This document shows positions 1 to 64,000 of a stretch of 64,000 nucleotides of DNA, piece by piece; position 1 is the stretch's first letter; each line of letters opens with the position of its first letter. The position numbers and the translations under genes were made by a program. The notes under the pieces are model-generated. The model was not told the origin of the DNA and did not search any database. It saw only the letters and a list, made by a program, of their open reading frames with translations. The stretch is from an uncultured bacterium (GTDB taxonomy: Bacteria > Spirochaetota > Leptospiria > Leptospirales > Leptonemataceae): the NCBI GenBank assembly GCA_937928085.1, contig CALFVU010000011.1, forward strand, positions 62,001 through 126,000. The letters run 5' to 3'.

Positions 1-317
1 TTTATAAGAGGAAAAAAAAGACTAATCCAATACGCATCTTCTTTTAGCATTTCTAATTCATTTTTGTTTGTTTTTGGATGTATAGTGGGGACATTGATTT
101 TTACTAAGATATCCGCATTTTTGTAAAGCTGTTGAACATCCTCTACAATACTTGCACCCGCAGCTTGATAGCTTTCGTCCAAAAATCCCGATTCTTTGCC
201 TGCATCTTTTTCAACAAGAACCTCGTATCCTAATTTTTTGAATTTAGCAACACTCTCTGGAACAATAGCCACCCTTTTTTCACCTGTATGAATTTCTTTA
301 GGAACACAAATCTTCAA
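1..317 (-). CDS. pntA: NAD(P) transhydrogenase subunit alpha / alanine dehydrogenase N-terminal domain, partial (cut by left edge), TTG start
   Basis: Reverse-strand translation LKICVPKEIHTGEKRVAIVPESVAKFKKLGYEVLVEKDAGKESGFLDESYQAAGA... matches the AlaDH/PNT N-terminal pattern. AAAGGAG-type RBS just upstream of the TTG at 317. Not in the supplied ORF track. Confidence 0.85.
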   Translation of the reverse strand, partial: MKICVPKEIHTGEKRVAIVPESVAKFKKLGYEVLVEKDAGKESGFLDESYQAAGASIVEDVQQLYKNADILVKINVPTIHPKTNKNELEMLKEDAYWISLFFPLI

Positions 318-479
318 GGTAAGCTCCTTTTATAATTTAATATTTTATTGTATTTATTTTCTTATCTAATCTCTAAGACAATCACTTTTTTTAATTTTTT
401 AAACATAGTAAAAACATAATGAATTGAATTCATTAAAAAAATTTATAAATTAGTTTTATTTTTTTTAAAAAAAATATTC

Positions 480-983
480 TCATATTTTATTGTAAAAGAT
501 AAAATAAAAAAAAAGAAGAACACTAACAAATGTAAATGTAAGAAAAACAAGAAATAGTAAAAATCGAAAGTATAAAAAAAATATTTTTACATAAAAATTT
601 AGATGTTGCAATAATATCAAAGTAATATCAGTGGAGATTTCCAAAAAGGCTATCAAAAAAAACATTAAACAAAAGCGATCTATCCACTTCGTATTGATTT
701 TATTATGATTAAGTGAACGAAGTAAATGTGTAATAAAAAAAATAAATATTCCATATCCAAAAAAATGAGAATATAAAACCTTTATTCGTCCCTGGATAGT
801 TAGTGGTTCTTTAAAACTTTTGATATTAGAAAAATATTGAGAAGCTTCTTCGGAACCATAATAATATTCATACCACATAGAAGGTTGATAACCAATTTTA
901 GAAAGAAATATTGCAGTCCCCGATACAATTTGGATAAAAATAAAACCACATATAAAAAAAACTAAAAACAAATAATTCTTCAT
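480..983 (-). CDS. Small multi-TM membrane protein of unknown function (possible membrane redox subunit)
   Basis: ORF of 167 aa, about 4 hydrophobic segments; overlaps the next gene by 4 nt; SHFFGYGIFIFFITH segment with two His on a hydrophobic stretch. Confidence 0.7.
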   Translation of the reverse strand: MKNYLFLVFFICGFIFIQIVSGTAIFLSKIGYQPSMWYEYYYGSEEASQYFSNIKSFKEPLTIQGRIKVLYSHFFGYGIFIFFITHLLRSLNHNKINTKWIDRFCLMFFLIAFLEISTDITLILLQHLNFYVKIFFLYFRFLLFLVFLTFTFVSVLLFFYFIFYNKI

Positions 984-1417
984 CCTAAATCTTTGATTAA
1001 CAATAGTTGCAAAACTAATAAAACGAAATGAAATCCCAACACATTAAACCAATAAAAATAATAATACCAATCTGTAATTCCATATATCAACAAAGAAAAG
1101 AGATACAAAAGGTAAAACATTACCACTAAGATAAACAATGTATTTTTTTGTTCTTTTTTAAGCTTAGAAGAAAATAACGTAGAAAAATCAAATATCAAAA
1201 TAAATCCGAATAAAAAAATTTGAATATGCAGTTTTTCTAATCTTATCGTAAAAGAAGTTTCTATGCTAGAGAAAAACTCATCTTTAGTAAAAGGGGTATT
1301 AAGAATTTCTAAAATCCAATTGATACAAATAAAAAAAATAAAAAAAATGTAAGTGAATAAAATAATTTTTTTTGGACCTCTAGGATCTCGAATATTACCT
1401 GTTGCTAAAAACTTCAT
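980..1417 (-). CDS. Small multi-TM membrane protein of unknown function
   Basis: ORF of 145 aa, hydrophobic segments; 4-nt overlaps with both neighbours. Confidence 0.7.
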   Translation of the reverse strand: MKFLATGNIRDPRGPKKIILFTYIFFIFFICINWILEILNTPFTKDEFFSSIETSFTIRLEKLHIQIFLFGFILIFDFSTLFSSKLKKEQKNTLFILVVMFYLLYLFSLLIYGITDWYYYFYWFNVLGFHFVLLVLQLLLIKDLG

Positions 1418-1935
1418 TTTATGTAAAAAACAAGTTCTTTGGTAAGTTCTACTATTTGATGTACAGTTCTTGCAGTTAATGTTGCACCTGCAATAACAGG
1501 GATGTCAACTCCTAACACCAATTTTTGATTTTTCTTTTGAGCAATCAAATCTAACCATCGTTGATTGGGTTTATATTCTAAAGGCTCATAAAAACTAATC
1601 AAATAAAATTTTGACAATTCTTTATTTTGATCCAAAACCACCATCAAAGAAATCTCTTTTGTACGAATTATATCAGTATGTAAAATTGCATAACCTTGTA
1701 TGTTTTGATCAAGTTTGGCAACGTAAAAACTATAAAATCTATGTTTAATTTTAAAATTCAATTTCTTTTTTAAATTTTCAACATCTTCTTGAGTAAGATA
1801 AATTCTGATTTTATCAATTTGGGCTCGGGGGAAAGCATCCTGTAAAGCCTCTTCAGGAGTAATAAAAACTTTGCCTTCAAGAGCAATACTACTTAGCAAC
1901 AATAATAAAAAACCTAAAAAATTCATAATTGTCAT
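1414..1935 (-). CDS. FMN-binding (FMN_bind) domain protein, exported
   Basis: N-terminal signal-like segment; C-terminal VDIPVIAGATLTARTVHQIVELTKE resembles the FMN_bind GAT-type flavinylation motif. Confidence 0.65.
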   Translation of the reverse strand: MTIMNFLGFLLLLLSSIALEGKVFITPEEALQDAFPRAQIDKIRIYLTQEDVENLKKKLNFKIKHRFYSFYVAKLDQNIQGYAILHTDIIRTKEISLMVVLDQNKELSKFYLISFYEPLEYKPNQRWLDLIAQKKNQKLVLGVDIPVIAGATLTARTVHQIVELTKELVFYIK

Positions 1936-2039
1936 TGAAAATGAGACTCAAAATCAAATTTATAAATCTTCTCTTTTTCGTCAACTTTTTTTCATTCTTT
2001 TTTAGATAAATGAAAAGTTATGATTTCATAAAATATTTT

Positions 2040-2744
2040 TTATAGTTGATCTTCACACAACTTTTTACATGTTTGATGTATTGCATTCACAACATTCAGT
2101 TTGATTGACTTTCCTACTTGATTTTTTTTTACAAAATTTTGGTTAATTTCAAATTCTATTCCTATATACTTTTCTTTAAACATTTGCCTTAATTGAGTTG
2201 TATGACCATCAGTATATCCCCGGTAAGGCAAGTTAAGGTGGCAAATATAAGGAGACAATTTTTTTTTTAGTTCTTTTGCAAATTTTTTTTCTAAAAAATT
2301 TCTGGGATCGTATAAAATACCAATTTCTGTCTTTCGATACTTACTCTTAAAAACAGATACAAAACTATGTATAGAAAAATGAATCACTAAAAAGTTTTTT
2401 TGAATACAATCAGAAATAAATCGATAAGATCTTTCTCGAAAAATTTTGTAATTTTTTATTAAAAGTTCTTTTTGATTCTTCGAAAGATATTTACTAAATT
2501 TAGAAAAAATTTTTGGATTATCCAAGGATCGATTATAATCTATTAAAAGACGAGTTATCGTACTATGAATCAACAATTTTTGATTATAGTTTAAAGATTC
2601 ATATAAAAATTTTGCTAGATCGTAAGCTCCCTCATCATAACCATAATGAGAATGGATTATAGTTTCGGGAATAAAAACATTTTTGAATTCCTCTGGAATT
2701 GTGTTGAATGCATGTTCACAAGAAATCAAAAAAGCAAACTTCAT
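2040..2744 (-). CDS. N-formylglutamate amidohydrolase-family protein
   Basis: ISCEHAFNTIPEE, HFSIHSF, EIGILYDPR, LPYRGYTDGHTT, IGIEFEINQ pattern of the FGase family. Confidence 0.8.
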   Translation of the reverse strand: MKFAFLISCEHAFNTIPEEFKNVFIPETIIHSHYGYDEGAYDLAKFLYESLNYNQKLLIHSTITRLLIDYNRSLDNPKIFSKFSKYLSKNQKELLIKNYKIFRERSYRFISDCIQKNFLVIHFSIHSFVSVFKSKYRKTEIGILYDPRNFLEKKFAKELKKKLSPYICHLNLPYRGYTDGHTTQLRQMFKEKYIGIEFEINQNFVKKNQVGKSIKLNVVNAIHQTCKKLCEDQL

Positions 2745-3949
2745 CAGTTATAGAAAGAAGTATTTTCTTGTAAATGTTTTATAAGTTTTTTATAAACTTT
2801 TATTATATTTTTTTGACTCAAATCTAATCGATTTTTCTTAAAATACATCAAAATTCTTTCTGATAAACTTCCTTGCTTAAGAATAATATCTAGTGATTCA
2901 TTATATTTTTGAGGATACGGAATAAATTTTAAAATAGATTTTACAAATTCTCTTATATTTTTTTTATTTTTATTGATTCCCCAAATTCTCAAATATTCCT
3001 CAGGTAGAATTGTTTTTGTTCCATTCATAATAGATTCTTTATAAATTTTATATAGAATCGGTAAACCTAAGCTTTTTTGATAATTATGATTTACTAAAAA
3101 CTTAATCATTTCTACAAATAGATTGATTAAAGTAAAATCCATCTTTGGACTTTCTTGAACATCCATAATTCGTATTTCTATTGCATTTCTATCAAATCTT
3201 GGTATTGCACCACGAGAGTTTAACCATTCTTTTTGTAAATTTTTTTGTGGATCATATTGCGAAATTTCTTTAAACATTTTAGAAAAAATTTTATTTTTGT
3301 ATTCTTCTATAGAAGTTATATATTCGGGGATCACTTTACCTGTAATCGTTGGCACTTTTTTTTGATTTCTCTCGTAAAAATACAATCTGCTATCTAAAAG
3401 AAATTTCTTTCCTTCGACAATAGGAGAAGAGGAAGCCAAAGCAGGTATGATAGGAATTACAACTCTTATTGCATTATGTAATAGAAAAAATTCATTATCT
3501 CCCAAAAATGGCAAATTGATATGAACGCTTTGTAAATTAGACCACCCATGTCCTTTGCAATCAAAAATCTTGTTGTATGTATGGTAAATTTTTTTATTTC
3601 CGTTATTCCATAAATACATTTCTTTTTTTGGGTCTAAAAGAGGATGCATTCCTGTAGGCATTAAAACAGTATTGAATTGCTCTAAAAAAGCATTAATACA
3701 TAAAACAGCCTCGTTGATTACATCATCAAATTGCAAAGTATTCTTGGGATAAGTAGTTTTTAATTCAATAAGTGTTCCTACAAGTTCATTAGAAATCGAA
3801 ATATGATCATTTAATTTTACTTCGTTTTTTAATCTATTTTGATGAAAATGCCTTAAAATTTTTTCTGCCAAGTTTTCTACTTTTAAATTTTCTTTGTTTA
3901 CAATCACATATTCTGACTCAATTCCATAAACCTGAAATAAATGATACAT
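2744..3949 (-). CDS. GCS2-type carboxylate-amine ligase (glutamate-cysteine ligase-like)
   Basis: YGIESEYVIV, ISNELVGTLIELKTTYP, PTGMHPLLDP, SVHINLPF, RNAIEIRIMDVQESPKMD consistent with the GCS2 family. Confidence 0.8.
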   Translation of the reverse strand: MYHLFQVYGIESEYVIVNKENLKVENLAEKILRHFHQNRLKNEVKLNDHISISNELVGTLIELKTTYPKNTLQFDDVINEAVLCINAFLEQFNTVLMPTGMHPLLDPKKEMYLWNNGNKKIYHTYNKIFDCKGHGWSNLQSVHINLPFLGDNEFFLLHNAIRVVIPIIPALASSSPIVEGKKFLLDSRLYFYERNQKKVPTITGKVIPEYITSIEEYKNKIFSKMFKEISQYDPQKNLQKEWLNSRGAIPRFDRNAIEIRIMDVQESPKMDFTLINLFVEMIKFLVNHNYQKSLGLPILYKIYKESIMNGTKTILPEEYLRIWGINKNKKNIREFVKSILKFIPYPQKYNESLDIILKQGSLSERILMYFKKNRLDLSQKNIIKVYKKLIKHLQENTSFYN

Positions 3950-3957
3950 AAAATTTG

Positions 3958-5436
3958 TTAAAAATTTTTATTTTTTATTAAACGATAATAAAAATATTTC
4001 ATTATTGTTTCGTATAATTTGTCTTTAAGATATTTATCTTCAACCCCATATTCAATATTGGGATTATCATTAATTTCTATTACATAAACTTTATTTTTTA
4101 TTTCTTTTAAATCTACCCCATACAAACCTTTGCCAATCAGATTGGAAGCCATAATAGCTGTATGTAATACAGATTTTGGAACTTTTCTAATAGGAAGGGT
4201 TTCGGTATTTCCATCTCTATTTTTTATAGAGCTCCAGTTGATTACTTGCCAATGATCTTTAGCCATATAATATTTACAAGCATAAAGAGGTTTACCATCA
4301 AGAATTCCAATTCTCCAATCATATTCTGTAAATAAAAACTCCTGAGCAATTACAATAGCACTTTCTTTAAAAAGTATCTCAATATTTTCTAAAAATTCTT
4401 TTTGATTTGTAGCTTTGATTACACCCATAGAAAAAGCACTATCTGGCTTTTTTAAAACACACGGAAAAGTAATAGATTCTAAAATTTGCTTATAATTATT
4501 CTTAAAAAGAATATAAGTTTTTGGAATTCTAATTTTATTTTGATCTAATAATTCTGTTAAAAACACTTTATTGGAACATTTTAAGATAGAATTTGGATCA
4601 TCCACAACAACGAGTCCCATGGTTTCTGCTAATCGAGAAAATTTATAAGTATGATGATTTACATTCGTAGTTTCTCTAATAAAAAGAGCATCAAACTCTG
4701 CCAATCTGTCTATATCTTCCGGAAAAATGATTTCTACTTTAAAGCCCATATTTTTGCCCGCTTCCACAAATTTTTTTATAGCCTTTGGATCAGAAGGAGG
4801 ATTTTTCTCATTTTGATTTATTAAAATTGCAAGATCATAATGAGTTCTATAACGTCTTGTTTTATATTTTCTTTTTAGTTTCAAATATTCTTCTAAAGAA
4901 GAGTTAACTAAATCATAATGTTCAACAGGTATATTTTCTAAAGATAAAGGTTCTATATTTTGAATCATCCAAAAAGTTTTTCTTTTAGTAATTTTTTTAG
5001 CAAAATAAACTTTAAACAATGGCATTTTTAAAAGATGAAAAAGTTCGGAAGCTAACTTCTCGTACTTTAACGCAATATTCTTTCCAAAGTATATACTAAG
5101 TTCAAATTCACTACCAACTATAGAGAATAAACTTTTTTCGATCAAATTGCTTAATTGATTCATAATCTCTCTAATTAATTTAATAGATTTAAAATCCAAA
5201 ATTTGCAGAATCTCTGGAATTGGTTTCTGATTTCTTGCTTCAGCTAAAAGACTTACATAATAACCCATAGACTGGTACCGATAAGAACTACATAAATTTA
5301 TAACTAAATTTTTTTCTTCACAACTAACATGATCATAATTTGCAATATAATCTTTAGCAAAAATAACTTGATATAAATTTGAATTTTTAAATATTTCTTT
5401 ATTTGCTTTCTTATCAATAACTACTACAAAACTCAT
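3958..5436 (-). CDS. RimK-like ATP-grasp ligase with N-terminal RLAN domain
   Basis: N-terminal INLCSSYRYQSMGYYVSLLAEARNQKPIP (RLAN signature); ATP-grasp motifs FPCVLKKPDSAFSMGV, IAQEFLFTEYDWRIGILDGKP, VYVIEINDNPNIEYGVED. Confidence 0.9.
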   Translation of the reverse strand: MSFVVVIDKKANKEIFKNSNLYQVIFAKDYIANYDHVSCEEKNLVINLCSSYRYQSMGYYVSLLAEARNQKPIPEILQILDFKSIKLIREIMNQLSNLIEKSLFSIVGSEFELSIYFGKNIALKYEKLASELFHLLKMPLFKVYFAKKITKRKTFWMIQNIEPLSLENIPVEHYDLVNSSLEEYLKLKRKYKTRRYRTHYDLAILINQNEKNPPSDPKAIKKFVEAGKNMGFKVEIIFPEDIDRLAEFDALFIRETTNVNHHTYKFSRLAETMGLVVVDDPNSILKCSNKVFLTELLDQNKIRIPKTYILFKNNYKQILESITFPCVLKKPDSAFSMGVIKATNQKEFLENIEILFKESAIVIAQEFLFTEYDWRIGILDGKPLYACKYYMAKDHWQVINWSSIKNRDGNTETLPIRKVPKSVLHTAIMASNLIGKGLYGVDLKEIKNKVYVIEINDNPNIEYGVEDKYLKDKLYETIMKYFYYRLIKNKNF

Positions 5437-6146
5437 TTCTCTATAACTAATAAATTCGCATCAAAAGTCACAATTCCAAGTAAAATTGAGTTAATTAATC
5501 TTCCTACACGCACTTTATATGTAGTATCCTTCTTTCCGGGATGTAGAGGGTAAGGATCTTTTACAATTATTTTTTTATTTGTATTATCATACCCTATCAA
5601 CACTACAAAATGACCACTAGGTTCCCCACAAACATCATTTTCAATCACAGTATAAGGATCGGGAGAAATTTCTCTCATCGAATTATAAAGATAAGTTGAG
5701 CTTAAACCAGTAATGATAGGTATTTTTTTATTGAAAATATTTCTAAATAATTTAGGAGTTAAATCTTTATATAAAATTTTTCCGCCATATTGAATAAACT
5801 TTAAATAGGACTTTGTGGCTTGCACTAATTTTGAATTATCTTTTTTACATTTTCTTTGCTGTATGAGTTTTTTTTTAAGATTGATTCCCTTTTTCTGAAA
5901 CCATGTAGGATCAAAAATTTGCAAATTATAAGTATATATTGTGACCTTATATCCTCTTCTTAAAGCGTGATTTCCTAGCATTACAGCCAAAGTGCCTCCC
6001 TCTTTTAGAAATTCTACTTCGTTTCTCATCGTTTCTAAAGAGGGAAATGCGTCCTCATAGTATCTGTAAATCGATTGAAGACAAGTGATCCCACAACTCG
6101 TTTCATCAGGTTGGTTTTCTATATAAAAATCTTTGATCGATCTCAA
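5433..6146 (-). CDS. Stand-alone C39-like cysteine peptidase
   Basis: ENQPDETSCGITCLQSIYRYY (Q and C), GHFVVLIGYD (H), IIVKDPYP (D): full C39-like active-site set, no ABC transporter domain. Confidence 0.8.
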   Translation of the reverse strand: MRSIKDFYIENQPDETSCGITCLQSIYRYYEDAFPSLETMRNEVEFLKEGGTLAVMLGNHALRRGYKVTIYTYNLQIFDPTWFQKKGINLKKKLIQQRKCKKDNSKLVQATKSYLKFIQYGGKILYKDLTPKLFRNIFNKKIPIITGLSSTYLYNSMREISPDPYTVIENDVCGEPSGHFVVLIGYDNTNKKIIVKDPYPLHPGKKDTTYKVRVGRLINSILLGIVTFDANLLVIEK

Positions 6147-6152
6147 TTTTTT

Positions 6153-6545
6153 TTATCTCCAAAAATTCAACCATTTTTGAAAAAATTCAACAGTTTCGTA
6201 CCAAAGCTGCGAAAAAAAACCTTGTTTGTCATATCGAGCTAATAATTTTTTAGCTTTTTCAATTTCTTCAGCATTAAAGTTTTTTCTGTTTTGATTCTCT
6301 TCTAATTCTATTAAAATCCTTTTTTTCTTATCTCTTACATCTACAATTTTCGCTTCAATACTTTCCCAGCCCAGTTTTTTTGCAGCTTTATATCTTCTAA
6401 AGCCAGCAATTAACTCCATGTCTTGATTCAATAAAACTGGCTGTAATTGCCCATATATAGAAAAAGATTCCATTAAATCCTCCACATCTACTTTTCGACT
6501 CCTGATTCTCGGGGAAATCTTAATATCCTTGATAGGAACTTGCAT
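6153..6545 (-). CDS. ParB/Srx-fold (ParB N-terminal-like) protein without HTH, aromatic C-terminal tail
   Basis: IKISPRIRSRKVDVEDLMESFSIYGQLQPVLL, ELIAGFRRYKAAKKLGW (GxRRxxA box), LIELEENQNRKNF box; ends KQGFFSQLWYETVEFFQKWLNFWR. Confidence 0.8.
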   Translation of the reverse strand: MQVPIKDIKISPRIRSRKVDVEDLMESFSIYGQLQPVLLNQDMELIAGFRRYKAAKKLGWESIEAKIVDVRDKKKRILIELEENQNRKNFNAEEIEKAKKLLARYDKQGFFSQLWYETVEFFQKWLNFWR

Positions 6546-6695
6546 AAGTATAAAGCATAAAATAACTACATTTTGTAAAGATTTTTCTCAACCAAAAAAC
6601 AGATAGTAGTAAGATTTTAAAAAAAAACATTTAAAATCTAAAATTTATAGAAAAATTAAAAATTATTCATCAAGATCATAAATTTTTAATAAAAA

Positions 6696-7232
6696 CTAAG
6701 CAAAATCCCAAAAAAAAGAATAAACTTCGCCACTCAAATACCTCCATTCCTCACAATGAATATAATTATTCATTGCAAGAAAATTATTTTGTTTAAAATT
6801 TTGTTGTATGTGTTGTAAATCCAGAAATGATAATGGGATAAGAGAATGAATAGAAAAGCCTTTTGATTGTAATTCCCATTCTAAAAGTATTCGTATTATA
6901 CAACTTACTGAATAGCCTGTTGTAGATTTTAATTCTTTTAGTTTTTTCCATACTTTTGGACTGATTTTTCTTAAAAGAATTCTTTTGTAGTTTTTTGTTT
7001 TGGGTTGGTAATATGTAGTTGCTCTTTTTAAAGAAGTTTTCGTTTTTTCTTTTATTAGCTTATTTTGAAATTTCTCAATTAAGTATTCTAAGAAAAAAGA
7101 AAGATCTTCTCTGTGATTTCTTTTTAAGAAAACATAGAGATGAGGTTGAATGTATACACAATATTGGTAAATCTTTTGTAATTGATAGGAATCTTGATGC
7201 ATCATATATAAGGATATACTCAAAAACTTCAT
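6696..7232 (-). CDS. DUF1564-like protein
   Basis: TTYYQPKTKNYKRILLRKISPKVWKKLKELKSTTGYSVSCIIRILLEWELQSKG resembles the Leptospira-expanded DUF1564 core (YQP...W..L..L....G.S.c.i...LL..E). Confidence 0.5.
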   Translation of the reverse strand: MKFLSISLYMMHQDSYQLQKIYQYCVYIQPHLYVFLKRNHREDLSFFLEYLIEKFQNKLIKEKTKTSLKRATTYYQPKTKNYKRILLRKISPKVWKKLKELKSTTGYSVSCIIRILLEWELQSKGFSIHSLIPLSFLDLQHIQQNFKQNNFLAMNNYIHCEEWRYLSGEVYSFFWDFA

Positions 7233-7580
7233 TTTTTAAAAAAAATAAAATCATTGACATATAAAAACTTTCAAGATGATTTTTAAAAATTGATTAAACA
7301 AAAACATTTTTTTGTAAAAATATTTGAATAGAATATTTTATAAATTTATTATATTATTAAATAGAAGATTTCTTGCATTTTGCGTTTATATCGATTGATC
7401 GTACTTCCCATGATTTCGCAATATATGAAAAACATTACTATTTAAACAGATACTTCGAAGAAACATAGTCATAATTAGAAAAATTGTTAAGTAATGTATA
7501 AAAACACTGAACTTTTTCAAAACAAGTTTTGTAATTTCAACAAGAGGAAATTGCTACATAAAGTGTAATAAAAAAGTGAT

Positions 7581-7602
7581 CTCGATCAAATTTTTGATTG
7601 AG
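7581..7602 (-). terminator. Possible Rho-independent terminator for the minus-strand gene 7762-8865
   Basis: CTCGATCAAA / TTTGATTGAG stem (one G-U-type mismatch); read on the minus strand it is followed by ATCACTTTTTTATT. Confidence 0.35.
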
Positions 7603-7761
7603 GAAAGTTAATTGTTAGATGTAAGGAGATAAGAAATATCATTATATAAAGCAAATTTTGTTTTTATACTTCTTTTAAAAGGCATAATTGATTAGATTTT
7701 AATTTTGTTCTTGAAATTACTAATTTATGTTTTGTTAACCTAACGCGATTTTACAAGCAAT

Positions 7762-8865
7762 TTATAAAGCTAATCTTACACCAATATTCGTACTATATAA
7801 ATCTTGATTTCCTTTTAAATCTACAAATATTTTAAAAAACGGAAGATTGAATTCAAAACCAAAAGTTAAAAAAGTAATATTTTTTTTTGGTGGAGATCCA
7901 TTCCCCTCTATATACAAACCTAAATAACTATTTGGTATTTGATATCCAAGCAATGTTAAAATATCACTTGTTATAGTTACTAAACCATATCGATTGAAAA
8001 TCACATTCGTATTTCCCTTTATCCAAGAATGACCAGCACCAATAGAAAATCGAAAAAAATATAATAATTGAATACCAGTACGGATATCTACTAAATATAC
8101 ATCCATTTTACTTTTAAAATCCACTGTATTATCTGCTTTCCAAATTAGGTCAGTATTATACGCAGCATTCATTGTAATCTTAGAATTTAATTGTTTGTAA
8201 GTTATTCCTTGAATGGTATTATGATAACCAACTCCTAAGGAAACACCACTAAAACCTAACAAATAGCTTATTTCTCTATTACCTTCTACTAAATGATATC
8301 TAAATTCTATCCCAGTACTTTTGCTTACTACATTCCATTCTTCATTTTTTTTCTTATTCCCTGTTTTTTCGCTATCTAAAGAAGAATTTAAATAAATAAT
8401 ATAAAGATCAAATCTATAAAGAGAATACCAGGGAAGTTTATTTAGGCTTGGTTTATTAGAAAATAAATATCCTAGATTGGTACCTATAAAAGCGCTTGGA
8501 ATCATAGAAACACCAGTAGAAGGAACATCTTCTAATGTTCCATAACTAGGAACAACTACATCGATTTTTCTAGATTTAGTCTGTGCAAAAGAAAGATTGG
8601 CTCCAATAGTAAATTCTTCTAAATTAACCACACCCGTAGGAATTGTATTTAATAATGCTACCGCATTCGCTGTAGACATATCACTTAAAACTTCTTTTAA
8701 ATAATTGTTTCTTAAAGAATAAAAGATATTTTCTAAATCAGAAGATTGTATGGGAAGTTGCGAACATCCATCACCTATACAATACATTTGTGACCATAGA
8801 TTGAAAGGAAAAAACCATAATAAAAAAATTACTAGTATTACTTTTTGTTTGATTTTCATAAACAA
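7762..8865 (-). CDS. Putative outer-membrane beta-barrel protein
   Basis: Signal peptide (ILVIFLLWFFPFNLWSQ), repeated amphipathic beta-like strands, ends in aromatic/hydrophobic strand NIGVRLAL. Confidence 0.6.
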   Translation of the reverse strand: MFMKIKQKVILVIFLLWFFPFNLWSQMYCIGDGCSQLPIQSSDLENIFYSLRNNYLKEVLSDMSTANAVALLNTIPTGVVNLEEFTIGANLSFAQTKSRKIDVVVPSYGTLEDVPSTGVSMIPSAFIGTNLGYLFSNKPSLNKLPWYSLYRFDLYIIYLNSSLDSEKTGNKKKNEEWNVVSKSTGIEFRYHLVEGNREISYLLGFSGVSLGVGYHNTIQGITYKQLNSKITMNAAYNTDLIWKADNTVDFKSKMDVYLVDIRTGIQLLYFFRFSIGAGHSWIKGNTNVIFNRYGLVTITSDILTLLGYQIPNSYLGLYIEGNGSPPKKNITFLTFGFEFNLPFFKIFVDLKGNQDLYSTNIGVRLAL

Positions 8866-9103
8866 TCCTTTAAAGTAAATATTTATACATTAAGGATTAG
8901 ACAAAAAAATCAAGAATTTTTTCATTTTTTTTTGTTTAAATAATAATCGAAATAAAAATTTTTACTTAAACAAAAATCTTTTAAAAATTTATATTGGTCA
9001 GTAAGAAAAAAGCAATGTTTTTAAACTTAAAAAAAAATTGGCTTGAAAACTAAACAACAATATTAAAGTAGGAGATGTCTTTTATTAGCGGTATTTATTT
9101 TTT

Positions 9104-9679
9104 ATGAATCTTTTTTATAAATATATAAAATTACTTTTTTTTATCTTTCTGTTTAATTCGTGTAGAACTAGTTCTTTGATCTTACAAGATCAAATAGAAC
9201 CAAAGGTGCGTATTACTTTAGTAGATCATAGAATCCAATTTGTAATTCCCCCAACTTGGAATACATATTTTTCTTCTAAAAGATACTTTCATTTTATCGC
9301 TATCTCTTCTGATAGTATTTACGGGCCAAGAATTGAATACAGAGGTCTTAATAATACTTCGAAAACGAAACAAGAGCGAGATTTATATTCTTTAGGTTGG
9401 TATCAAGCAAGTGAAATTAATTTTCCTAAATGGAAATATATAGAAAAATCTTACGAAGAAATTCCATATAAAAACTACATCATTTATTCTTATAAGTTTA
9501 TTGGTGAATTTTACGATGGCAACATAAAAATCAAAAAATTAGGATTTTTAAGATTTTTAGATAAAAGAATCCATACAATTTACTATACTGATAAAGAATC
9601 AGATTTTGATGCGAATTTACCTTTATTTTTAAAAATTGATCAAAACATTGAGTATGAAGTTCTCATAGATCGATATTAA
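9104..9679 (+). CDS. Putative lipoprotein
   Basis: N-terminus LLFFIFLFNSCRTSS with a lipobox-like Cys; no recognised domain. Confidence 0.6.
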   Translation: MNLFYKYIKLLFFIFLFNSCRTSSLILQDQIEPKVRITLVDHRIQFVIPPTWNTYFSSKRYFHFIAISSDSIYGPRIEYRGLNNTSKTKQERDLYSLGWYQASEINFPKWKYIEKSYEEIPYKNYIIYSYKFIGEFYDGNIKIKKLGFLRFLDKRIHTIYYTDKESDFDANLPLFLKIDQNIEYEVLIDRY

Positions 9680-9742
9680 AATTTTTTTGACCAACAAAAA
9701 CAAAATTTAAAATTGAATATTTAATAAATCAAGGAGTTAAGA

Positions 9743-11191
9743 ATGAATACTTATGATGTAATTGTTATAGGTTCAGGACCGGGAGGTTATGTAGCTGCAA
9801 TTCGTTGCTCTCAATTAGGATTAAAAACTGCTATAATAGAAAAATCAGAATTAGGAGGCATTTGTCTAAATTGGGGATGTATACCCACAAAAGCTTTACT
9901 AGATTCCGCACATTTGGTTTCGAAAATAAAACATTCTGATGATTTTGGTATACATGTAGAAAATTTTAAGATCGATTTTGCAAAAATCATTCAAAGATCA
10001 AGAAATGTTGCTAACCAAATGTCAAAAGGGGTTTCTTATCTAATGAAAAAAAATCAAATCGATGTTTATTATGGTTATGGAATGTTTAAAGATAGTCACA
10101 CCATTCTGGTATACAAAGATGACTCTTTAAAAGAAATCATAGAAGAATTAAAAACAAAAAAAACGATCGTTGCAATTGGCGCAAGAGCTAAAGATTTACC
10201 AAAGATTTCTTTTGATGATAAATTAATCCTTGATTATAAAAAAGCTATGTCCTTAGAAAAAAAACCTGAAAGACTTCTTGTTGTTGGGGCAGGTGCAATT
10301 GGAATTGAATTTTCTGATTTTTATCATTCTCTTGGAACACAAGTTAGCATTTTAGAAATACTACCCCAATTATTACCTAACGAAGACGAAGAAATAGCAA
10401 AAACACTTGAAAATTCTTTTCGAAAAAGAGGAATTCAGATCTATACAGGAAGTCAAATTCAAAATGTTATCAAAAATTCAAACTCTGTAGTGGTTGAATT
10501 TGTAGATAAAAATCAAAAGTATTATAAAGAAGAATTTGATGCTATTTTGCTAGCAACAGGGATTGTAGCCAATACAGATAAAATCAATTTAGATAAAGTT
10601 TTTGTAGATTTAAATAAAGATAAGATCAAAGTAAATGATTATTATCAAACATCGAATCCAGACATTTATGCAATTGGTGATTGTATTCCTACACCTGCAT
10701 TGGCGCATGTTGCAAGCTTCGAAGGCATAAAAGCTGCAGAGGCAATTTATTTAAGTTTACAAAAAGAAAATAAAACAGAACAAAAAAAACATTTATCTAT
10801 TTATTACGAGCCCTTAAATTATTCTTTAATCCCCTTTTGCACGTATTGTAATCCCGAAGTAGCTTCTTTTGGTCTTACAGAAAAAAAAGCAAAAGAAAAA
10901 GGTTATTCTATTTCTGTAGGAAAATTTCCTTTACAAGCATCCGGGAGAGCTAAAGCCAGTGGTGAAAGCGAAGGTTTTGCAAAAGTCATTATTGATACCA
11001 AATATCATAAAATTTTAGGAATGCATATTATTGGAAAAAATGCAACTGAAATCATATCCGAAGGAATTGTAGCTGTAAAATCAGAAATGTTGGCAGAGGA
11101 TTTAGCTAATACCATACATCCTCATCCTACAATGTCAGAAATTCTAATGGAAGCTGCTGGAGATTCTTACGGAGAAGCGATCAATAAGTAG
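9743..11191 (+). CDS. lpdA: Dihydrolipoyl dehydrogenase
   Basis: GSGPGGYVAAIRCSQLG, GGICLNWGCIPTKALL redox disulfide, HPHPTMSEILMEAAGD C-terminus; AAGGAG RBS. Confidence 0.95.
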   Translation: MNTYDVIVIGSGPGGYVAAIRCSQLGLKTAIIEKSELGGICLNWGCIPTKALLDSAHLVSKIKHSDDFGIHVENFKIDFAKIIQRSRNVANQMSKGVSYLMKKNQIDVYYGYGMFKDSHTILVYKDDSLKEIIEELKTKKTIVAIGARAKDLPKISFDDKLILDYKKAMSLEKKPERLLVVGAGAIGIEFSDFYHSLGTQVSILEILPQLLPNEDEEIAKTLENSFRKRGIQIYTGSQIQNVIKNSNSVVVEFVDKNQKYYKEEFDAILLATGIVANTDKINLDKVFVDLNKDKIKVNDYYQTSNPDIYAIGDCIPTPALAHVASFEGIKAAEAIYLSLQKENKTEQKKHLSIYYEPLNYSLIPFCTYCNPEVASFGLTEKKAKEKGYSISVGKFPLQASGRAKASGESEGFAKVIIDTKYHKILGMHIIGKNATEIISEGIVAVKSEMLAEDLANTIHPHPTMSEILMEAAGDSYGEAINK

Positions 11192-11260
11192 TGGTGATAA
11201 TTAAAAATAATGTTTACGTAATTCAATTCACAAAAAAAGCTTTTTGTTGATAAATTTTCT

Positions 11261-11872
11261 ATGAACTTTCTTTTAGCAATTCAGCTTCTAGAAATTATTT
11301 TTAAATCTCCTAATAAATTTCTTAATCTTTCAAATCGATTCAATGATTCTTTCCAAACTGTAAAAGAAATTTTTTATAATCTTCATTTACCTTTTATGAT
11401 TCATTTTCCAATTGTAATTTTATTCAGCCCTTATTCGTGGTATTCGTATTTTTTAAAAAATCTAACTATAGATAAAATTATCATATATTATTTTCTTTTT
11501 CCCCTTTTTGTATATTGTTTTTTGATTTTATTTCTTGTATTTTTTGATAAATTGCAAATTTATTCACAAATTCCCACAGTTGGTTTAAAAAAACATTATT
11601 TTTGTTCTTATAGTTCTATTGTTGTTAGCGCTTCGATGGTTTTTTTTATCTTTCATCCTTTTGTGGGTTTTATTGGTTTAATTGTTTCTTTTATTTATAG
11701 TTTTTTGATTAGTATATTTTTATGGTCAAAGTACTTAAACAAAAGCATAAAACAATTAATTTTAGAAGCTTTTCTTACGTTGTCTTTTTTTTTGTTTTTT
11801 ATATTTTTAGTAGTCTTAATTTTAAATATATTGAATTCCTATAAAGAACTTAAGAGATTTGGTATTTTATGA
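11261..11872 (+). CDS. YIP1-like integral membrane protein
   Basis: About 5 TM segments, YIP1-like layout; ATGA overlap with mpl. Confidence 0.5.
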   Translation: MNFLLAIQLLEIIFKSPNKFLNLSNRFNDSFQTVKEIFYNLHLPFMIHFPIVILFSPYSWYSYFLKNLTIDKIIIYYFLFPLFVYCFLILFLVFFDKLQIYSQIPTVGLKKHYFCSYSSIVVSASMVFFIFHPFVGFIGLIVSFIYSFLISIFLWSKYLNKSIKQLILEAFLTLSFFLFFIFLVVLILNILNSYKELKRFGIL

Positions 11873-13320
11873 AAATACATTTGATCGGTATTGGCGGAAT
11901 AGCAATGGGGAATTTAGCCAAAATGTTAAAAGATATTGGTTTTGATGTTTCGGGCTCCGATAAAGAGCTTTTTCCTCCTATGTCTATAAAATTAGCAGAA
12001 TGGGGGTTCGAAGTAAAAAGCTTTTCAGAAGAAAACATTATCGATGCAAATGGAAACCCAAAAGCTGATCTTTATATTGTAGGAAATGTGATTTCTCGTG
12101 GAAATGTAGAAGTAGAAGCAATTTTAAATTATAACTTACCCCTAATGAGTATGCCACAAGCGTTATATGAATTTTTTTTAAAAAAAAAGAAAGTGATCGT
12201 TATTGCAGGAACTCATGGAAAAACTACCACAACGTTTTTAGTTCATTATATTTTAGAAAAAGCGGGTTATGATGTAGGATTATTCGCTGGAGGCATAAGA
12301 GCAGATGGGCATCCAGGCTCTAAAATTGGAACTAGCGAATATTTTGTAATAGAAGGAGATGAATACGACACTTCTTTTTTTGATAAAAAACCAAAATTTT
12401 TACACTATCGACCTTACTATTTAATCCTTACTTCAATCGAATATGATCACGCAGATATTTATCAAAATATCGAAGATTATAAACATTCTTTTAGACTTTT
12501 ATTACGATGGATACCCCAGAAAGGAGTAATCATTGCAAACTATGATAACCAATACATTCAAGAAATATTACAAAATATGTCGAATGTTATTTTTTGCACA
12601 CAAAAAGAAGAACTACCAAACAATTTAAAAAATATTTACAAATTTTCTTTTATAGAAAATCAACTGATATTGCCTATCGGAAAAGTTACACCTAAAATTT
12701 TTGGAATGCACAATTATTCGAATATTTTAGCAGCAACCTTACTTCTTAAAGAATTGAATATCGAGGATAAAATCATCATTAAAGGAATTGAAGAATTTCC
12801 AGGTGTATTAAGAAGACAGCAATTAAGAAAAAAAATTTTATTTGACGAAATGTCTATTGAATTTTACGAAGATTTTGCACATCATCCAACAGCAGTTTAC
12901 GAAACCATCAAAGCGTTTAAAAATCATTTTATAAATGTCTTAATCATTGCTTGTTATGAACCTAGAAGTGCAACAAGCCATAGAAATGTTTTTCAGAAAC
13001 AATATCCTAAAGCTTTTCTTTATGCTAATGCAGTTTACATTTGCGATATTTATGATCCAAAAAAAGTAGAATCAACACAACAATTAAATGTTAAGCAAAT
13101 TATTGAAGATATACAAATTTATAATCCAAGAGCTTACTTTTGTGAAACTCCTAAAGAAGTATTTTTAAAATTAAAACGAAATTTTTTAGACTATTGTGTT
13201 CTTGCAAAAAAGCATAACCTTAGTAGAATAATCATTTTATGTATGAGCAATGGAAATTTTGGAAACATTTATACCGAAATTGAAAACTGGATGGATAAAT
13301 TAGCTTCTATTGATCAATAA
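11869..13320 (+). CDS. mpl: UDP-N-acetylmuramate:L-alanyl-gamma-D-glutamyl-meso-diaminopimelate ligase-like Mur ligase
   Basis: MKIHLIGIGGIAMGNLAKMLKD.GFDVSGSD, IAGTHGKTTTTFLVHYIL, VIEGDEYDTSFFDKKPKFLHY, FEDFAHHPTAVYETI. Confidence 0.9.
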   Translation: MKIHLIGIGGIAMGNLAKMLKDIGFDVSGSDKELFPPMSIKLAEWGFEVKSFSEENIIDANGNPKADLYIVGNVISRGNVEVEAILNYNLPLMSMPQALYEFFLKKKKVIVIAGTHGKTTTTFLVHYILEKAGYDVGLFAGGIRADGHPGSKIGTSEYFVIEGDEYDTSFFDKKPKFLHYRPYYLILTSIEYDHADIYQNIEDYKHSFRLLLRWIPQKGVIIANYDNQYIQEILQNMSNVIFCTQKEELPNNLKNIYKFSFIENQLILPIGKVTPKIFGMHNYSNILAATLLLKELNIEDKIIIKGIEEFPGVLRRQQLRKKILFDEMSIEFYEDFAHHPTAVYETIKAFKNHFINVLIIACYEPRSATSHRNVFQKQYPKAFLYANAVYICDIYDPKKVESTQQLNVKQIIEDIQIYNPRAYFCETPKEVFLKLKRNFLDYCVLAKKHNLSRIIILCMSNGNFGNIYTEIENWMDKLASIDQ

Positions 13321-13400
13321 ATTTTACAAATAGAGTTCAAAAATCATTTTAAAAATTCATTTAGAATTTAAAAACCCATTAACGATAATAAATCCTAAAG

Positions 13401-16184
13401 ATGAAAAAAAGTATTTTCCAAAACATTGATATTAAAAAATATTTTGAAAACTTTTCTTTAATCAATCTATTTTTTTTTATATTTGGTCTTATTTTAACTG
13501 TTTCGAGTATTTTTTTAAAAGAAGACGAAGTACTAAAAGAAAAGTCTGGGATTATTGGATATTATTTATTTTTTATTTTATATGAATTATTCGGTTTAGG
13601 AACTTTTTTTATTGGTCCGATATATATCGTTGCTTCTTTAAAAAGTTATTTTTCAGAGAATATTAGATTTATTCAAAACGCATTTTTAGGAAGTATTTTT
13701 TTCTTATTCTCTTTTAGTTTTCTTTTAGCATATTTTGGTAATTCTTCTTGTGGTTTTCTGGGAAATCAATTTTTTATATGGAGTAGCGAATTATTCGGAA
13801 GTATCTCTTCTTTTATAATTTTTGTAATCATTTTCTCACTATCTGTACTCAAAATGTTTTCTTATGAAATTCAACAGATACGATTTTTACAGGAAGAAAA
13901 AAAAAGCTTTCATTTCGAATCTTTGTTAGGAATTATACTCTTTTTAATAAATTATAAAAAAATATTTAAATTTTTTCGAAGTAAGTTCATAATAAATACC
14001 GATACAATAAAAAGAAATATGAAGTTTCCAAAAAAAATCTTTGGTTCTAAAACAAAGCCCCCTTGGATCCAAAAAATTGAAATCAAAGAAACTCAAAAAG
14101 AAAGTGAAAAAGAAATTAAAGATTTTAAAATTTACGAGGAAAAAAAGGAATCTCATAAAGATTTGAATCAGGAAGAAAATGACTTTAATCCATTTTTAGA
14201 TTTACATGAAAAACAAAATACTCACAATCATAGTATACATTACGAAGAAATTTTTTTGGAAAATACTGAGGAAGCTCTGAGCATAAGTTATGATCCATCC
14301 CGAAATCGATTTTTATTCAATAATAACGAAAGCTTAAAAAAAAAAATTGAATGGGAAAAGCTAAAACATTCTTCTATTTTAGAAGATTTAGTGTTAGAAC
14401 CTTCACTGACAAAATTCATCCAAACTAAATCAGAAAATTTGCATTCATCTGAGTTATTAGAGAAAGAAAATCTATCGAATTCTTTTCTTACAGAAGAAGT
14501 TTTAGATGAAACTATATCCGAAAAATTTAAAGAAAGCAACATAGAAGAAAGCAATTTCGATCAATACGAGAAATTAGAACCCGATATAAACGAAGAAATC
14601 GAAAGTTTCTCTGATCTTCTACAAGAAAATGATCGTATGAATTCTTTAAATAAACAAAAAGAAATCTTTATACCACAAAACAAAGAAATAATTTCTTATC
14701 ATTTGAATTCAGAATCTTATTTAAAAAAACTTAATGAATTACAAGAACAAATTATCTCTTCTGAAAGAGTGGTATCCTATCGTTTATCAACGAATAGCAT
14801 AAAATTTGGAGAAAATTCAAGTATTTCTAGTTTTGTGATCCAACAGGAAATTCAGGAAAATTGGCAAAAATTAGAAAAAGTGCTAAACGATTTTAGTATA
14901 AAAGCTCAGGTAGTTGGTGCAACAAGAGGTCCTATGATCACAATGTTTGAAGTGCTACTAGAACCCGGTGTTAGAGTAAATCGCATCCTTAGTTTACAAG
15001 ACGAAATTCGAATGAATTTAGCTACCATCTCTATTCGAATAGTTGCACCGATACCCGGAAAAACTACAATTGGTATAGAAGTGCCAAACAAAAACCGTGA
15101 GTTTATAAGTCTGGGGGATATTCTTCAAAAAGATTTAGAATTTTTTTCTAAAAAAAGAGATATCAATATCCCTTTAGGAAAAGATGTTTCGGGCATAACT
15201 CGCTATATCGATCTTACAAAACTACCTCATCTTTTGATTGCAGGTGCTACAGGAGCTGGAAAATCTGTGTTTCTGAATTCTATTATTGCATCTCTTTTGT
15301 TTCAATATTCACCCGAAAAAATTCGCTTTTTGATGATAGATCCCAAAATGGTAGAACTTAAACTTTACGAAGGAATTCCCCATCTTTTATATCCTGTTAT
15401 TGTAGATACAAAACTAGCAGAGAAAGCTTTACAATGGGCTGTAAATGAAATGGAAAACCGATATAAACTTTTTTCTCTTACAAAATGTCGTGATATACGT
15501 TCTTATAACGAAAAAATTCAGAACAAACAAATCGTAGGTTCTCCTATACCATATATTGTAATTTTTATTGACGAACTTGCAGATTTAATGATGATTTCTC
15601 CTAAAGAAGTAGAAGAATCTGTAATTCGATTAACGCAAAAAGCACGTGCGGTAGGAATCCATTTAGTTTTAGCCACTCAAAGGCCTTCTGTAGATGTTAT
15701 AACCGCTTTAATTAAAGCAAATTGTCCTGCAAGAGTGTCTTTTCAGGTTGCTCAAAAAGTTGATTCTCGTATTATACTAGACACAAATGGTGCAGAAACG
15801 TTATTAGGTAAAGGTGATATGTTATATAAATCTCCTTCTTCTACACTGCCGATTCGAATACAATCACCGAATATCACAGAAGAAGAAATAGAAGCGATTG
15901 TAAAAGAAACTCAAAAATATGGATTTTTCGGATATATTGAACTTCCACAAGAAGAAGAAGTTCAATTAGAATTTGGCTTTTCCGAAGTAGATGAAGATTT
16001 AATTGAAAAAGCTTGGAAAATTATTTTAGAAACTGGCAAAACCTCTACTTCTTATATTCAGAGAAGATTACGAATTGGTTATAACAGAGCAGCAAATATA
16101 ATAGAAAAACTAGAAGAATTGGGTTACTTAAGTCCAGCAACAAACAATAAACCGAGAGAAATATTAAGACGAGATAGATTATAA
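13401..16184 (+). CDS. ftsK: DNA translocase FtsK/SpoIIIE
   Basis: N-terminal TM region, LLIAGATGAGKSVFLNSIIASLL Walker A, IVIFIDELADLMM Walker B, ATQRPSVDVITALIKANCPARVSFQV, C-terminal gamma winged helix. Confidence 0.95.
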   Translation: MKKSIFQNIDIKKYFENFSLINLFFFIFGLILTVSSIFLKEDEVLKEKSGIIGYYLFFILYELFGLGTFFIGPIYIVASLKSYFSENIRFIQNAFLGSIFFLFSFSFLLAYFGNSSCGFLGNQFFIWSSELFGSISSFIIFVIIFSLSVLKMFSYEIQQIRFLQEEKKSFHFESLLGIILFLINYKKIFKFFRSKFIINTDTIKRNMKFPKKIFGSKTKPPWIQKIEIKETQKESEKEIKDFKIYEEKKESHKDLNQEENDFNPFLDLHEKQNTHNHSIHYEEIFLENTEEALSISYDPSRNRFLFNNNESLKKKIEWEKLKHSSILEDLVLEPSLTKFIQTKSENLHSSELLEKENLSNSFLTEEVLDETISEKFKESNIEESNFDQYEKLEPDINEEIESFSDLLQENDRMNSLNKQKEIFIPQNKEIISYHLNSESYLKKLNELQEQIISSERVVSYRLSTNSIKFGENSSISSFVIQQEIQENWQKLEKVLNDFSIKAQVVGATRGPMITMFEVLLEPGVRVNRILSLQDEIRMNLATISIRIVAPIPGKTTIGIEVPNKNREFISLGDILQKDLEFFSKKRDINIPLGKDVSGITRYIDLTKLPHLLIAGATGAGKSVFLNSIIASLLFQYSPEKIRFLMIDPKMVELKLYEGIPHLLYPVIVDTKLAEKALQWAVNEMENRYKLFSLTKCRDIRSYNEKIQNKQIVGSPIPYIVIFIDELADLMMISPKEVEESVIRLTQKARAVGIHLVLATQRPSVDVITALIKANCPARVSFQVAQKVDSRIILDTNGAETLLGKGDMLYKSPSSTLPIRIQSPNITEEEIEAIVKETQKYGFFGYIELPQEEEVQLEFGFSEVDEDLIEKAWKIILETGKTSTSYIQRRLRIGYNRAANIIEKLEELGYLSPATNNKPREILRRDRL

Positions 16185-16811
16185 AACTTTTAAGTAGCTA
16201 ACATCAATAAATTTATTTTTATCTTTTTTAACTATAAAACCATAAACATATGGGTTGATATTCAATGTTTTAACAATCATACAACCTGCTTCTTCTATAC
16301 AAAATTTCATTCTTTCGGAAGAAACTTTTTGAGACAAATCGGGACCAAAGGGTGTTTCTGTTCGTTCCCAATCAATAATTACAAAAAATCCATCTTCTTT
16401 TAGAATTCTTCCTGTTCCTAAAATTCCCAAAGTAGGATTTGCAAAAGTGGACAACACACATGAACAAAAGATTATGTCCATTTCTGGAATCCATTCCGGT
16501 AGCAAAGGATGTTCTGTTTTTTCTACATAAAATGGAATAAAATTCTTAAAACCTTCTTTTACTTTTCGTTGCAAGACATAATCAATTAAAATTTCTTGAC
16601 ATTCAGCACCCCATACAAATACATCTTTTTCTCCAAATTCAAAAAATGAAGGCAGAAAATAACCATTCCCCATACCAAAATCTAAAATAGTTTTTTTATT
16701 TCTCCAATCAATTTGTTGAAAGATTTTTTCAGTTGGAAACAGTTCTCTTCGTTCTGGAGATAACAAAAATCGGTGATATTCTGGATCTTCGTAATAAGGT
16801 AAACCTCTCAT
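16179..16811 (-). CDS. SAM-dependent methyltransferase-like protein
   Basis: KTILDFGMGNGYFLPSFFEFG motif I, DIIFCSCVLSTFANP, GRILKEDGFFVIIDWE. Confidence 0.7.
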   Translation of the reverse strand: MRGLPYYEDPEYHRFLLSPERRELFPTEKIFQQIDWRNKKTILDFGMGNGYFLPSFFEFGEKDVFVWGAECQEILIDYVLQRKVKEGFKNFIPFYVEKTEHPLLPEWIPEMDIIFCSCVLSTFANPTLGILGTGRILKEDGFFVIIDWERTETPFGPDLSQKVSSERMKFCIEEAGCMIVKTLNINPYVYGFIVKKDKNKFIDVSYLKVL

Positions 16812-16871
16812 TTTTTAATTGATTCTTATTAAATTTTTATTTTTTTATAACCGAAATAGAGTCAATGAGTT

Positions 16872-18908
16872 ATGAGTAAACAAAAACTTTTTGCTTTTTT
16901 TTGTATTGTTTATTTTCTTACGGATATTTATCCAATTAGTAGAGGAAAAAACATCCCGGGTATAGATCCTCTACCTATTGCAATAGATTCAGAATCTCCC
17001 GCTACTCAGCCAACAACACAAATATCACCGGATACCACAACCACAGAACAACCTAAGGATAAAACAATAAGTACTTTAGATTTACCAGATTTTCCCCGTA
17101 TACGTAATTTAAAAGTATTTATGGATTCTACATATCCATATTCTGCAAAAATTGTTTGGGAAGTTCACCCAAAAACATCTACTCCAATTTATGTAGTTAG
17201 ATATTCGAAACCTATTTCTACAAAAGAAATTTTATTGAATTCTTATAATATAACCTCACCTCCTCTTTCTCCTTCCACAACTTCTTTTATAGATAGAGAT
17301 TTACCCGAAGGAGTTTATTATTATGCAGCAGTTACTTCTTTTGAACTTAGCAAAGAAGGATATTTAGTTTTAAAGCCAGAAGTGAATTATACTGTAAATC
17401 CTTTTATCGTTTACAGAGATTCAAAAACCGAAAACATAAGTAGTACTGAAGAATTAAAAACAAATATACAAATCGACAGAAGCAAGTTAAAACCATCAGA
17501 TTATGAAATTTCAGAATTATCAGCATTAAGCACAGAAAAAGGTGTTGTACTAAATTGGGAACCATCTAAAATCCCAGAAATCAAATATAAAATCTATAGA
17601 GGGAAAGAACCTTTAGATTCGATTGATAGATTACAAAAAGCCACACTTTTAGGAGAAAGCACAAAACCGTATTTTTTGGATGAAAATCCTTTAAAAGATG
17701 AAGCTGTATTTTATGGTGTATCTACATATGACATTGTGCTTAATAAAGAGTTTTCTGATCTCAAATTTCGAAAGTCATATATCTCTTACACATACCAAAA
17801 ACCACAGATGGAATACCAATTTTTGAATTATTTGCCAGATTCTATTATTGCTTATCAAGTAGACAAAAATTCAATCCAGTTATTTTGGGTTGATTCAGGT
17901 CCGGGAGTAAAATTTTATAAGGTTTATAGAAGTGATGAACCTATCAATTCTGAGCAAAAACTTGAAAATTCAAAATTTTTAGGTGTTGTACAATCGGGAA
18001 GTTATGGATTTATAGATAAAGACTTAACTTCAGGTAGATATTTTTATGCTGTCATGCCAGTAATTTCTAATAATAACGAATTAAAACTTTTTTATGCTAA
18101 TCGGACTTTTACAACATATAGTATCGTGATCGATAGTGATCCTATCACAACTCCTACATCGAGAGAAAAAATTACAACCATCGAAAAAAAAGAAGAATCT
18201 TATAAATCAAATATTAAAAACATTTCTATTCGTGTAGAAGAACAAAACAATGTTCGCATTAATTGGGATTACATTAGCAACAACAACAGTAAAAATATAA
18301 AAATCCTTATTTATCGAAGCCCGGTTTTGATTAAAGAATACAAAGATTTAAAAAATAATAGTGAATATATTGGAGAGTTTCCATTAGTAGCAGGTGTATA
18401 TCTAGATAGAAATCTCCCCGAAGGTAAGTACTATTATAACTTTGTAGAGTTTAATACACAAAGTAATGAAATCGTAGCATTTTATTATCTTAAAAAGTAT
18501 ATTGAAATCAAGCAAGAATCGATAAACGACATACGAAAAGAAACATTAACTTTAAAACAAGAAACTCAAGAAACAAATGAAACTAAGAACAATACAAAAG
18601 AAAAAGATAATCTAAAACATACGAAAGAGAATATCGATTATGATTCTGAAATAGAAAAGATTGGAAGAATGATTTTTTTAGAAAACAGATTACAAAAAGC
18701 ACAAGATCAAATCTTAGAATTTTTAGAAAAACAAAAAGATCTAAAAAGAGAACAAATAGGTAAACTAAAATTTTATTATGGTGTAATTTTATACAAAAAC
18801 AATAAAAAAGACGAAGCTAAAAAATTATTCTCTGATTCGGATGTACAGAAATTCGATTCTACTAGAGCTAATTTTTGGTATAAAAAAATTTTAGAAGAAG
18901 AGCTATGA
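16872..18908 (+). CDS. Exported protein with four fibronectin-III-like repeats
   Basis: Recurring W...(Y/R)YR/YSKP...(F/L)IDRDLPEGxYYYAV-type modules from about residue 76 to 590; C-terminal helical region. Confidence 0.65.
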   Translation: MSKQKLFAFFCIVYFLTDIYPISRGKNIPGIDPLPIAIDSESPATQPTTQISPDTTTTEQPKDKTISTLDLPDFPRIRNLKVFMDSTYPYSAKIVWEVHPKTSTPIYVVRYSKPISTKEILLNSYNITSPPLSPSTTSFIDRDLPEGVYYYAAVTSFELSKEGYLVLKPEVNYTVNPFIVYRDSKTENISSTEELKTNIQIDRSKLKPSDYEISELSALSTEKGVVLNWEPSKIPEIKYKIYRGKEPLDSIDRLQKATLLGESTKPYFLDENPLKDEAVFYGVSTYDIVLNKEFSDLKFRKSYISYTYQKPQMEYQFLNYLPDSIIAYQVDKNSIQLFWVDSGPGVKFYKVYRSDEPINSEQKLENSKFLGVVQSGSYGFIDKDLTSGRYFYAVMPVISNNNELKLFYANRTFTTYSIVIDSDPITTPTSREKITTIEKKEESYKSNIKNISIRVEEQNNVRINWDYISNNNSKNIKILIYRSPVLIKEYKDLKNNSEYIGEFPLVAGVYLDRNLPEGKYYYNFVEFNTQSNEIVAFYYLKKYIEIKQESINDIRKETLTLKQETQETNETKNNTKEKDNLKHTKENIDYDSEIEKIGRMIFLENRLQKAQDQILEFLEKQKDLKREQIGKLKFYYGVILYKNNKKDEAKKLFSDSDVQKFDSTRANFWYKKILEEEL

Positions 18909-20185
18909 ATCATAAAAAGATTTTTTTATTACTCATTTCAGGGCTATTATCTATTGGATCGGGAGTCATTTTAATAGCCTCTGATTATAAAAATATCAGA
19001 GATAATTATATAAGATTATACTATAGCTTTTCTCAACAACTAACACCCAATAAAATTAGCGAAGCAGAACCAAAAGATCATACTCCAGAAAAATTAAAAA
19101 GTGACTTAAAAATGGCAGAGGAATATTTAAGACAAAATTCGTATGAATCGGTTCGAAAAGCCTTAGACATCTATAATAAAGTTTTATCTTTTTCTAATGA
19201 AATAGAAATAACCCAATTAGCAAAGTATGGCCTTTCTTATGCTTTATTTCGATTAAATGACGAAACTCGCTCTCTTCAGATATTAAGAGAATTAAAAAAA
19301 GAAAAAATACTAAATCCAATTTTAGAAGAAGAAATTCAATTTTTATTAGGTAAAATTTTATTGCTTAGAGGACACGAAGACGAAGGAAAGTCAATTTTAC
19401 AAACCTTACTAGCTAAAACAGACTCATCAGACTTAAAATCAAGAATTCATGTTACGTTTGGTGATTATTACTATTTAAAAAAAAACTATAAAAAAGCCAA
19501 AAAGAGTTACTTAATTGCTTTAGAATATAATCCTGATAATCTCCATGCTGGAATAAATAAAGAAAATCTTATTCAAAAGAAAAATTTTATTCCTTTTGAA
19601 CACGACTTTTATGATCAATCCATTTTTAGTAAAGTTTTAGAAAAAGAAGCGCGTAAAGATACAAAAACAAAAGTAAGAAAAAGTAAAGAAAATAAAGAAT
19701 CAAAAGAAGAAACTAAAAAAGATATAAAGGAAAGAATAGAAACTTTAAACAGAAAATTTGAACAAAGTATTGTATTACTCAATAGGGGAGAAATTACTTC
19801 AGCAAGTAATCTACTAATTGAAGTAGAAAAAGAAGCGAACGAAATATTATTAGAAGAAACACAAACCCTCAAAGAAAATCAAAGAAGTAAATTAAATGAA
19901 CTTTTGGAGAAGGTTTATTATCATTTAGGAGAGCTTTCCGAAAAATTAAATCAGACAGAATTAGCGAAATCATATTATGATAAAGTTCTCGAAAATCCCA
20001 CAATTAATTTTGATCAAGCTTCCTTAGTTAAAAAAGGCATTTTATATTTCAAAGAAAATCAATATAAACAAGCTTATAGAACTTTTAAAAGAGCTATCGA
20101 TATTGATCCCAATGGTAAATTTGTAGATAAAGCAAAAGAATGGTTACAGGAAACAGAAAAAATCTTACAAGAACAAGAACGATAA
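18905..20185 (+). CDS. TPR-repeat protein, N-terminal membrane anchor
   Basis: Signal/TM N-terminus; TPR-like segments (GDYYYLKKNYKKAKKSYLIALEYNPDNLHAG; ENQYKQAYRTFKRAIDIDPNGKF); ATGA overlap with upstream gene. Confidence 0.75.
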   Translation: MNHKKIFLLLISGLLSIGSGVILIASDYKNIRDNYIRLYYSFSQQLTPNKISEAEPKDHTPEKLKSDLKMAEEYLRQNSYESVRKALDIYNKVLSFSNEIEITQLAKYGLSYALFRLNDETRSLQILRELKKEKILNPILEEEIQFLLGKILLLRGHEDEGKSILQTLLAKTDSSDLKSRIHVTFGDYYYLKKNYKKAKKSYLIALEYNPDNLHAGINKENLIQKKNFIPFEHDFYDQSIFSKVLEKEARKDTKTKVRKSKENKESKEETKKDIKERIETLNRKFEQSIVLLNRGEITSASNLLIEVEKEANEILLEETQTLKENQRSKLNELLEKVYYHLGELSEKLNQTELAKSYYDKVLENPTINFDQASLVKKGILYFKENQYKQAYRTFKRAIDIDPNGKFVDKAKEWLQETEKILQEQER

Positions 20186-20503
20186 AAAATGAATTCTAGA
20201 AGTAACAATTCTACATCGTTTCAATGGTGATTTTTAAAGTTCATATATAGCTTTTTTTATTGATGCTTAAAGTATCTTTCAAATAAGAAAAAAAAAATTT
20301 TAAAAATTTTCAATAAACTTTACTAGCAAAAAATCATTGATTACAAAAAGTATTTACATTTTAGCTTTACTTTTCGCGTCTTTTCTTAAATAGACACTAT
20401 ACGCTGTTTTTGGAAAGAATCTTTATATAGTTTATTTTTTAGTTTTACAAATTGTTGATTTAATACTAATTTATAAAAAAATTTTGATTTTTTATAAAAA
20501 CAT

Positions 20504-21691
20504 TTATTTATTTATCTTTATATTTCTTTTTAAAATTAAAAAAGGTTGCTCAAAAATCATATAAAAAAAATATCCCATGATAAATGAAAAAATTAACAAA
20601 ACAAAATAAAACTTCCATACATCAAACTCATTATTGAATTGAAATGAGTAATTCTTTAATAACATTATTGAAAAAAATTCATGCAATAAAAATAATGTAT
20701 AACTCATTTTAGAAAGAAAAGTAAAATAGGGAAAATTCAATAATTTATGTAAAAAAAGATCATCTTTAAGAAAATATACATAAATTATTATTACTAGAAG
20801 AAAAAGATTATTATAATTAAATCGAATTACATAATTCCAGAATGTAAAGTTTTGATCATAAAAAATAATGATTATGTAAAAAGAAATTATAAAAAAAGCA
20901 TATAATAGATAATTGATTATTTTATTATTTAGAATGTTTTTTAATTTATCTTTTAAACCTTCGTTATTTAGAATTTCTGCAACTATTACACCTACAATAA
21001 AAGAATCCAATCTTGTATGTGTATAAAAAAAGATCTTTTCTAAATCAATATAATAATAACTAAATCGAATTATAGTTACTAACAAATATACAAAAGCCCA
21101 AAAATACAATCTTGATATATTTTTATTTTGATTCGCTAACCACATTAAAAAAATCAAAACAAGATAGCATTGTACAATTGCTGAAATATTCCATCCAACA
21201 TTAATAATTCTATCGGGCATATAATTCGAAATAAAAAATAAATCTCCCCAAAAATAATCTAATTTTGTTTTGAATATTACCAATAAATGATTGATTTCAT
21301 TCGTATTGTAGAATTTAGTAATTTCTAATAACTTTTTATATTCTTTTTCTATTACAGAATAATAAACAAAAAAAGCGAAAAAATAAATTGGCAAAATTTT
21401 AATCACCCTTTGAATAAAAAAATGATATACAGATTTTTTGTTTAGACCATTTTTAAAAAAATACGTAGAAGAGAAGAATCCCGCTAAAACAAAAAGAATA
21501 TCAACAGAAAATTCAAAAGTTTTTGATAAAATATATAATCTATCAATTGCTAAACTTTTCGATACATTAAACACATGCGCACCAATTACCATCATTACCG
21601 CTATAGTTCGTAAATTATACAAAAAAAAATTGTCTTTTAAACTAAAACTAAAAATATCTTTAAAATAATTCTTTATTAAGTTCGAATTCAT
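20504..21691 (-). CDS. Acyltransferase 3 (OafA/YrhL-like) membrane protein
   Basis: YNLRTIAVMMVIGAHVF, FSVDILFVLAGFFSS, multiple TM segments, MSYTLFLLHEFFSI. Confidence 0.85.
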   Translation of the reverse strand: MNSNLIKNYFKDIFSFSLKDNFFLYNLRTIAVMMVIGAHVFNVSKSLAIDRLYILSKTFEFSVDILFVLAGFFSSTYFFKNGLNKKSVYHFFIQRVIKILPIYFFAFFVYYSVIEKEYKKLLEITKFYNTNEINHLLVIFKTKLDYFWGDLFFISNYMPDRIINVGWNISAIVQCYLVLIFLMWLANQNKNISRLYFWAFVYLLVTIIRFSYYYIDLEKIFFYTHTRLDSFIVGVIVAEILNNEGLKDKLKNILNNKIINYLLYAFFIISFYIIIIFYDQNFTFWNYVIRFNYNNLFLLVIIIYVYFLKDDLFLHKLLNFPYFTFLSKMSYTLFLLHEFFSIMLLKNYSFQFNNEFDVWKFYFVLLIFSFIMGYFFYMIFEQPFLILKRNIKINK

Positions 21692-21781
21692 TTACACAAA
21701 AACTTTATTTTTAATTTTTATTACTATTTTTTTATAATATTTCATCACAAAAATTTTTAATTTTGAAAAAAAAAGAAGATA

Positions 21782-21807
21782 ATCTTGATAGCATTAACTA
21801 TCAAGAT
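21782..21807 (-). terminator. Rho-independent terminator downstream of acs
   Basis: Perfect 10-bp stem ATCTTGATAG-CATTAA-CTATCAAGAT; on the minus strand followed by a T-rich tract. Confidence 0.65.
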
Positions 21808-21839
21808 AAATAAAATAATTTTTTTTAAAAAAAACTATT

Positions 21840-23750
21840 TTAATCCTCTAATGTAGATAAATCTCCTGGATCTTCTCCCAATTCTCTTGCTTTTAATAGT
21901 CTTCGAACTATTTTTCCACTTCGTGTTTTTGGTAAATTATTTACAAAATCTATTTCAGATGGAGTTGCTATCGGTCCTAATTCTCTTCTTACATGATCTC
22001 TTAAAATTGCTTTTAAATTTTCGGATGGTTCATTTCCGGGTTTAAGCACGACAAATCCTTTAATTCTTTCCCCTTTTACTTCGTCAGGTAAACCAATAAC
22101 TGCAGCTTCTGCAACAGCTGGATGAGAAACAAAAGCACTTTCGACCTCAGCAGTACCAATTCTATGTCCGGCAACATTCATTACATCATCAGCACGTCCT
22201 AAAACTGCAAAGTATCCATCTTCGTCATAATATGACACATCACCACAAGAATAAACACCGGGGATATAATTCCAGTATTCTCTATATCGTTCGTCATTAT
22301 TCCAAACAGTTCTAAGCATATAAGGCACTGGTTTTTTGATAACTAAAAGTCCTCCTTTGTTTGGGGGGACCTTATTTCCTTGGGGATCTACTACCTCAGC
22401 AACGATACCGGGCATAGGTTTTCCAGCTTTTCCAAGTTTAGCATTCATTGAAGGAAGTGTACCAATAATGGGGGAAGCTACTTCTGTTTGCCAAAAATTA
22501 TCTACAACCATTCCATGATCTTTTAAAATTACTCTTTGAGCCCAAGCTTGAGCTTCTGGATTTAAAGGCTCCCCTGCAGAAGCTAGTAGTCTTAATGTAG
22601 AAACATCATATTGATTTACATATTCTTCTCCAAATCTCATAAACATCCGAATAGCAGTAGGAGCAGTAAAAATAATATTCACTCCGTGTCTTTCTACGAT
22701 TTTCCAAACTATACCCGGATCGGGATAATTAATTGCACCTTCTCTTGCTACAACCGTTGCACCTGCTACTAATGGTCCATAAACAATATAACTATGTCCT
22801 ACAATCCAACCTATGTCAGATGTACTCCAAAATATATCACCATCTTTGATGTCATAAAAAGCACGAGATAGATAATAAGTACCTACCATATATCCACCAT
22901 GAACATGAACTACACCTTTTGGTTTTCCCGTCGTTCCACTAGTGTATAATATAAACAATGGATCTTCTGCATCCATAATTTCAGCATCACACCATTGGGA
23001 TTGATTTTCAATCAGTTCATCAAAATCTAATTCTCTTTCTGAAGATAATTCAATTTGCGGTTTCTGCCTTCTATGAACGACAATTTTTTCTACATAATTT
23101 AAATTTTCTATTGCTTCGTCTACAATACCTTTTAGCGGAACTACTTTACCTGCCCGATAGGTAACATCAGAACAAATAACAACCTTTGCTTTAGAATCCT
23201 CAATCCTGCTTCGTAAAGCCTGAACTCCCATTCCTGCATATACAACAGAGTGAATAGCTCCAATTCTTGCACATGCTAACATAGAATAAATTCCTTGTAA
23301 TGTTAAAGGCATATAAATGATAACTCTGTCCCCTTTCTTAACTCCTAAACTTTTTAAAGCATTTGCAACTTGATTTACCCTTCTTAGTAAGCGATCGTAA
23401 GTAATTAAAACTTCTTCTCCAGTTTCTGACATCCAAATTAAAGCTACTCGATTCCGATTGGCTCTATTTTCTCCTTTTACATGTCGATCTAGAGCATTCA
23501 CTGTAATATTTGTTTTTCCGTTTATAAACCATTTGTGATATGGCATGTTGAATTCCATTACTTTATCCCATTTTTTATACCAGAAGAGTTCATTAGCTAT
23601 ACTACCCCAAAATTTCTCTGGCTGTGTGATTGAATAAAGATATAATGAATCGTAATCCTGAATCATAGCTCCTTTTCGCAAAAACTCTGGTGGTTGTATG
23701 ATTTGCTCTTTTTGACTTAATGGATCAATTGTCATTTTTTTATTCTCCAT
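21840..23750 (-). CDS. acs: Acetyl-CoA synthetase (AMP-forming)
   Basis: LFILYTSGTTGKPKGVVHVHGGY, WSTSDIGWIVGHSY, DNFWQTEVASPI, VLGRADDVMNVAGHRIGTAEVESA, LPKTRSGKIVRRLL. Confidence 0.93.
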   Translation of the reverse strand: MENKKMTIDPLSQKEQIIQPPEFLRKGAMIQDYDSLYLYSITQPEKFWGSIANELFWYKKWDKVMEFNMPYHKWFINGKTNITVNALDRHVKGENRANRNRVALIWMSETGEEVLITYDRLLRRVNQVANALKSLGVKKGDRVIIYMPLTLQGIYSMLACARIGAIHSVVYAGMGVQALRSRIEDSKAKVVICSDVTYRAGKVVPLKGIVDEAIENLNYVEKIVVHRRQKPQIELSSERELDFDELIENQSQWCDAEIMDAEDPLFILYTSGTTGKPKGVVHVHGGYMVGTYYLSRAFYDIKDGDIFWSTSDIGWIVGHSYIVYGPLVAGATVVAREGAINYPDPGIVWKIVERHGVNIIFTAPTAIRMFMRFGEEYVNQYDVSTLRLLASAGEPLNPEAQAWAQRVILKDHGMVVDNFWQTEVASPIIGTLPSMNAKLGKAGKPMPGIVAEVVDPQGNKVPPNKGGLLVIKKPVPYMLRTVWNNDERYREYWNYIPGVYSCGDVSYYDEDGYFAVLGRADDVMNVAGHRIGTAEVESAFVSHPAVAEAAVIGLPDEVKGERIKGFVVLKPGNEPSENLKAILRDHVRRELGPIATPSEIDFVNNLPKTRSGKIVRRLLKARELGEDPGDLSTLED

Positions 23751-23915
23751 TCTCTCTCTCCTTATCTTGTAAGTTTACTAATTGATTTTATAATCAAATT
23801 GAAAAGTCAACTACTTTTTAAAATTAATCATTTAATTTTTTAAACTTTCTATACTGGATTATATTATATATAAAATTTTATATAATTTTTTTAAGATTGA
23901 CAAATAATTTAAAAC

Positions 23916-25655
23916 ATGTCTATTGGTTTTATGGAAAACTTTATTTCTATACAAAGAACGATCTCAAAAAAGATCTTTAACTACTATTTTATCCCTCTTT
24001 TTCTTAGTGGTTTATTTCTAATTATAATTTTAGTTTACTTTTTTGATTTTATAGAAACGAAGAAAAACTTAGAAATCCTACAAAATTTAAAAAACAAAAT
24101 ACATAGAGAAAACGATTCTTTTAAAAACTTACTTATTGAATGGGTAGATTACGAAGATCCAGTAAAATACTTTAAAAATCAATACCCCGATTTCGTAAAA
24201 AAAGATATTTTTCCCTCTGTTTTGAATCTAAAACTTAACTTATTTGTTTCGATTAATACTAACAATACAATCAAAGAAATTTATTTTTTTGACGAAAAAG
24301 GAAATTTTTCTCCAATTCCAGAAGAAATTTATACTTTTTTTATGAATCAAAATATAAGTCATTTACAAAATAGAGAGGACGCTTACTGGGGATTTCTTAA
24401 AACACAAAATCGTCTTTTAGTTTTTGCAGTAAGTGGTGTTTTTTGGTTTCAAGAACAGTATCGTATTTCCCATGGAACTTTTGTTTTTGGAAGAATTATA
24501 GACGAAAAAGAAATAGAAAATTATAGTAATGATATTAATTATTATATAGAACTAATTCCTATTCAAAAAAATACAAATAATCCATTAGAAGATTTAAAAA
24601 TTTTAAGAAAATCTGTTTTTACTAACGAAGGTTATGTTCTTATTAAAGATTTTTTTGACCAACCTATTTTTTATTTTAGAGTATCTTTTCCAAAAGAAAT
24701 CACAAAACTAGGTTTCATTACAATCGTATTTCTTATCGCACTAAATGGGACTTTAGGACTAGTTGCTTATTTTCTTTTAATTAAAAATATTCGTAGTTTA
24801 GTTATTGATAGATTGCAATCCTTTAGAGAGGAAATTGAACAAATTCAAACTATAGAAGGGAAAAAGCAAATCCAAATCACTAACATACAGAACAAAACAG
24901 ATGAAATCACAATTCTTCAGAAAAGCTTTAATGAACTTTTATTGAAAATTGAACAACAACAAAATGCAAAAGAATCCTATATACAACTCCTAACTATGGA
25001 AAAAGAAAAAACCTATAACCTTTTGCTCAATATCTTGCCTAAAAATATTGCAGAAAAACTTACGTTTGAACCAGATTCCTTTATTGCAGAAGAGTATTTA
25101 GCAAGTGTCCTTTTTGCAGATATTGTGAATTTTACTTCGTGGAGTCGCCATCTCGATCCTAAAGAACTTGTCATCATCTTAAATCAATATTTTTCAGAAA
25201 TTGATTATCTTACCGAAAAATATCATATCGAAAAAATTAAAACAATTGGCGATAGTTATATGGCTGCTAGCGGACTACCTAAAAAAGATGATTTCCATGC
25301 TGATAAAATAATCCTTTTCTCTATCAATATACTCAAATCGATTAACGATTTAAATCAAAAATTAAATCAAAATATTCAAATGAGAATTGGAATCCATTCT
25401 GGAAGAGTTGTCGGTGGTGTGATAGGTATTAAAAAATTCACATTTGATATCTGGGGAGATACTGTTAACATTGCAAGTAGAATGGAAAGTACATCTCAAC
25501 CCAATATCATTCAAATCTCAGAAAAAACATATGAATCAATTCAAGATGAATCTTTAAAAAAACAATTCTCAAAAACAGGCAAATTAAAACTAAAATCAAA
25601 TGATATTATCACTATATATCGACTTACGAATACTGATTATTTTTTTAATTCATAA
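23916..25655 (+). CDS. Membrane-bound class III adenylate cyclase (HAMP-like linker + cyclase domain)
   Basis: Two TM segments flanking an extracytoplasmic region; LFADIVNFTSWSRH, IEKIKTIGDSYMAASGLP, FDIWGDTVNIASRMESTS. Confidence 0.9.
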   Translation: MSIGFMENFISIQRTISKKIFNYYFIPLFLSGLFLIIILVYFFDFIETKKNLEILQNLKNKIHRENDSFKNLLIEWVDYEDPVKYFKNQYPDFVKKDIFPSVLNLKLNLFVSINTNNTIKEIYFFDEKGNFSPIPEEIYTFFMNQNISHLQNREDAYWGFLKTQNRLLVFAVSGVFWFQEQYRISHGTFVFGRIIDEKEIENYSNDINYYIELIPIQKNTNNPLEDLKILRKSVFTNEGYVLIKDFFDQPIFYFRVSFPKEITKLGFITIVFLIALNGTLGLVAYFLLIKNIRSLVIDRLQSFREEIEQIQTIEGKKQIQITNIQNKTDEITILQKSFNELLLKIEQQQNAKESYIQLLTMEKEKTYNLLLNILPKNIAEKLTFEPDSFIAEEYLASVLFADIVNFTSWSRHLDPKELVIILNQYFSEIDYLTEKYHIEKIKTIGDSYMAASGLPKKDDFHADKIILFSINILKSINDLNQKLNQNIQMRIGIHSGRVVGGVIGIKKFTFDIWGDTVNIASRMESTSQPNIIQISEKTYESIQDESLKKQFSKTGKLKLKSNDIITIYRLTNTDYFFNS

Positions 25656-25813
25656 TTATATTTAAAACATATTTACAAATTTTAATTTTTTTTTATAAAA
25701 TCATTATACTATCATATTTCTAATAATGATTGACTTCAAATTTTATTTATAAAACTTGTAAAGTATCAAAAATATTTAATTGAATTTCGTACATTAAAGT
25801 TAAGGAGAGGTTT

Positions 25814-27991
25814 ATGAATTACGTTTTTTTTGCGGTATTCGCAGGAATACTGGCTTTGCTGTACAGTTTCTGGAAAACAAACTGGATTTCGAAACAAGAT
25901 CCCGGAACAGAAAAAATGCAAAAAATAGGTTCGTTTATTGCGCAGGGTGCTATGGCTTTTCTTAAAGCCGAATATAAGGTCCTTGTTGTTTTTGTAATTT
26001 CGATTGCTATTTTATTGAGTATAAGTGGAGCCAATTCTAAGGATTCCCATCCATTAATTGCTTTATCTTTTATAATAGGTGCGTTAAGTTCTGCTTTAGC
26101 AGGATTTCTGGGTATGAGGGTAGCCACAAAAGCAAATTATCGAACAACTAATGCTGCTAAAAATAGCTTAAATTTAGCATTAAAAGTAGCATTCACAGGT
26201 GGATCGGTAATGGGTTTAAGTGTAGTGGGTTTAGGAATTTTTGGTTTAAGCGTTTTGTTCATTATTTACGAAAATTTTTTCGGTTTTTCGTATGAAAATT
26301 CAGTTATCGTTTTAAATGTGTTATCAGGGTTTTCCTTAGGTGCTTCTTCTATTGCTTTATTTGCAAGAGTAGGAGGTGGAATCTATACAAAAGCTGCAGA
26401 TGTAGGTGCAGATCTAGTTGGTAAAGTAGAAGCGGGAATCCCTGAAGATCATCCTTTAAATCCAGCAACAATTGCAGACAATGTAGGTGATAATGTAGGT
26501 GATGTTGCAGGAATGGGAGCTGATTTGTTTGAATCTTATGTGGGTTCTATTGTTGGTACTATGGTAATCGGTTCTGCTTTTATTCCTAGTCTTCAGAATG
26601 ATGGTTTCGGAGGATTGTCTGCAGTAATTCTTCCAATGATTCTAGCTGGTATTGGAATTATAGCTTCTATCTTAGGGACTTTTTCTGTTCGAGTCAAAGA
26701 AGGGGGTAATCCTCAAGCCGCTTTAAATACGGGACAAGTGGTAGCTGGAGTTCTTATGATTGTTTTTTCTTATTTTGCAATAAAATTCCTTTTACCAGAA
26801 AGCTGGACTGCATCCAGTTTAATAAGCGAAGAGACTATCACTTACACCGCAAATGGTGTTTTCTATGCTACGATTACTGGTTTAATTGTTGGTATTTTGA
26901 TCGGATTTATCACAGAATATTATACTGGAAGTGGAAAACCTCCTGTTGCTCAAATTGCTAAACAATCAACAACCGGTGCAGCAACGAATATTATTGCAGG
27001 TTTAGGTGTTGGAATGCAATCTACAGCAATACCTGTTACTTTAATTTCAGCAGCGATTATTTTTGCATATTACTTTGCTGGATTATATGGAATTGCAATT
27101 TCTGCTTTGGGTATGTTAGTCAATACAGGAATTCAATTAGCTGTAGATGCTTATGGTCCAATTTCTGATAATGCTGGTGGAATTGCAGAAATGTCTGAAC
27201 AACCACCTGAAGTTCGTAGTAGAACAGATAAATTAGATGCAGTAGGAAATACTACAGCTGCAATTGGAAAAGGGTTTGCTATTGCTTCTGCTGCTTTAAC
27301 CGCATTAGCATTATTTTCTGCATTTATGAAACAAGCTAATGTAAAAGTAATCAACATTTCTGATCCTAACGTAATTGCGGGATTGTTTTTTGGTGCTATG
27401 ATACCTTTCTTGTTTTCTTCTTTCGCCATTGGAGCTGTAGGTAGAGCAGCTATGGATATGATCAATGAAGTACGAAGGCAATTTAATGAAATTCCAGAAT
27501 TAAAAGCTGCTTTAGAAGTTTTAAAAAAGCATCAAGGAAATTCTAGTAATTTAAAAGGAAAAGATAAAGAAATTTTCGAAGCAGCTGAGGGTAAAGCTGA
27601 GTATGCAAAATGTGTGGAAATCTCTACAAAAGCTGCTATTCGAGAAATGGTAATTCCCGGATTATTAGCTATTATCATTCCTTTACTGGTTGGGTTTATC
27701 TTCGGTCCCAATTCTTTAGGTGGTTTACTTGCAGGTGTAACAGCTACAGGAGTATTGCTTGCTATTTTTCAATCTAACGCGGGAGGTGCTTGGGATAATG
27801 CAAAAAAAATGTTTGAAGGTGGTGTAGAAGTAGAAGGAAAAATTTATAAAAAAGGCTCTGATGCTCATAAAGCTGCTGTAGTGGGAGATACTGTAGGTGA
27901 TCCCCTAAAAGATACATCTGGTCCTTCGTTAAATATTTTAATCAAATTGATGAGTGTGGTCTCTCTAGTAATTGCTCCCTTAATTAAATAA
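25814..27991 (+). CDS. hppA: Membrane-bound ion-translocating pyrophosphatase
   Basis: [44 protein letters not shown] signature; [38 protein letters not shown]. Confidence 0.97.
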
Positions 27992-28000
27992 CTTTTAAGA

Positions 28001-28027
28001 TACGCTCAAATGAGCGTATTTTTTTTT
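28001..28027 (+). terminator. Rho-independent terminator of hppA
   Basis: TACGCTC-AAAT-GAGCGTA stem-loop followed by a run of T. Confidence 0.85.
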
Positions 28028-28995
28028 CAATAAGTAACTCTATTTCCATAGAGATCGATATAAAATTCTTCATATTTGTTAAGGCGATATTCTCGTTGTG
28101 CCACCTCTAAAGGTATATTTGGATCTTTATAAATACTCGGACCTATTACTTTTGCATAATCATAAAAAAACTCGTATGCTCTTAAAAAAATAGCTGGAAT
28201 CACAATTTGTTGATCTTCGTTCATATATCCATACAATCCAGTTTGCAAATCCTGAAATACTCCTAAAGATTTTACATCCGAAATAGAAAAATTTCCTAAT
28301 ATCCAGTTTGAATTTTTTGGATGGATTAAATGTCCATCTTTATGAATTAAAAAAAAACCGTTATGATTAAAAACATAAGTTATTGAATTTCCAAAATCAC
28401 CTGCTAATTCATACTGAAAATTCTTAAATTCTTCTAAAATTCTCTTTGCTGGATCAAAATAAATATACCCATAAAGATCCCATTTTCTTGCCCTTGCAAT
28501 TAAATTTCTAAATTCATAAGCGATTTGATATTGACATTCAATTTTTATAATTCCTTGCTTATCAATATATCCATAAAGATAATTGTGATCATTACATTGT
28601 ATTGGTGCTAAATTTACCTTATCAGAAAAATTTCCAGCATAATTATATTTTATGGGAATGATGATTGAATTTTTTTTATCGATAAAACCATATTTATCTT
28701 TTACACGAACACGAGCTAAATCTGAATAAAAATTATCTGCAAAATCATATTCATTACGAATTACCCAGTTTCCTTGTTGATCTACAAAACCCCAACGATT
28801 GTTTTTTTTTACAGAGATTAAATCTTTAGTTTGATTTCTTATATCCTCGCACAAAAAAGAAGAAGTAATTTCTCCTTTAGAAGAATATAAAATACATATT
28901 TTTTGATTTTCGTAATGTTTGATTATGGGAAGTATGATATCTTTTGTATATAAAAGTGAACTAAAAAAGTAAATAAAAATAACAAACTTTTTCAT
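28027..28995 (-). CDS. WG-repeat protein, exported
   Basis: Signal peptide; repeats NRWGFVDQQGNWVIRNEYDFADNF, DKYGFIDKKNSIIIPIKYNYAGNF, YLYGYIDKQGIIKIECQYQIAYEF, GLYGYMNEDQQIVIPAIF. Confidence 0.8.
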   Translation of the reverse strand: MKKFVIFIYFFSSLLYTKDIILPIIKHYENQKICILYSSKGEITSSFLCEDIRNQTKDLISVKKNNRWGFVDQQGNWVIRNEYDFADNFYSDLARVRVKDKYGFIDKKNSIIIPIKYNYAGNFSDKVNLAPIQCNDHNYLYGYIDKQGIIKIECQYQIAYEFRNLIARARKWDLYGYIYFDPAKRILEEFKNFQYELAGDFGNSITYVFNHNGFFLIHKDGHLIHPKNSNWILGNFSISDVKSLGVFQDLQTGLYGYMNEDQQIVIPAIFLRAYEFFYDYAKVIGPSIYKDPNIPLEVAQREYRLNKYEEFYIDLYGNRVTY

Positions 28996-29078
28996 TGTAA
29001 TAAAGGAAAGCTTTTTTTCTAAAATCGAAAATGATTTATTGATTTACAACTAAAATTTTTGAAATTTAGAGACTTTAT

Positions 29079-29930
29079 ATGTTTTCTTTTCGGATTGAAG
29101 AAATTAGTCAATATTTATATCTTCTAGGAATTACAATTTTTCTTTATATTGTGAGAAAATTAACTTTGAATTTCATTAAAGAGAGAATCTCAGAAAACAA
29201 AAACTATAGGTTGTATAAAATTTATATAAATTATATTTTTTCTTTAATTATCATTTTATTCTATACTCCTGTATTTCTCCCTTCAATTAAAGAATTCATT
29301 ACCATTTTGAGTATTTTTGGTGCAGGTGTTTTATTAATTTTTAAAGAAGTTTTTTTAAACTTATATTCTTTTTTTTACATTTTAGTAAGAAAACCATTTT
29401 CTGTTGGAGATAGGATTGAAATTCATAACCTTTTTGGAGATGTTTTAGATGTTCGATTACTTGATTTTAGCATTTTACAACTATATCCTTTAAAATACGG
29501 CGGGCAAAGTTCAGGCAGGATCATTCATATTCCAAATTCATTTATTTTATTAAATCCAGTAATCAATTTTAGTAAAGAATTTGCCTTAAATTGGCTAGAA
29601 ATCATAATCCCTATTACATTAAAAAGTGATTGGAAGCAAACAGAAATTATCATTAATGAGATCCTAGGAAAAATTTCTAATAATGTCAATACAAGCGATC
29701 CAAAAATTAATTTTTCAAAAAAAGAATACAATATTAATTATACAAAATTAACACCAAAAACGTATGTGGAATTCACACAAGGTGCAATAGTATTTACAGC
29801 AAGATTTTTGTGTGAGCCAAAACAACAAAGAATCGTAAAAGATATGTTTTGGAGAGAATTATTGGATAAAATTAATCAATCTGATCATATTTACTTACAC
29901 GAAAGTTTTGACAACAGAATTCAATTTTAA
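29079..29930 (+). CDS. MscS-family mechanosensitive channel-like protein
   Basis: TM segments, [60 protein letters not shown]. Confidence 0.8.
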
Positions 29931-29977
29931 AAAAAATACTAAAAAAAAATCAATTTTATGCGACAATAATAATAATT

Positions 29978-30547
29978 ATGGATTTAAGTCATATTTCAGA
30001 AAGAATTCAAAGCATACAAAATAGAATCCAAAGTATCGAATCTAAATTTTTACCCAAATTGATGCCAAAGGAACCAAAAGAAATCAAAAATAATTTTTTA
30101 TCAAAAAAAAATTTTGATCATACATCCGAAAAAAATCAAAAAATTCAACCGTTTCGAAATCTAAATTCTAATATAGAAAAAACATTAGAAAAAATTTCCA
30201 CAGAAGAACTAGTCTCTCCAAATCTAATTAAAGCTATGATTTCTGTAGAAAGCAATTTTAATCCCAATGCAATTTCTGCTAAAGGTGCTATGGGTTTAAT
30301 GCAACTAATGCCCGAGACTGCAAAAATGCTAAATGTCAAAAATCCCTACGATATTGAAGAAAACCTTCGAGGAGGAATTCAATATTTAAAACACTTAGCA
30401 AATAAATATAAAAATTTAGATTTAATTCTTGCTGCTTATAATGCTGGACCGGGAAATGTAGATAAATATCAAGCTGTACCCCCTTTTCCAGAAACAATCA
30501 ATTATATTAAAAAAATTAAACAAATTCTCAATACGCTTGAAAACTAA
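29978..30547 (+). CDS. Lytic transglycosylase (SLT domain)
   Basis: [39 protein letters not shown]...[29 protein letters not shown]. Confidence 0.9.
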
Positions 30548-31172
30548 ATTCTTTTATATTATTCTGTTTATTTTTATTAACTGTTTTTATAATTATGATG
30601 ATGCAATTATGTATCATATTTATATCACATATAATAAAAAAATTCAAGAAGCTGTATCGGGCACAGAAATTCCTGCTTCTTATCTAGCTGCTTTAATTAG
30701 TTTAGAATCTTTTCCTCCGGGCAATTGGGATAGCGAACGATTTGAACCAAAAGTGTACGAAAGATTAATTCAATTAAGAGATAATGGAAAAAACTTTGGA
30801 AACATAAAAAGAGAAAAGCTTAAAAATATTTCCGATACAGAACTTCGAATGTTAGCCACAAGTTATGGATTAACTCAGATTATGGGATATCATTGTTTGG
30901 ATTTAGGATGTTCTATTGATGACTTAAAAAGTTCTGAACATTTACTCTGGAGCATAGCCTATATTCGAAAACACTATTTAAAATATGTAATTGAAAAAAA
31001 ATGGGAAGAATGCTTTCGTTTACACAATACCGGAAATCCTTATGGAAAAACTCATAACAAAGATTATGTACAAAAAGGGATTACTCGAATGAATTATTAT
31101 AAACAATGGGAAAGATATGATGGCAATCTTTTTAAAAAATTTCTAGCGGAAAATAAAGAATCAAGCCCCTAA
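30537..31172 (+). CDS. Lysozyme/transglycosylase-like protein, TTG start
   Basis: [43 protein letters not shown]; lipobox-like IFINCFYN; overlaps the upstream SLT gene. Confidence 0.65.
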
Positions 31173-31188
31173 AGGGGGCTTTGTTTTA
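31163..31188. terminator. Terminator between convergent genes
   Basis: AAGCCCC-TAAAG-GGGGCTT hairpin followed by TTGTTTT on the + strand. Confidence 0.75.
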
Positions 31189-31773
31189 TTGTCCAGACAT
31201 AATCCTTTGAGCCATAGTTTCAAATGCTTTTTTTCCACCTGGGAATTTCATATATCCCACACACATACATTGAGACCAATCTTCTTTTTTACCTTCTTCT
31301 ACACATTTTCCTGTTTCGTTATCAATTGCACAACAGTCGTAGATTCCCACACCTTGAATCAAACCTTTGCTTTGTCTAACAATAGCCACACCTGTTGATT
31401 GACCATCTTGAACTCCAGATGCTTGTTCTAAGTAATCTCCTATAATTTTGGATAAACCATCTCCTTTTATCTGAGTCAATGCAGCATCTCTACAAGTAGC
31501 CATCATCTGTGCCAATCTTCCACTCTGGATTGCTCTTTCAGATGCTGCTGCAGAAAACTTCATATATAAATAATCTTTTGGATCTTTTTCTGTACAATAC
31601 TCAGCTGGACTTTGTCCCAATTTCGCTTTCGCGGCATCTGGAGCACAAGCCCAACCTTCAAAAACCCATCCTTCTCTACCTACAGTTGTTGCATCTCTCC
31701 TTGCCTCGTTTTTCGAATTACAATAACTAAACAAGGCTAATATGATCAAAGCTAATACTGAAAGTTGTTTCAT
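31186..31773 (-). CDS. lipL21: LipL21-like outer-membrane lipoprotein
   Basis: Lipobox LFSYC; RRDATTVGREGWVFEGWACAP, DPKDYLYMKFSAAASERA, ATCRDAA, YLEQASGVQDGQSTGVAIVRQSKGLIQGVGIYDC, CMCVGYMKFPGGKKA match the Leptospira LipL21 pattern from memory. Confidence 0.8.
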   Translation of the reverse strand: MKQLSVLALIILALFSYCNSKNEARRDATTVGREGWVFEGWACAPDAAKAKLGQSPAEYCTEKDPKDYLYMKFSAAASERAIQSGRLAQMMATCRDAALTQIKGDGLSKIIGDYLEQASGVQDGQSTGVAIVRQSKGLIQGVGIYDCCAIDNETGKCVEEGKKEDWSQCMCVGYMKFPGGKKAFETMAQRIMSGQ

Positions 31774-31958
31774 AATTTTTTACCTCCAATAATCACATAA
31801 AATTTACCTATAGGATAGACTTATAAATGCTTAAGTTTGTTCAACTATTTTTTTCAAAAAAAGATGTTTTTTTTAATATTCTTAATCGACAAATGAGCTT
31901 TTATAAACAAAGCCATATCTTTTTTTAGCGTATCTATATCAAATAAATCAAGAAATGT

Positions 31959-32516
31959 TTATTTAGTAAGTTTATGTCTCAAAATTTTTAAAAATTCTTT
32001 TATTGGAGGCTTTAAAAATTTTTTGTTGTCAAGAATAAAATTCCCTTCTACTAAACCTGCGATAAAAACTAAAACCATTTGTGCTTCTTCGAAAGATATT
32101 TCTAATTCTTCTTGTAAAGCGAAAGCAAATTTTTGAATAAAATAAAAAGCAATTTTTTTTACACTTAAAGGATTCTCTTCTCGTACCAAATCAAAAAGAA
32201 GTATCGTTTGTTTTTGCACAATTGTAGGATTTTCTAATAAAGTATTTAAAAATTTTTCTACTTTTTCGTAAGGAGTGTTGCAATCTTTTAATATCTGATG
32301 GAATTCATTTTTAGAATTTTCCTGAAGCATTTTATACATTTCTAAAAATAAGTCTTTTTTCGAAGGGAAATAATAATATAGCGAACCAACAGAAACTTTT
32401 AAATGCTTTGCAATATCTCTTAACGTTACATTTCTATAACCCTGCTTGTAAAAAATATCAACACAACTTTCTAAAATAACTTTTTTATATTTATCTCGAT
32501 TAACTAACTTCGGCAT
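31959..32516 (-). CDS. TetR-family regulator (start probably ATG at 32516 rather than 32582)
   Basis: [67 protein letters not shown] is a typical TetR N-terminus. Confidence 0.85.
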
Positions 32517-33444
32517 ATAATCTTTCTCGAAAATATGAGATTGTATATTGTAAACCTTCTCCGAGTTGAACTTTTGGTTCATAATTGATAATTTTTTTTG
32601 CTAATGTAAGATCAGGTTTTCTTTGTAATGGATCATCTTCGGGCAGTGGTTTAAATACAATTTCCGATTTAGCCCCTGTTAGTTTGATCACTAAGTTTGC
32701 TAAATCTATAATTTTAAACTCTTGATCATTTCCTAAATTAATAGGACCTATATGTTGATCCTGATTCATAAAGTCAATCATTCCTTTTACTAAATCGGAA
32801 ACATAACAAAACGAACGAGTTTGGTTTCCATCCCCATACACTGTTAAGTTATGATTTTTTAAAGCTTGTACAATAAAATTCGAAACTACTCGTCCATCAT
32901 CTATTTGCATTTTTGGTCCGTATGTATTAAAAATTCTTACTACTCGAATGTTCACTTTGTGTTCTCTATAATAATCAAAACATAACGTCTCCGCCGCTCT
33001 TTTTCCTTCATCATAACATGCTCGAGGACCAATCGGATTTACATTTCCTCTATAACTCTCCGGCTGAGGATGAATGATAGGATCTCCATACACTTCCGAT
33101 GTACTGGCTTGTAATATTTTCGCTTTTGTTCTTTTTGCTAACCCAAGCATATTCATTGTTCCTAAAATAGAAGTTTTTAGTGTTTTAATTGGATTATGTT
33201 GATAATGAATTGGACTTGCCGGACAGGCTAAATTATAAATTTCGTCTACTTCTAATTTTATAGGATCTACTATATCATGTCGAATACATTCAAAATTATC
33301 ATAATCGAATAAATGTTTAATATTTTCTTTTCTACCTGTAAAAAAATTATCTAAACATATAACATAATTTCCTTGTTTTACTAACGATTCACATAAATGG
33401 GATCCAATAAATCCAGCACCACCAGTAATAAGTATTGTTTTCAT
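32500..33444 (-). CDS. UDP-glucuronate decarboxylase-like NAD-dependent epimerase/dehydratase
   Basis: [76 protein letters not shown]. Confidence 0.9.
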
Positions 33445-33565
33445 TTATTTGCAAATTTTAAATTTAAAGATTGTTGACAACTGTTTTCTAACTGTTTATT
33501 TGATATCTGTCTATAAAATTTCTGAGATAAAATTACATAAAAAAAGAACCTGAAAGGAACCTTGT

Positions 33566-33850
33566 ATGTCTAACAAACAAGAAAAAAAATTGGTGACTAT
33601 AAAAATCAAAGATACTCAACAGCTAAAGATAATTTTAAGTATGTGGTATAGTTATTTAATAAATCAATATAATCAAAAAATTATAGAAGAATCTGATTTT
33701 AAAGAATTGATTAAAACTCCAATTTTATACAACATAGAAAAAGATGAATTAGAACTTATGTTGTACGGCACAGAAGATATGCTAAAAGAATTAAATACTT
33801 ATTTGCAAAATTTAAGTAAAGAAATAAAAAAAAAGAAAAATGAGTTATAA
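33566..33850 (+). CDS. Hypothetical protein
   Basis: ORF of 94 aa with RBS-like GAAAGGAACC upstream; overlaps the next ORF. Confidence 0.5.
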   Translation: MSNKQEKKLVTIKIKDTQQLKIILSMWYSYLINQYNQKIIEESDFKELIKTPILYNIEKDELELMLYGTEDMLKELNTYLQNLSKEIKKKKNEL

Positions 33851-34286
33851 AAATTTTTTTATAATCTTTCTAATGTTTTTTTTATCACCAATATTATCTT
33901 TACCTCCTTTTATTCCTATTGAAGAAAGAATTGAAGAATCTTCGTTAATTATTGTTGGACAAATTGAAATTATAAAGCAAAGACAGTTATTTCAAGAAAT
34001 TCAACACATAACTTTATTTATTAAACGATTTCGAATTCTAAAAAATATAACAAACGCTTATATACCCGAAGAATTTTATTTATATGTAAATATTTATCCC
34101 GAGACTTTCGAAAATAAGCTAAAATTCGTACCCGAAGAGCAAATTTATATTATTTTTTTAGAACCTCAATTAAAAGATAATGAAATCATTATCTATAGAC
34201 TTTACAAAGAAGAACCTTTTGCTTTAGAACCTTGGACTAAAGAAAAAGAAGAAAAAATTTTGAATTATTTAAAAAAATCAAATTAA
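33840..34286 (+). CDS. Hypothetical exported protein
   Basis: Signal-peptide-like N-terminus; no recognised domain. Confidence 0.55.
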   Translation: MSYKNFFIIFLMFFLSPILSLPPFIPIEERIEESSLIIVGQIEIIKQRQLFQEIQHITLFIKRFRILKNITNAYIPEEFYLYVNIYPETFENKLKFVPEEQIYIIFLEPQLKDNEIIIYRLYKEEPFALEPWTKEKEEKILNYLKKSN

Positions 34287-34714
34287 AAAGGCTTTAAAAT
34301 AGCTAACAAAACAATCACAATTAATAAAAGAGTAGGAACTTCGTTCATAATCCGAAATTGTTTTGAAGAATATGTTTTTTGATTTTCCAGCTGTTTGATA
34401 TAATATCCCGCCAAAAAATGCCAGTAAAGTAAAACTAACACAAAAAGTATTTTTATCCAAATCCATATCACATTCGAAAAATAACTCCAATTCAAAATAA
34501 GTAAATGAATCCCGAATATAGTTGTTAAGATCATGGCTGGCATCATAATGATTTTATATAATCTTCTTGCCATAATTAATAATTGATCTTTAACTTCTGT
34601 ATGCGGATTCTCCTGATGATATACATATAATCTCCAAATATAAAACATACCTGCAAACCATGCAACCATAAAAATGACATGAAATGCTTTAATCCACAAA
34701 TAAAACATTGACAA
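34283..34714 (-). CDS. hemJ: HemJ-type protoporphyrinogen oxidase
   Basis: YLWIKAFHVIFMVAWFAGMFYIWRLYVYH, RRLYKIIMMPAMILTTIFG, WIWIKILFVLVLLYWHFLAG, FRIMNEVPTLLLIVIVLLAILKPF. Confidence 0.9.
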   Translation of the reverse strand: MSMFYLWIKAFHVIFMVAWFAGMFYIWRLYVYHQENPHTEVKDQLLIMARRLYKIIMMPAMILTTIFGIHLLILNWSYFSNVIWIWIKILFVLVLLYWHFLAGYYIKQLENQKTYSSKQFRIMNEVPTLLLIVIVLLAILKPF

Positions 34715-34743
34715 TACTCCTATTTTAAAAAATCAAAAATTTA

Positions 34744-35205
34744 ATGGATAAAGACATAGAATCTTTTTTAAAAAAAAACTATATTTTAAGTTTATCTACT
34801 TGTAAAAACAATTTTTCGTATAGTGCACCCGTCTTCTATCTTTTTTTTAAGAACTCAATTTATTTTCTTTCTGATCTTAATACTAGACACTCTCAAGAGA
34901 TTTTAGAAAATCCTAATGTTTCTGCAAGTATATATAAACATACAAAAATAGTAAAAAAAATTAAAGGAATTCAATTATTAGGAATTTGCAAAATGCTTGA
35001 ATCAACTAAAAATATTTTAGAAATGCCTTTTAGTAATATTTATAATATTTATAAACAATATTTAGCTAAATTTCCAGAAGCTAAAGAAATTTCTAGTTAT
35101 CTCTGGTCAATTGAACCATATTGGATCAAACTCACCAATAACGAAATAAGATTCGGATATAAAAAAATTTGGTCAAAAGGAGAGAATCATGATTTACGTA
35201 ATTGA
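34744..35205 (+). CDS. Pyridoxamine 5'-phosphate oxidase-fold protein
   Basis: ILSLSTCKNNFSYSAPVFYLFFKNSIYFLSDLNTRHSQEILENPNVSASIY. Confidence 0.65.
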   Translation: MDKDIESFLKKNYILSLSTCKNNFSYSAPVFYLFFKNSIYFLSDLNTRHSQEILENPNVSASIYKHTKIVKKIKGIQLLGICKMLESTKNILEMPFSNIYNIYKQYLAKFPEAKEISSYLWSIEPYWIKLTNNEIRFGYKKIWSKGENHDLRN

Positions 35206-35680
35206 TGGTTTTAATTTAATATATAAATTCAAAGAATTAGAAAACTTAATGTTAGAAAATAATTTAGAAACAGCTATTGAAGGTTTAATTTCTTATCTTG
35301 CTTTACTAAAAAAAAAGTATAAAAAGTATGAATTTCATATTTTTTTTGATGGCAAAAAACAAAAAGGAGATAATACATATCAAGAAGAAGTAGAACAAAT
35401 TCATTGTTATTATAGTCATGAAATTTCTGCTGATTCTTTAATTGAGGATTTTATTAAAACAAAAAAAGCTAAAAACTATACTAACATTTGTGTTGTTTCT
35501 TCGGATAAAAAAATAATTAAGATTACAAAAAGTCTTCGTTATGTATACAAAACTTCTGAAGAATTTAGCAAAATGTATTATGATTTGATGAATACAAAAA
35601 CAACAGAAAAAGAAAAACCAGAATCGATTTCCACAAAAGAACTTAATGATTGGTTAAGAATTTTTAAGAACAGAAAGTAA
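35189..35680 (+). CDS. NYN-domain (YacP-like) putative RNase
   Basis: MIYVIDGFNLIYKFKELEN, YEFHIFFDGKKQKGD, ISADSLIEDFIKTKKAKNYTNICVVSSDKKI. Confidence 0.75.
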   Translation: MIYVIDGFNLIYKFKELENLMLENNLETAIEGLISYLALLKKKYKKYEFHIFFDGKKQKGDNTYQEEVEQIHCYYSHEISADSLIEDFIKTKKAKNYTNICVVSSDKKIIKITKSLRYVYKTSEEFSKMYYDLMNTKTTEKEKPESISTKELNDWLRIFKNRK

Positions 35681-37927
35681 TTTCTCTAAGTAAGATAAAG
35701 ATAAAATCTTATAGTTGCGTTTTTTATCTTCTAAATAAAATAAACCAATACAAGCGGGACATCCCCTTTTACATTCACATTTTTCGATTGTATGAATAGT
35801 CTCTTCTAAAATTATTTTTAAATTATTACAAATAAAATAACTGATTTCTAAGCCGCCGGGGAAATTATCATAAATATAAAGAACAGGCTTTTTGTATATA
35901 GGATCATACACAAAAGGAACACAGCGAATATCATTGATTTCTGAACAAGATAAAACAGCAGCATTGATAGAAATAGCATAACTCATAGAAAGAAGGGTTG
36001 TCCCTATATTTTCTTGACTGTCAAAAAAAGTTGGATCAAACAAAATCCAAAAGCCCTGAGTTTGCATTTCTTCTTCGGGTAGAAAAATTTCTCCCCAACC
36101 TATATTTTCTTTTGTAGTAAATTTGATTTTTTTAAAAATAGTTGGTTTTGTTATAATTCTTAAGTCTCCTTTATAAATTTGTATTTCTTTTTCGTCAAAA
36201 ATATTTTCTTCGAATAATGCCTTAATTTTTACTTCCTCTTCCGCTTCGGTATAATAATCCGTTTTTATTTTTTTAACTTTTGCAATATTTTCTTTCAATA
36301 AAAGTTCTTCTACAAAATAGGTTTCGGTTTGATGTAAATATATTGCTTGAGGGTGAAGATACAACCGAGCTGAATAATAATCCATCTCTCCTAAAACCTC
36401 TTCAGAGTCTGTTTTCGTTATATCCAAAATCACAACATTTTTTTTAGGACCTCCTCGAATACCTATCGATTTTTGTGGAAATTCTTCTCCACACCAAAAA
36501 TACTTTTCTTGTCTTTTAACTACCAAAGCTTCTTTTAAAAAATATTCTAAAATACCTTTAGAATTTGGATAATTCCCAAATGTTTCTTGATCTTCAAAAG
36601 GTTTTTCGCTAATAGAACATTTAAAATGATCCATTACAATCCAAAAATTATCAGGATTGATCCTTACGTTTTCCGGATTTTTTTCAAAAAGAAATTGAGG
36701 ATTTTTTACAATATATTGATCCATTCTATCTTGTGAAGCAACCAAAATCGACAAAGATATTTCTGCTTTTCTACCTGCTCTTCCTGATTGTTGTAAAAAA
36801 GAATGTATCGAACCGGGATATCCCACAGAAATCGAAGCTTCTAAACTTCCTATATCAATACCCAACTCTAACGCATTCGTGCTTACAACAATAGTAATTT
36901 CTTTTTCTCTTAATTTTCTCTCGATTTCTCTTCTATGTTCTGGTAAATATCCACTTCTATAAGAATCTATTTTATGTTCCAACGATGGATTTTTTTCTTT
37001 TAAATAATTTGTAAGAAGTTCTACTTCTTTTCGAGATCTACAAAAGATAATGCAAGAGATATCATTTTTTAAAAATATATCAGCTAGTTCCAAAGCTTGT
37101 AGTAATGTATCGGTTAATTTTTCAACTTTTGATGTATCGGGTTTTACATTATACAAAAAGTATACTTTTTTTTCTCTTCGCGAACTATCCTGATCAATCA
37201 CAACAAATTCTTTCTCGGTTAGTTTTTGTATCAACTCTTTAGGATTTCCAATTGTAGCTGAAGCTGAAATAATCTGAGGTTTTTTTTTATAAGCATCAGT
37301 AATCCGAAATAATCTTCTTAAGACATTTGCAAAATGACTTCCGAAAATGCCTTTATAAACATGAACTTCATCAATAATTACAAAAGATAAGTTTTCAAAT
37401 AATTGAATCCAAGAGGTATGTTTGGAAAGTATTCCCGAATGTAACATATCGGGGTTAGTTATCACAAAATCCCCTGCTTCGCGTATTTTTCTTCGTATTG
37501 TTTGACTAGTATCTCCATCATATGTATGTATGCGAAGTTTTAAACCTAGATCGTTGCCTAAATCCTTAATCCAATTTTCTTGATCTCGAGAAAGTGCTTT
37601 TGTAGGATAAATCATTAATACTCTGAGGTCGGGATTTTTGATTTTTAGATTTAAAACTGGCAATATAAAAGCCAGCGTTTTACCCGATGCTGTGGAGGTA
37701 GTTAGCAATACATTTTTTCCTTCAACAACGTTTTTATAGGCATCATATTGATGTAAATACAATTTGTGAATATTTTTTTTTTCTAAAGCGTTTATAATAC
37801 GTGGATCTAAATCTTCCGGAAAGTCTATTAAAGTTTCGTTTTTTTTAGGAACTTCATAAATATATCTGATATTTTTAGAAAAATATGGATCTAGTTTAAA
37901 AAAATCAATCACTTGTTGCAAATTCAT
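35654..37927 (-). CDS. mrfA: DEAD/DEAH helicase with C-terminal DUF1998-like Zn region (MrfA/YprA-like)
   Basis: LYLHQYDAYKNVVEGKNVLLTTSTASGKTLAFILPVLN, VIIDEVHVYKG, SASATIGNPKEL, ALELGIDIGSLEASISVGYPGSIHSFLQQSGRAGR, CECKRGCPACIGLF. Confidence 0.85.
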   Translation of the reverse strand: MNLQQVIDFFKLDPYFSKNIRYIYEVPKKNETLIDFPEDLDPRIINALEKKNIHKLYLHQYDAYKNVVEGKNVLLTTSTASGKTLAFILPVLNLKIKNPDLRVLMIYPTKALSRDQENWIKDLGNDLGLKLRIHTYDGDTSQTIRRKIREAGDFVITNPDMLHSGILSKHTSWIQLFENLSFVIIDEVHVYKGIFGSHFANVLRRLFRITDAYKKKPQIISASATIGNPKELIQKLTEKEFVVIDQDSSRREKKVYFLYNVKPDTSKVEKLTDTLLQALELADIFLKNDISCIIFCRSRKEVELLTNYLKEKNPSLEHKIDSYRSGYLPEHRREIERKLREKEITIVVSTNALELGIDIGSLEASISVGYPGSIHSFLQQSGRAGRKAEISLSILVASQDRMDQYIVKNPQFLFEKNPENVRINPDNFWIVMDHFKCSISEKPFEDQETFGNYPNSKGILEYFLKEALVVKRQEKYFWCGEEFPQKSIGIRGGPKKNVVILDITKTDSEEVLGEMDYYSARLYLHPQAIYLHQTETYFVEELLLKENIAKVKKIKTDYYTEAEEEVKIKALFEENIFDEKEIQIYKGDLRIITKPTIFKKIKFTTKENIGWGEIFLPEEEMQTQGFWILFDPTFFDSQENIGTTLLSMSYAISINAAVLSCSEINDIRCVPFVYDPIYKKPVLYIYDNFPGGLEISYFICNNLKIILEETIHTIEKCECKRGCPACIGLFYLEDKKRNYKILSLSYLEKLLSVLKNS

Positions 37928-39099
37928 ATATTAATCCACCTTAAAAGTTTTTGTTTTCTTTTTAATAATGATTGTATATTTAAATATTGATTTTTTTCTT
38001 TTTTTTTTGATACATTTTTTACCATTTCCAATAATTTATCTATATATTGGATGGCTTCCGAATAATTTTTAATTTTATGTTGCAAAATGCGAATTAAAAT
38101 TAACATTTCTTCCGGGTTATCGTTTAGTTCCAGTCTTTTTTTTAAATAATAGATGGATTTTTCCCAATGTTGTAATTTTAGATGAGATCGATATAAAATT
38201 TTAAACACCTCTAATTGTTCATTTATATCAGAAGAAGAAAATCCTTTTAATAAATTAATGGCATCCATATAAAATCCATTTCTATAAAAAAGCTTTCCTA
38301 GTTCGATTTTAGATTCCACTTTATCTTGATTTTTTACAACTTTTAAAGCTTTTAGAAATAAAAAAAATAAATGGTATATATCCCATTCGTTATGGAGCAA
38401 AATTTTATGAAAATGATCAATTTGATTGTACTTCCTCCAATCATAATATATTTGTGGCACCATTGAACCATCAATATCATTTTCTCTTTTGATTCGTAAA
38501 AGTTTAGTTTCTAAATTTTTTTGACTATAACCTCCTTCGAATTCTCTAGGTAAAAGTCTCTTCCAAAAATAGTATAAATCAAAATGATGAAATTTTTCTT
38601 CGAATTTCAAAAAATGATAATAAAATCTTGATTTTAAAATAGGAATATCAAATTTTTTTCCGTTATAGGTAGCTATATATTTAAAATTTTTTATAATTTT
38701 TCCAGAATATTCGAGTTGATGAATCTCTTTAGTTATATCTAATAACAAAACTTGCTCTAAGAAAAAATAAGAGTTTTTGTAATATCCAAATCCCATCAAA
38801 AAAGGAAGATTGGAAGAATTTAGATAATATCCAGTAGTTTCTAAATCAAAAAATAAAATTTCTTCAGGATACATTTCTATTAAACGGCCCAAAACATCTA
38901 ATATTCCGCTAAAAGGAAAAAGAGTTTCTATCTGTTCTTCTTCGACTTTGTATTGTACTTTTCTAATGTAGAGTCCTTTTTCGATTTCTTGTAATTCCCA
39001 TTTTTCTAAATAATTTTGATCAAACAATAAAAAGGGAGCATTATCTGAATTTTGATCATTGTTTAATAAGTGAGTCATAAAATCATAAATAAAATTCAA
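37924..39099 (-). CDS. mrfB: DEDD exonuclease with C-terminal TPR-like repeats (MrfB/YprB-like)
   Basis: EEILFFDLETTGYYLNSSNLPFLMGFGYY, YIATYNGKKFDIPILKSRF, LHNEWDIYHLFFL; ATGA overlap with the helicase. Confidence 0.8.
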   Translation of the reverse strand: MNFIYDFMTHLLNNDQNSDNAPFLLFDQNYLEKWELQEIEKGLYIRKVQYKVEEEQIETLFPFSGILDVLGRLIEMYPEEILFFDLETTGYYLNSSNLPFLMGFGYYKNSYFFLEQVLLLDITKEIHQLEYSGKIIKNFKYIATYNGKKFDIPILKSRFYYHFLKFEEKFHHFDLYYFWKRLLPREFEGGYSQKNLETKLLRIKRENDIDGSMVPQIYYDWRKYNQIDHFHKILLHNEWDIYHLFFLFLKALKVVKNQDKVESKIELGKLFYRNGFYMDAINLLKGFSSSDINEQLEVFKILYRSHLKLQHWEKSIYYLKKRLELNDNPEEMLILIRILQHKIKNYSEAIQYIDKLLEMVKNVSKKKEKNQYLNIQSLLKRKQKLLRWINI

Positions 39100-39763
39100 G
39101 AGCTTTTATAACTGCTTTAGAATGTTGATCCCAAACATGAACCGGTTCTTGTCCTCTTAATATTTCTAGTGTAATAGTAGGAATATTTCTTTCTAATCCA
39201 CAGTAAGTTCCTAAACTTCCGGGAGTAGGATATCCTATATCAGCTTTAGGTTCTAAAAAATTGTATTTTGACATCTCTTTTGCTAAATCGAAACAATCAC
39301 CATTATAATTGATCATTGGAAATTCGTAGGAATGAAAAGAAATTATAAATTTTGGTTGAATATTTTCAATCATAACTAAAGTTGCTTTTGATTCTGGTTC
39401 ACTCGCTGCATACGGACCTGGATAATATTTTGGATCTACAAAAGTTGGACTCCAATCTTTTGTAGGTAAATTACGATTTAAGTCTACATTATTCTGATTT
39501 GTTCTTCTAAGTTCATTGCAACCATCAGGATTTAGCTTTGGACAAATCCACAGTGTAACATTATCAGGTATTGGAATCTGATGATGCTTGATCTCCTCTA
39601 AAAATCGTTGTAAAAATAAAAAGCCTTCTGATTCATTTCCATGCACTCCAGCAATAAAAAGAATTTGTAAATTATGACTATTTTCATCTTTTGAAATTTT
39701 AAATATCTCAATAGGTTGGTTTTTTACAGAATATCCAATTATAGATTTTTTAACAATAACCAT
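39083..39763 (-). CDS. M14-family zinc carboxypeptidase (MpaA-like)
   Basis: ILFIAGVHGNESEG, CPKLNPDGCNELRRTNQNNVDLNRNLPT, FIISFHSY, ITLEILRG. Confidence 0.85.
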   Translation of the reverse strand: MVIVKKSIIGYSVKNQPIEIFKISKDENSHNLQILFIAGVHGNESEGFLFLQRFLEEIKHHQIPIPDNVTLWICPKLNPDGCNELRRTNQNNVDLNRNLPTKDWSPTFVDPKYYPGPYAASEPESKATLVMIENIQPKFIISFHSYEFPMINYNGDCFDLAKEMSKYNFLEPKADIGYPTPGSLGTYCGLERNIPTITLEILRGQEPVHVWDQHSKAVIKALEFYL

Positions 39764-39866
39764 ATTGCCAGACTTTTTTTTTAATTTAAAATAACAAACG
39801 AAAACTTATTATTCAAAATTAAAAAAAAGAATTGTAAAAAAATATACTGAAATATTTTTTGGTATT

Positions 39867-40406
39867 ATGATGAGAAAAATTAAATGGATTTTCATTATTT
39901 TTATGCTTGGGTCATTCGTAATGTGCCAGAGCGGACAAACTACACAACCTCCAGAAGAAAAAAAGGTAGAGGAAAACATAGCCAAAGAAACAAATATAAA
40001 ACTTTATGATTTAGGTAAAGATTTATCTTTTGTGTATGCTCCATATGGCAAAGGATGGGCTTATAAGGATGTAAGCATTGATAACAATGATTTTAACAAA
40101 TGGTATTCCACTAACAAAAGAGAAATACTTAAAGTTATTGATGCTATCGATGCTGGTTTTGTTTTAGAAGTAGTTGGACATACAGATGCAAGCGGACCAC
40201 AAGAAGCCGAACCAGCAACAGGCAAAAAAGGAAATTTATGGTATTCTCAAGAAAGAGCCAATAGAGTATGTGAATCTTTAATAAAAGCTGGAATTCCTAA
40301 AGATAAACTAAGATGCATCGGTGTAGGAGAAAATGAACTTATTCCAGGTATAAATCCTTTAGATCGAAAACATAGAAGAGTAACCTTCAGAGTCAATAGA
40401 AAATAA
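39867..40406 (+). CDS. loa22: Loa22-like OmpA-domain lipoprotein
   Basis: Lipobox FVMC; VLEVVGHTDASGPQEAEPATGKKGNLWYSQERANRVCESLIKAGIP...GVGENELIPGINPLDRKHRRVTFR. Confidence 0.8.
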   Translation: MMRKIKWIFIIFMLGSFVMCQSGQTTQPPEEKKVEENIAKETNIKLYDLGKDLSFVYAPYGKGWAYKDVSIDNNDFNKWYSTNKREILKVIDAIDAGFVLEVVGHTDASGPQEAEPATGKKGNLWYSQERANRVCESLIKAGIPKDKLRCIGVGENELIPGINPLDRKHRRVTFRVNRK

Positions 40407-40439
40407 TTTAATTCTGAGAGATTTTCTCTCAGAATTAAA
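40407..40439 (+). promoter_or_regulatory. Perfect 15-bp inverted repeat (hairpin) after the loa22-like gene
   Basis: TTTAATTCTGAGAGA-TTT-TCTCTCAGAATTAAA read directly; no following U tract. Confidence 0.8.
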
Positions 40440-40449
40440 AGTTAGTTAA

Positions 40450-41136
40450 AGTTCTATAAAGAATCAAGAAGTATATTTATTTACAAATTGCTATCATCCA
40501 ATAGCAAAAGAATTAGTTTACTACTTTTCTAAAAAAAACAAAAAAATAATATTAATAGGAAAACATCCCGCTTATACTACTATTGTCGAAAAAAAAATTA
40601 TAAATCGAAAATATTATAGAGTGCAAAGAAAAAATTATGTTTTATCCTTTAGTATTGATACAAGAAATTATTTACATATTAAAAAACTTTTTAAGATTAT
40701 TTTAAAAGAATGGGGCAGAGTTGATTTTATTTTCCATTTCGATACATATACTTACAATAAACCTATAGAAGATTTTCCAATTCATAATTTAAAGTTAATC
40801 TATCAATGGAATGTTTTAACGCTTTTTAATCTGATCAAAGCAGAAAAAAAATTTATCAATCAACATCCCAAATATATAACAACACAAGTTTTAAATTCAA
40901 AAAATATAGCTTATTATTTTAAAAATGATTTTCTTCGTTTTCTTAAGGATTCGATTGATATTCGCACTATATATCTACCAGAAGAATATTTTTACGTGAA
41001 AGCAAATCAGCGAGAAATCGAAAAAAAAATATTTTTAGAAAAGCAAATTGAAAAGATAGCGGTTAAAATTAAAAAAAAAAGAAAAATCTTTTTAAATTTA
41101 TTTGATCAAATTAAATTTAAACTAAACTTATACTAA
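40450..41136 (+). CDS. SDR-like Rossmann-fold protein, no canonical start codon (possible ATA start at 40456)
   Basis: In-frame open sequence upstream of the tracked GTG at 40621: IKNQEVYLFTNCYHPIAKELVYYFSKKNKKIILIGKHP..., then EWGRVDFIFHFDTYTYNKPIEDFPIHNLKLIYQWNVLTLFNLIKA, SDR-like. In-frame stop TAA at 40447-40449. Confidence 0.55.
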   Translation, partial: SSIKNQEVYLFTNCYHPIAKELVYYFSKKNKKIILIGKHPAYTTIVEKKIINRKYYRVQRKNYVLSFSIDTRNYLHIKKLFKIILKEWGRVDFIFHFDTYTYNKPIEDFPIHNLKLIYQWNVLTLFNLIKAEKKFINQHPKYITTQVLNSKNIAYYFKNDFLRFLKDSIDIRTIYLPEEYFYVKANQREIEKKIFLEKQIEKIAVKIKKKRKIFLNLFDQIKFKLNLY

Positions 41137-41142
41137 TAAAAT

Positions 41143-41703
41143 ATGAATCATCTTTATAGAAAAATCATTTTTTTAGATAGAGATGATACTCTAAATAAAG
41201 ATTACGGTTATATATCCCACCCCGAGCAAGTTGAATTATTACCGTTTGTTGTGGAAGCTTTATCTTTACTTAAGAAATTAGGTTTTGAATTTATTGTTCT
41301 TACTAATCAATCTGGAATCGGTCGAAAGTATTTCACAGAAGAAGATTTAGAAAAAGTTAACAATCGATTAAAGGATATTTTAAAAAAACATTCTATTTCT
41401 ATGCTAGATTTATTTTATTGTCCACATACTGATGAAGATAGTTGTGATTGCAGAAAACCAAAATCAGGTTTACTTTTACAAGCTTTGGAAAAATACAAAA
41501 ATATTGATCTATCAAAATCTTGGATCATAGGAGATAAATTACGAGATATATTTCCCGGAGAAGAACTTCATATAAAGGGAATACTTCTTCAAAAAAATTT
41601 TGAACTAAAACAAACAACAATTCCAAAAAATTTAGTTCATATATCAGAAAATCTACTACAAGCAGCTTTATATATAAAAAACTATGAGGAAAATTTTTTT
41701 TAA
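41143..41703 (+). CDS. gmhB: D-glycero-D-manno-heptose-1,7-bisphosphate 7-phosphatase-like HAD phosphatase
   Basis: FLDRDDTLNKDYGYISHPEQVELLP, VLTNQSGIGRKYFTEEDL, YCPHTDEDSCDCRKPKSGLL, WIIGDKLRDI. Confidence 0.88.
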   Translation: MNHLYRKIIFLDRDDTLNKDYGYISHPEQVELLPFVVEALSLLKKLGFEFIVLTNQSGIGRKYFTEEDLEKVNNRLKDILKKHSISMLDLFYCPHTDEDSCDCRKPKSGLLLQALEKYKNIDLSKSWIIGDKLRDIFPGEELHIKGILLQKNFELKQTTIPKNLVHISENLLQAALYIKNYEENFF

Positions 41704-42586
41704 ATCATTCAACCAAACATTTTATTTTCGTTTGCAACACCATTCAAAAAATTTTATATTTATTTTTTTATTGATTTTATGGATTAATTCTTTATTTTCC
41801 AAAAGCGAAGTTGGAATTACCACAAGCTTTAATTTTTACTTACCTAATCAAAGCATATCTTCTTTAAAAAAAACGTTCTATTATAACGATCAATTATTGC
41901 CTCCTTATCGGTTTTTTTCTTCTCAAGAATACATCACAAAAAATTACGAAATTTATTTTTTTATATATTCTCTTATTGAGAATAATGATATTTTTGGCAT
42001 TGTTATGGGTAGCTCTTTTTTGCCAAAAATTCAATCCACTTATATCAATGATGACGAAGAGATATTTACTCAATGGTTTGGAAAATTTGATTTTATTTTA
42101 TTCAAATATGGAAAAGTCATTCCATATAAAATCATCTCAAAACAAAATTTTTTAGAAATTTATGGCGGGATTGGTTTTCTTTTTAAAATTGAATTATTTC
42201 TTAAAGCAAATGAATTTTCTCAAAATTTATTTTCCGAACCCTTTACATTTAAAAAAGGTATATTTAAAAATTCAGAAGGATATTTAACTAGGTTAGGAAT
42301 CAATTTTGGAAGTTCATTTTTACAAACAAAATTTCGAATTGGAATAACATTTGAATATATTATAGCTTCACTTTCGGAAGGAAAGATATATCAAGAATCA
42401 ACAAAACTATTTTATTATAATAAAAATAAAATTTGGGTTTCTCAAGACATTTCGTATTATTTAAAAAATAAAGATTATTATGAATCGTCAAACTTGAACA
42501 TTTTTTATGAATACCCGAAGATTGAAAGTTATTCATTAACTTTTGGGACAATTAACATTTTTTTTTCAATTGGAGTAAATTTATAA
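41684..42586 (+). CDS. Hypothetical, possible outer-membrane beta-barrel protein
   Basis: N-terminal hydrophobic segment, many amphipathic beta-like stretches; overlaps gmhB by 20 nt. Confidence 0.5.
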   Translation: MRKIFFKSFNQTFYFRLQHHSKNFIFIFLLILWINSLFSKSEVGITTSFNFYLPNQSISSLKKTFYYNDQLLPPYRFFSSQEYITKNYEIYFFIYSLIENNDIFGIVMGSSFLPKIQSTYINDDEEIFTQWFGKFDFILFKYGKVIPYKIISKQNFLEIYGGIGFLFKIELFLKANEFSQNLFSEPFTFKKGIFKNSEGYLTRLGINFGSSFLQTKFRIGITFEYIIASLSEGKIYQESTKLFYYNKNKIWVSQDISYYLKNKDYYESSNLNIFYEYPKIESYSLTFGTINIFFSIGVNL

Positions 42587-44257
42587 AAATTCTTTGATTA
42601 ATAATTCATAATCAGGTTGTATCCCTTTCGCATATACAGGTAATTTATAACGAGAAATATGTTCAAAAGTTGTATTTCCTAAAGCAACCAATCTCCATTC
42701 AGATGATAGTTCCTTAAAGTTCAAACCCTGAAAAGATTGATAAAAAGAATTAAATAGCGAAGGACTACCAAAAATTAAATAAGATTTTTTAGGAATTTGT
42801 AAGACTTCTTCTTTTGTTAAATTTCTTACTTTAGTTTCGTAAACTATCCAAGATTTTACTGAATAATCTTTAAGAATTTCGTAAAACTCATTATTTTTAT
42901 CTTTTCCCTTTATAGTAATGATTTGTATCTCTTTAGGAGAGAATTTTTCTAATATTTGATTAGCTATTCCTTTTGCAGTTCCATCTTTACTTATAAAAAT
43001 TTTTTCTGCATGAATTTCTGGAAACTCTTGTAATAAAACATTTTTAGATTGATTTCCATTCAAAAAAATATAAAAGTTTAAATTAGGAAATTGAAATTCA
43101 TTGATTTTTAAAGAAAAAATCCCTTCTACGCTAAATATACAAAAAATTGTAAATTTATTATATAAATTTTTATAATCAATTTTTTTTATAAAATCTGTAT
43201 GATAATAAACTTCCATTACATCAAAAAAAATTAATCGTTTAGAATGAAATTCTTTTTGAAAAATCGAAATCAATTTTTGATTTTTTTCTCTTTTTCCAAA
43301 AATTACGATGGGGAGATCTTGTGTTAATTCTTCGTAAACAAATTTTATTAATTGTTTTGAATTTTTATGATACCTTTTGATATAAAAATCTTTCTTTTTT
43401 TTACTATAAGGATATTCTCTTCCTAAAAAAAGTTTTACAGAATATCCAGACTCGTCCTTATTCCCATAAACACCTAAAGGTAAATGGCAACCTCCTTCTA
43501 ATTTAGCTAAAATTCCTCTTTCGATATTGATCACTTCTTCTATTTTATGATTATGAATTTTCGAAAGTATGGACAATAAGTCTGTATTTTTTTTTTTGCA
43601 TTGAACAGCTAAAGTGCCCTGTCCGGGAGCAGGTGGAAAGACTTCGGGATCTAAAGGAATGATTTCTAAGTTTTTTAAGTAAGAATCTTCTATCCAATTT
43701 GTAATTTTTTGTAGTCTCTCTATACCTGCCCCCGAAAGCAAAATAGCATCAGGACCATCTGGATTGAATAACTTTTTTATTCTTGTAGGTACATTGCCTC
43801 GAATGTCTAAGAATCTTAAAGATGGAAATAAAAAGCGAATTAAAGATTTTCTTCGAAACGAAGAAGTTCCTACAAATCCATCTTCGCGTATAAAAGGAAA
43901 CTGAGCTTGTATTTTTTTTTCTTTTAAAAAAACCCAGTAATCTCTAAAATCTAATCGTTGTGGTAATGCAGCAATCACTAATTCTTCTGGAGATTTCGTT
44001 GGTACATCTTTTAAAGAATGTACTGCAATATCAATTTCATCTCGAAGTAAAGCTTCTTCTATTTCCTTTGTAAAAAGCCCTTTAGCTTCATCTCCTTTTT
44101 TCGAAATTTCAGAAAAAGATTGATAGTTTATATCTCCTGTTGTTTTTATAATCACAAGTTCTGTAGAATATTCAAGTTTTTGTAAAAGATCCGAAACGTA
44201 TTGAGCTTGTGCCAGCGCTAAAGAAGATCCTCTTGTACCAATACGAATTTTTTTCAC
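42581..44257 (-). CDS. hemCD: Fused porphobilinogen deaminase (HemC) - uroporphyrinogen-III synthase (HemD); likely GTG start at 44257 (tracked ATG at 44293)
   Basis: HemC: IRIGTRGSSLALAQAQYV, AVHSLKDVPT, PPAPGQGTLAVQ, LEGGCHLPLGVYG. C-terminal half: KSYLIFGSPSLFNSFYQSFQGLNF...WRLVALGNTTFEHISRYKLPVYAKGIQPDYELLI. Confidence 0.88.
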   Translation of the reverse strand: MKKIRIGTRGSSLALAQAQYVSDLLQKLEYSTELVIIKTTGDINYQSFSEISKKGDEAKGLFTKEIEEALLRDEIDIAVHSLKDVPTKSPEELVIAALPQRLDFRDYWVFLKEKKIQAQFPFIREDGFVGTSSFRRKSLIRFLFPSLRFLDIRGNVPTRIKKLFNPDGPDAILLSGAGIERLQKITNWIEDSYLKNLEIIPLDPEVFPPAPGQGTLAVQCKKKNTDLLSILSKIHNHKIEEVINIERGILAKLEGGCHLPLGVYGNKDESGYSVKLFLGREYPYSKKKKDFYIKRYHKNSKQLIKFVYEELTQDLPIVIFGKREKNQKLISIFQKEFHSKRLIFFDVMEVYYHTDFIKKIDYKNLYNKFTIFCIFSVEGIFSLKINEFQFPNLNFYIFLNGNQSKNVLLQEFPEIHAEKIFISKDGTAKGIANQILEKFSPKEIQIITIKGKDKNNEFYEILKDYSVKSWIVYETKVRNLTKEEVLQIPKKSYLIFGSPSLFNSFYQSFQGLNFKELSSEWRLVALGNTTFEHISRYKLPVYAKGIQPDYELLIKEFL

Positions 44258-44310
44258 AAACTTACGAATTTTTTTGATTTTCGTTATTATCAAGTTTTTA
44301 AATTAGAATT

Positions 44311-45138
44311 ATGAAATTAAAAAGTTTAGCATTATTTGTATTTCTAATAAGTTGTGTAACTGTTGACGAATCGGGTAGAATCATCGAAAAACCTTTTTAT
44401 AAAAAACAAGAAAATAATAAATGGAATTTAAATGACATTTCTCTCGGACCGAGATGGACAGAAAAAGATCAAACAGTTAATTTTTTGATTGTTCCAAGAG
44501 AAGAAAATTTACCTGATTTATTTTTTTTAAAAAATTTACCAGAAGTAAAAAATCAAGGCAGGCAAGCATCAAGTACAGCTTTTGCCACTGGTTATTTAGC
44601 AATGAGTATGTATATTAAAAAAAAACTTAACAAAAAAAGCTATCTTTGTTCTCCTTCTTTTATTTATAATCTTTTGAACAATGGTAAAGACGAAGGGATC
44701 GATATTTACGAGGCTTTGCTTTTATTAAAAAATACCGGATGCCCTCCAATTGAATATTTTGCTTACAAAGATTACGATTATAAAATTCAACCAAATTCAA
44801 TAGTGATTCAAATAGCTAAAGATTATAAAATTAACGATTTTGTACGAATCGATCCATTAGATATATTTCAAATTGCTAGTTTTATAAAAAATGAATATAT
44901 CATCATTACTACTATATATATTACAGAAAATTTTTTGACATTAAATAAAAATTATTATGAACCAGAAGGAAGATTTCATGGAAAGCATACCCTATCGATT
45001 GTAGGTTATGATCTAAAAAATCAACGATATTATTTATTTAATTCTTTTGGAAAAAACTGGGGAGAGAAAGGTTATGTATGGATTTCTAAACAATGGTATG
45101 ACAGATTAGTTTTGTCTGCTTACATCATTCTTCGGTAA
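44311..45138 (+). CDS. Papain-like (C1) fold lipoprotein with catalytic Cys replaced by Ser
   Basis: Lipobox LISC; LPEVKNQGRQASSTAFATGYLAMSMYIKKK, YLCSPSFIYN, HGKHTLSIVGYD, NSFGKNWGEKGYVWIS. Confidence 0.75.
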   Translation: MKLKSLALFVFLISCVTVDESGRIIEKPFYKKQENNKWNLNDISLGPRWTEKDQTVNFLIVPREENLPDLFFLKNLPEVKNQGRQASSTAFATGYLAMSMYIKKKLNKKSYLCSPSFIYNLLNNGKDEGIDIYEALLLLKNTGCPPIEYFAYKDYDYKIQPNSIVIQIAKDYKINDFVRIDPLDIFQIASFIKNEYIIITTIYITENFLTLNKNYYEPEGRFHGKHTLSIVGYDLKNQRYYLFNSFGKNWGEKGYVWISKQWYDRLVLSAYIILR

Positions 45139-45141
45139 AAT

Positions 45142-45939
45142 ATGGACTACTTTATAAATCATCTTATTAAAGGAATTTTTCTAAGAAGATATAAAAGATT
45201 TTTTGTCGATTTTTTGATTCAACAAAACATTCATACAGCACATTGTCCTAATACTGGAAGTATGTCTTCTTGCTTAATACAAAATTCGGAAGTATTAGTA
45301 AGTAAAATTCAAAATCCTAAAAGAAAATTACATTATACTCTTGAATTCATCAAACCTAAAGAATGGGTATTGGTAAACACTTTAAGAACAAATGCTTTAT
45401 TCGAAAGTTTTTTAAATAAACAAAAAGAATTTTTATATCAGTTTTACATTAAAGAACCTAAATTGCCTTTATTTCGTCCCGATTTTTTATTATTTAATGA
45501 AAATCATATTCCTTTTTTGAATTCGATGGAAATATCTCTAAATAAAAAAAAATTTATAAATAATATTTATGATTATTCAAAACCTTTATTGATCGAAATC
45601 AAAAATGTAAGCTATTATATAGAATCAGAAGATTGCTTGGTATTTCCGGATGCAAAAACAAAACGAGGTAGTAAACACATACAAAATCTTATATTTTATT
45701 TACAAAAGGGATTTGATTGTATGATTTGCTTTGTTTTATCTCGATCTGATGGTACTTATTTTCGCCCTTTTAAAGAAATTGATTTTGAATTTTCGAATAA
45801 ACTTTATGAATTTTATAACATCGGCGGGAAAATTTACACATTAAGAATTTTAATTGATTTACGAAAAAATCAAAACAACAATTTAGAAGATATTACTGTA
45901 AATATCAAATTTTCTGAGTTTAAAAAAATTTTATTATAA
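45142..45939 (+). CDS. sfsA: SfsA-family protein
   Basis: FLRRYKRFFVDFLI, HCPNTGSMSSCL, VLVNTLRTNALFESFL, FPDAKTKRGSKHIQNLI. Confidence 0.85.
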   Translation: MDYFINHLIKGIFLRRYKRFFVDFLIQQNIHTAHCPNTGSMSSCLIQNSEVLVSKIQNPKRKLHYTLEFIKPKEWVLVNTLRTNALFESFLNKQKEFLYQFYIKEPKLPLFRPDFLLFNENHIPFLNSMEISLNKKKFINNIYDYSKPLLIEIKNVSYYIESEDCLVFPDAKTKRGSKHIQNLIFYLQKGFDCMICFVLSRSDGTYFRPFKEIDFEFSNKLYEFYNIGGKIYTLRILIDLRKNQNNNLEDITVNIKFSEFKKILL

Positions 45940-45978
45940 AAGACTTTACTAAAAAAAAACTAAAAAAATTTTAAATTC

Positions 45979-47241
45979 ATGTTAGATATAAAAAAAATTG
46001 AAAAAAATCCAGATAAATTTCGAGAAACACTAAAAAAAAGACAACAATCTGATTCAATAGTAGATGAACTTTTAGAAATGATCAAAACTTCTAAAAAAAA
46101 ATTGAGTAAAATAGAAGAATTAAGGTCTTTGCGAAATAAAGAAAGTAAAGAAATTGGATTACTTTTAGCTAATCAACAAATCGAGGAAGTAGAAAAAAGA
46201 AAAGAAATCACAAAAAAAATAAACGAAGAAATTGAAAAATTAGAAAAAGAATACAATACACTTAACGAACAATTAGAAAATCTGTTATTGACTTTACCTA
46301 ACTGGTTAGATCCTGAAGTTCCTTACGGAGAAGATGCATCTAAAAATGTAATTATCAAAGAACATGGGCAGATACCCCAATTTTCTTTTAAGCCTAAAAC
46401 CCATTATGAAATCGGCGAACAAATGGGAATCATCGATTTTGAAAAAGGGATTCAATTAGCTGGCTCGAGATTCTATACTTATTTTGATTTAGGTGCTAAG
46501 TTAGAACGAGCTATTATGAATTTCATGTTAGATTTACATACCCAAAAAAACGGCTACAAAGAAGTTTGGGTACCTGTTTTAATCAAAGATTTTGGAATGG
46601 TCACAACAGGACAATACCCCAAATTTAAAGGAGAATATTATCAATTAGAAAAAGATGGATTATCATTAATTCCTACAGCAGAAGTACCTTTAGTAAATTT
46701 GTTTTATAATCAAATTATAAACGAAGAAGAGTTACCAATAAAATTAACAGCTGGAACATCATGTTTTCGTAGAGAAGCTGGAGCAGCAGGAAAAGACACA
46801 AAAGGCTTGGTACGAGTACATCAATTTCAAAAAGTAGAATTAGTTCAAATTGTACATCCTGAAAATTCACAAATAGCACATCAAGAAATGTTGCGACATG
46901 CAGAAATGGTATTACAAGAATTAAAACTACCATATCGGATAGTATTACTTTGCTCTGGAGACATAGGTGCTACTGCAATCAAAACGTATGACATCGAAGT
47001 ATGGATACCGGGCATGGAGCGATGGTTAGAAATTTCTTCTGTTTCTAATTGTTCAGACTATCAAGCACGAAGAGGTTTGATTCGCATCAAAACTAAAAAA
47101 GGAAACGTATATGCTCATACATTAAATGGCTCAGGATTAGCAGTAGGTAGAACTTTAATTGCAATTTTAGAAAATTATCAAAAAGAAGATGGAACAGTAG
47201 AAATTCCAGAAGCTCTAAAAAAATATCTAACACTTTCATGA
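45979..47241 (+). CDS. serS: Seryl-tRNA synthetase
   Basis: N-terminal coiled coil; TAEVPLVNLF, TSCFRREAGAAGKDTKGLVRVHQFQKVELV, EISSVSNCSDYQARR, LNGSGLAVGRTLIAILENYQ. Confidence 0.97.
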   Translation: MLDIKKIEKNPDKFRETLKKRQQSDSIVDELLEMIKTSKKKLSKIEELRSLRNKESKEIGLLLANQQIEEVEKRKEITKKINEEIEKLEKEYNTLNEQLENLLLTLPNWLDPEVPYGEDASKNVIIKEHGQIPQFSFKPKTHYEIGEQMGIIDFEKGIQLAGSRFYTYFDLGAKLERAIMNFMLDLHTQKNGYKEVWVPVLIKDFGMVTTGQYPKFKGEYYQLEKDGLSLIPTAEVPLVNLFYNQIINEEELPIKLTAGTSCFRREAGAAGKDTKGLVRVHQFQKVELVQIVHPENSQIAHQEMLRHAEMVLQELKLPYRIVLLCSGDIGATAIKTYDIEVWIPGMERWLEISSVSNCSDYQARRGLIRIKTKKGNVYAHTLNGSGLAVGRTLIAILENYQKEDGTVEIPEALKKYLTLS

Positions 47242-48020
47242 AGAACGGAATTTTACTTTTTTTTATTTTTCTTTTTTGTAAAACATTTACGAATTTTCAT
47301 ATACCAATCGATTCAAACTCTGAAAAGATTAAGATTTCTAAAATAGAAAACTCCACAGAAAATTTAATTTATTTAATTGAAGATCTAAATTATTGGAAAA
47401 CCAATTCTATTTTTCTTATCACACCCAAAAACATATACTTCTTTAGTTCGGGTTGGAGCCCAAAAAGTGCTCAAAGAATCCTATGGAAATCAAAAACTAT
47501 ATCTACTTTACCTTTTGGTGCACTTCTTCTTATTTCTCCTTCTCTAGAATTTAGTGGTGGTATTGTTGAATTTACAGAAAAAGAAATGATTCCAGCTTAT
47601 ATTCATAAAGAAGGCTATTTATATTTAAAAGATAATTGGATTTCGTGGCAAAAACTAATGAAAAAAAAATTTTTAAGTTGGGAAGAAATCCTTACTGTAC
47701 CCGAGATAACGGGACTAATTGATAATCAATTTATAATCGAAGAAAATATTTTTTTATTTTATCCCGGAATAATTCGTGAACCAGGCAATCTAGTAGCTTA
47801 TTTTTCTAAAGAGCAAATCCTTTATGCAGGAAATTTATTGTTTGATCCAGAAGAAATACAGTTCTATATAGAAAATGCAAATATACAAAATTGGTTAAAT
47901 CTACTAGAACATTTAAAAAAATTAAATATCAAAAAAATCGTAACCGGCAAAGGAAAAGCTTTACATAACAAAGATTTAATTCCTAAAATGATTCTGTATT
48001 TATCTAGAAAAAATATTTAA
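47238..48020 (+). CDS. Metallo-beta-lactamase-fold-like exported protein, apparently metal-site dead
   Basis: NIYFFSSGWSPKSAQRIL, ALLLISPSLEFSGGIVEF (in place of HxHxDHxGG), YPGIIREPGNLVAYFSKEQILYAGNLLFD (in place of GHTPGN...GDLLF), KIVTGKGKAL (in place of GHG). Confidence 0.6.
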   Translation: MKNGILLFFIFLFCKTFTNFHIPIDSNSEKIKISKIENSTENLIYLIEDLNYWKTNSIFLITPKNIYFFSSGWSPKSAQRILWKSKTISTLPFGALLLISPSLEFSGGIVEFTEKEMIPAYIHKEGYLYLKDNWISWQKLMKKKFLSWEEILTVPEITGLIDNQFIIEENIFLFYPGIIREPGNLVAYFSKEQILYAGNLLFDPEEIQFYIENANIQNWLNLLEHLKKLNIKKIVTGKGKALHNKDLIPKMILYLSRKNI

Positions 48021-49081
48021 ATTTTGGCATCTATTCCTATTATATCTTGAAGTTTACAATTTTCTTTTTCTAAAAAATTATCTATATATTGTAAAATTTT
48101 TTTTGGAAAAAGCGGTCCTCCAAACACAAACCCTGTATAGATTTGAATTAAACTAGAACCTGCCATTATTTTTTCTAAAGCATCATTTGGATTCATAATA
48201 CCCCCAACACCAATTATTGGAATCTTTCCTTCTAAAAAGCGATATGCTTTTTTAATGAGCATTGTAGATCGATTCTTTAAAGGCAATCCAGATAATCCTC
48301 CCATTTCGAAATTTTTATACATCTCTTCTCTTTGTAAAGTAGTATTTGTTAATATAAATCCATCAATTCCAGAAGTTGCAAAAGATTCTAAAATCAAATA
48401 AAATTCTTTCTCTTCTAAATCTGGATCTAGCTTTATTAAAATGGGTATAGAAATATTCAAATCTTTTTGTTTTTTCTGTAAGATGTTTATGAGTTCTAAA
48501 ATCTCCTTAGAACTTTGTAATTTTCTTAAATCTGGAGTATTCGGAGAACTTACATTGATCACAAAATAATCCGCAAAAGGATATAGAAGTTGAAAACCTT
48601 CGATATAATCTTCTTTAGCTTTATGATTAGGAGTAATTTTGTTTTTCCCCAAATTAATCCCTCTTGGAATGGTTTTTTTTTGCAATAAGAAAATTTCTTT
48701 AGCTTTCTCAATCCCTGGATTATTAAAGCCCATTCGATTCACGATTGCAAAGTGTTCTTCATATCGAAATAGTCGAGGTTTTGGATTTCCTTCTTGTGGT
48801 TGTGGAGTAAAGGTGCCACATTCTATAAAACCAAATCCAAAATTACTAAAAACTGGATATAGCTCTCCGGTCTTATCAAACCCCCCTGCTAAACCCAAAA
48901 TATTGGGAAATTCTATATTCCATACGTTAAGTTTTAATCTTTTCGAAGTATAACATAAAAAAAATTTTTCGAATTCTTGCACTGGAAAGAAATTCATAAC
49001 TTTTAAAGCTTTTGTGGTTATTTGATGGCTTGTTTCTGGTTCCAAAGCAAATAAGATTTTAGAAAATAATTCATAAAACAT
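48017..49081 (-). CDS. pyrD: Dihydroorotate dehydrogenase (class 2)
   Basis: NILGLAGGFDKTGELYPVFSNFGFGFIECGTFTPQPQEGNPKPRLFR, VINVSSPNTPDLRKLQ, IPIIGVGGIMNPNDALEKIMAGSSLIQIYTGFVF. Confidence 0.95.
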   Translation of the reverse strand: MFYELFSKILFALEPETSHQITTKALKVMNFFPVQEFEKFFLCYTSKRLKLNVWNIEFPNILGLAGGFDKTGELYPVFSNFGFGFIECGTFTPQPQEGNPKPRLFRYEEHFAIVNRMGFNNPGIEKAKEIFLLQKKTIPRGINLGKNKITPNHKAKEDYIEGFQLLYPFADYFVINVSSPNTPDLRKLQSSKEILELINILQKKQKDLNISIPILIKLDPDLEEKEFYLILESFATSGIDGFILTNTTLQREEMYKNFEMGGLSGLPLKNRSTMLIKKAYRFLEGKIPIIGVGGIMNPNDALEKIMAGSSLIQIYTGFVFGGPLFPKKILQYIDNFLEKENCKLQDIIGIDAKI

Positions 49082-49082
49082 A

Positions 49083-50048
49083 TTAACTTTTATCCTGTAA
49101 TTTTGTTAAAATTTTTTTATAATGTTCTTTTATTTTTTCATTATAAATGGTTGGTTTGATTACATAAATCCATTTTGCAAAATATATTGCAACCTCTAAA
49201 AAATAATTCGGAAACTTAGTTTTAATTTTTCCAATAAGCCATTTTTTATTTTCAAATTCTATAGATTCTGGTAATTGAAAAAACGTTATATAATTTTGCA
49301 AATTGATTTCAATAGTAGGTTCATAGGCAAAAATAATTTCTTCTTGAGGTGCATTTATATTTTTTAAAATCTTTGTTAAAGAATCTATTTGGTCTAACTT
49401 AACTTCTAGTTTTCTTTGATTCTTTACTATTTTAACAATTTCTAAAATTCGATCGATTCTGTAAAATTTGTATTGAATATCATCTTTTGATTGTAAATCA
49501 TACCCAATCACATAATGATTATCATAGTATTTTTGTATTTTTAACGGAATGATTTTTTTTAATTCAACAGTAGAAGCATTCAATTTTTTATAATTAAACC
49601 ATACCTGCTGATTTTGTTGAATTGCTTTTTCTATTAAAGTCAAAATGCTTTCCTGCCAAGACTGACTTGTTTCTAATAGGATATCTAAATTGATTTTTTT
49701 GATTAAATGATTCCATAACTTTTTATCTTCTGATAAAAGAGTTCTTAAATTTTGCAAATCTTTTTCATTTAAAGGAAGATTGATTTTATCTAAATTAAGA
49801 AAGCCTCTAGGATCAAAAAAAACAAATTCTTTTTCGTAATAAATATTAAAAAAATGTAAAGGAGATCCCAAAACATTATTAGTTATCATACATAAATGAT
49901 TGATAATCGAAATCGCTTCTTTTCGGTTTCTTAAATTAAGAATTTTTTGAATTGTTTTTAAAGGTAAGACATAATGATTTCTTTTTGCCAGCTCTATCAA
50001 TACTGGAATTGCAGAAAGAACTTTTTCTAAACTATTCAGAGAAGGCAT
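49083..50048 (-). CDS. WYL-domain transcriptional regulator (second of tandem pair)
   Basis: VWFNYKKLNASTVELKKIIPLKIQKYYDNHYVIGYDLQSKDDIQYKFYRIDRILEI. Confidence 0.75.
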   Translation of the reverse strand: MPSLNSLEKVLSAIPVLIELAKRNHYVLPLKTIQKILNLRNRKEAISIINHLCMITNNVLGSPLHFFNIYYEKEFVFFDPRGFLNLDKINLPLNEKDLQNLRTLLSEDKKLWNHLIKKINLDILLETSQSWQESILTLIEKAIQQNQQVWFNYKKLNASTVELKKIIPLKIQKYYDNHYVIGYDLQSKDDIQYKFYRIDRILEIVKIVKNQRKLEVKLDQIDSLTKILKNINAPQEEIIFAYEPTIEINLQNYITFFQLPESIEFENKKWLIGKIKTKFPNYFLEVAIYFAKWIYVIKPTIYNEKIKEHYKKILTKLQDKS

Positions 50049-51120
50049 AAGAATTTTTTTGATAAAATTCTATTATTTCTTCTAAAAATTTTTTATAATG
50101 ATTTTTTATCTCTTCGGATTCTATCTTTATCAAAGAATCTTCATATCGACTGATCCAGTAAAACATACCTGTTAAGTTTTTTACTCTAACTTCTATTACC
50201 ATATAAGAATCATAAGAGCCAATTTTTTTTATTTGTTTAAAAAAACTTTTGTATAGTTCAAAATATTCTTTTTTAATAGTTAAAATTACTTTATATACAT
50301 TAGGTTTTTCTGAATCTGGAATGTTCAGTGAATGAGGTAATTTTTGTAAAATGAAATCATAAGCTACAAAAATATAATTTTTTTCTTCTTTTACATTTGA
50401 TAAATAATTCACTATTTTGATCATTTTAAAATCTTTTGGATTAAGTTCTTTAACTTCTTTTATATTTTCTATCAAAAAAGAACGGATATCGTTTTTTTTA
50501 TAGTCCCAACTTATCAAGTAAGAAATAGATTTATTATAATAAATCATCAAAGGAAAAATATCTCTTTCTATAAATTCGTTTTGATTTTTTTTTAAATAAA
50601 ATATCTTTAAAGGTTTTCTTTTTAAAAACAATTCATTTATTTTTTCTACAATTTCTATTACGTCTTTATCATTTTTGGATAGAAAATTTTCAATTTTATT
50701 TTGACTTAATCTACTTTTTAACAGTTTTTTTATATATTTAATATTTTTATAAAACAATTTTAAATATAAAATTAAATATTGGTCGGGTTTTTCTGACAAT
50801 TTCTTAATAAGAAGCTCAGAAAGTTTTTTTTCTTCTTGATCTGTAAGTTGTTCAATGACGTTTCTATTTCTTGCTACATCTGATAGTTGGTATTTACTTT
50901 TTCCAATTCTATTTAATGTATATCCCAATTCTTCTAAAGTTTTTTTATCTCTTTCGAATTTTCGTTTTGCATTTTGAATTTCTTTTTCTACTGGAACATT
51001 TGAATCAAAATAAAAAGAATTTAATTTCTGAAATATTTGATTTCTCGTAAGAATTCCCTGATTTTCGTAAAATAAAACTAATAAACTTGTTATTCTTTCT
51101 AAATTATTTTGAGTTTTCAT
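50032..51120 (-). CDS. WYL-domain transcriptional regulator (first of tandem pair)
   Basis: N-terminal winged-helix-like region; LKIFYLKKNQNEFIERDIFPLMIYYNKSISYLISWDYKKNDIRSFLIENIKEV. Confidence 0.75.
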   Translation of the reverse strand: MKTQNNLERITSLLVLFYENQGILTRNQIFQKLNSFYFDSNVPVEKEIQNAKRKFERDKKTLEELGYTLNRIGKSKYQLSDVARNRNVIEQLTDQEEKKLSELLIKKLSEKPDQYLILYLKLFYKNIKYIKKLLKSRLSQNKIENFLSKNDKDVIEIVEKINELFLKRKPLKIFYLKKNQNEFIERDIFPLMIYYNKSISYLISWDYKKNDIRSFLIENIKEVKELNPKDFKMIKIVNYLSNVKEEKNYIFVAYDFILQKLPHSLNIPDSEKPNVYKVILTIKKEYFELYKSFFKQIKKIGSYDSYMVIEVRVKNLTGMFYWISRYEDSLIKIESEEIKNHYKKFLEEIIEFYQKNSYAFSE

Positions 51121-51971
51121 TTTTTCTTAAGTTTAATTTCAAAAAAGTTATGTCAAGAAAATAATTTTGTTTGTCTCTATAGAAAATATAGTATATTAGA
51201 TGTAATAATTCTTAAAATTTACAAATAACATATACTTAGAATTCTTGATTTTGAATAGCCTCTAATATATCTTCTTTGATGTATAGATTTTATAGATATA
51301 AACCTATTTTTTGGTAGAAATTTTAATATTCGAGATGGTTCTTTAATTTCTTTTTTTTATCTATTTGGAGAATAAAGATTGATATTTAATTAAATATCCC
51401 ACATCATAAATTTTCATATCTTAACATTCATTTCCATTCGAATTCTTTTAGATTTTAATTCACTTATACGTTTTTTTAACCTTGTAGAATGTTAAGAAAA
51501 AAATTTTTTTCATTTTTTAAAATATAGTATCTTCGATCAAATAAAACATTAGTGCCCGATAATGAAAAATAGTAGATATTTCTTTTTGTTCTAATCCAAT
51601 TTTTTTTAACACTTTATTATGTTTTTCTTCGACAATAAAAATTCCTTAATTTTTTGCAAATTTTCTTTGTGAATGATTCTATATTAACGATTAAAATAAC
51701 AATGTCTTAAGTTTTAGTAAATGTTTATTGGCTACAAAACTAAATAAAATCAAAGAAATTAATCATTCTTTAAAAAACTTCGTAATCTTTAACTTCAATC
51801 AAACATAAAAAATTTTTTTCTTTAAGCATAATTTAAAAATTTAAGTATTAGCTAAATAAAAATGTTTTTTATATCTATTTTCTTTAATTCATATTCTTTA
51901 TTTTTAATTGACAAACAAACTATGAAAAATTTCTTATTTATATAAAAATCTTCAAAAAAAGGGGTATAAAA

Positions 51972-52310
51972 TTGTTAAAGAAAAAAAAAGTAAACCATAT
52001 TTTGATTGTCTATCCTGAAGGAAGATTAGATATAACAAAATCTACAGAAATGGAAGAAGAAATTACAAAAACGATAGACGAAGAAGGAATTCGAAATGTA
52101 ATTCTGAACTTAGAAAACGTTGAGTATATGAGTTCTTCTGGATTTAGAGCTTGCATAGCTCTCCTTAGAAAATTAAAAAGTTTAAACGGAAACTTTAAGA
52201 TTTCGAATGTGCGACCTACTGTTAAAAGAATTTTTGATGTAATCGAATTAACTACTTTATTTGAAATTTACGATACAGAAGAACTTGCTGTTAAAAGTAT
52301 ATCTTCGTAA
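51972..52310 (+). CDS. STAS-domain anti-sigma factor antagonist-like protein, TTG start
   Basis: IVYPEGRLDITKSTEMEEEI, NVILNLENVEYMSSSGFRACIALLRKLK; upstream GGGGT RBS-like. Confidence 0.85.
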   Translation: MLKKKKVNHILIVYPEGRLDITKSTEMEEEITKTIDEEGIRNVILNLENVEYMSSSGFRACIALLRKLKSLNGNFKISNVRPTVKRIFDVIELTTLFEIYDTEELAVKSISS

Positions 52311-53126
52311 ATGATACTTGAGGATATTTTAAATCAAAAGCAAATAGAAATACAAAAATTAAAAAAACATTTTATATATAATTCAAATAATAACTATGCT
52401 AATCAAATAAATCTTTCCTTTTTTAGAGAAAAATTAAAAAAATACAAAAATAAAGGTTTTTACGAATACTTAAAAAAAAAATCAAAAGTAATTATTGCAG
52501 AGTGTAAAAAAGCAAGTCCGTCCGGGGGTATTTTAAAAAATCATTATGATCCAGTAAAAATAGCCCATATATACGAAAAATTGGGTGCTTCTGCAATATC
52601 GGTCTTAACAGACGAAAAATTTTTTTTAGGTTCAATCGAAGATTTACAAAAAGTATCTGATTCTGTTCATATTCCAGTTTTACGAAAAGATTTTATTCTG
52701 TCCGAAATACAAATTTACGAGTCTATTTTATACGGAGCTGATGCCGTTCTTTTGATTGCTAGAATTTTAGATAACTCTACCTTAGAAAAACTAATTCAGA
52801 CATGCATAAACGAAAAGATAGATTATATTTTAGAAATACATAGCGAAGAAGAATTACAAATTGCATTACGTTTTCCAGTTAAGATTATTGGAATCAATCA
52901 TCGTAATTTAGATACTTTAGAAATCAATTTAAATTTATCAAAAAAATTAGCTCCTTTAATAAGAAAGCATAATAAAGACATTTTGATTATTGCGGAATCC
53001 GGAATCGAAGATCCGAACATAATAAAAGAGTTAAGCAATATAGTGGATGGATTTTTAATCGGTACTTATTTTATGAAATCCCCAAATATTGAAGAGTCTT
53101 GGAAATTCTTGTTTTCTAAACTCTAA
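52311..53126 (+). CDS. trpC: Indole-3-glycerol phosphate synthase
   Basis: VIIAECKKASPSGGILKNHYDPVKIAHIYEKLGASAISVLTDEKFFLGSIEDL, VLRKDFILSEIQIYESILYGADAVLLI, GINHRNLDTLEI, IAESGIEDP. Confidence 0.95.
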   Translation: MILEDILNQKQIEIQKLKKHFIYNSNNNYANQINLSFFREKLKKYKNKGFYEYLKKKSKVIIAECKKASPSGGILKNHYDPVKIAHIYEKLGASAISVLTDEKFFLGSIEDLQKVSDSVHIPVLRKDFILSEIQIYESILYGADAVLLIARILDNSTLEKLIQTCINEKIDYILEIHSEEELQIALRFPVKIIGINHRNLDTLEINLNLSKKLAPLIRKHNKDILIIAESGIEDPNIIKELSNIVDGFLIGTYFMKSPNIEESWKFLFSKL

Positions 53127-53133
53127 AAAAACT

Positions 53134-53988
53134 TTAATTTTGAATTACATTTAAAATAAACTCTTTAAGATCTTGTAAGGGGATATCTGTGATCTCGTTA
53201 AAAATTTCGTGATACAAACCACTATAAATTTTTAAAGTTTTTTGTTCCGATTGAATCAAATTATAAAATTCTTCACTTCCCTCTAAAGAGGTAATGGTAT
53301 CCATACTTCCATGCCCGATCCAAACTGGAATTTTTATTTTTCTAGCACGTTGAATTATAAAATCTATAGCATTAAACATATCTAAGGCTAATCTTACACT
53401 AATCATTGAATGAACTAAAGGATCTTGAATATATGCTTCTACTACTTTTTTATCATGAGAAATCTTTTTAGGATCCAATCCAGTTTTTAAAATCAAATCT
53501 GGCTTAAAAAGAAAAAGAATTTGCCCGATTAGTTTTTTTATATATTGAATAACATTAAGTGAAATTTTTAAAGCTGGAGCACTTAAAAGCAAAGCTTTGA
53601 TTTCTTGTTGATTCGTATGTCTTACACAAAAATAACTTGTTACTAAACCACCTAAAGAATGTCCCAACAAAATAGGTTTATGAATTTTATATTCTTTTTT
53701 TATAAAATATATATACTCTTCTAAATCTAAAACATATCTCAAAATACTTTCGCAGTCTCCACGATTTCCATAACTTTTTCCATGCCCGCGAATATCATAA
53801 GAGAAAAAAGAAAAATTTTCTTCTTTAAACCTTTCTATTAAATTCGTATATCTTCCCGAATGTTCACCAAGACCATGATGAAAAACAATCACCCTTTCCA
53901 TATCGAAGTTTTGAGAAAGCCAAATAGAAGCATACAAACGAAAATTATCAGAAGTGTAAAAATCAAATTGAATTTTACGATAATCCAT
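53134..53988 (-). CDS. Alpha/beta hydrolase (monoacylglycerol lipase-like)
   Basis: VFHHGLGEHSGRYTNLIERF, YDIRGHGKSYG, LLGHSLGGLVTSYF, IPVWIGHGSMDTITS. Confidence 0.9.
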   Translation of the reverse strand: MDYRKIQFDFYTSDNFRLYASIWLSQNFDMERVIVFHHGLGEHSGRYTNLIERFKEENFSFFSYDIRGHGKSYGNRGDCESILRYVLDLEEYIYFIKKEYKIHKPILLGHSLGGLVTSYFCVRHTNQQEIKALLLSAPALKISLNVIQYIKKLIGQILFLFKPDLILKTGLDPKKISHDKKVVEAYIQDPLVHSMISVRLALDMFNAIDFIIQRARKIKIPVWIGHGSMDTITSLEGSEEFYNLIQSEQKTLKIYSGLYHEIFNEITDIPLQDLKEFILNVIQN

Positions 53989-53989
53989 T

Positions 53990-54931
53990 TTAAAGATCTG
54001 GAAGTTCCACTTGCAAACAAAGGATTAATAAAGCCATTCTTACATCTACTCCATATTTTGCTTGTTTAAAATATACAGCATTAGGTAAAGAATCAACATC
54101 GGTAGATAATTCATTTACTCTTGGTAAAGGATGCATAATCATAGTATTTTTTTTAGAGGCCAAAACCATTGCTTTGTTTACCACATAACTATTTTTCAGC
54201 CTTTCATATTCTTCTCTATCCACAAATCTTTCTTCCTGAATTCTTGTAACATAAGCTACATCACAATCCCAAAAAGCTTTTAGATCCTCTGTCTCCTCGA
54301 ATTCTATATTTTTTTTCTTTAATTCTTTTCTATACATCTCTGGAATAGCAAGATCTACGGGAGAAATAAATACAATTTCTACATTATAATGGGTTAAAAG
54401 TTTTACCAAACTATGAATGGTTCTACTAAATTTTAAATCTCCGATAAAAGCAATTCGCAAATTATCTATACTTTTTTTTTCTTTATAGATTGTGTACAGA
54501 TCTAATAAAGCCTGAGTTGGATGATGTCCCGCTCCATCTCCAGCATTGATAATTGGAATATCAATCGCACTTGCTGCGATTCTACTTGAACCTTCTACAG
54601 GATGACGAATTACTGCAATATCTGCATAAGCTTCTATCATTTTCATTGTGTCATATAAAGTCTCCCCCTTGCTGATACTCGAAAACTGAAATCCTACAGT
54701 ACTGATCACTTTACCGCCTAATCGTAACATAGCTGTTTCGAAGCTTAAACGAGTTCTGGTAGAAGATTCAAAAAACAAAGAAGCCATTAAGTAATCGGAC
54801 AACAAATGATTAATCTTTTTTGCTTTTTGCAACTCTACTACATAATCAGTTATAGTTAAAATTGTCTCTAAATCTTTTTTTGTAAACTGATCTGGATCGA
54901 TAATATCTTTATGAGGAAATTCATACTTCAT
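53990..54931 (-). CDS. pyrB: Aspartate carbamoyltransferase catalytic subunit
   Basis: [78 protein letters not shown]. Confidence 0.95.
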
Positions 54932-55222
54932 TTGGAGAATATCAAAATTATAAACTTTAAAATTTTGAAAACATTTTTTTTACTTATCATTTTGTTTTTT
55001 TTACAAACATTAAAATCAGAAAATAAGGAATATGACAAAGAATATACATTTGTTTACGAAATTTATGACATACGATTTTGTTATCTAACCCCCGATCCTT
55101 TTTTATGTAAAAAATGTCTAAAAAAAGATGAACAAATTGCTCGAAAAATTTCTTTTGATAAACAAGGAAGACCTTATCGAGAAAACTTATGCCTTCCATA
55201 TAAAAAAAAATATTTACATTAA
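54911..55222 (+). CDS. Small exported Cys-containing hypothetical protein (true start probably inside the ORF)
   Basis: TM/signal-like stretch then [20 protein letters not shown]...NLCLPYKKK; the tracked start overlaps pyrB. Confidence 0.4.
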
Positions 55223-55479
55223 TTTCTTTTTTAAATAGATTAAAATGTAGAATTTAGTAATATATATCCGAAATAAGTTTTCAAATCAATTTTAGAACAT
55301 TTTATAAAGTTTTGGTTACAAATAGATTTAAAAATAATTTTTTTGAAAAAAAAGATTCTTTAATGAGAAATTTTTTATGAACTTTAAATTATAGAAAGCT
55401 TGATTTATAAAAAATTTTTAATTAATTATAAACAAATTATATAAAATTTTTTTATGTTTTAATATTTTAATATTTTTTA

Positions 55480-55869
55480 TTATGTTTTAATAAAACTTAA
55501 CTTTTTTCTAATGGTATCTAGTTGTTGTATTTTATGATCAATTTGATCATCATTATGAATAACTTGCTTTAAGATATTTTTATATTGAGCTTCTATCTCT
55601 TTGTAATTTAAATCTTCTTTTTTAAAAGCTTCGTTAGCTAATATGGACACTTGATTTTTGGAAACCTCTAAAAAGCCGCCATCAATAAAGAAAATATTTT
55701 TTTCTTCGTTAGTATTAATGACTAATTTACCTGAACCTAATTGAGCAATCATACCTACATGTTTTTTTAAAATACCTGCGAGTCCGTCATATAAAGGGAC
55801 AATAACGGACTCTGCATGACCTTCGAAATAAGACTTATATGGAGTTACTAAAATTACACGTATACTCAT
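55480..55869 (-). CDS. atpC: ATP synthase epsilon subunit
   Basis: VTPYKSYFEGHAESVIVPLYDGLAGILKKHVGMIAQLGSGKL; last gene of the atp operon. Confidence 0.93.
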   Translation of the reverse strand: MSIRVILVTPYKSYFEGHAESVIVPLYDGLAGILKKHVGMIAQLGSGKLVINTNEEKNIFFIDGGFLEVSKNQVSILANEAFKKEDLNYKEIEAQYKNILKQVIHNDDQIDHKIQQLDTIRKKLSFIKT

Positions 55870-55880
55870 CTTTATATCCC

Positions 55881-57314
<1,434 letters not shown>

Positions 57315-57334
57315 TTACTCCTTTAATTATGATT

Positions 57335-58201
57335 TTATTTAATTGCATCTGCACCGGTTACGATTTCTGAAATTTCTTGCGTAATTTTACCCTGTCGTTT
57401 TCTGTTGTATAATCTTATAAGAAATTTTGTCATATCACTTGCAGAATCCGAAGCGGATTTCATTGCTATTCTTCTAAAGATTTGTTCAGAGGTTACAGAT
57501 TCTAAAATCAATTTGTAAAGAGTATATTCTAAAAGATAAGGAATCAATGTATTTAGAATTATTTCTTTAGAAGGTAAAATTAATAAATTAGGAATTTCTT
57601 TTTTTTCCGAGGTTATTTTTACTGATATGGGCAATAATTGAGTTATTTCTGCTTTTTGTGATGTAGATGAATAATAATGAGTAGAAATCACCTCTAGAAT
57701 ATCAAACTCTTGATTTAAATACATTTGTTCAAAATGTTGCATTAAATTCTTTGTTTGAAAATACTGAAACTTATCATCAAAATCATAATATACTTTTTCC
57801 ACAGGTAATTTGATAAATTTAAAATAAGTAGCTGCTTTTTTTCCGATTACATACAAACGAATTGTTTTTCCACTATCTTGCAATTCTTTAATCCTTTGTC
57901 TTGCTTTTCTAAGTATGTTAGAATTATACGAACCACATAAACCTCGATTTGATGTAACGATCAACAACAAATATATCTTTGGATCTTCTTTAGATTGTAG
58001 AAATGGTGAATTCAAATCCGCAACATATTTGGATATATGATTCATTAACTCCAAAATTTTCTTTCCGTAAGGTTGAGAATCATGAACACGATTCATCATC
58101 TTTCGAGATTTGGCAGCAGATACCATCTCCATAGTTTTAGTAATCTTCTTTATGTTTCCTACAGATATAATTCTTTTTTTAACTTCTTTTAAACCTGCCA
58201 T
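57335..58201 (-). CDS. atpG: ATP synthase gamma subunit
   Basis: LKEVKKRIISVGNIKKITKTMEMVSAAKSRK; TSNRGLCGSYN; NRKRQGKITQEISEIVTGADAI. Confidence 0.96.
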   Translation of the reverse strand: MAGLKEVKKRIISVGNIKKITKTMEMVSAAKSRKMMNRVHDSQPYGKKILELMNHISKYVADLNSPFLQSKEDPKIYLLLIVTSNRGLCGSYNSNILRKARQRIKELQDSGKTIRLYVIGKKAATYFKFIKLPVEKVYYDFDDKFQYFQTKNLMQHFEQMYLNQEFDILEVISTHYYSSTSQKAEITQLLPISVKITSEKKEIPNLLILPSKEIILNTLIPYLLEYTLYKLILESVTSEQIFRRIAMKSASDSASDMTKFLIRLYNRKRQGKITQEISEIVTGADAIK

Positions 58202-58218
58202 TGATATCCCCTATAATT

Positions 58219-59769
58219 TTAGGATGCTTTTTTTTCATCTAAAGGTCTTATTTCTGGCATTTGTCCGGTAAGATAAAAATTTACAAAATCCTTTATAGTT
58301 AGTTCTAGTTTTTTTTCGTCATCAATTGTTTTAGATTCTCGAATACCTTTTAAAATTTCGGGATGAGATTCTTTTATGAATTGTAGTAACTTTTTTTCGA
58401 AATCTCGAATTTGTCGCACAGGAATTTGATCCATTAAACCTCTTGTTACAGCAAAAATTACTACAACTTGATCTTCAACAGGATAAGGATCAGATTCATC
58501 TTGCTTTAATACTTCCATTACTCTATATCCTCTATCTAATTGTGCTTGAGTTGTAGGATCTAATTCTGTTCCTAACTGAGCAAAAGCTTCTAATGCTTTA
58601 AACTGAGCTTGATCCAATCTTAGTCTTCCTGCTACAGCTTTCATAGCTTTAATCTGTGCACTACCACCGACTCTACTTACAGAAATACCCACATCTACAG
58701 CAGGGCGTTGTCCAGCAGCAAACAACCCTGGTTGTAAATAGATCTGTCCATCGGTAATAGAAATCACATTTGTAGGTATATATGCAGAAACTTCTCCTTC
58801 TTGAGTTTCTACAATTGGTAAAGCAGTTAACGATCCTCCTCCATACTTATCATTTAACTTCGCTGCTCGCTCTAATAGTCGAGAATGTAAATAAAAGATA
58901 TCTCCTGGATATGCTTCTCGTCCTGGGGGTCTTCGTAATAAAAGAGACATTTGACGGTATGCATTAGCTTGTTTTGATAAATCATCATAAATAACTAATG
59001 TATGTCTGCCGTGCTCATACATAAAATACTCTGCCATTGCACAACCTGAATAAGGTGCTAAATATTGTAAGGGTGCGGGATCCGAAGCATTTGCAGCTAC
59101 AATAATAGTATAATCCATAGCTCCATAATGTTTTAGTTTTTCGTAAACAGCGGCTACTTTCGATGCTTTTTGTCCAATAGCAACATACACACAAATTACA
59201 TCTTGTCCTTTTTGATTAATAATCGTATCTATGGCTATAGCGGTTTTACCTGTGTTTCGATCACCAATAATTAATTCTCTTTGACCTCTTCCAATAGGAA
59301 TCATTGAATCAATCGCTTTTATACCAGTTTGTAAGGGAATTTTTACTGGTTCCCGTGTTGCAATACCAGGAGCAATACGTTCAATAGGATATACCATTTC
59401 GATTTTTATTTCGGGACCACCATCAAGGGGTCTACCAATAGGATCTACAATTCTTCCTAGTAGGGAATTACCCACTGACACTTGTAAAATTTTACCAGTC
59501 CTTTTAACTTTATCTCCTTCTTTTAGTTGCTCATATTCACCGAGAATCACAACACCAACTGAAGATTCTTCTAAGTTAAATGCAAGTCCGATAGTTCCAT
59601 CTTCGAACTCTACCATTTCGTTAGACATTACATTTTCAAGACCATAAACTCGAGCTATACCATCCCCTACTGAAATTAATTCTCCGTATTCTGTAAATTC
59701 TAAGTTTTTTTCAAAATTTTGTATTTCTTTTTTTAACAAATTAACAATTTCGTCTACTTTAATCTTCAT
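58219..59769 (-). CDS. atpA: ATP synthase alpha subunit
   Basis: [77 protein letters not shown]. Confidence 0.98.
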
Positions 59770-60319
59770 ATCCTACTCCAATTTGAACTGTTAAATTTAA
59801 ATTTTTGTATAATAATTTTATTTTATTTAAAATACTATTATCAATTTCTCGTCCTTCTGCCTGAATTATAATTCCTCCAATAATCTCTGGCTTAACAATA
59901 AAACCAATATCCGTTTTCTTTTTAAAATATTGCTCTAATACTTCTTGAATATATTTTTTGAAATTAGAATCCAATTCTATAGCTGTAATTACTTTTACAA
60001 ATAGTATATTATTTTTTTGATCATAATAATATTTATAGATTTCTTGTATTGCTGGAAATAGATCTAATCTTTCTTTTTTGGCTAGAACATTTAAAAAATT
60101 GACTAAAATTTCTGGTACATAATTCGAAAAAACTTTTTTAATAGTTTCGATTTTTAAATTTCTATTAATCGCTGGATTAAGAAAAAAGTTTTTGATTTCA
60201 TGATCATTATAAAGAACTTTTTGAATTTGATCTAAGTATTCGATAATTTCTTCTTCCTGCCCGTAAGTCAGTTCTAATAATGCTTTTGCATAAGACTCGG
60301 GTAAATATTCAAATATCAT
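59759..60319 (-). CDS. atpH: ATP synthase delta subunit
   Basis: [46 protein letters not shown]; operon position. Confidence 0.9.
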
Positions 60320-60329
60320 ATTCTGACCT

Positions 60330-60863
60330 TTAATTTTGTTTTGTTAGATTTTTCATTGTTTCTTCTATTAATTGTTTATGATCATCTAAGTCTATAGTTT
60401 TTTCGATTAGCTTTTTTGCTATTTCCATAGATAACTGTATAGCATATTGATGGACTTCTTGAACAGCTAAATCTTTTGCTAAATTGATTTCTTTAAGAGC
60501 ACGTCTTCGAAGTTCTTCTGATTCATTCTTTGCTTTTTGTAGTATTTCGTTTTTTAAAGCTTCTGCATCTTTTTTAGCTTCTTGAATGATTTCTTGAGCT
60601 TCAGCTTTAGCATTCGAAATTTTTTCTTGATAATCTTCAAATATTCTTTCTGCTTCTTTTCTTAAATTTTCAGCAGCTTTTATATTATTTTCAATTCTCT
60701 CCGCTCTTTCGTCTAATGCAGAAATAATTTTTGACCATGCAAATTTGTATAAAATCAAAGCTACAAGAATAAAAGTAAAAGTAGTCCAAATTACTAATCC
60801 TGGATTTATATCTAATAAAGCGATTCCACCTGCTAGATAAATCCCAACAAAGATTGACAACAT
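60330..60863 (-). CDS. atpF: ATP synthase b subunit
   Basis: LLDINPGLVIWTTFTFILVALILYKFAWSKIISALDERAERIENNIKAAENL. Confidence 0.95.
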   Translation of the reverse strand: MLSIFVGIYLAGGIALLDINPGLVIWTTFTFILVALILYKFAWSKIISALDERAERIENNIKAAENLRKEAERIFEDYQEKISNAKAEAQEIIQEAKKDAEALKNEILQKAKNESEELRRRALKEINLAKDLAVQEVHQYAIQLSMEIAKKLIEKTIDLDDHKQLIEETMKNLTKQN

Positions 60864-60891
60864 AAAAACCTCTACTTTAAAAAAAACCGGA

Positions 60892-61191
<300 letters not shown>

Positions 61192-61218
61192 CTAAAATCA
61201 TAAAATAAAAAAAGTACA

Positions 61219-62277
61219 TTAATGATGATGCATACTTAAACCAATAAAAATAGATGAAAGCAAAGTAAAAATAAAAGCTTGTAAAAATGCCACTAAAAGT
61301 TCTAGAATATACATAAAACTCATACCAAAAACAGAAAGAAACGTTACAAAAAACGTTAAAATTGTCCATTTCGAAAAAGAAAAAATAAAACTAGCAATCA
61401 CTAAAATAACTACGTGCCCAGCCGTCATATTTGCTAAAAGTCGAATCATTAAAGCAAAACCTTTTGCTAGTGGTCCAATAAGAAACTCAATGGGCCACAT
61501 TAAAGGGAATAGCCACCACGGAACACCTCCCGGAACAGCTTTCCATAAGAAAGAAAATCCTTGATATCGAAAACCAGCCAACCAAATCAATATTGTTGTT
61601 AGACTTGCTAAAGTAAATGTAACTGCAATATCTCCTGTAACGGTGATTCCTGGCCAGATTGCAATCAATGGAGATGGGAGCTCTCCTTCTCCATGAGAAG
61701 GATGATGTCCAGTTATATTTGAATAAATAATTTCTGCAATTTCCCCAAAGGGCGGGAAAAGTCCTAGTAAATTACTAAATAAAATAAAAAAGAATGCAGT
61801 AATCACATATCCCAAAAATAAGCCTGAAGGATGATGCATGTGCATGTTTGCTTCTGCTATATCTTTTCTTACAAATTCAAATAAAACCTCTATTAAGTTA
61901 GCAAATCGACTTGAAACGTTTAAAGGATTTCTTGCAATTTTATTGGCTGCGGTTATAAAGATAATCATTAAAATAATAGAAACAATCCACATCATCACTA
62001 CTCTTTTTGTAATGTGTAATGGAATCCCCCCTTCCCACTTATATAATCCTTTTTCATCTTTAAAAACAAATCGCTTATAAGGATCATTATGAAATTCTGG
62101 TTCATCTTCGTACACTTTTCTTCCACCTATATTCCATTCAAAAATTGGAGAGTCCATTAAGTGATGCGACAGTACCTCATCAAAAGTTGGTTGTTTATGA
62201 GCTTCTTCTGCTTTTATTAAGGAGGAGAAAAACAAAAAAACGAAAGAGATGAAAATTGAGAATATTTGCGGTTTCAT
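61219..62277 (-). CDS. atpB: ATP synthase a subunit with N-terminal signal-like extension
   Basis: Signal-like FISFVFLFFSSLIKAEE, then five-TM a-subunit core incl. FGLMIRLLAN-type AKGFALMIRLLANMTAGHVV. Confidence 0.93.
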   Translation of the reverse strand: MKPQIFSIFISFVFLFFSSLIKAEEAHKQPTFDEVLSHHLMDSPIFEWNIGGRKVYEDEPEFHNDPYKRFVFKDEKGLYKWEGGIPLHITKRVVMMWIVSIILMIIFITAANKIARNPLNVSSRFANLIEVLFEFVRKDIAEANMHMHHPSGLFLGYVITAFFFILFSNLLGLFPPFGEIAEIIYSNITGHHPSHGEGELPSPLIAIWPGITVTGDIAVTFTLASLTTILIWLAGFRYQGFSFLWKAVPGGVPWWLFPLMWPIEFLIGPLAKGFALMIRLLANMTAGHVVILVIASFIFSFSKWTILTFFVTFLSVFGMSFMYILELLVAFLQAFIFTLLSSIFIGLSMHHH

Positions 62278-62283
62278 AGTATT

Positions 62284-62643
62284 TTATATGTATAAATTTT
62301 TTAATACACTTAAAATTGCAATCCTAAAAATATTATAAATTGTAAAAATTATATAAAAATTATACACAATTTGAAAATTATTTATATGATTGCTATAAAA
62401 AAGCATTACAAAAGTATATAAAAAATGAATAAGAATTTCTAACTGAATCAGAATCACTCCTTTGGTATTTTTTTGATGATAAAATTTATAAACAAATATA
62501 TAAAAAAAAGGAATCGTAACAAAATAACTTAAGATTTGATTAAGAAAAATTTCAATCAAATTTGCTAAATTTAAAGTATCATAAAATAAAAAACAACTAA
62601 CCAATATAGAAACAGGAATTGTTAATAAAATTAAATGCTTCAT
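62284..62643 (-). CDS. Small membrane protein in AtpI position
   Basis: About 4 TM segments; located between the AtpZ/AtpI-like gene and atpB with a 4-nt overlap. Confidence 0.55.
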   Translation of the reverse strand: MKHLILLTIPVSILVSCFLFYDTLNLANLIEIFLNQILSYFVTIPFFYIFVYKFYHQKNTKGVILIQLEILIHFLYTFVMLFYSNHINNFQIVYNFYIIFTIYNIFRIAILSVLKNLYI

Positions 62644-63005
62644 TCTGAATGTTCTTTTTTTAAGCGCTTATCTAAAATTTTCTCATATTCTTCAATTTCT
62701 TTTCGTACTTTTTTGATTCTTTCTTCTGTTTCTTTTTCTTTGTTTGTAATCAAAGAATTGATTTTAAATTCTTTATCTTCGATTTGTATGTGGGAAAGTT
62801 TTTTTGCTCGTTTAAACATAAAATAGATTCCTGTGCTCATTCCAAAAAATAAAAATAAAACAAGAACAATAAAATTTTCTTTAAAAAAGAAGGTTTGAAT
62901 ATAATACCCAACAACACCAAACACAAAAAGAACCCCTAAAAATTCAAAAAGTATAGAAAGAATAATACCAAAGAAATAAATAGCACTATAATTCTTAGAA
63001 GGCAT
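62640..63005 (-). CDS. AtpZ/AtpI-like ATP synthase accessory membrane protein with C-terminal coiled coil
   Basis: Two TM hairpin LFEFLGVLFVFGVVGYYIQTFF...LFLFFGMSTGIYFMFKRAKKL, then charged coiled coil; head of the atp operon. Confidence 0.6.
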   Translation of the reverse strand: MPSKNYSAIYFFGIILSILFEFLGVLFVFGVVGYYIQTFFFKENFIVLVLFLFFGMSTGIYFMFKRAKKLSHIQIEDKEFKINSLITNKEKETEERIKKVRKEIEEYEKILDKRLKKEHSE

Positions 63006-63007
63006 AA

Positions 63008-64000
63008 TTATTTTAAAAGGGTTCCAATTCTATACCATCGAACTTCTAAACGGGGTATTCGATAAAAAATCGTTCTTTTTAAATATGTAAAAAGATCTTC
63101 ATCGTATAAATAAATATCATATTTAGAACAGTATTTTTTTTGACTTTCAACTGGAAAATCTTTTAAATGAAAGCCTTCTTTTTCTCCCAAATATTGATGA
63201 TAAGCAAAACAAATCTGATCTCTCCAATTGATACTAAAATAAATCACGAGAGGTTTTCCTAAGATTCTATCTCTTGAAATAGGTCCTACCTGCCAAAAGC
63301 GAGAATCCTGAGAATCATCTCGATTGTCTCCCATCATAAAATAATGATTTTCGGGAATCAAGCAACCTTCTGTTTCTATCTCGGAGCACAAAGAATCTGC
63401 AATGATAATTTCTGCAGTCTCTACAAAATAATGTTCAATATTGTTGATTTTTTCTTTAAAAAGAACAGGTAAGTATCCCTCTCGTCCTCTCTCTTCAGGA
63501 TATAATACTCGAACACTGTCTGAATCTTTTAAAATTTTATAAGCAGTTTTATAATCTATCTCTTCGATTTCGAAATACTGCCATTCTCCGTGATCTTTCT
63601 CCTTAAACTCTACAAATGCAATGTACGGTATATTATTTTTTATCTCGTTTTCTCTATCACACTGATATAAAGTTTCTTTTGCTCTTTTTATAGGAAGACT
63701 CGGATCACATATAGAAATATTTCGAATTCGTATACGATCCCCGGGCATACCTATCAAACGTTTAACATAATTTTTAGAAGGATCTCTTGGTGGAACAAAC
63801 GTGACTATATCCCCTCTTTTAGGATCATCAAAATGCAATAACTCCCAATAAGTAAAAGGAAAGTACAACGAAAATCTCATTTTATTCACAAATAAATAAT
63901 CCCCAATTTTAAGAGTGGGTATCATAGATCCACTCGGAATATTATTCGCATCCAAAATTGAATGCTTAAAAGCAAATACTAAAATCACTAAGATCGCAAA
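63008..64000 (-). CDS. lepB: Signal peptidase I, N-terminus cut by right edge
   Basis: NNIPSGSMIPTLKIGDYLFVNKM; GDIVTFVPPRDPSKNYVKRLIGMPGDRI; HYFMMGDNRDDSQDSRFWQVGPISRDRILGKPLVIYFS. Frame stays open (FAILVILVFAFKHS) to the window end. Confidence 0.93.
   Translation of the reverse strand, partial: FAILVILVFAFKHSILDANNIPSGSMIPTLKIGDYLFVNKMRFSLYFPFTYWELLHFDDPKRGDIVTFVPPRDPSKNYVKRLIGMPGDRIRIRNISICDPSLPIKRAKETLYQCDRENEIKNNIPYIAFVEFKEKDHGEWQYFEIEEIDYKTAYKILKDSDSVRVLYPEERGREGYLPVLFKEKINNIEHYFVETAEIIIADSLCSEIETEGCLIPENHYFMMGDNRDDSQDSRFWQVGPISRDRILGKPLVIYFSINWRDQICFAYHQYLGEKEGFHLKDFPVESQKKYCSKYDIYLYDEDLFTYLKRTIFYRIPRLEVRWYRIGTLLK

Follow-up and report, generated by a model that had tools for sequence, protein, structure and literature searches.

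A four-gene module around an RLAN/ATP-grasp ligase with a predicted role in small amide or peptide metabolism

On balance, positions 2040-6146 of the DNA analysed here, a 64,000-nucleotide stretch from an uncultured bacterium of the Leptonemataceae (the window), probably hold one copy of a module for the synthesis and turnover of a small amide or peptide in the cytosol. The module combines two predicted ligases with two predicted hydrolases. The ORF listing places five genes at 2040-6545, all on the minus strand and at the positions given in a preliminary description of this DNA, whose account of their spacing is borne out by the ORF coordinates and Pfam matches: the ParB-fold and C39-like genes are 6 nt apart, the C39-like and RLAN genes overlap by 4 nt, RLAN and GCS2 are separated by 8 nt, and GCS2 and FGase overlap by 1 nt (Table 1).

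Table 1. Genes and domains of the locus (positions in the window).
Feature	Positions	Strand	Remarks
Short ParB_N-fold protein	6153-6545	-	130 aa; adjacent, outside the module
Putative C39-like papain-fold cysteine peptidase or amidohydrolase	5433-6146	-	237 aa; TTG start; module gene 1
RLAN + RimK-type ATP-grasp ligase	3958-5436	-	492 aa
RLAN N-terminal domain, residues 1-200	4837-5436	-	predicted fold resembles an ATP-grasp enzyme without the nucleotide lobe
Complete ATP-grasp half of the RLAN ligase	3958-4850	-	
Predicted GCS2-type carboxylate-amine ligase, divergent	2744-3949	-	401 aa
Predicted FGase-family amidohydrolase	2040-2744	-	234 aa

The four families named in the preliminary description all scored above their Pfam gathering thresholds: Peptidase_C39_2 (PF13529; 1e-10, 42.8 bits against 24), RLAN (PF14401; 1.1e-39, 135.9 bits against 25) in the N-half of the ligase, GCS2 (PF04107; 3.8e-22, 79.4 bits against 21) and PF05013 (1.8e-10, 41.8 bits against 28.9) for the FGase. 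The C-half of the ligase matched RimK (PF08443; 1.2e-10, 41.7 bits against 21), and the ParB-fold protein matched ParB_N above the gathering score (1.3e-10). With both halves above the cut-offs and the active-site residues present, the ligase belongs to the RLAN family. None of the four enzyme sequences has a hydrophobic N-terminus. All four lie far below the cut-offs of the NCBIfam equivalog and subfamily models (RimK, YbdK, LysX, glutathione synthetase and others), so that no specific function can be transferred; the ligase reached 72.1 bits with the RimK alpha-L-glutamate ligase model (TIGR00768, rimK_fam; cut-off 143.4), and the GCS2 ligase, the only GCS2 protein in the genome, reached 40.2 bits with the YbdK-type model (TIGR02050; cut-off 176.4).

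The active sites are preserved throughout. The Q, C, H and D site of the C39-like protein, described as intact, proved invariant in an alignment of 55 sequences (Q13, C19, H180 and D198). In the ATP-grasp half, K290, K329, D442, E454 and N456 do not vary among 17 full-length ligases, nor do the corresponding columns among 46 ATP-grasp halves; by sequence, the first two are the lysines of the fold and the other three its metal ligands. In the GCS2 ligase, E11, E13, E62, H102, H143, N145 and E258 are invariant in 45 sequences, and the GxExE metal motif is retained together with the HP, QxxHxN and EIR positions. Invariant residues of the FGase (E10, H11, H122, H126, E197 and E199) are candidate metal-binding or catalytic residues. 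Degenerate ligase active sites were looked for as evidence against the operon, and none of the four enzymes is degenerate.

A profile search of 81 related genomes found RLAN in 22 of them. Sixteen genomes, all RLAN-positive, have the C39 family, in each case with the C39 gene adjoining the RLAN gene; GCS2 is present in 16, of which 14 carry RLAN, and FGase in 15, of which 13 do. Among the 59 RLAN-negative genomes the corresponding counts are 0, 2 and 2; a weak C39 match in one genome (G075) and a weak FGase match in another (G065) were excluded from these counts. In the window and in eight spirochaete relatives the four genes stand side by side in the order C39-like, RLAN ligase, GCS2, FGase; three further spirochaetes keep this order, but an unrelated gene separates GCS2 from RLAN. 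Several of the relatives' RLAN loci end at contig edges. Thus the gene order, whose loss in relatives was also looked for, is kept for the four enzymes, and the proposal of a conserved amide or peptide operon is well supported as to its two ligases, two hydrolases and their order, but not as to the ParB-fold gene. Where FGase or GCS2 genes occur without RLAN (G029, G053, G031 and G039), they share no common alternative partner. Two spirochaete genomes that lack both RLAN and C39 carry relatives of the module GCS2 (L133:4483-5730 and L134:2053-3297), convergent with CYTH-domain and aminotransferase genes that were assigned by Pfam in L133 and by clustering in L134. In one relative, G071, the RLAN gene is split into two ORFs (L033:7180-8713), by a frameshift or an assembly error.

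Beyond the relatives, a scan of named genomes gave at least 592 confirmed RLAN ligase stretches; several hundred genomes encode such a ligase, many with all four genes. We parsed 76 loci out of the best 80, many of them cut by contig ends. All four genes were present in 36 of the 76, and C39, RLAN and GCS2 in another 21, with median intergenic spacings within the module of 2, -4 and -14 nt. The next commonest neighbour family appeared in only 9 of the 76 loci and at scattered offsets, and no other constant partner, transporter or precursor peptide recurred in the sample. The loci span more than a dozen phyla, among them Bacteroidota, Pseudomonadota, Planctomycetota, Spirochaetota, Thermodesulfobacteriota, Verrucomicrobiota, Fibrobacterota, Balneolota, Ignavibacteriota, Nitrospirota, Myxococcota and several candidate phyla; in Legionella adelaidensis the order RLAN, GCS2, FGase is annotated gene by gene. 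Many loci have no FGase, and some (P. aeruginosa, Aeromonas and several spirochaetes) no GCS2, which indicates that RLAN can work without them. A lone RLAN-type ligase with 39% identity, without C39, GCS2 or FGase, lies on P. aeruginosa plasmid pZYPA1927 next to an Orn/Lys/Arg decarboxylase-like gene.

In the ligase tree the window sequence pairs with that of Leptospiraceae bacterium KatS3mg129, a member of the same genus (62% identity, support 100/100), inside a supported set of 31 rows that are mostly Bacteroidota; a further ligase from the Leptospiraceae, L112, groups with the other large set. This topology fits repeated transfer of the module, with paralogy as the alternative, and the four-gene module is probably horizontally mobile.

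The preliminary description had the two ligases build an amide or peptide conjugate and the two hydrolases trim or recycle it; the enzyme set and order behind this are conserved, and the product is a predicted one. In our scheme, GCS2 would activate a glutamate-type carboxylate and cap the amine of an acceptor amino acid, giving gamma-glutamyl-X. The RimK-type ATP-grasp enzyme would then act on the capped unit, activating its free carboxylate and adding the next amine, and so extend the carboxyl end. The papain-fold C39-like enzyme might cleave or transpeptidate the product, and the FGase might release the cap or an end residue, so that the pool is adjusted or salvaged. Both the GCS2 and ATP-grasp families switch substrates readily in evolution, and the reaction order and substrates are therefore guesses. 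Glutathione synthesis, in which GshA (or GCL) is followed by the ATP-grasp enzyme GshB, has the same order of ligase types, gamma-glutamyl and then ATP-grasp, although the module's GCS2 enzyme and ligase match neither the GshA nor the GshB family. We found no match to GshA (PF04262), GshB (PF02955) or BshC in the genome, which is 92% complete; this leaves room for a thiol role, and a glutathione-like thiol is a possible product. A simple thiol-replacement story is weakened, however, by the bacillithiol or glutathione that is generally present in hosts from the Bacteroidota and Pseudomonadota.

Loci without GCS2 offer a variant of this scheme. A GNAT domain is fused to RLAN in three of them (L040, L041 and L088), and in Azospirillum to a DUF3335-type C39 protein (PF11814) adjoining RLAN; none of these fusion loci has GCS2 nearby. 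Of 22 loci without GCS2, 5 have a GNAT nearby or fused, as does 1 of the 82 loci that have GCS2; these are small numbers, obtained with a GNAT profile that was itself built from four of those five loci. In one locus (L089) the GNAT gene lies more than 2 kb from the ligase, and the majority of GCS2-less loci have no GNAT. The pattern suggests that GCS2 and GNAT are alternative routes for capping an amine ahead of ATP-grasp extension. Synthesis of N-acetylglutaminylglutamine amide (NAGGN) uses a GNAT and an ATP-grasp enzyme; its acyl-transfer N-cap followed by ATP-grasp extension has the same logic as the GNAT-RLAN fusions. Unlike that pathway, the window ligase has no NCBIfam match to such a model, and no asparagine-synthetase-like partner was seen.

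The RLAN domain was modelled with a pLDDT of 93.5, and the 50 best Foldseek matches of the model in the PDB are all ATP-grasp-fold enzymes, including LysX, ArgX, RimK, PPIP5K, ITPK, synapsin, MdnB, PsnB and PurK, with TM-scores mostly of 0.5-0.57 over the query. As the domain has 200 residues against about 280, the nucleotide lobe is probably missing; judged by the predicted structure, RLAN probably resembles an ATP-grasp ligase without that lobe, a likeness that is new here. We rejected the idea that RLAN is a duplicate of the ATP-grasp half recognisable by sequence: the first profile match came from an overlap of shared residues, and the comparison was not significant once these were removed. 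The reading of RLAN as a degenerate ATP-grasp is accordingly one at the level of the fold. A more ambitious synthesis, which we regard as doubtful, is that the module makes a new, phylum-spanning, glutathione-like N-capped peptide (perhaps a low-molecular-weight thiol, perhaps a compatible solute) with a recycling arm, in which GCS2 and GNAT would be interchangeable capping enzymes and RLAN a degenerate second ATP-grasp serving as the ligase's docking half.

The AlphaFold model of the C39-like protein (pLDDT 93) has as its nearest solved folds the phytochelatin synthase Alr0975, the C39 domain of PCAT1 and a C39-like peptidase, which are statistically tied. Alr0975, a primitive phytochelatin synthase that cleaves glutathione, shares the papain fold and the active-site cysteine, but identity is about 10% and Pfam assigns the window protein to C39_2, not to phytochelatin synthase. 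For the GCS2 ligase, a single-sequence search of the PDB gave no match, and a profile search gave weak matches to the YbdK structure and to plant GCL. The solved structure closest to the FGase is 2odf (E 4.6e-37); judged by sequence, it resembles N-formylglutamate deformylase (HutG-type) at the level of the family only.

The same enzymes could instead serve a cycle of protein modification, in which the RimK-type ligase would extend a cellular protein by amino acids, at its C-terminus or on side chains, as RimK does with ribosomal protein S6, the C39-like enzyme and FGase would remove them in the manner of RimB, and GCS2 would make or activate the added unit. The ATP-grasp half is nearest to RimK, LysX and ArgX, enzymes that act on proteins, and the RimK/RimB glutamylation cycle likewise pairs a RimK-type ligase with a dedicated peptidase (PMC12239564). 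Compared with that cycle, the peptidase folds differ, the module has two extra enzymes and its ligase falls below the rimK_fam cut-off. No gene for a target protein is linked, and the passage of the module between phyla as a closed unit is more in keeping with a self-contained metabolite than with a host-specific target; we consider such a modification cycle unlikely.

Two further readings fared less well against the neighbourhood sample. A role of the ligases in cell-wall modification or recycling, by making or editing the peptides of peptidoglycan or a related polymer, seems improbable: an amidase_3 gene follows the module in one locus (L034), a Mur-ligase-like gene in another (L030), and the structural neighbours of the C39 model include the pseudomurein endoisopeptidase PeiR, but the two gene neighbours are single cases and no wall gene recurs in the 76 loci. 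A graspetide-like pathway, with the ATP-grasp enzyme modifying a ribosomally encoded precursor and the C39 enzyme removing its leader, would draw on the known roles of C39 domains in leader cleavage during peptide export and of ATP-grasps in graspetide cyclisation (PMC8939145). We judge it very improbable. The module lacks both an ABC transporter and a conserved short ORF (60 aa or longer), its spacings would hardly accommodate one, its C39 protein is stand-alone, mostly 230-260 aa across the family, rather than a transporter domain, and GCS2 and FGase are atypical of graspetides. A role of the C39 protein as a bacteriocin leader peptidase was rejected on the same stand-alone architecture and on the lack of a recurring transporter or precursor in the 76 loci.

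The preliminary description had also cast the ParB-fold gene as leader and possible new component of the operon, and this did not hold. Orthologues with 66-71% identity occur in three genomes of the same genus (G001, G002 and G003), and none adjoins the operon; G001 keeps the gene (66% identity) without RLAN, C39, GCS2 or FGase, and the survey found no linkage to RLAN in any relative examined. In five relatives (L137 to L141) its neighbour is a SpoU-type methylase gene, identified by a Pfam run on the G002 copy, with which the other four cluster. No terminator-like site lies between the ParB-fold gene and the module, nor anywhere in the whole window, so that co-transcription is possible in this species; this does not imply a shared function. 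With adjacency, a common strand, the 6-nt gap and possible co-transcription in its favour, and unlinked orthologues, G001 and the conserved methylase neighbour against it, a leader role for the ParB-fold protein is scarcely credible; the gene plays no part in the module and is a chance neighbour.

Neighbourhoods with RLAN, GCS2 and C39 were reportedly described by Iyer et al. in 2009 (Mol BioSyst) in a comparative genomic study of amidoligases, which makes the window locus one of a kind already known. The reported neighbourhoods and the window locus share an RLAN-ATP-grasp ligase, GCS2, a C39-like (or DUF3335-type GNAT-C39) peptidase and a predicted peptide or amide metabolite; the window differs in that its C39 protein is not of the DUF3335 type and comes without GNAT, FGase is a fourth gene and the ParB-fold neighbour is fortuitous. 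PF11814 had no match in the window or in the 81 relatives. The link between DUF3335 and GNAT is credited to the 2009 study in PMC10318531. No description of the full set of four genes was found in the literature searched. New here are the exclusion of the ParB-fold gene, the four-gene boundary, the co-occurrence numbers, the GNAT/GCS2 pattern and the fold reading of RLAN. The clean boundaries (four genes, ParB out, no transporter, no precursor) make heterologous expression combined with metabolomics direct, and such work, if it confirmed a product, could bring to light a widespread peptide of the cytosol that has so far been overlooked.

The flanks of the locus yielded some minor observations. 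A stand-alone ParB_N-fold protein is conserved through most of the family. On the upstream side, 6696-7232 (minus strand) encodes a small protein whose G002 relative (L137:3034-3555) weakly matches DUF1564 and lies two genes from the ParB gene, which suggests that the ParB neighbourhood is ancestral and that the operon was inserted into it. Downstream, three overlapping minus-strand genes occupy 480-1935. The first matches FMN_bind weakly and contains a 'DIPVIAGATLTARTV' stretch similar to the SGATxT site found in covalently flavinylated proteins, and the other two encode apparent membrane proteins with no Pfam match; together they possibly form a small flavin-based membrane electron-transfer unit.
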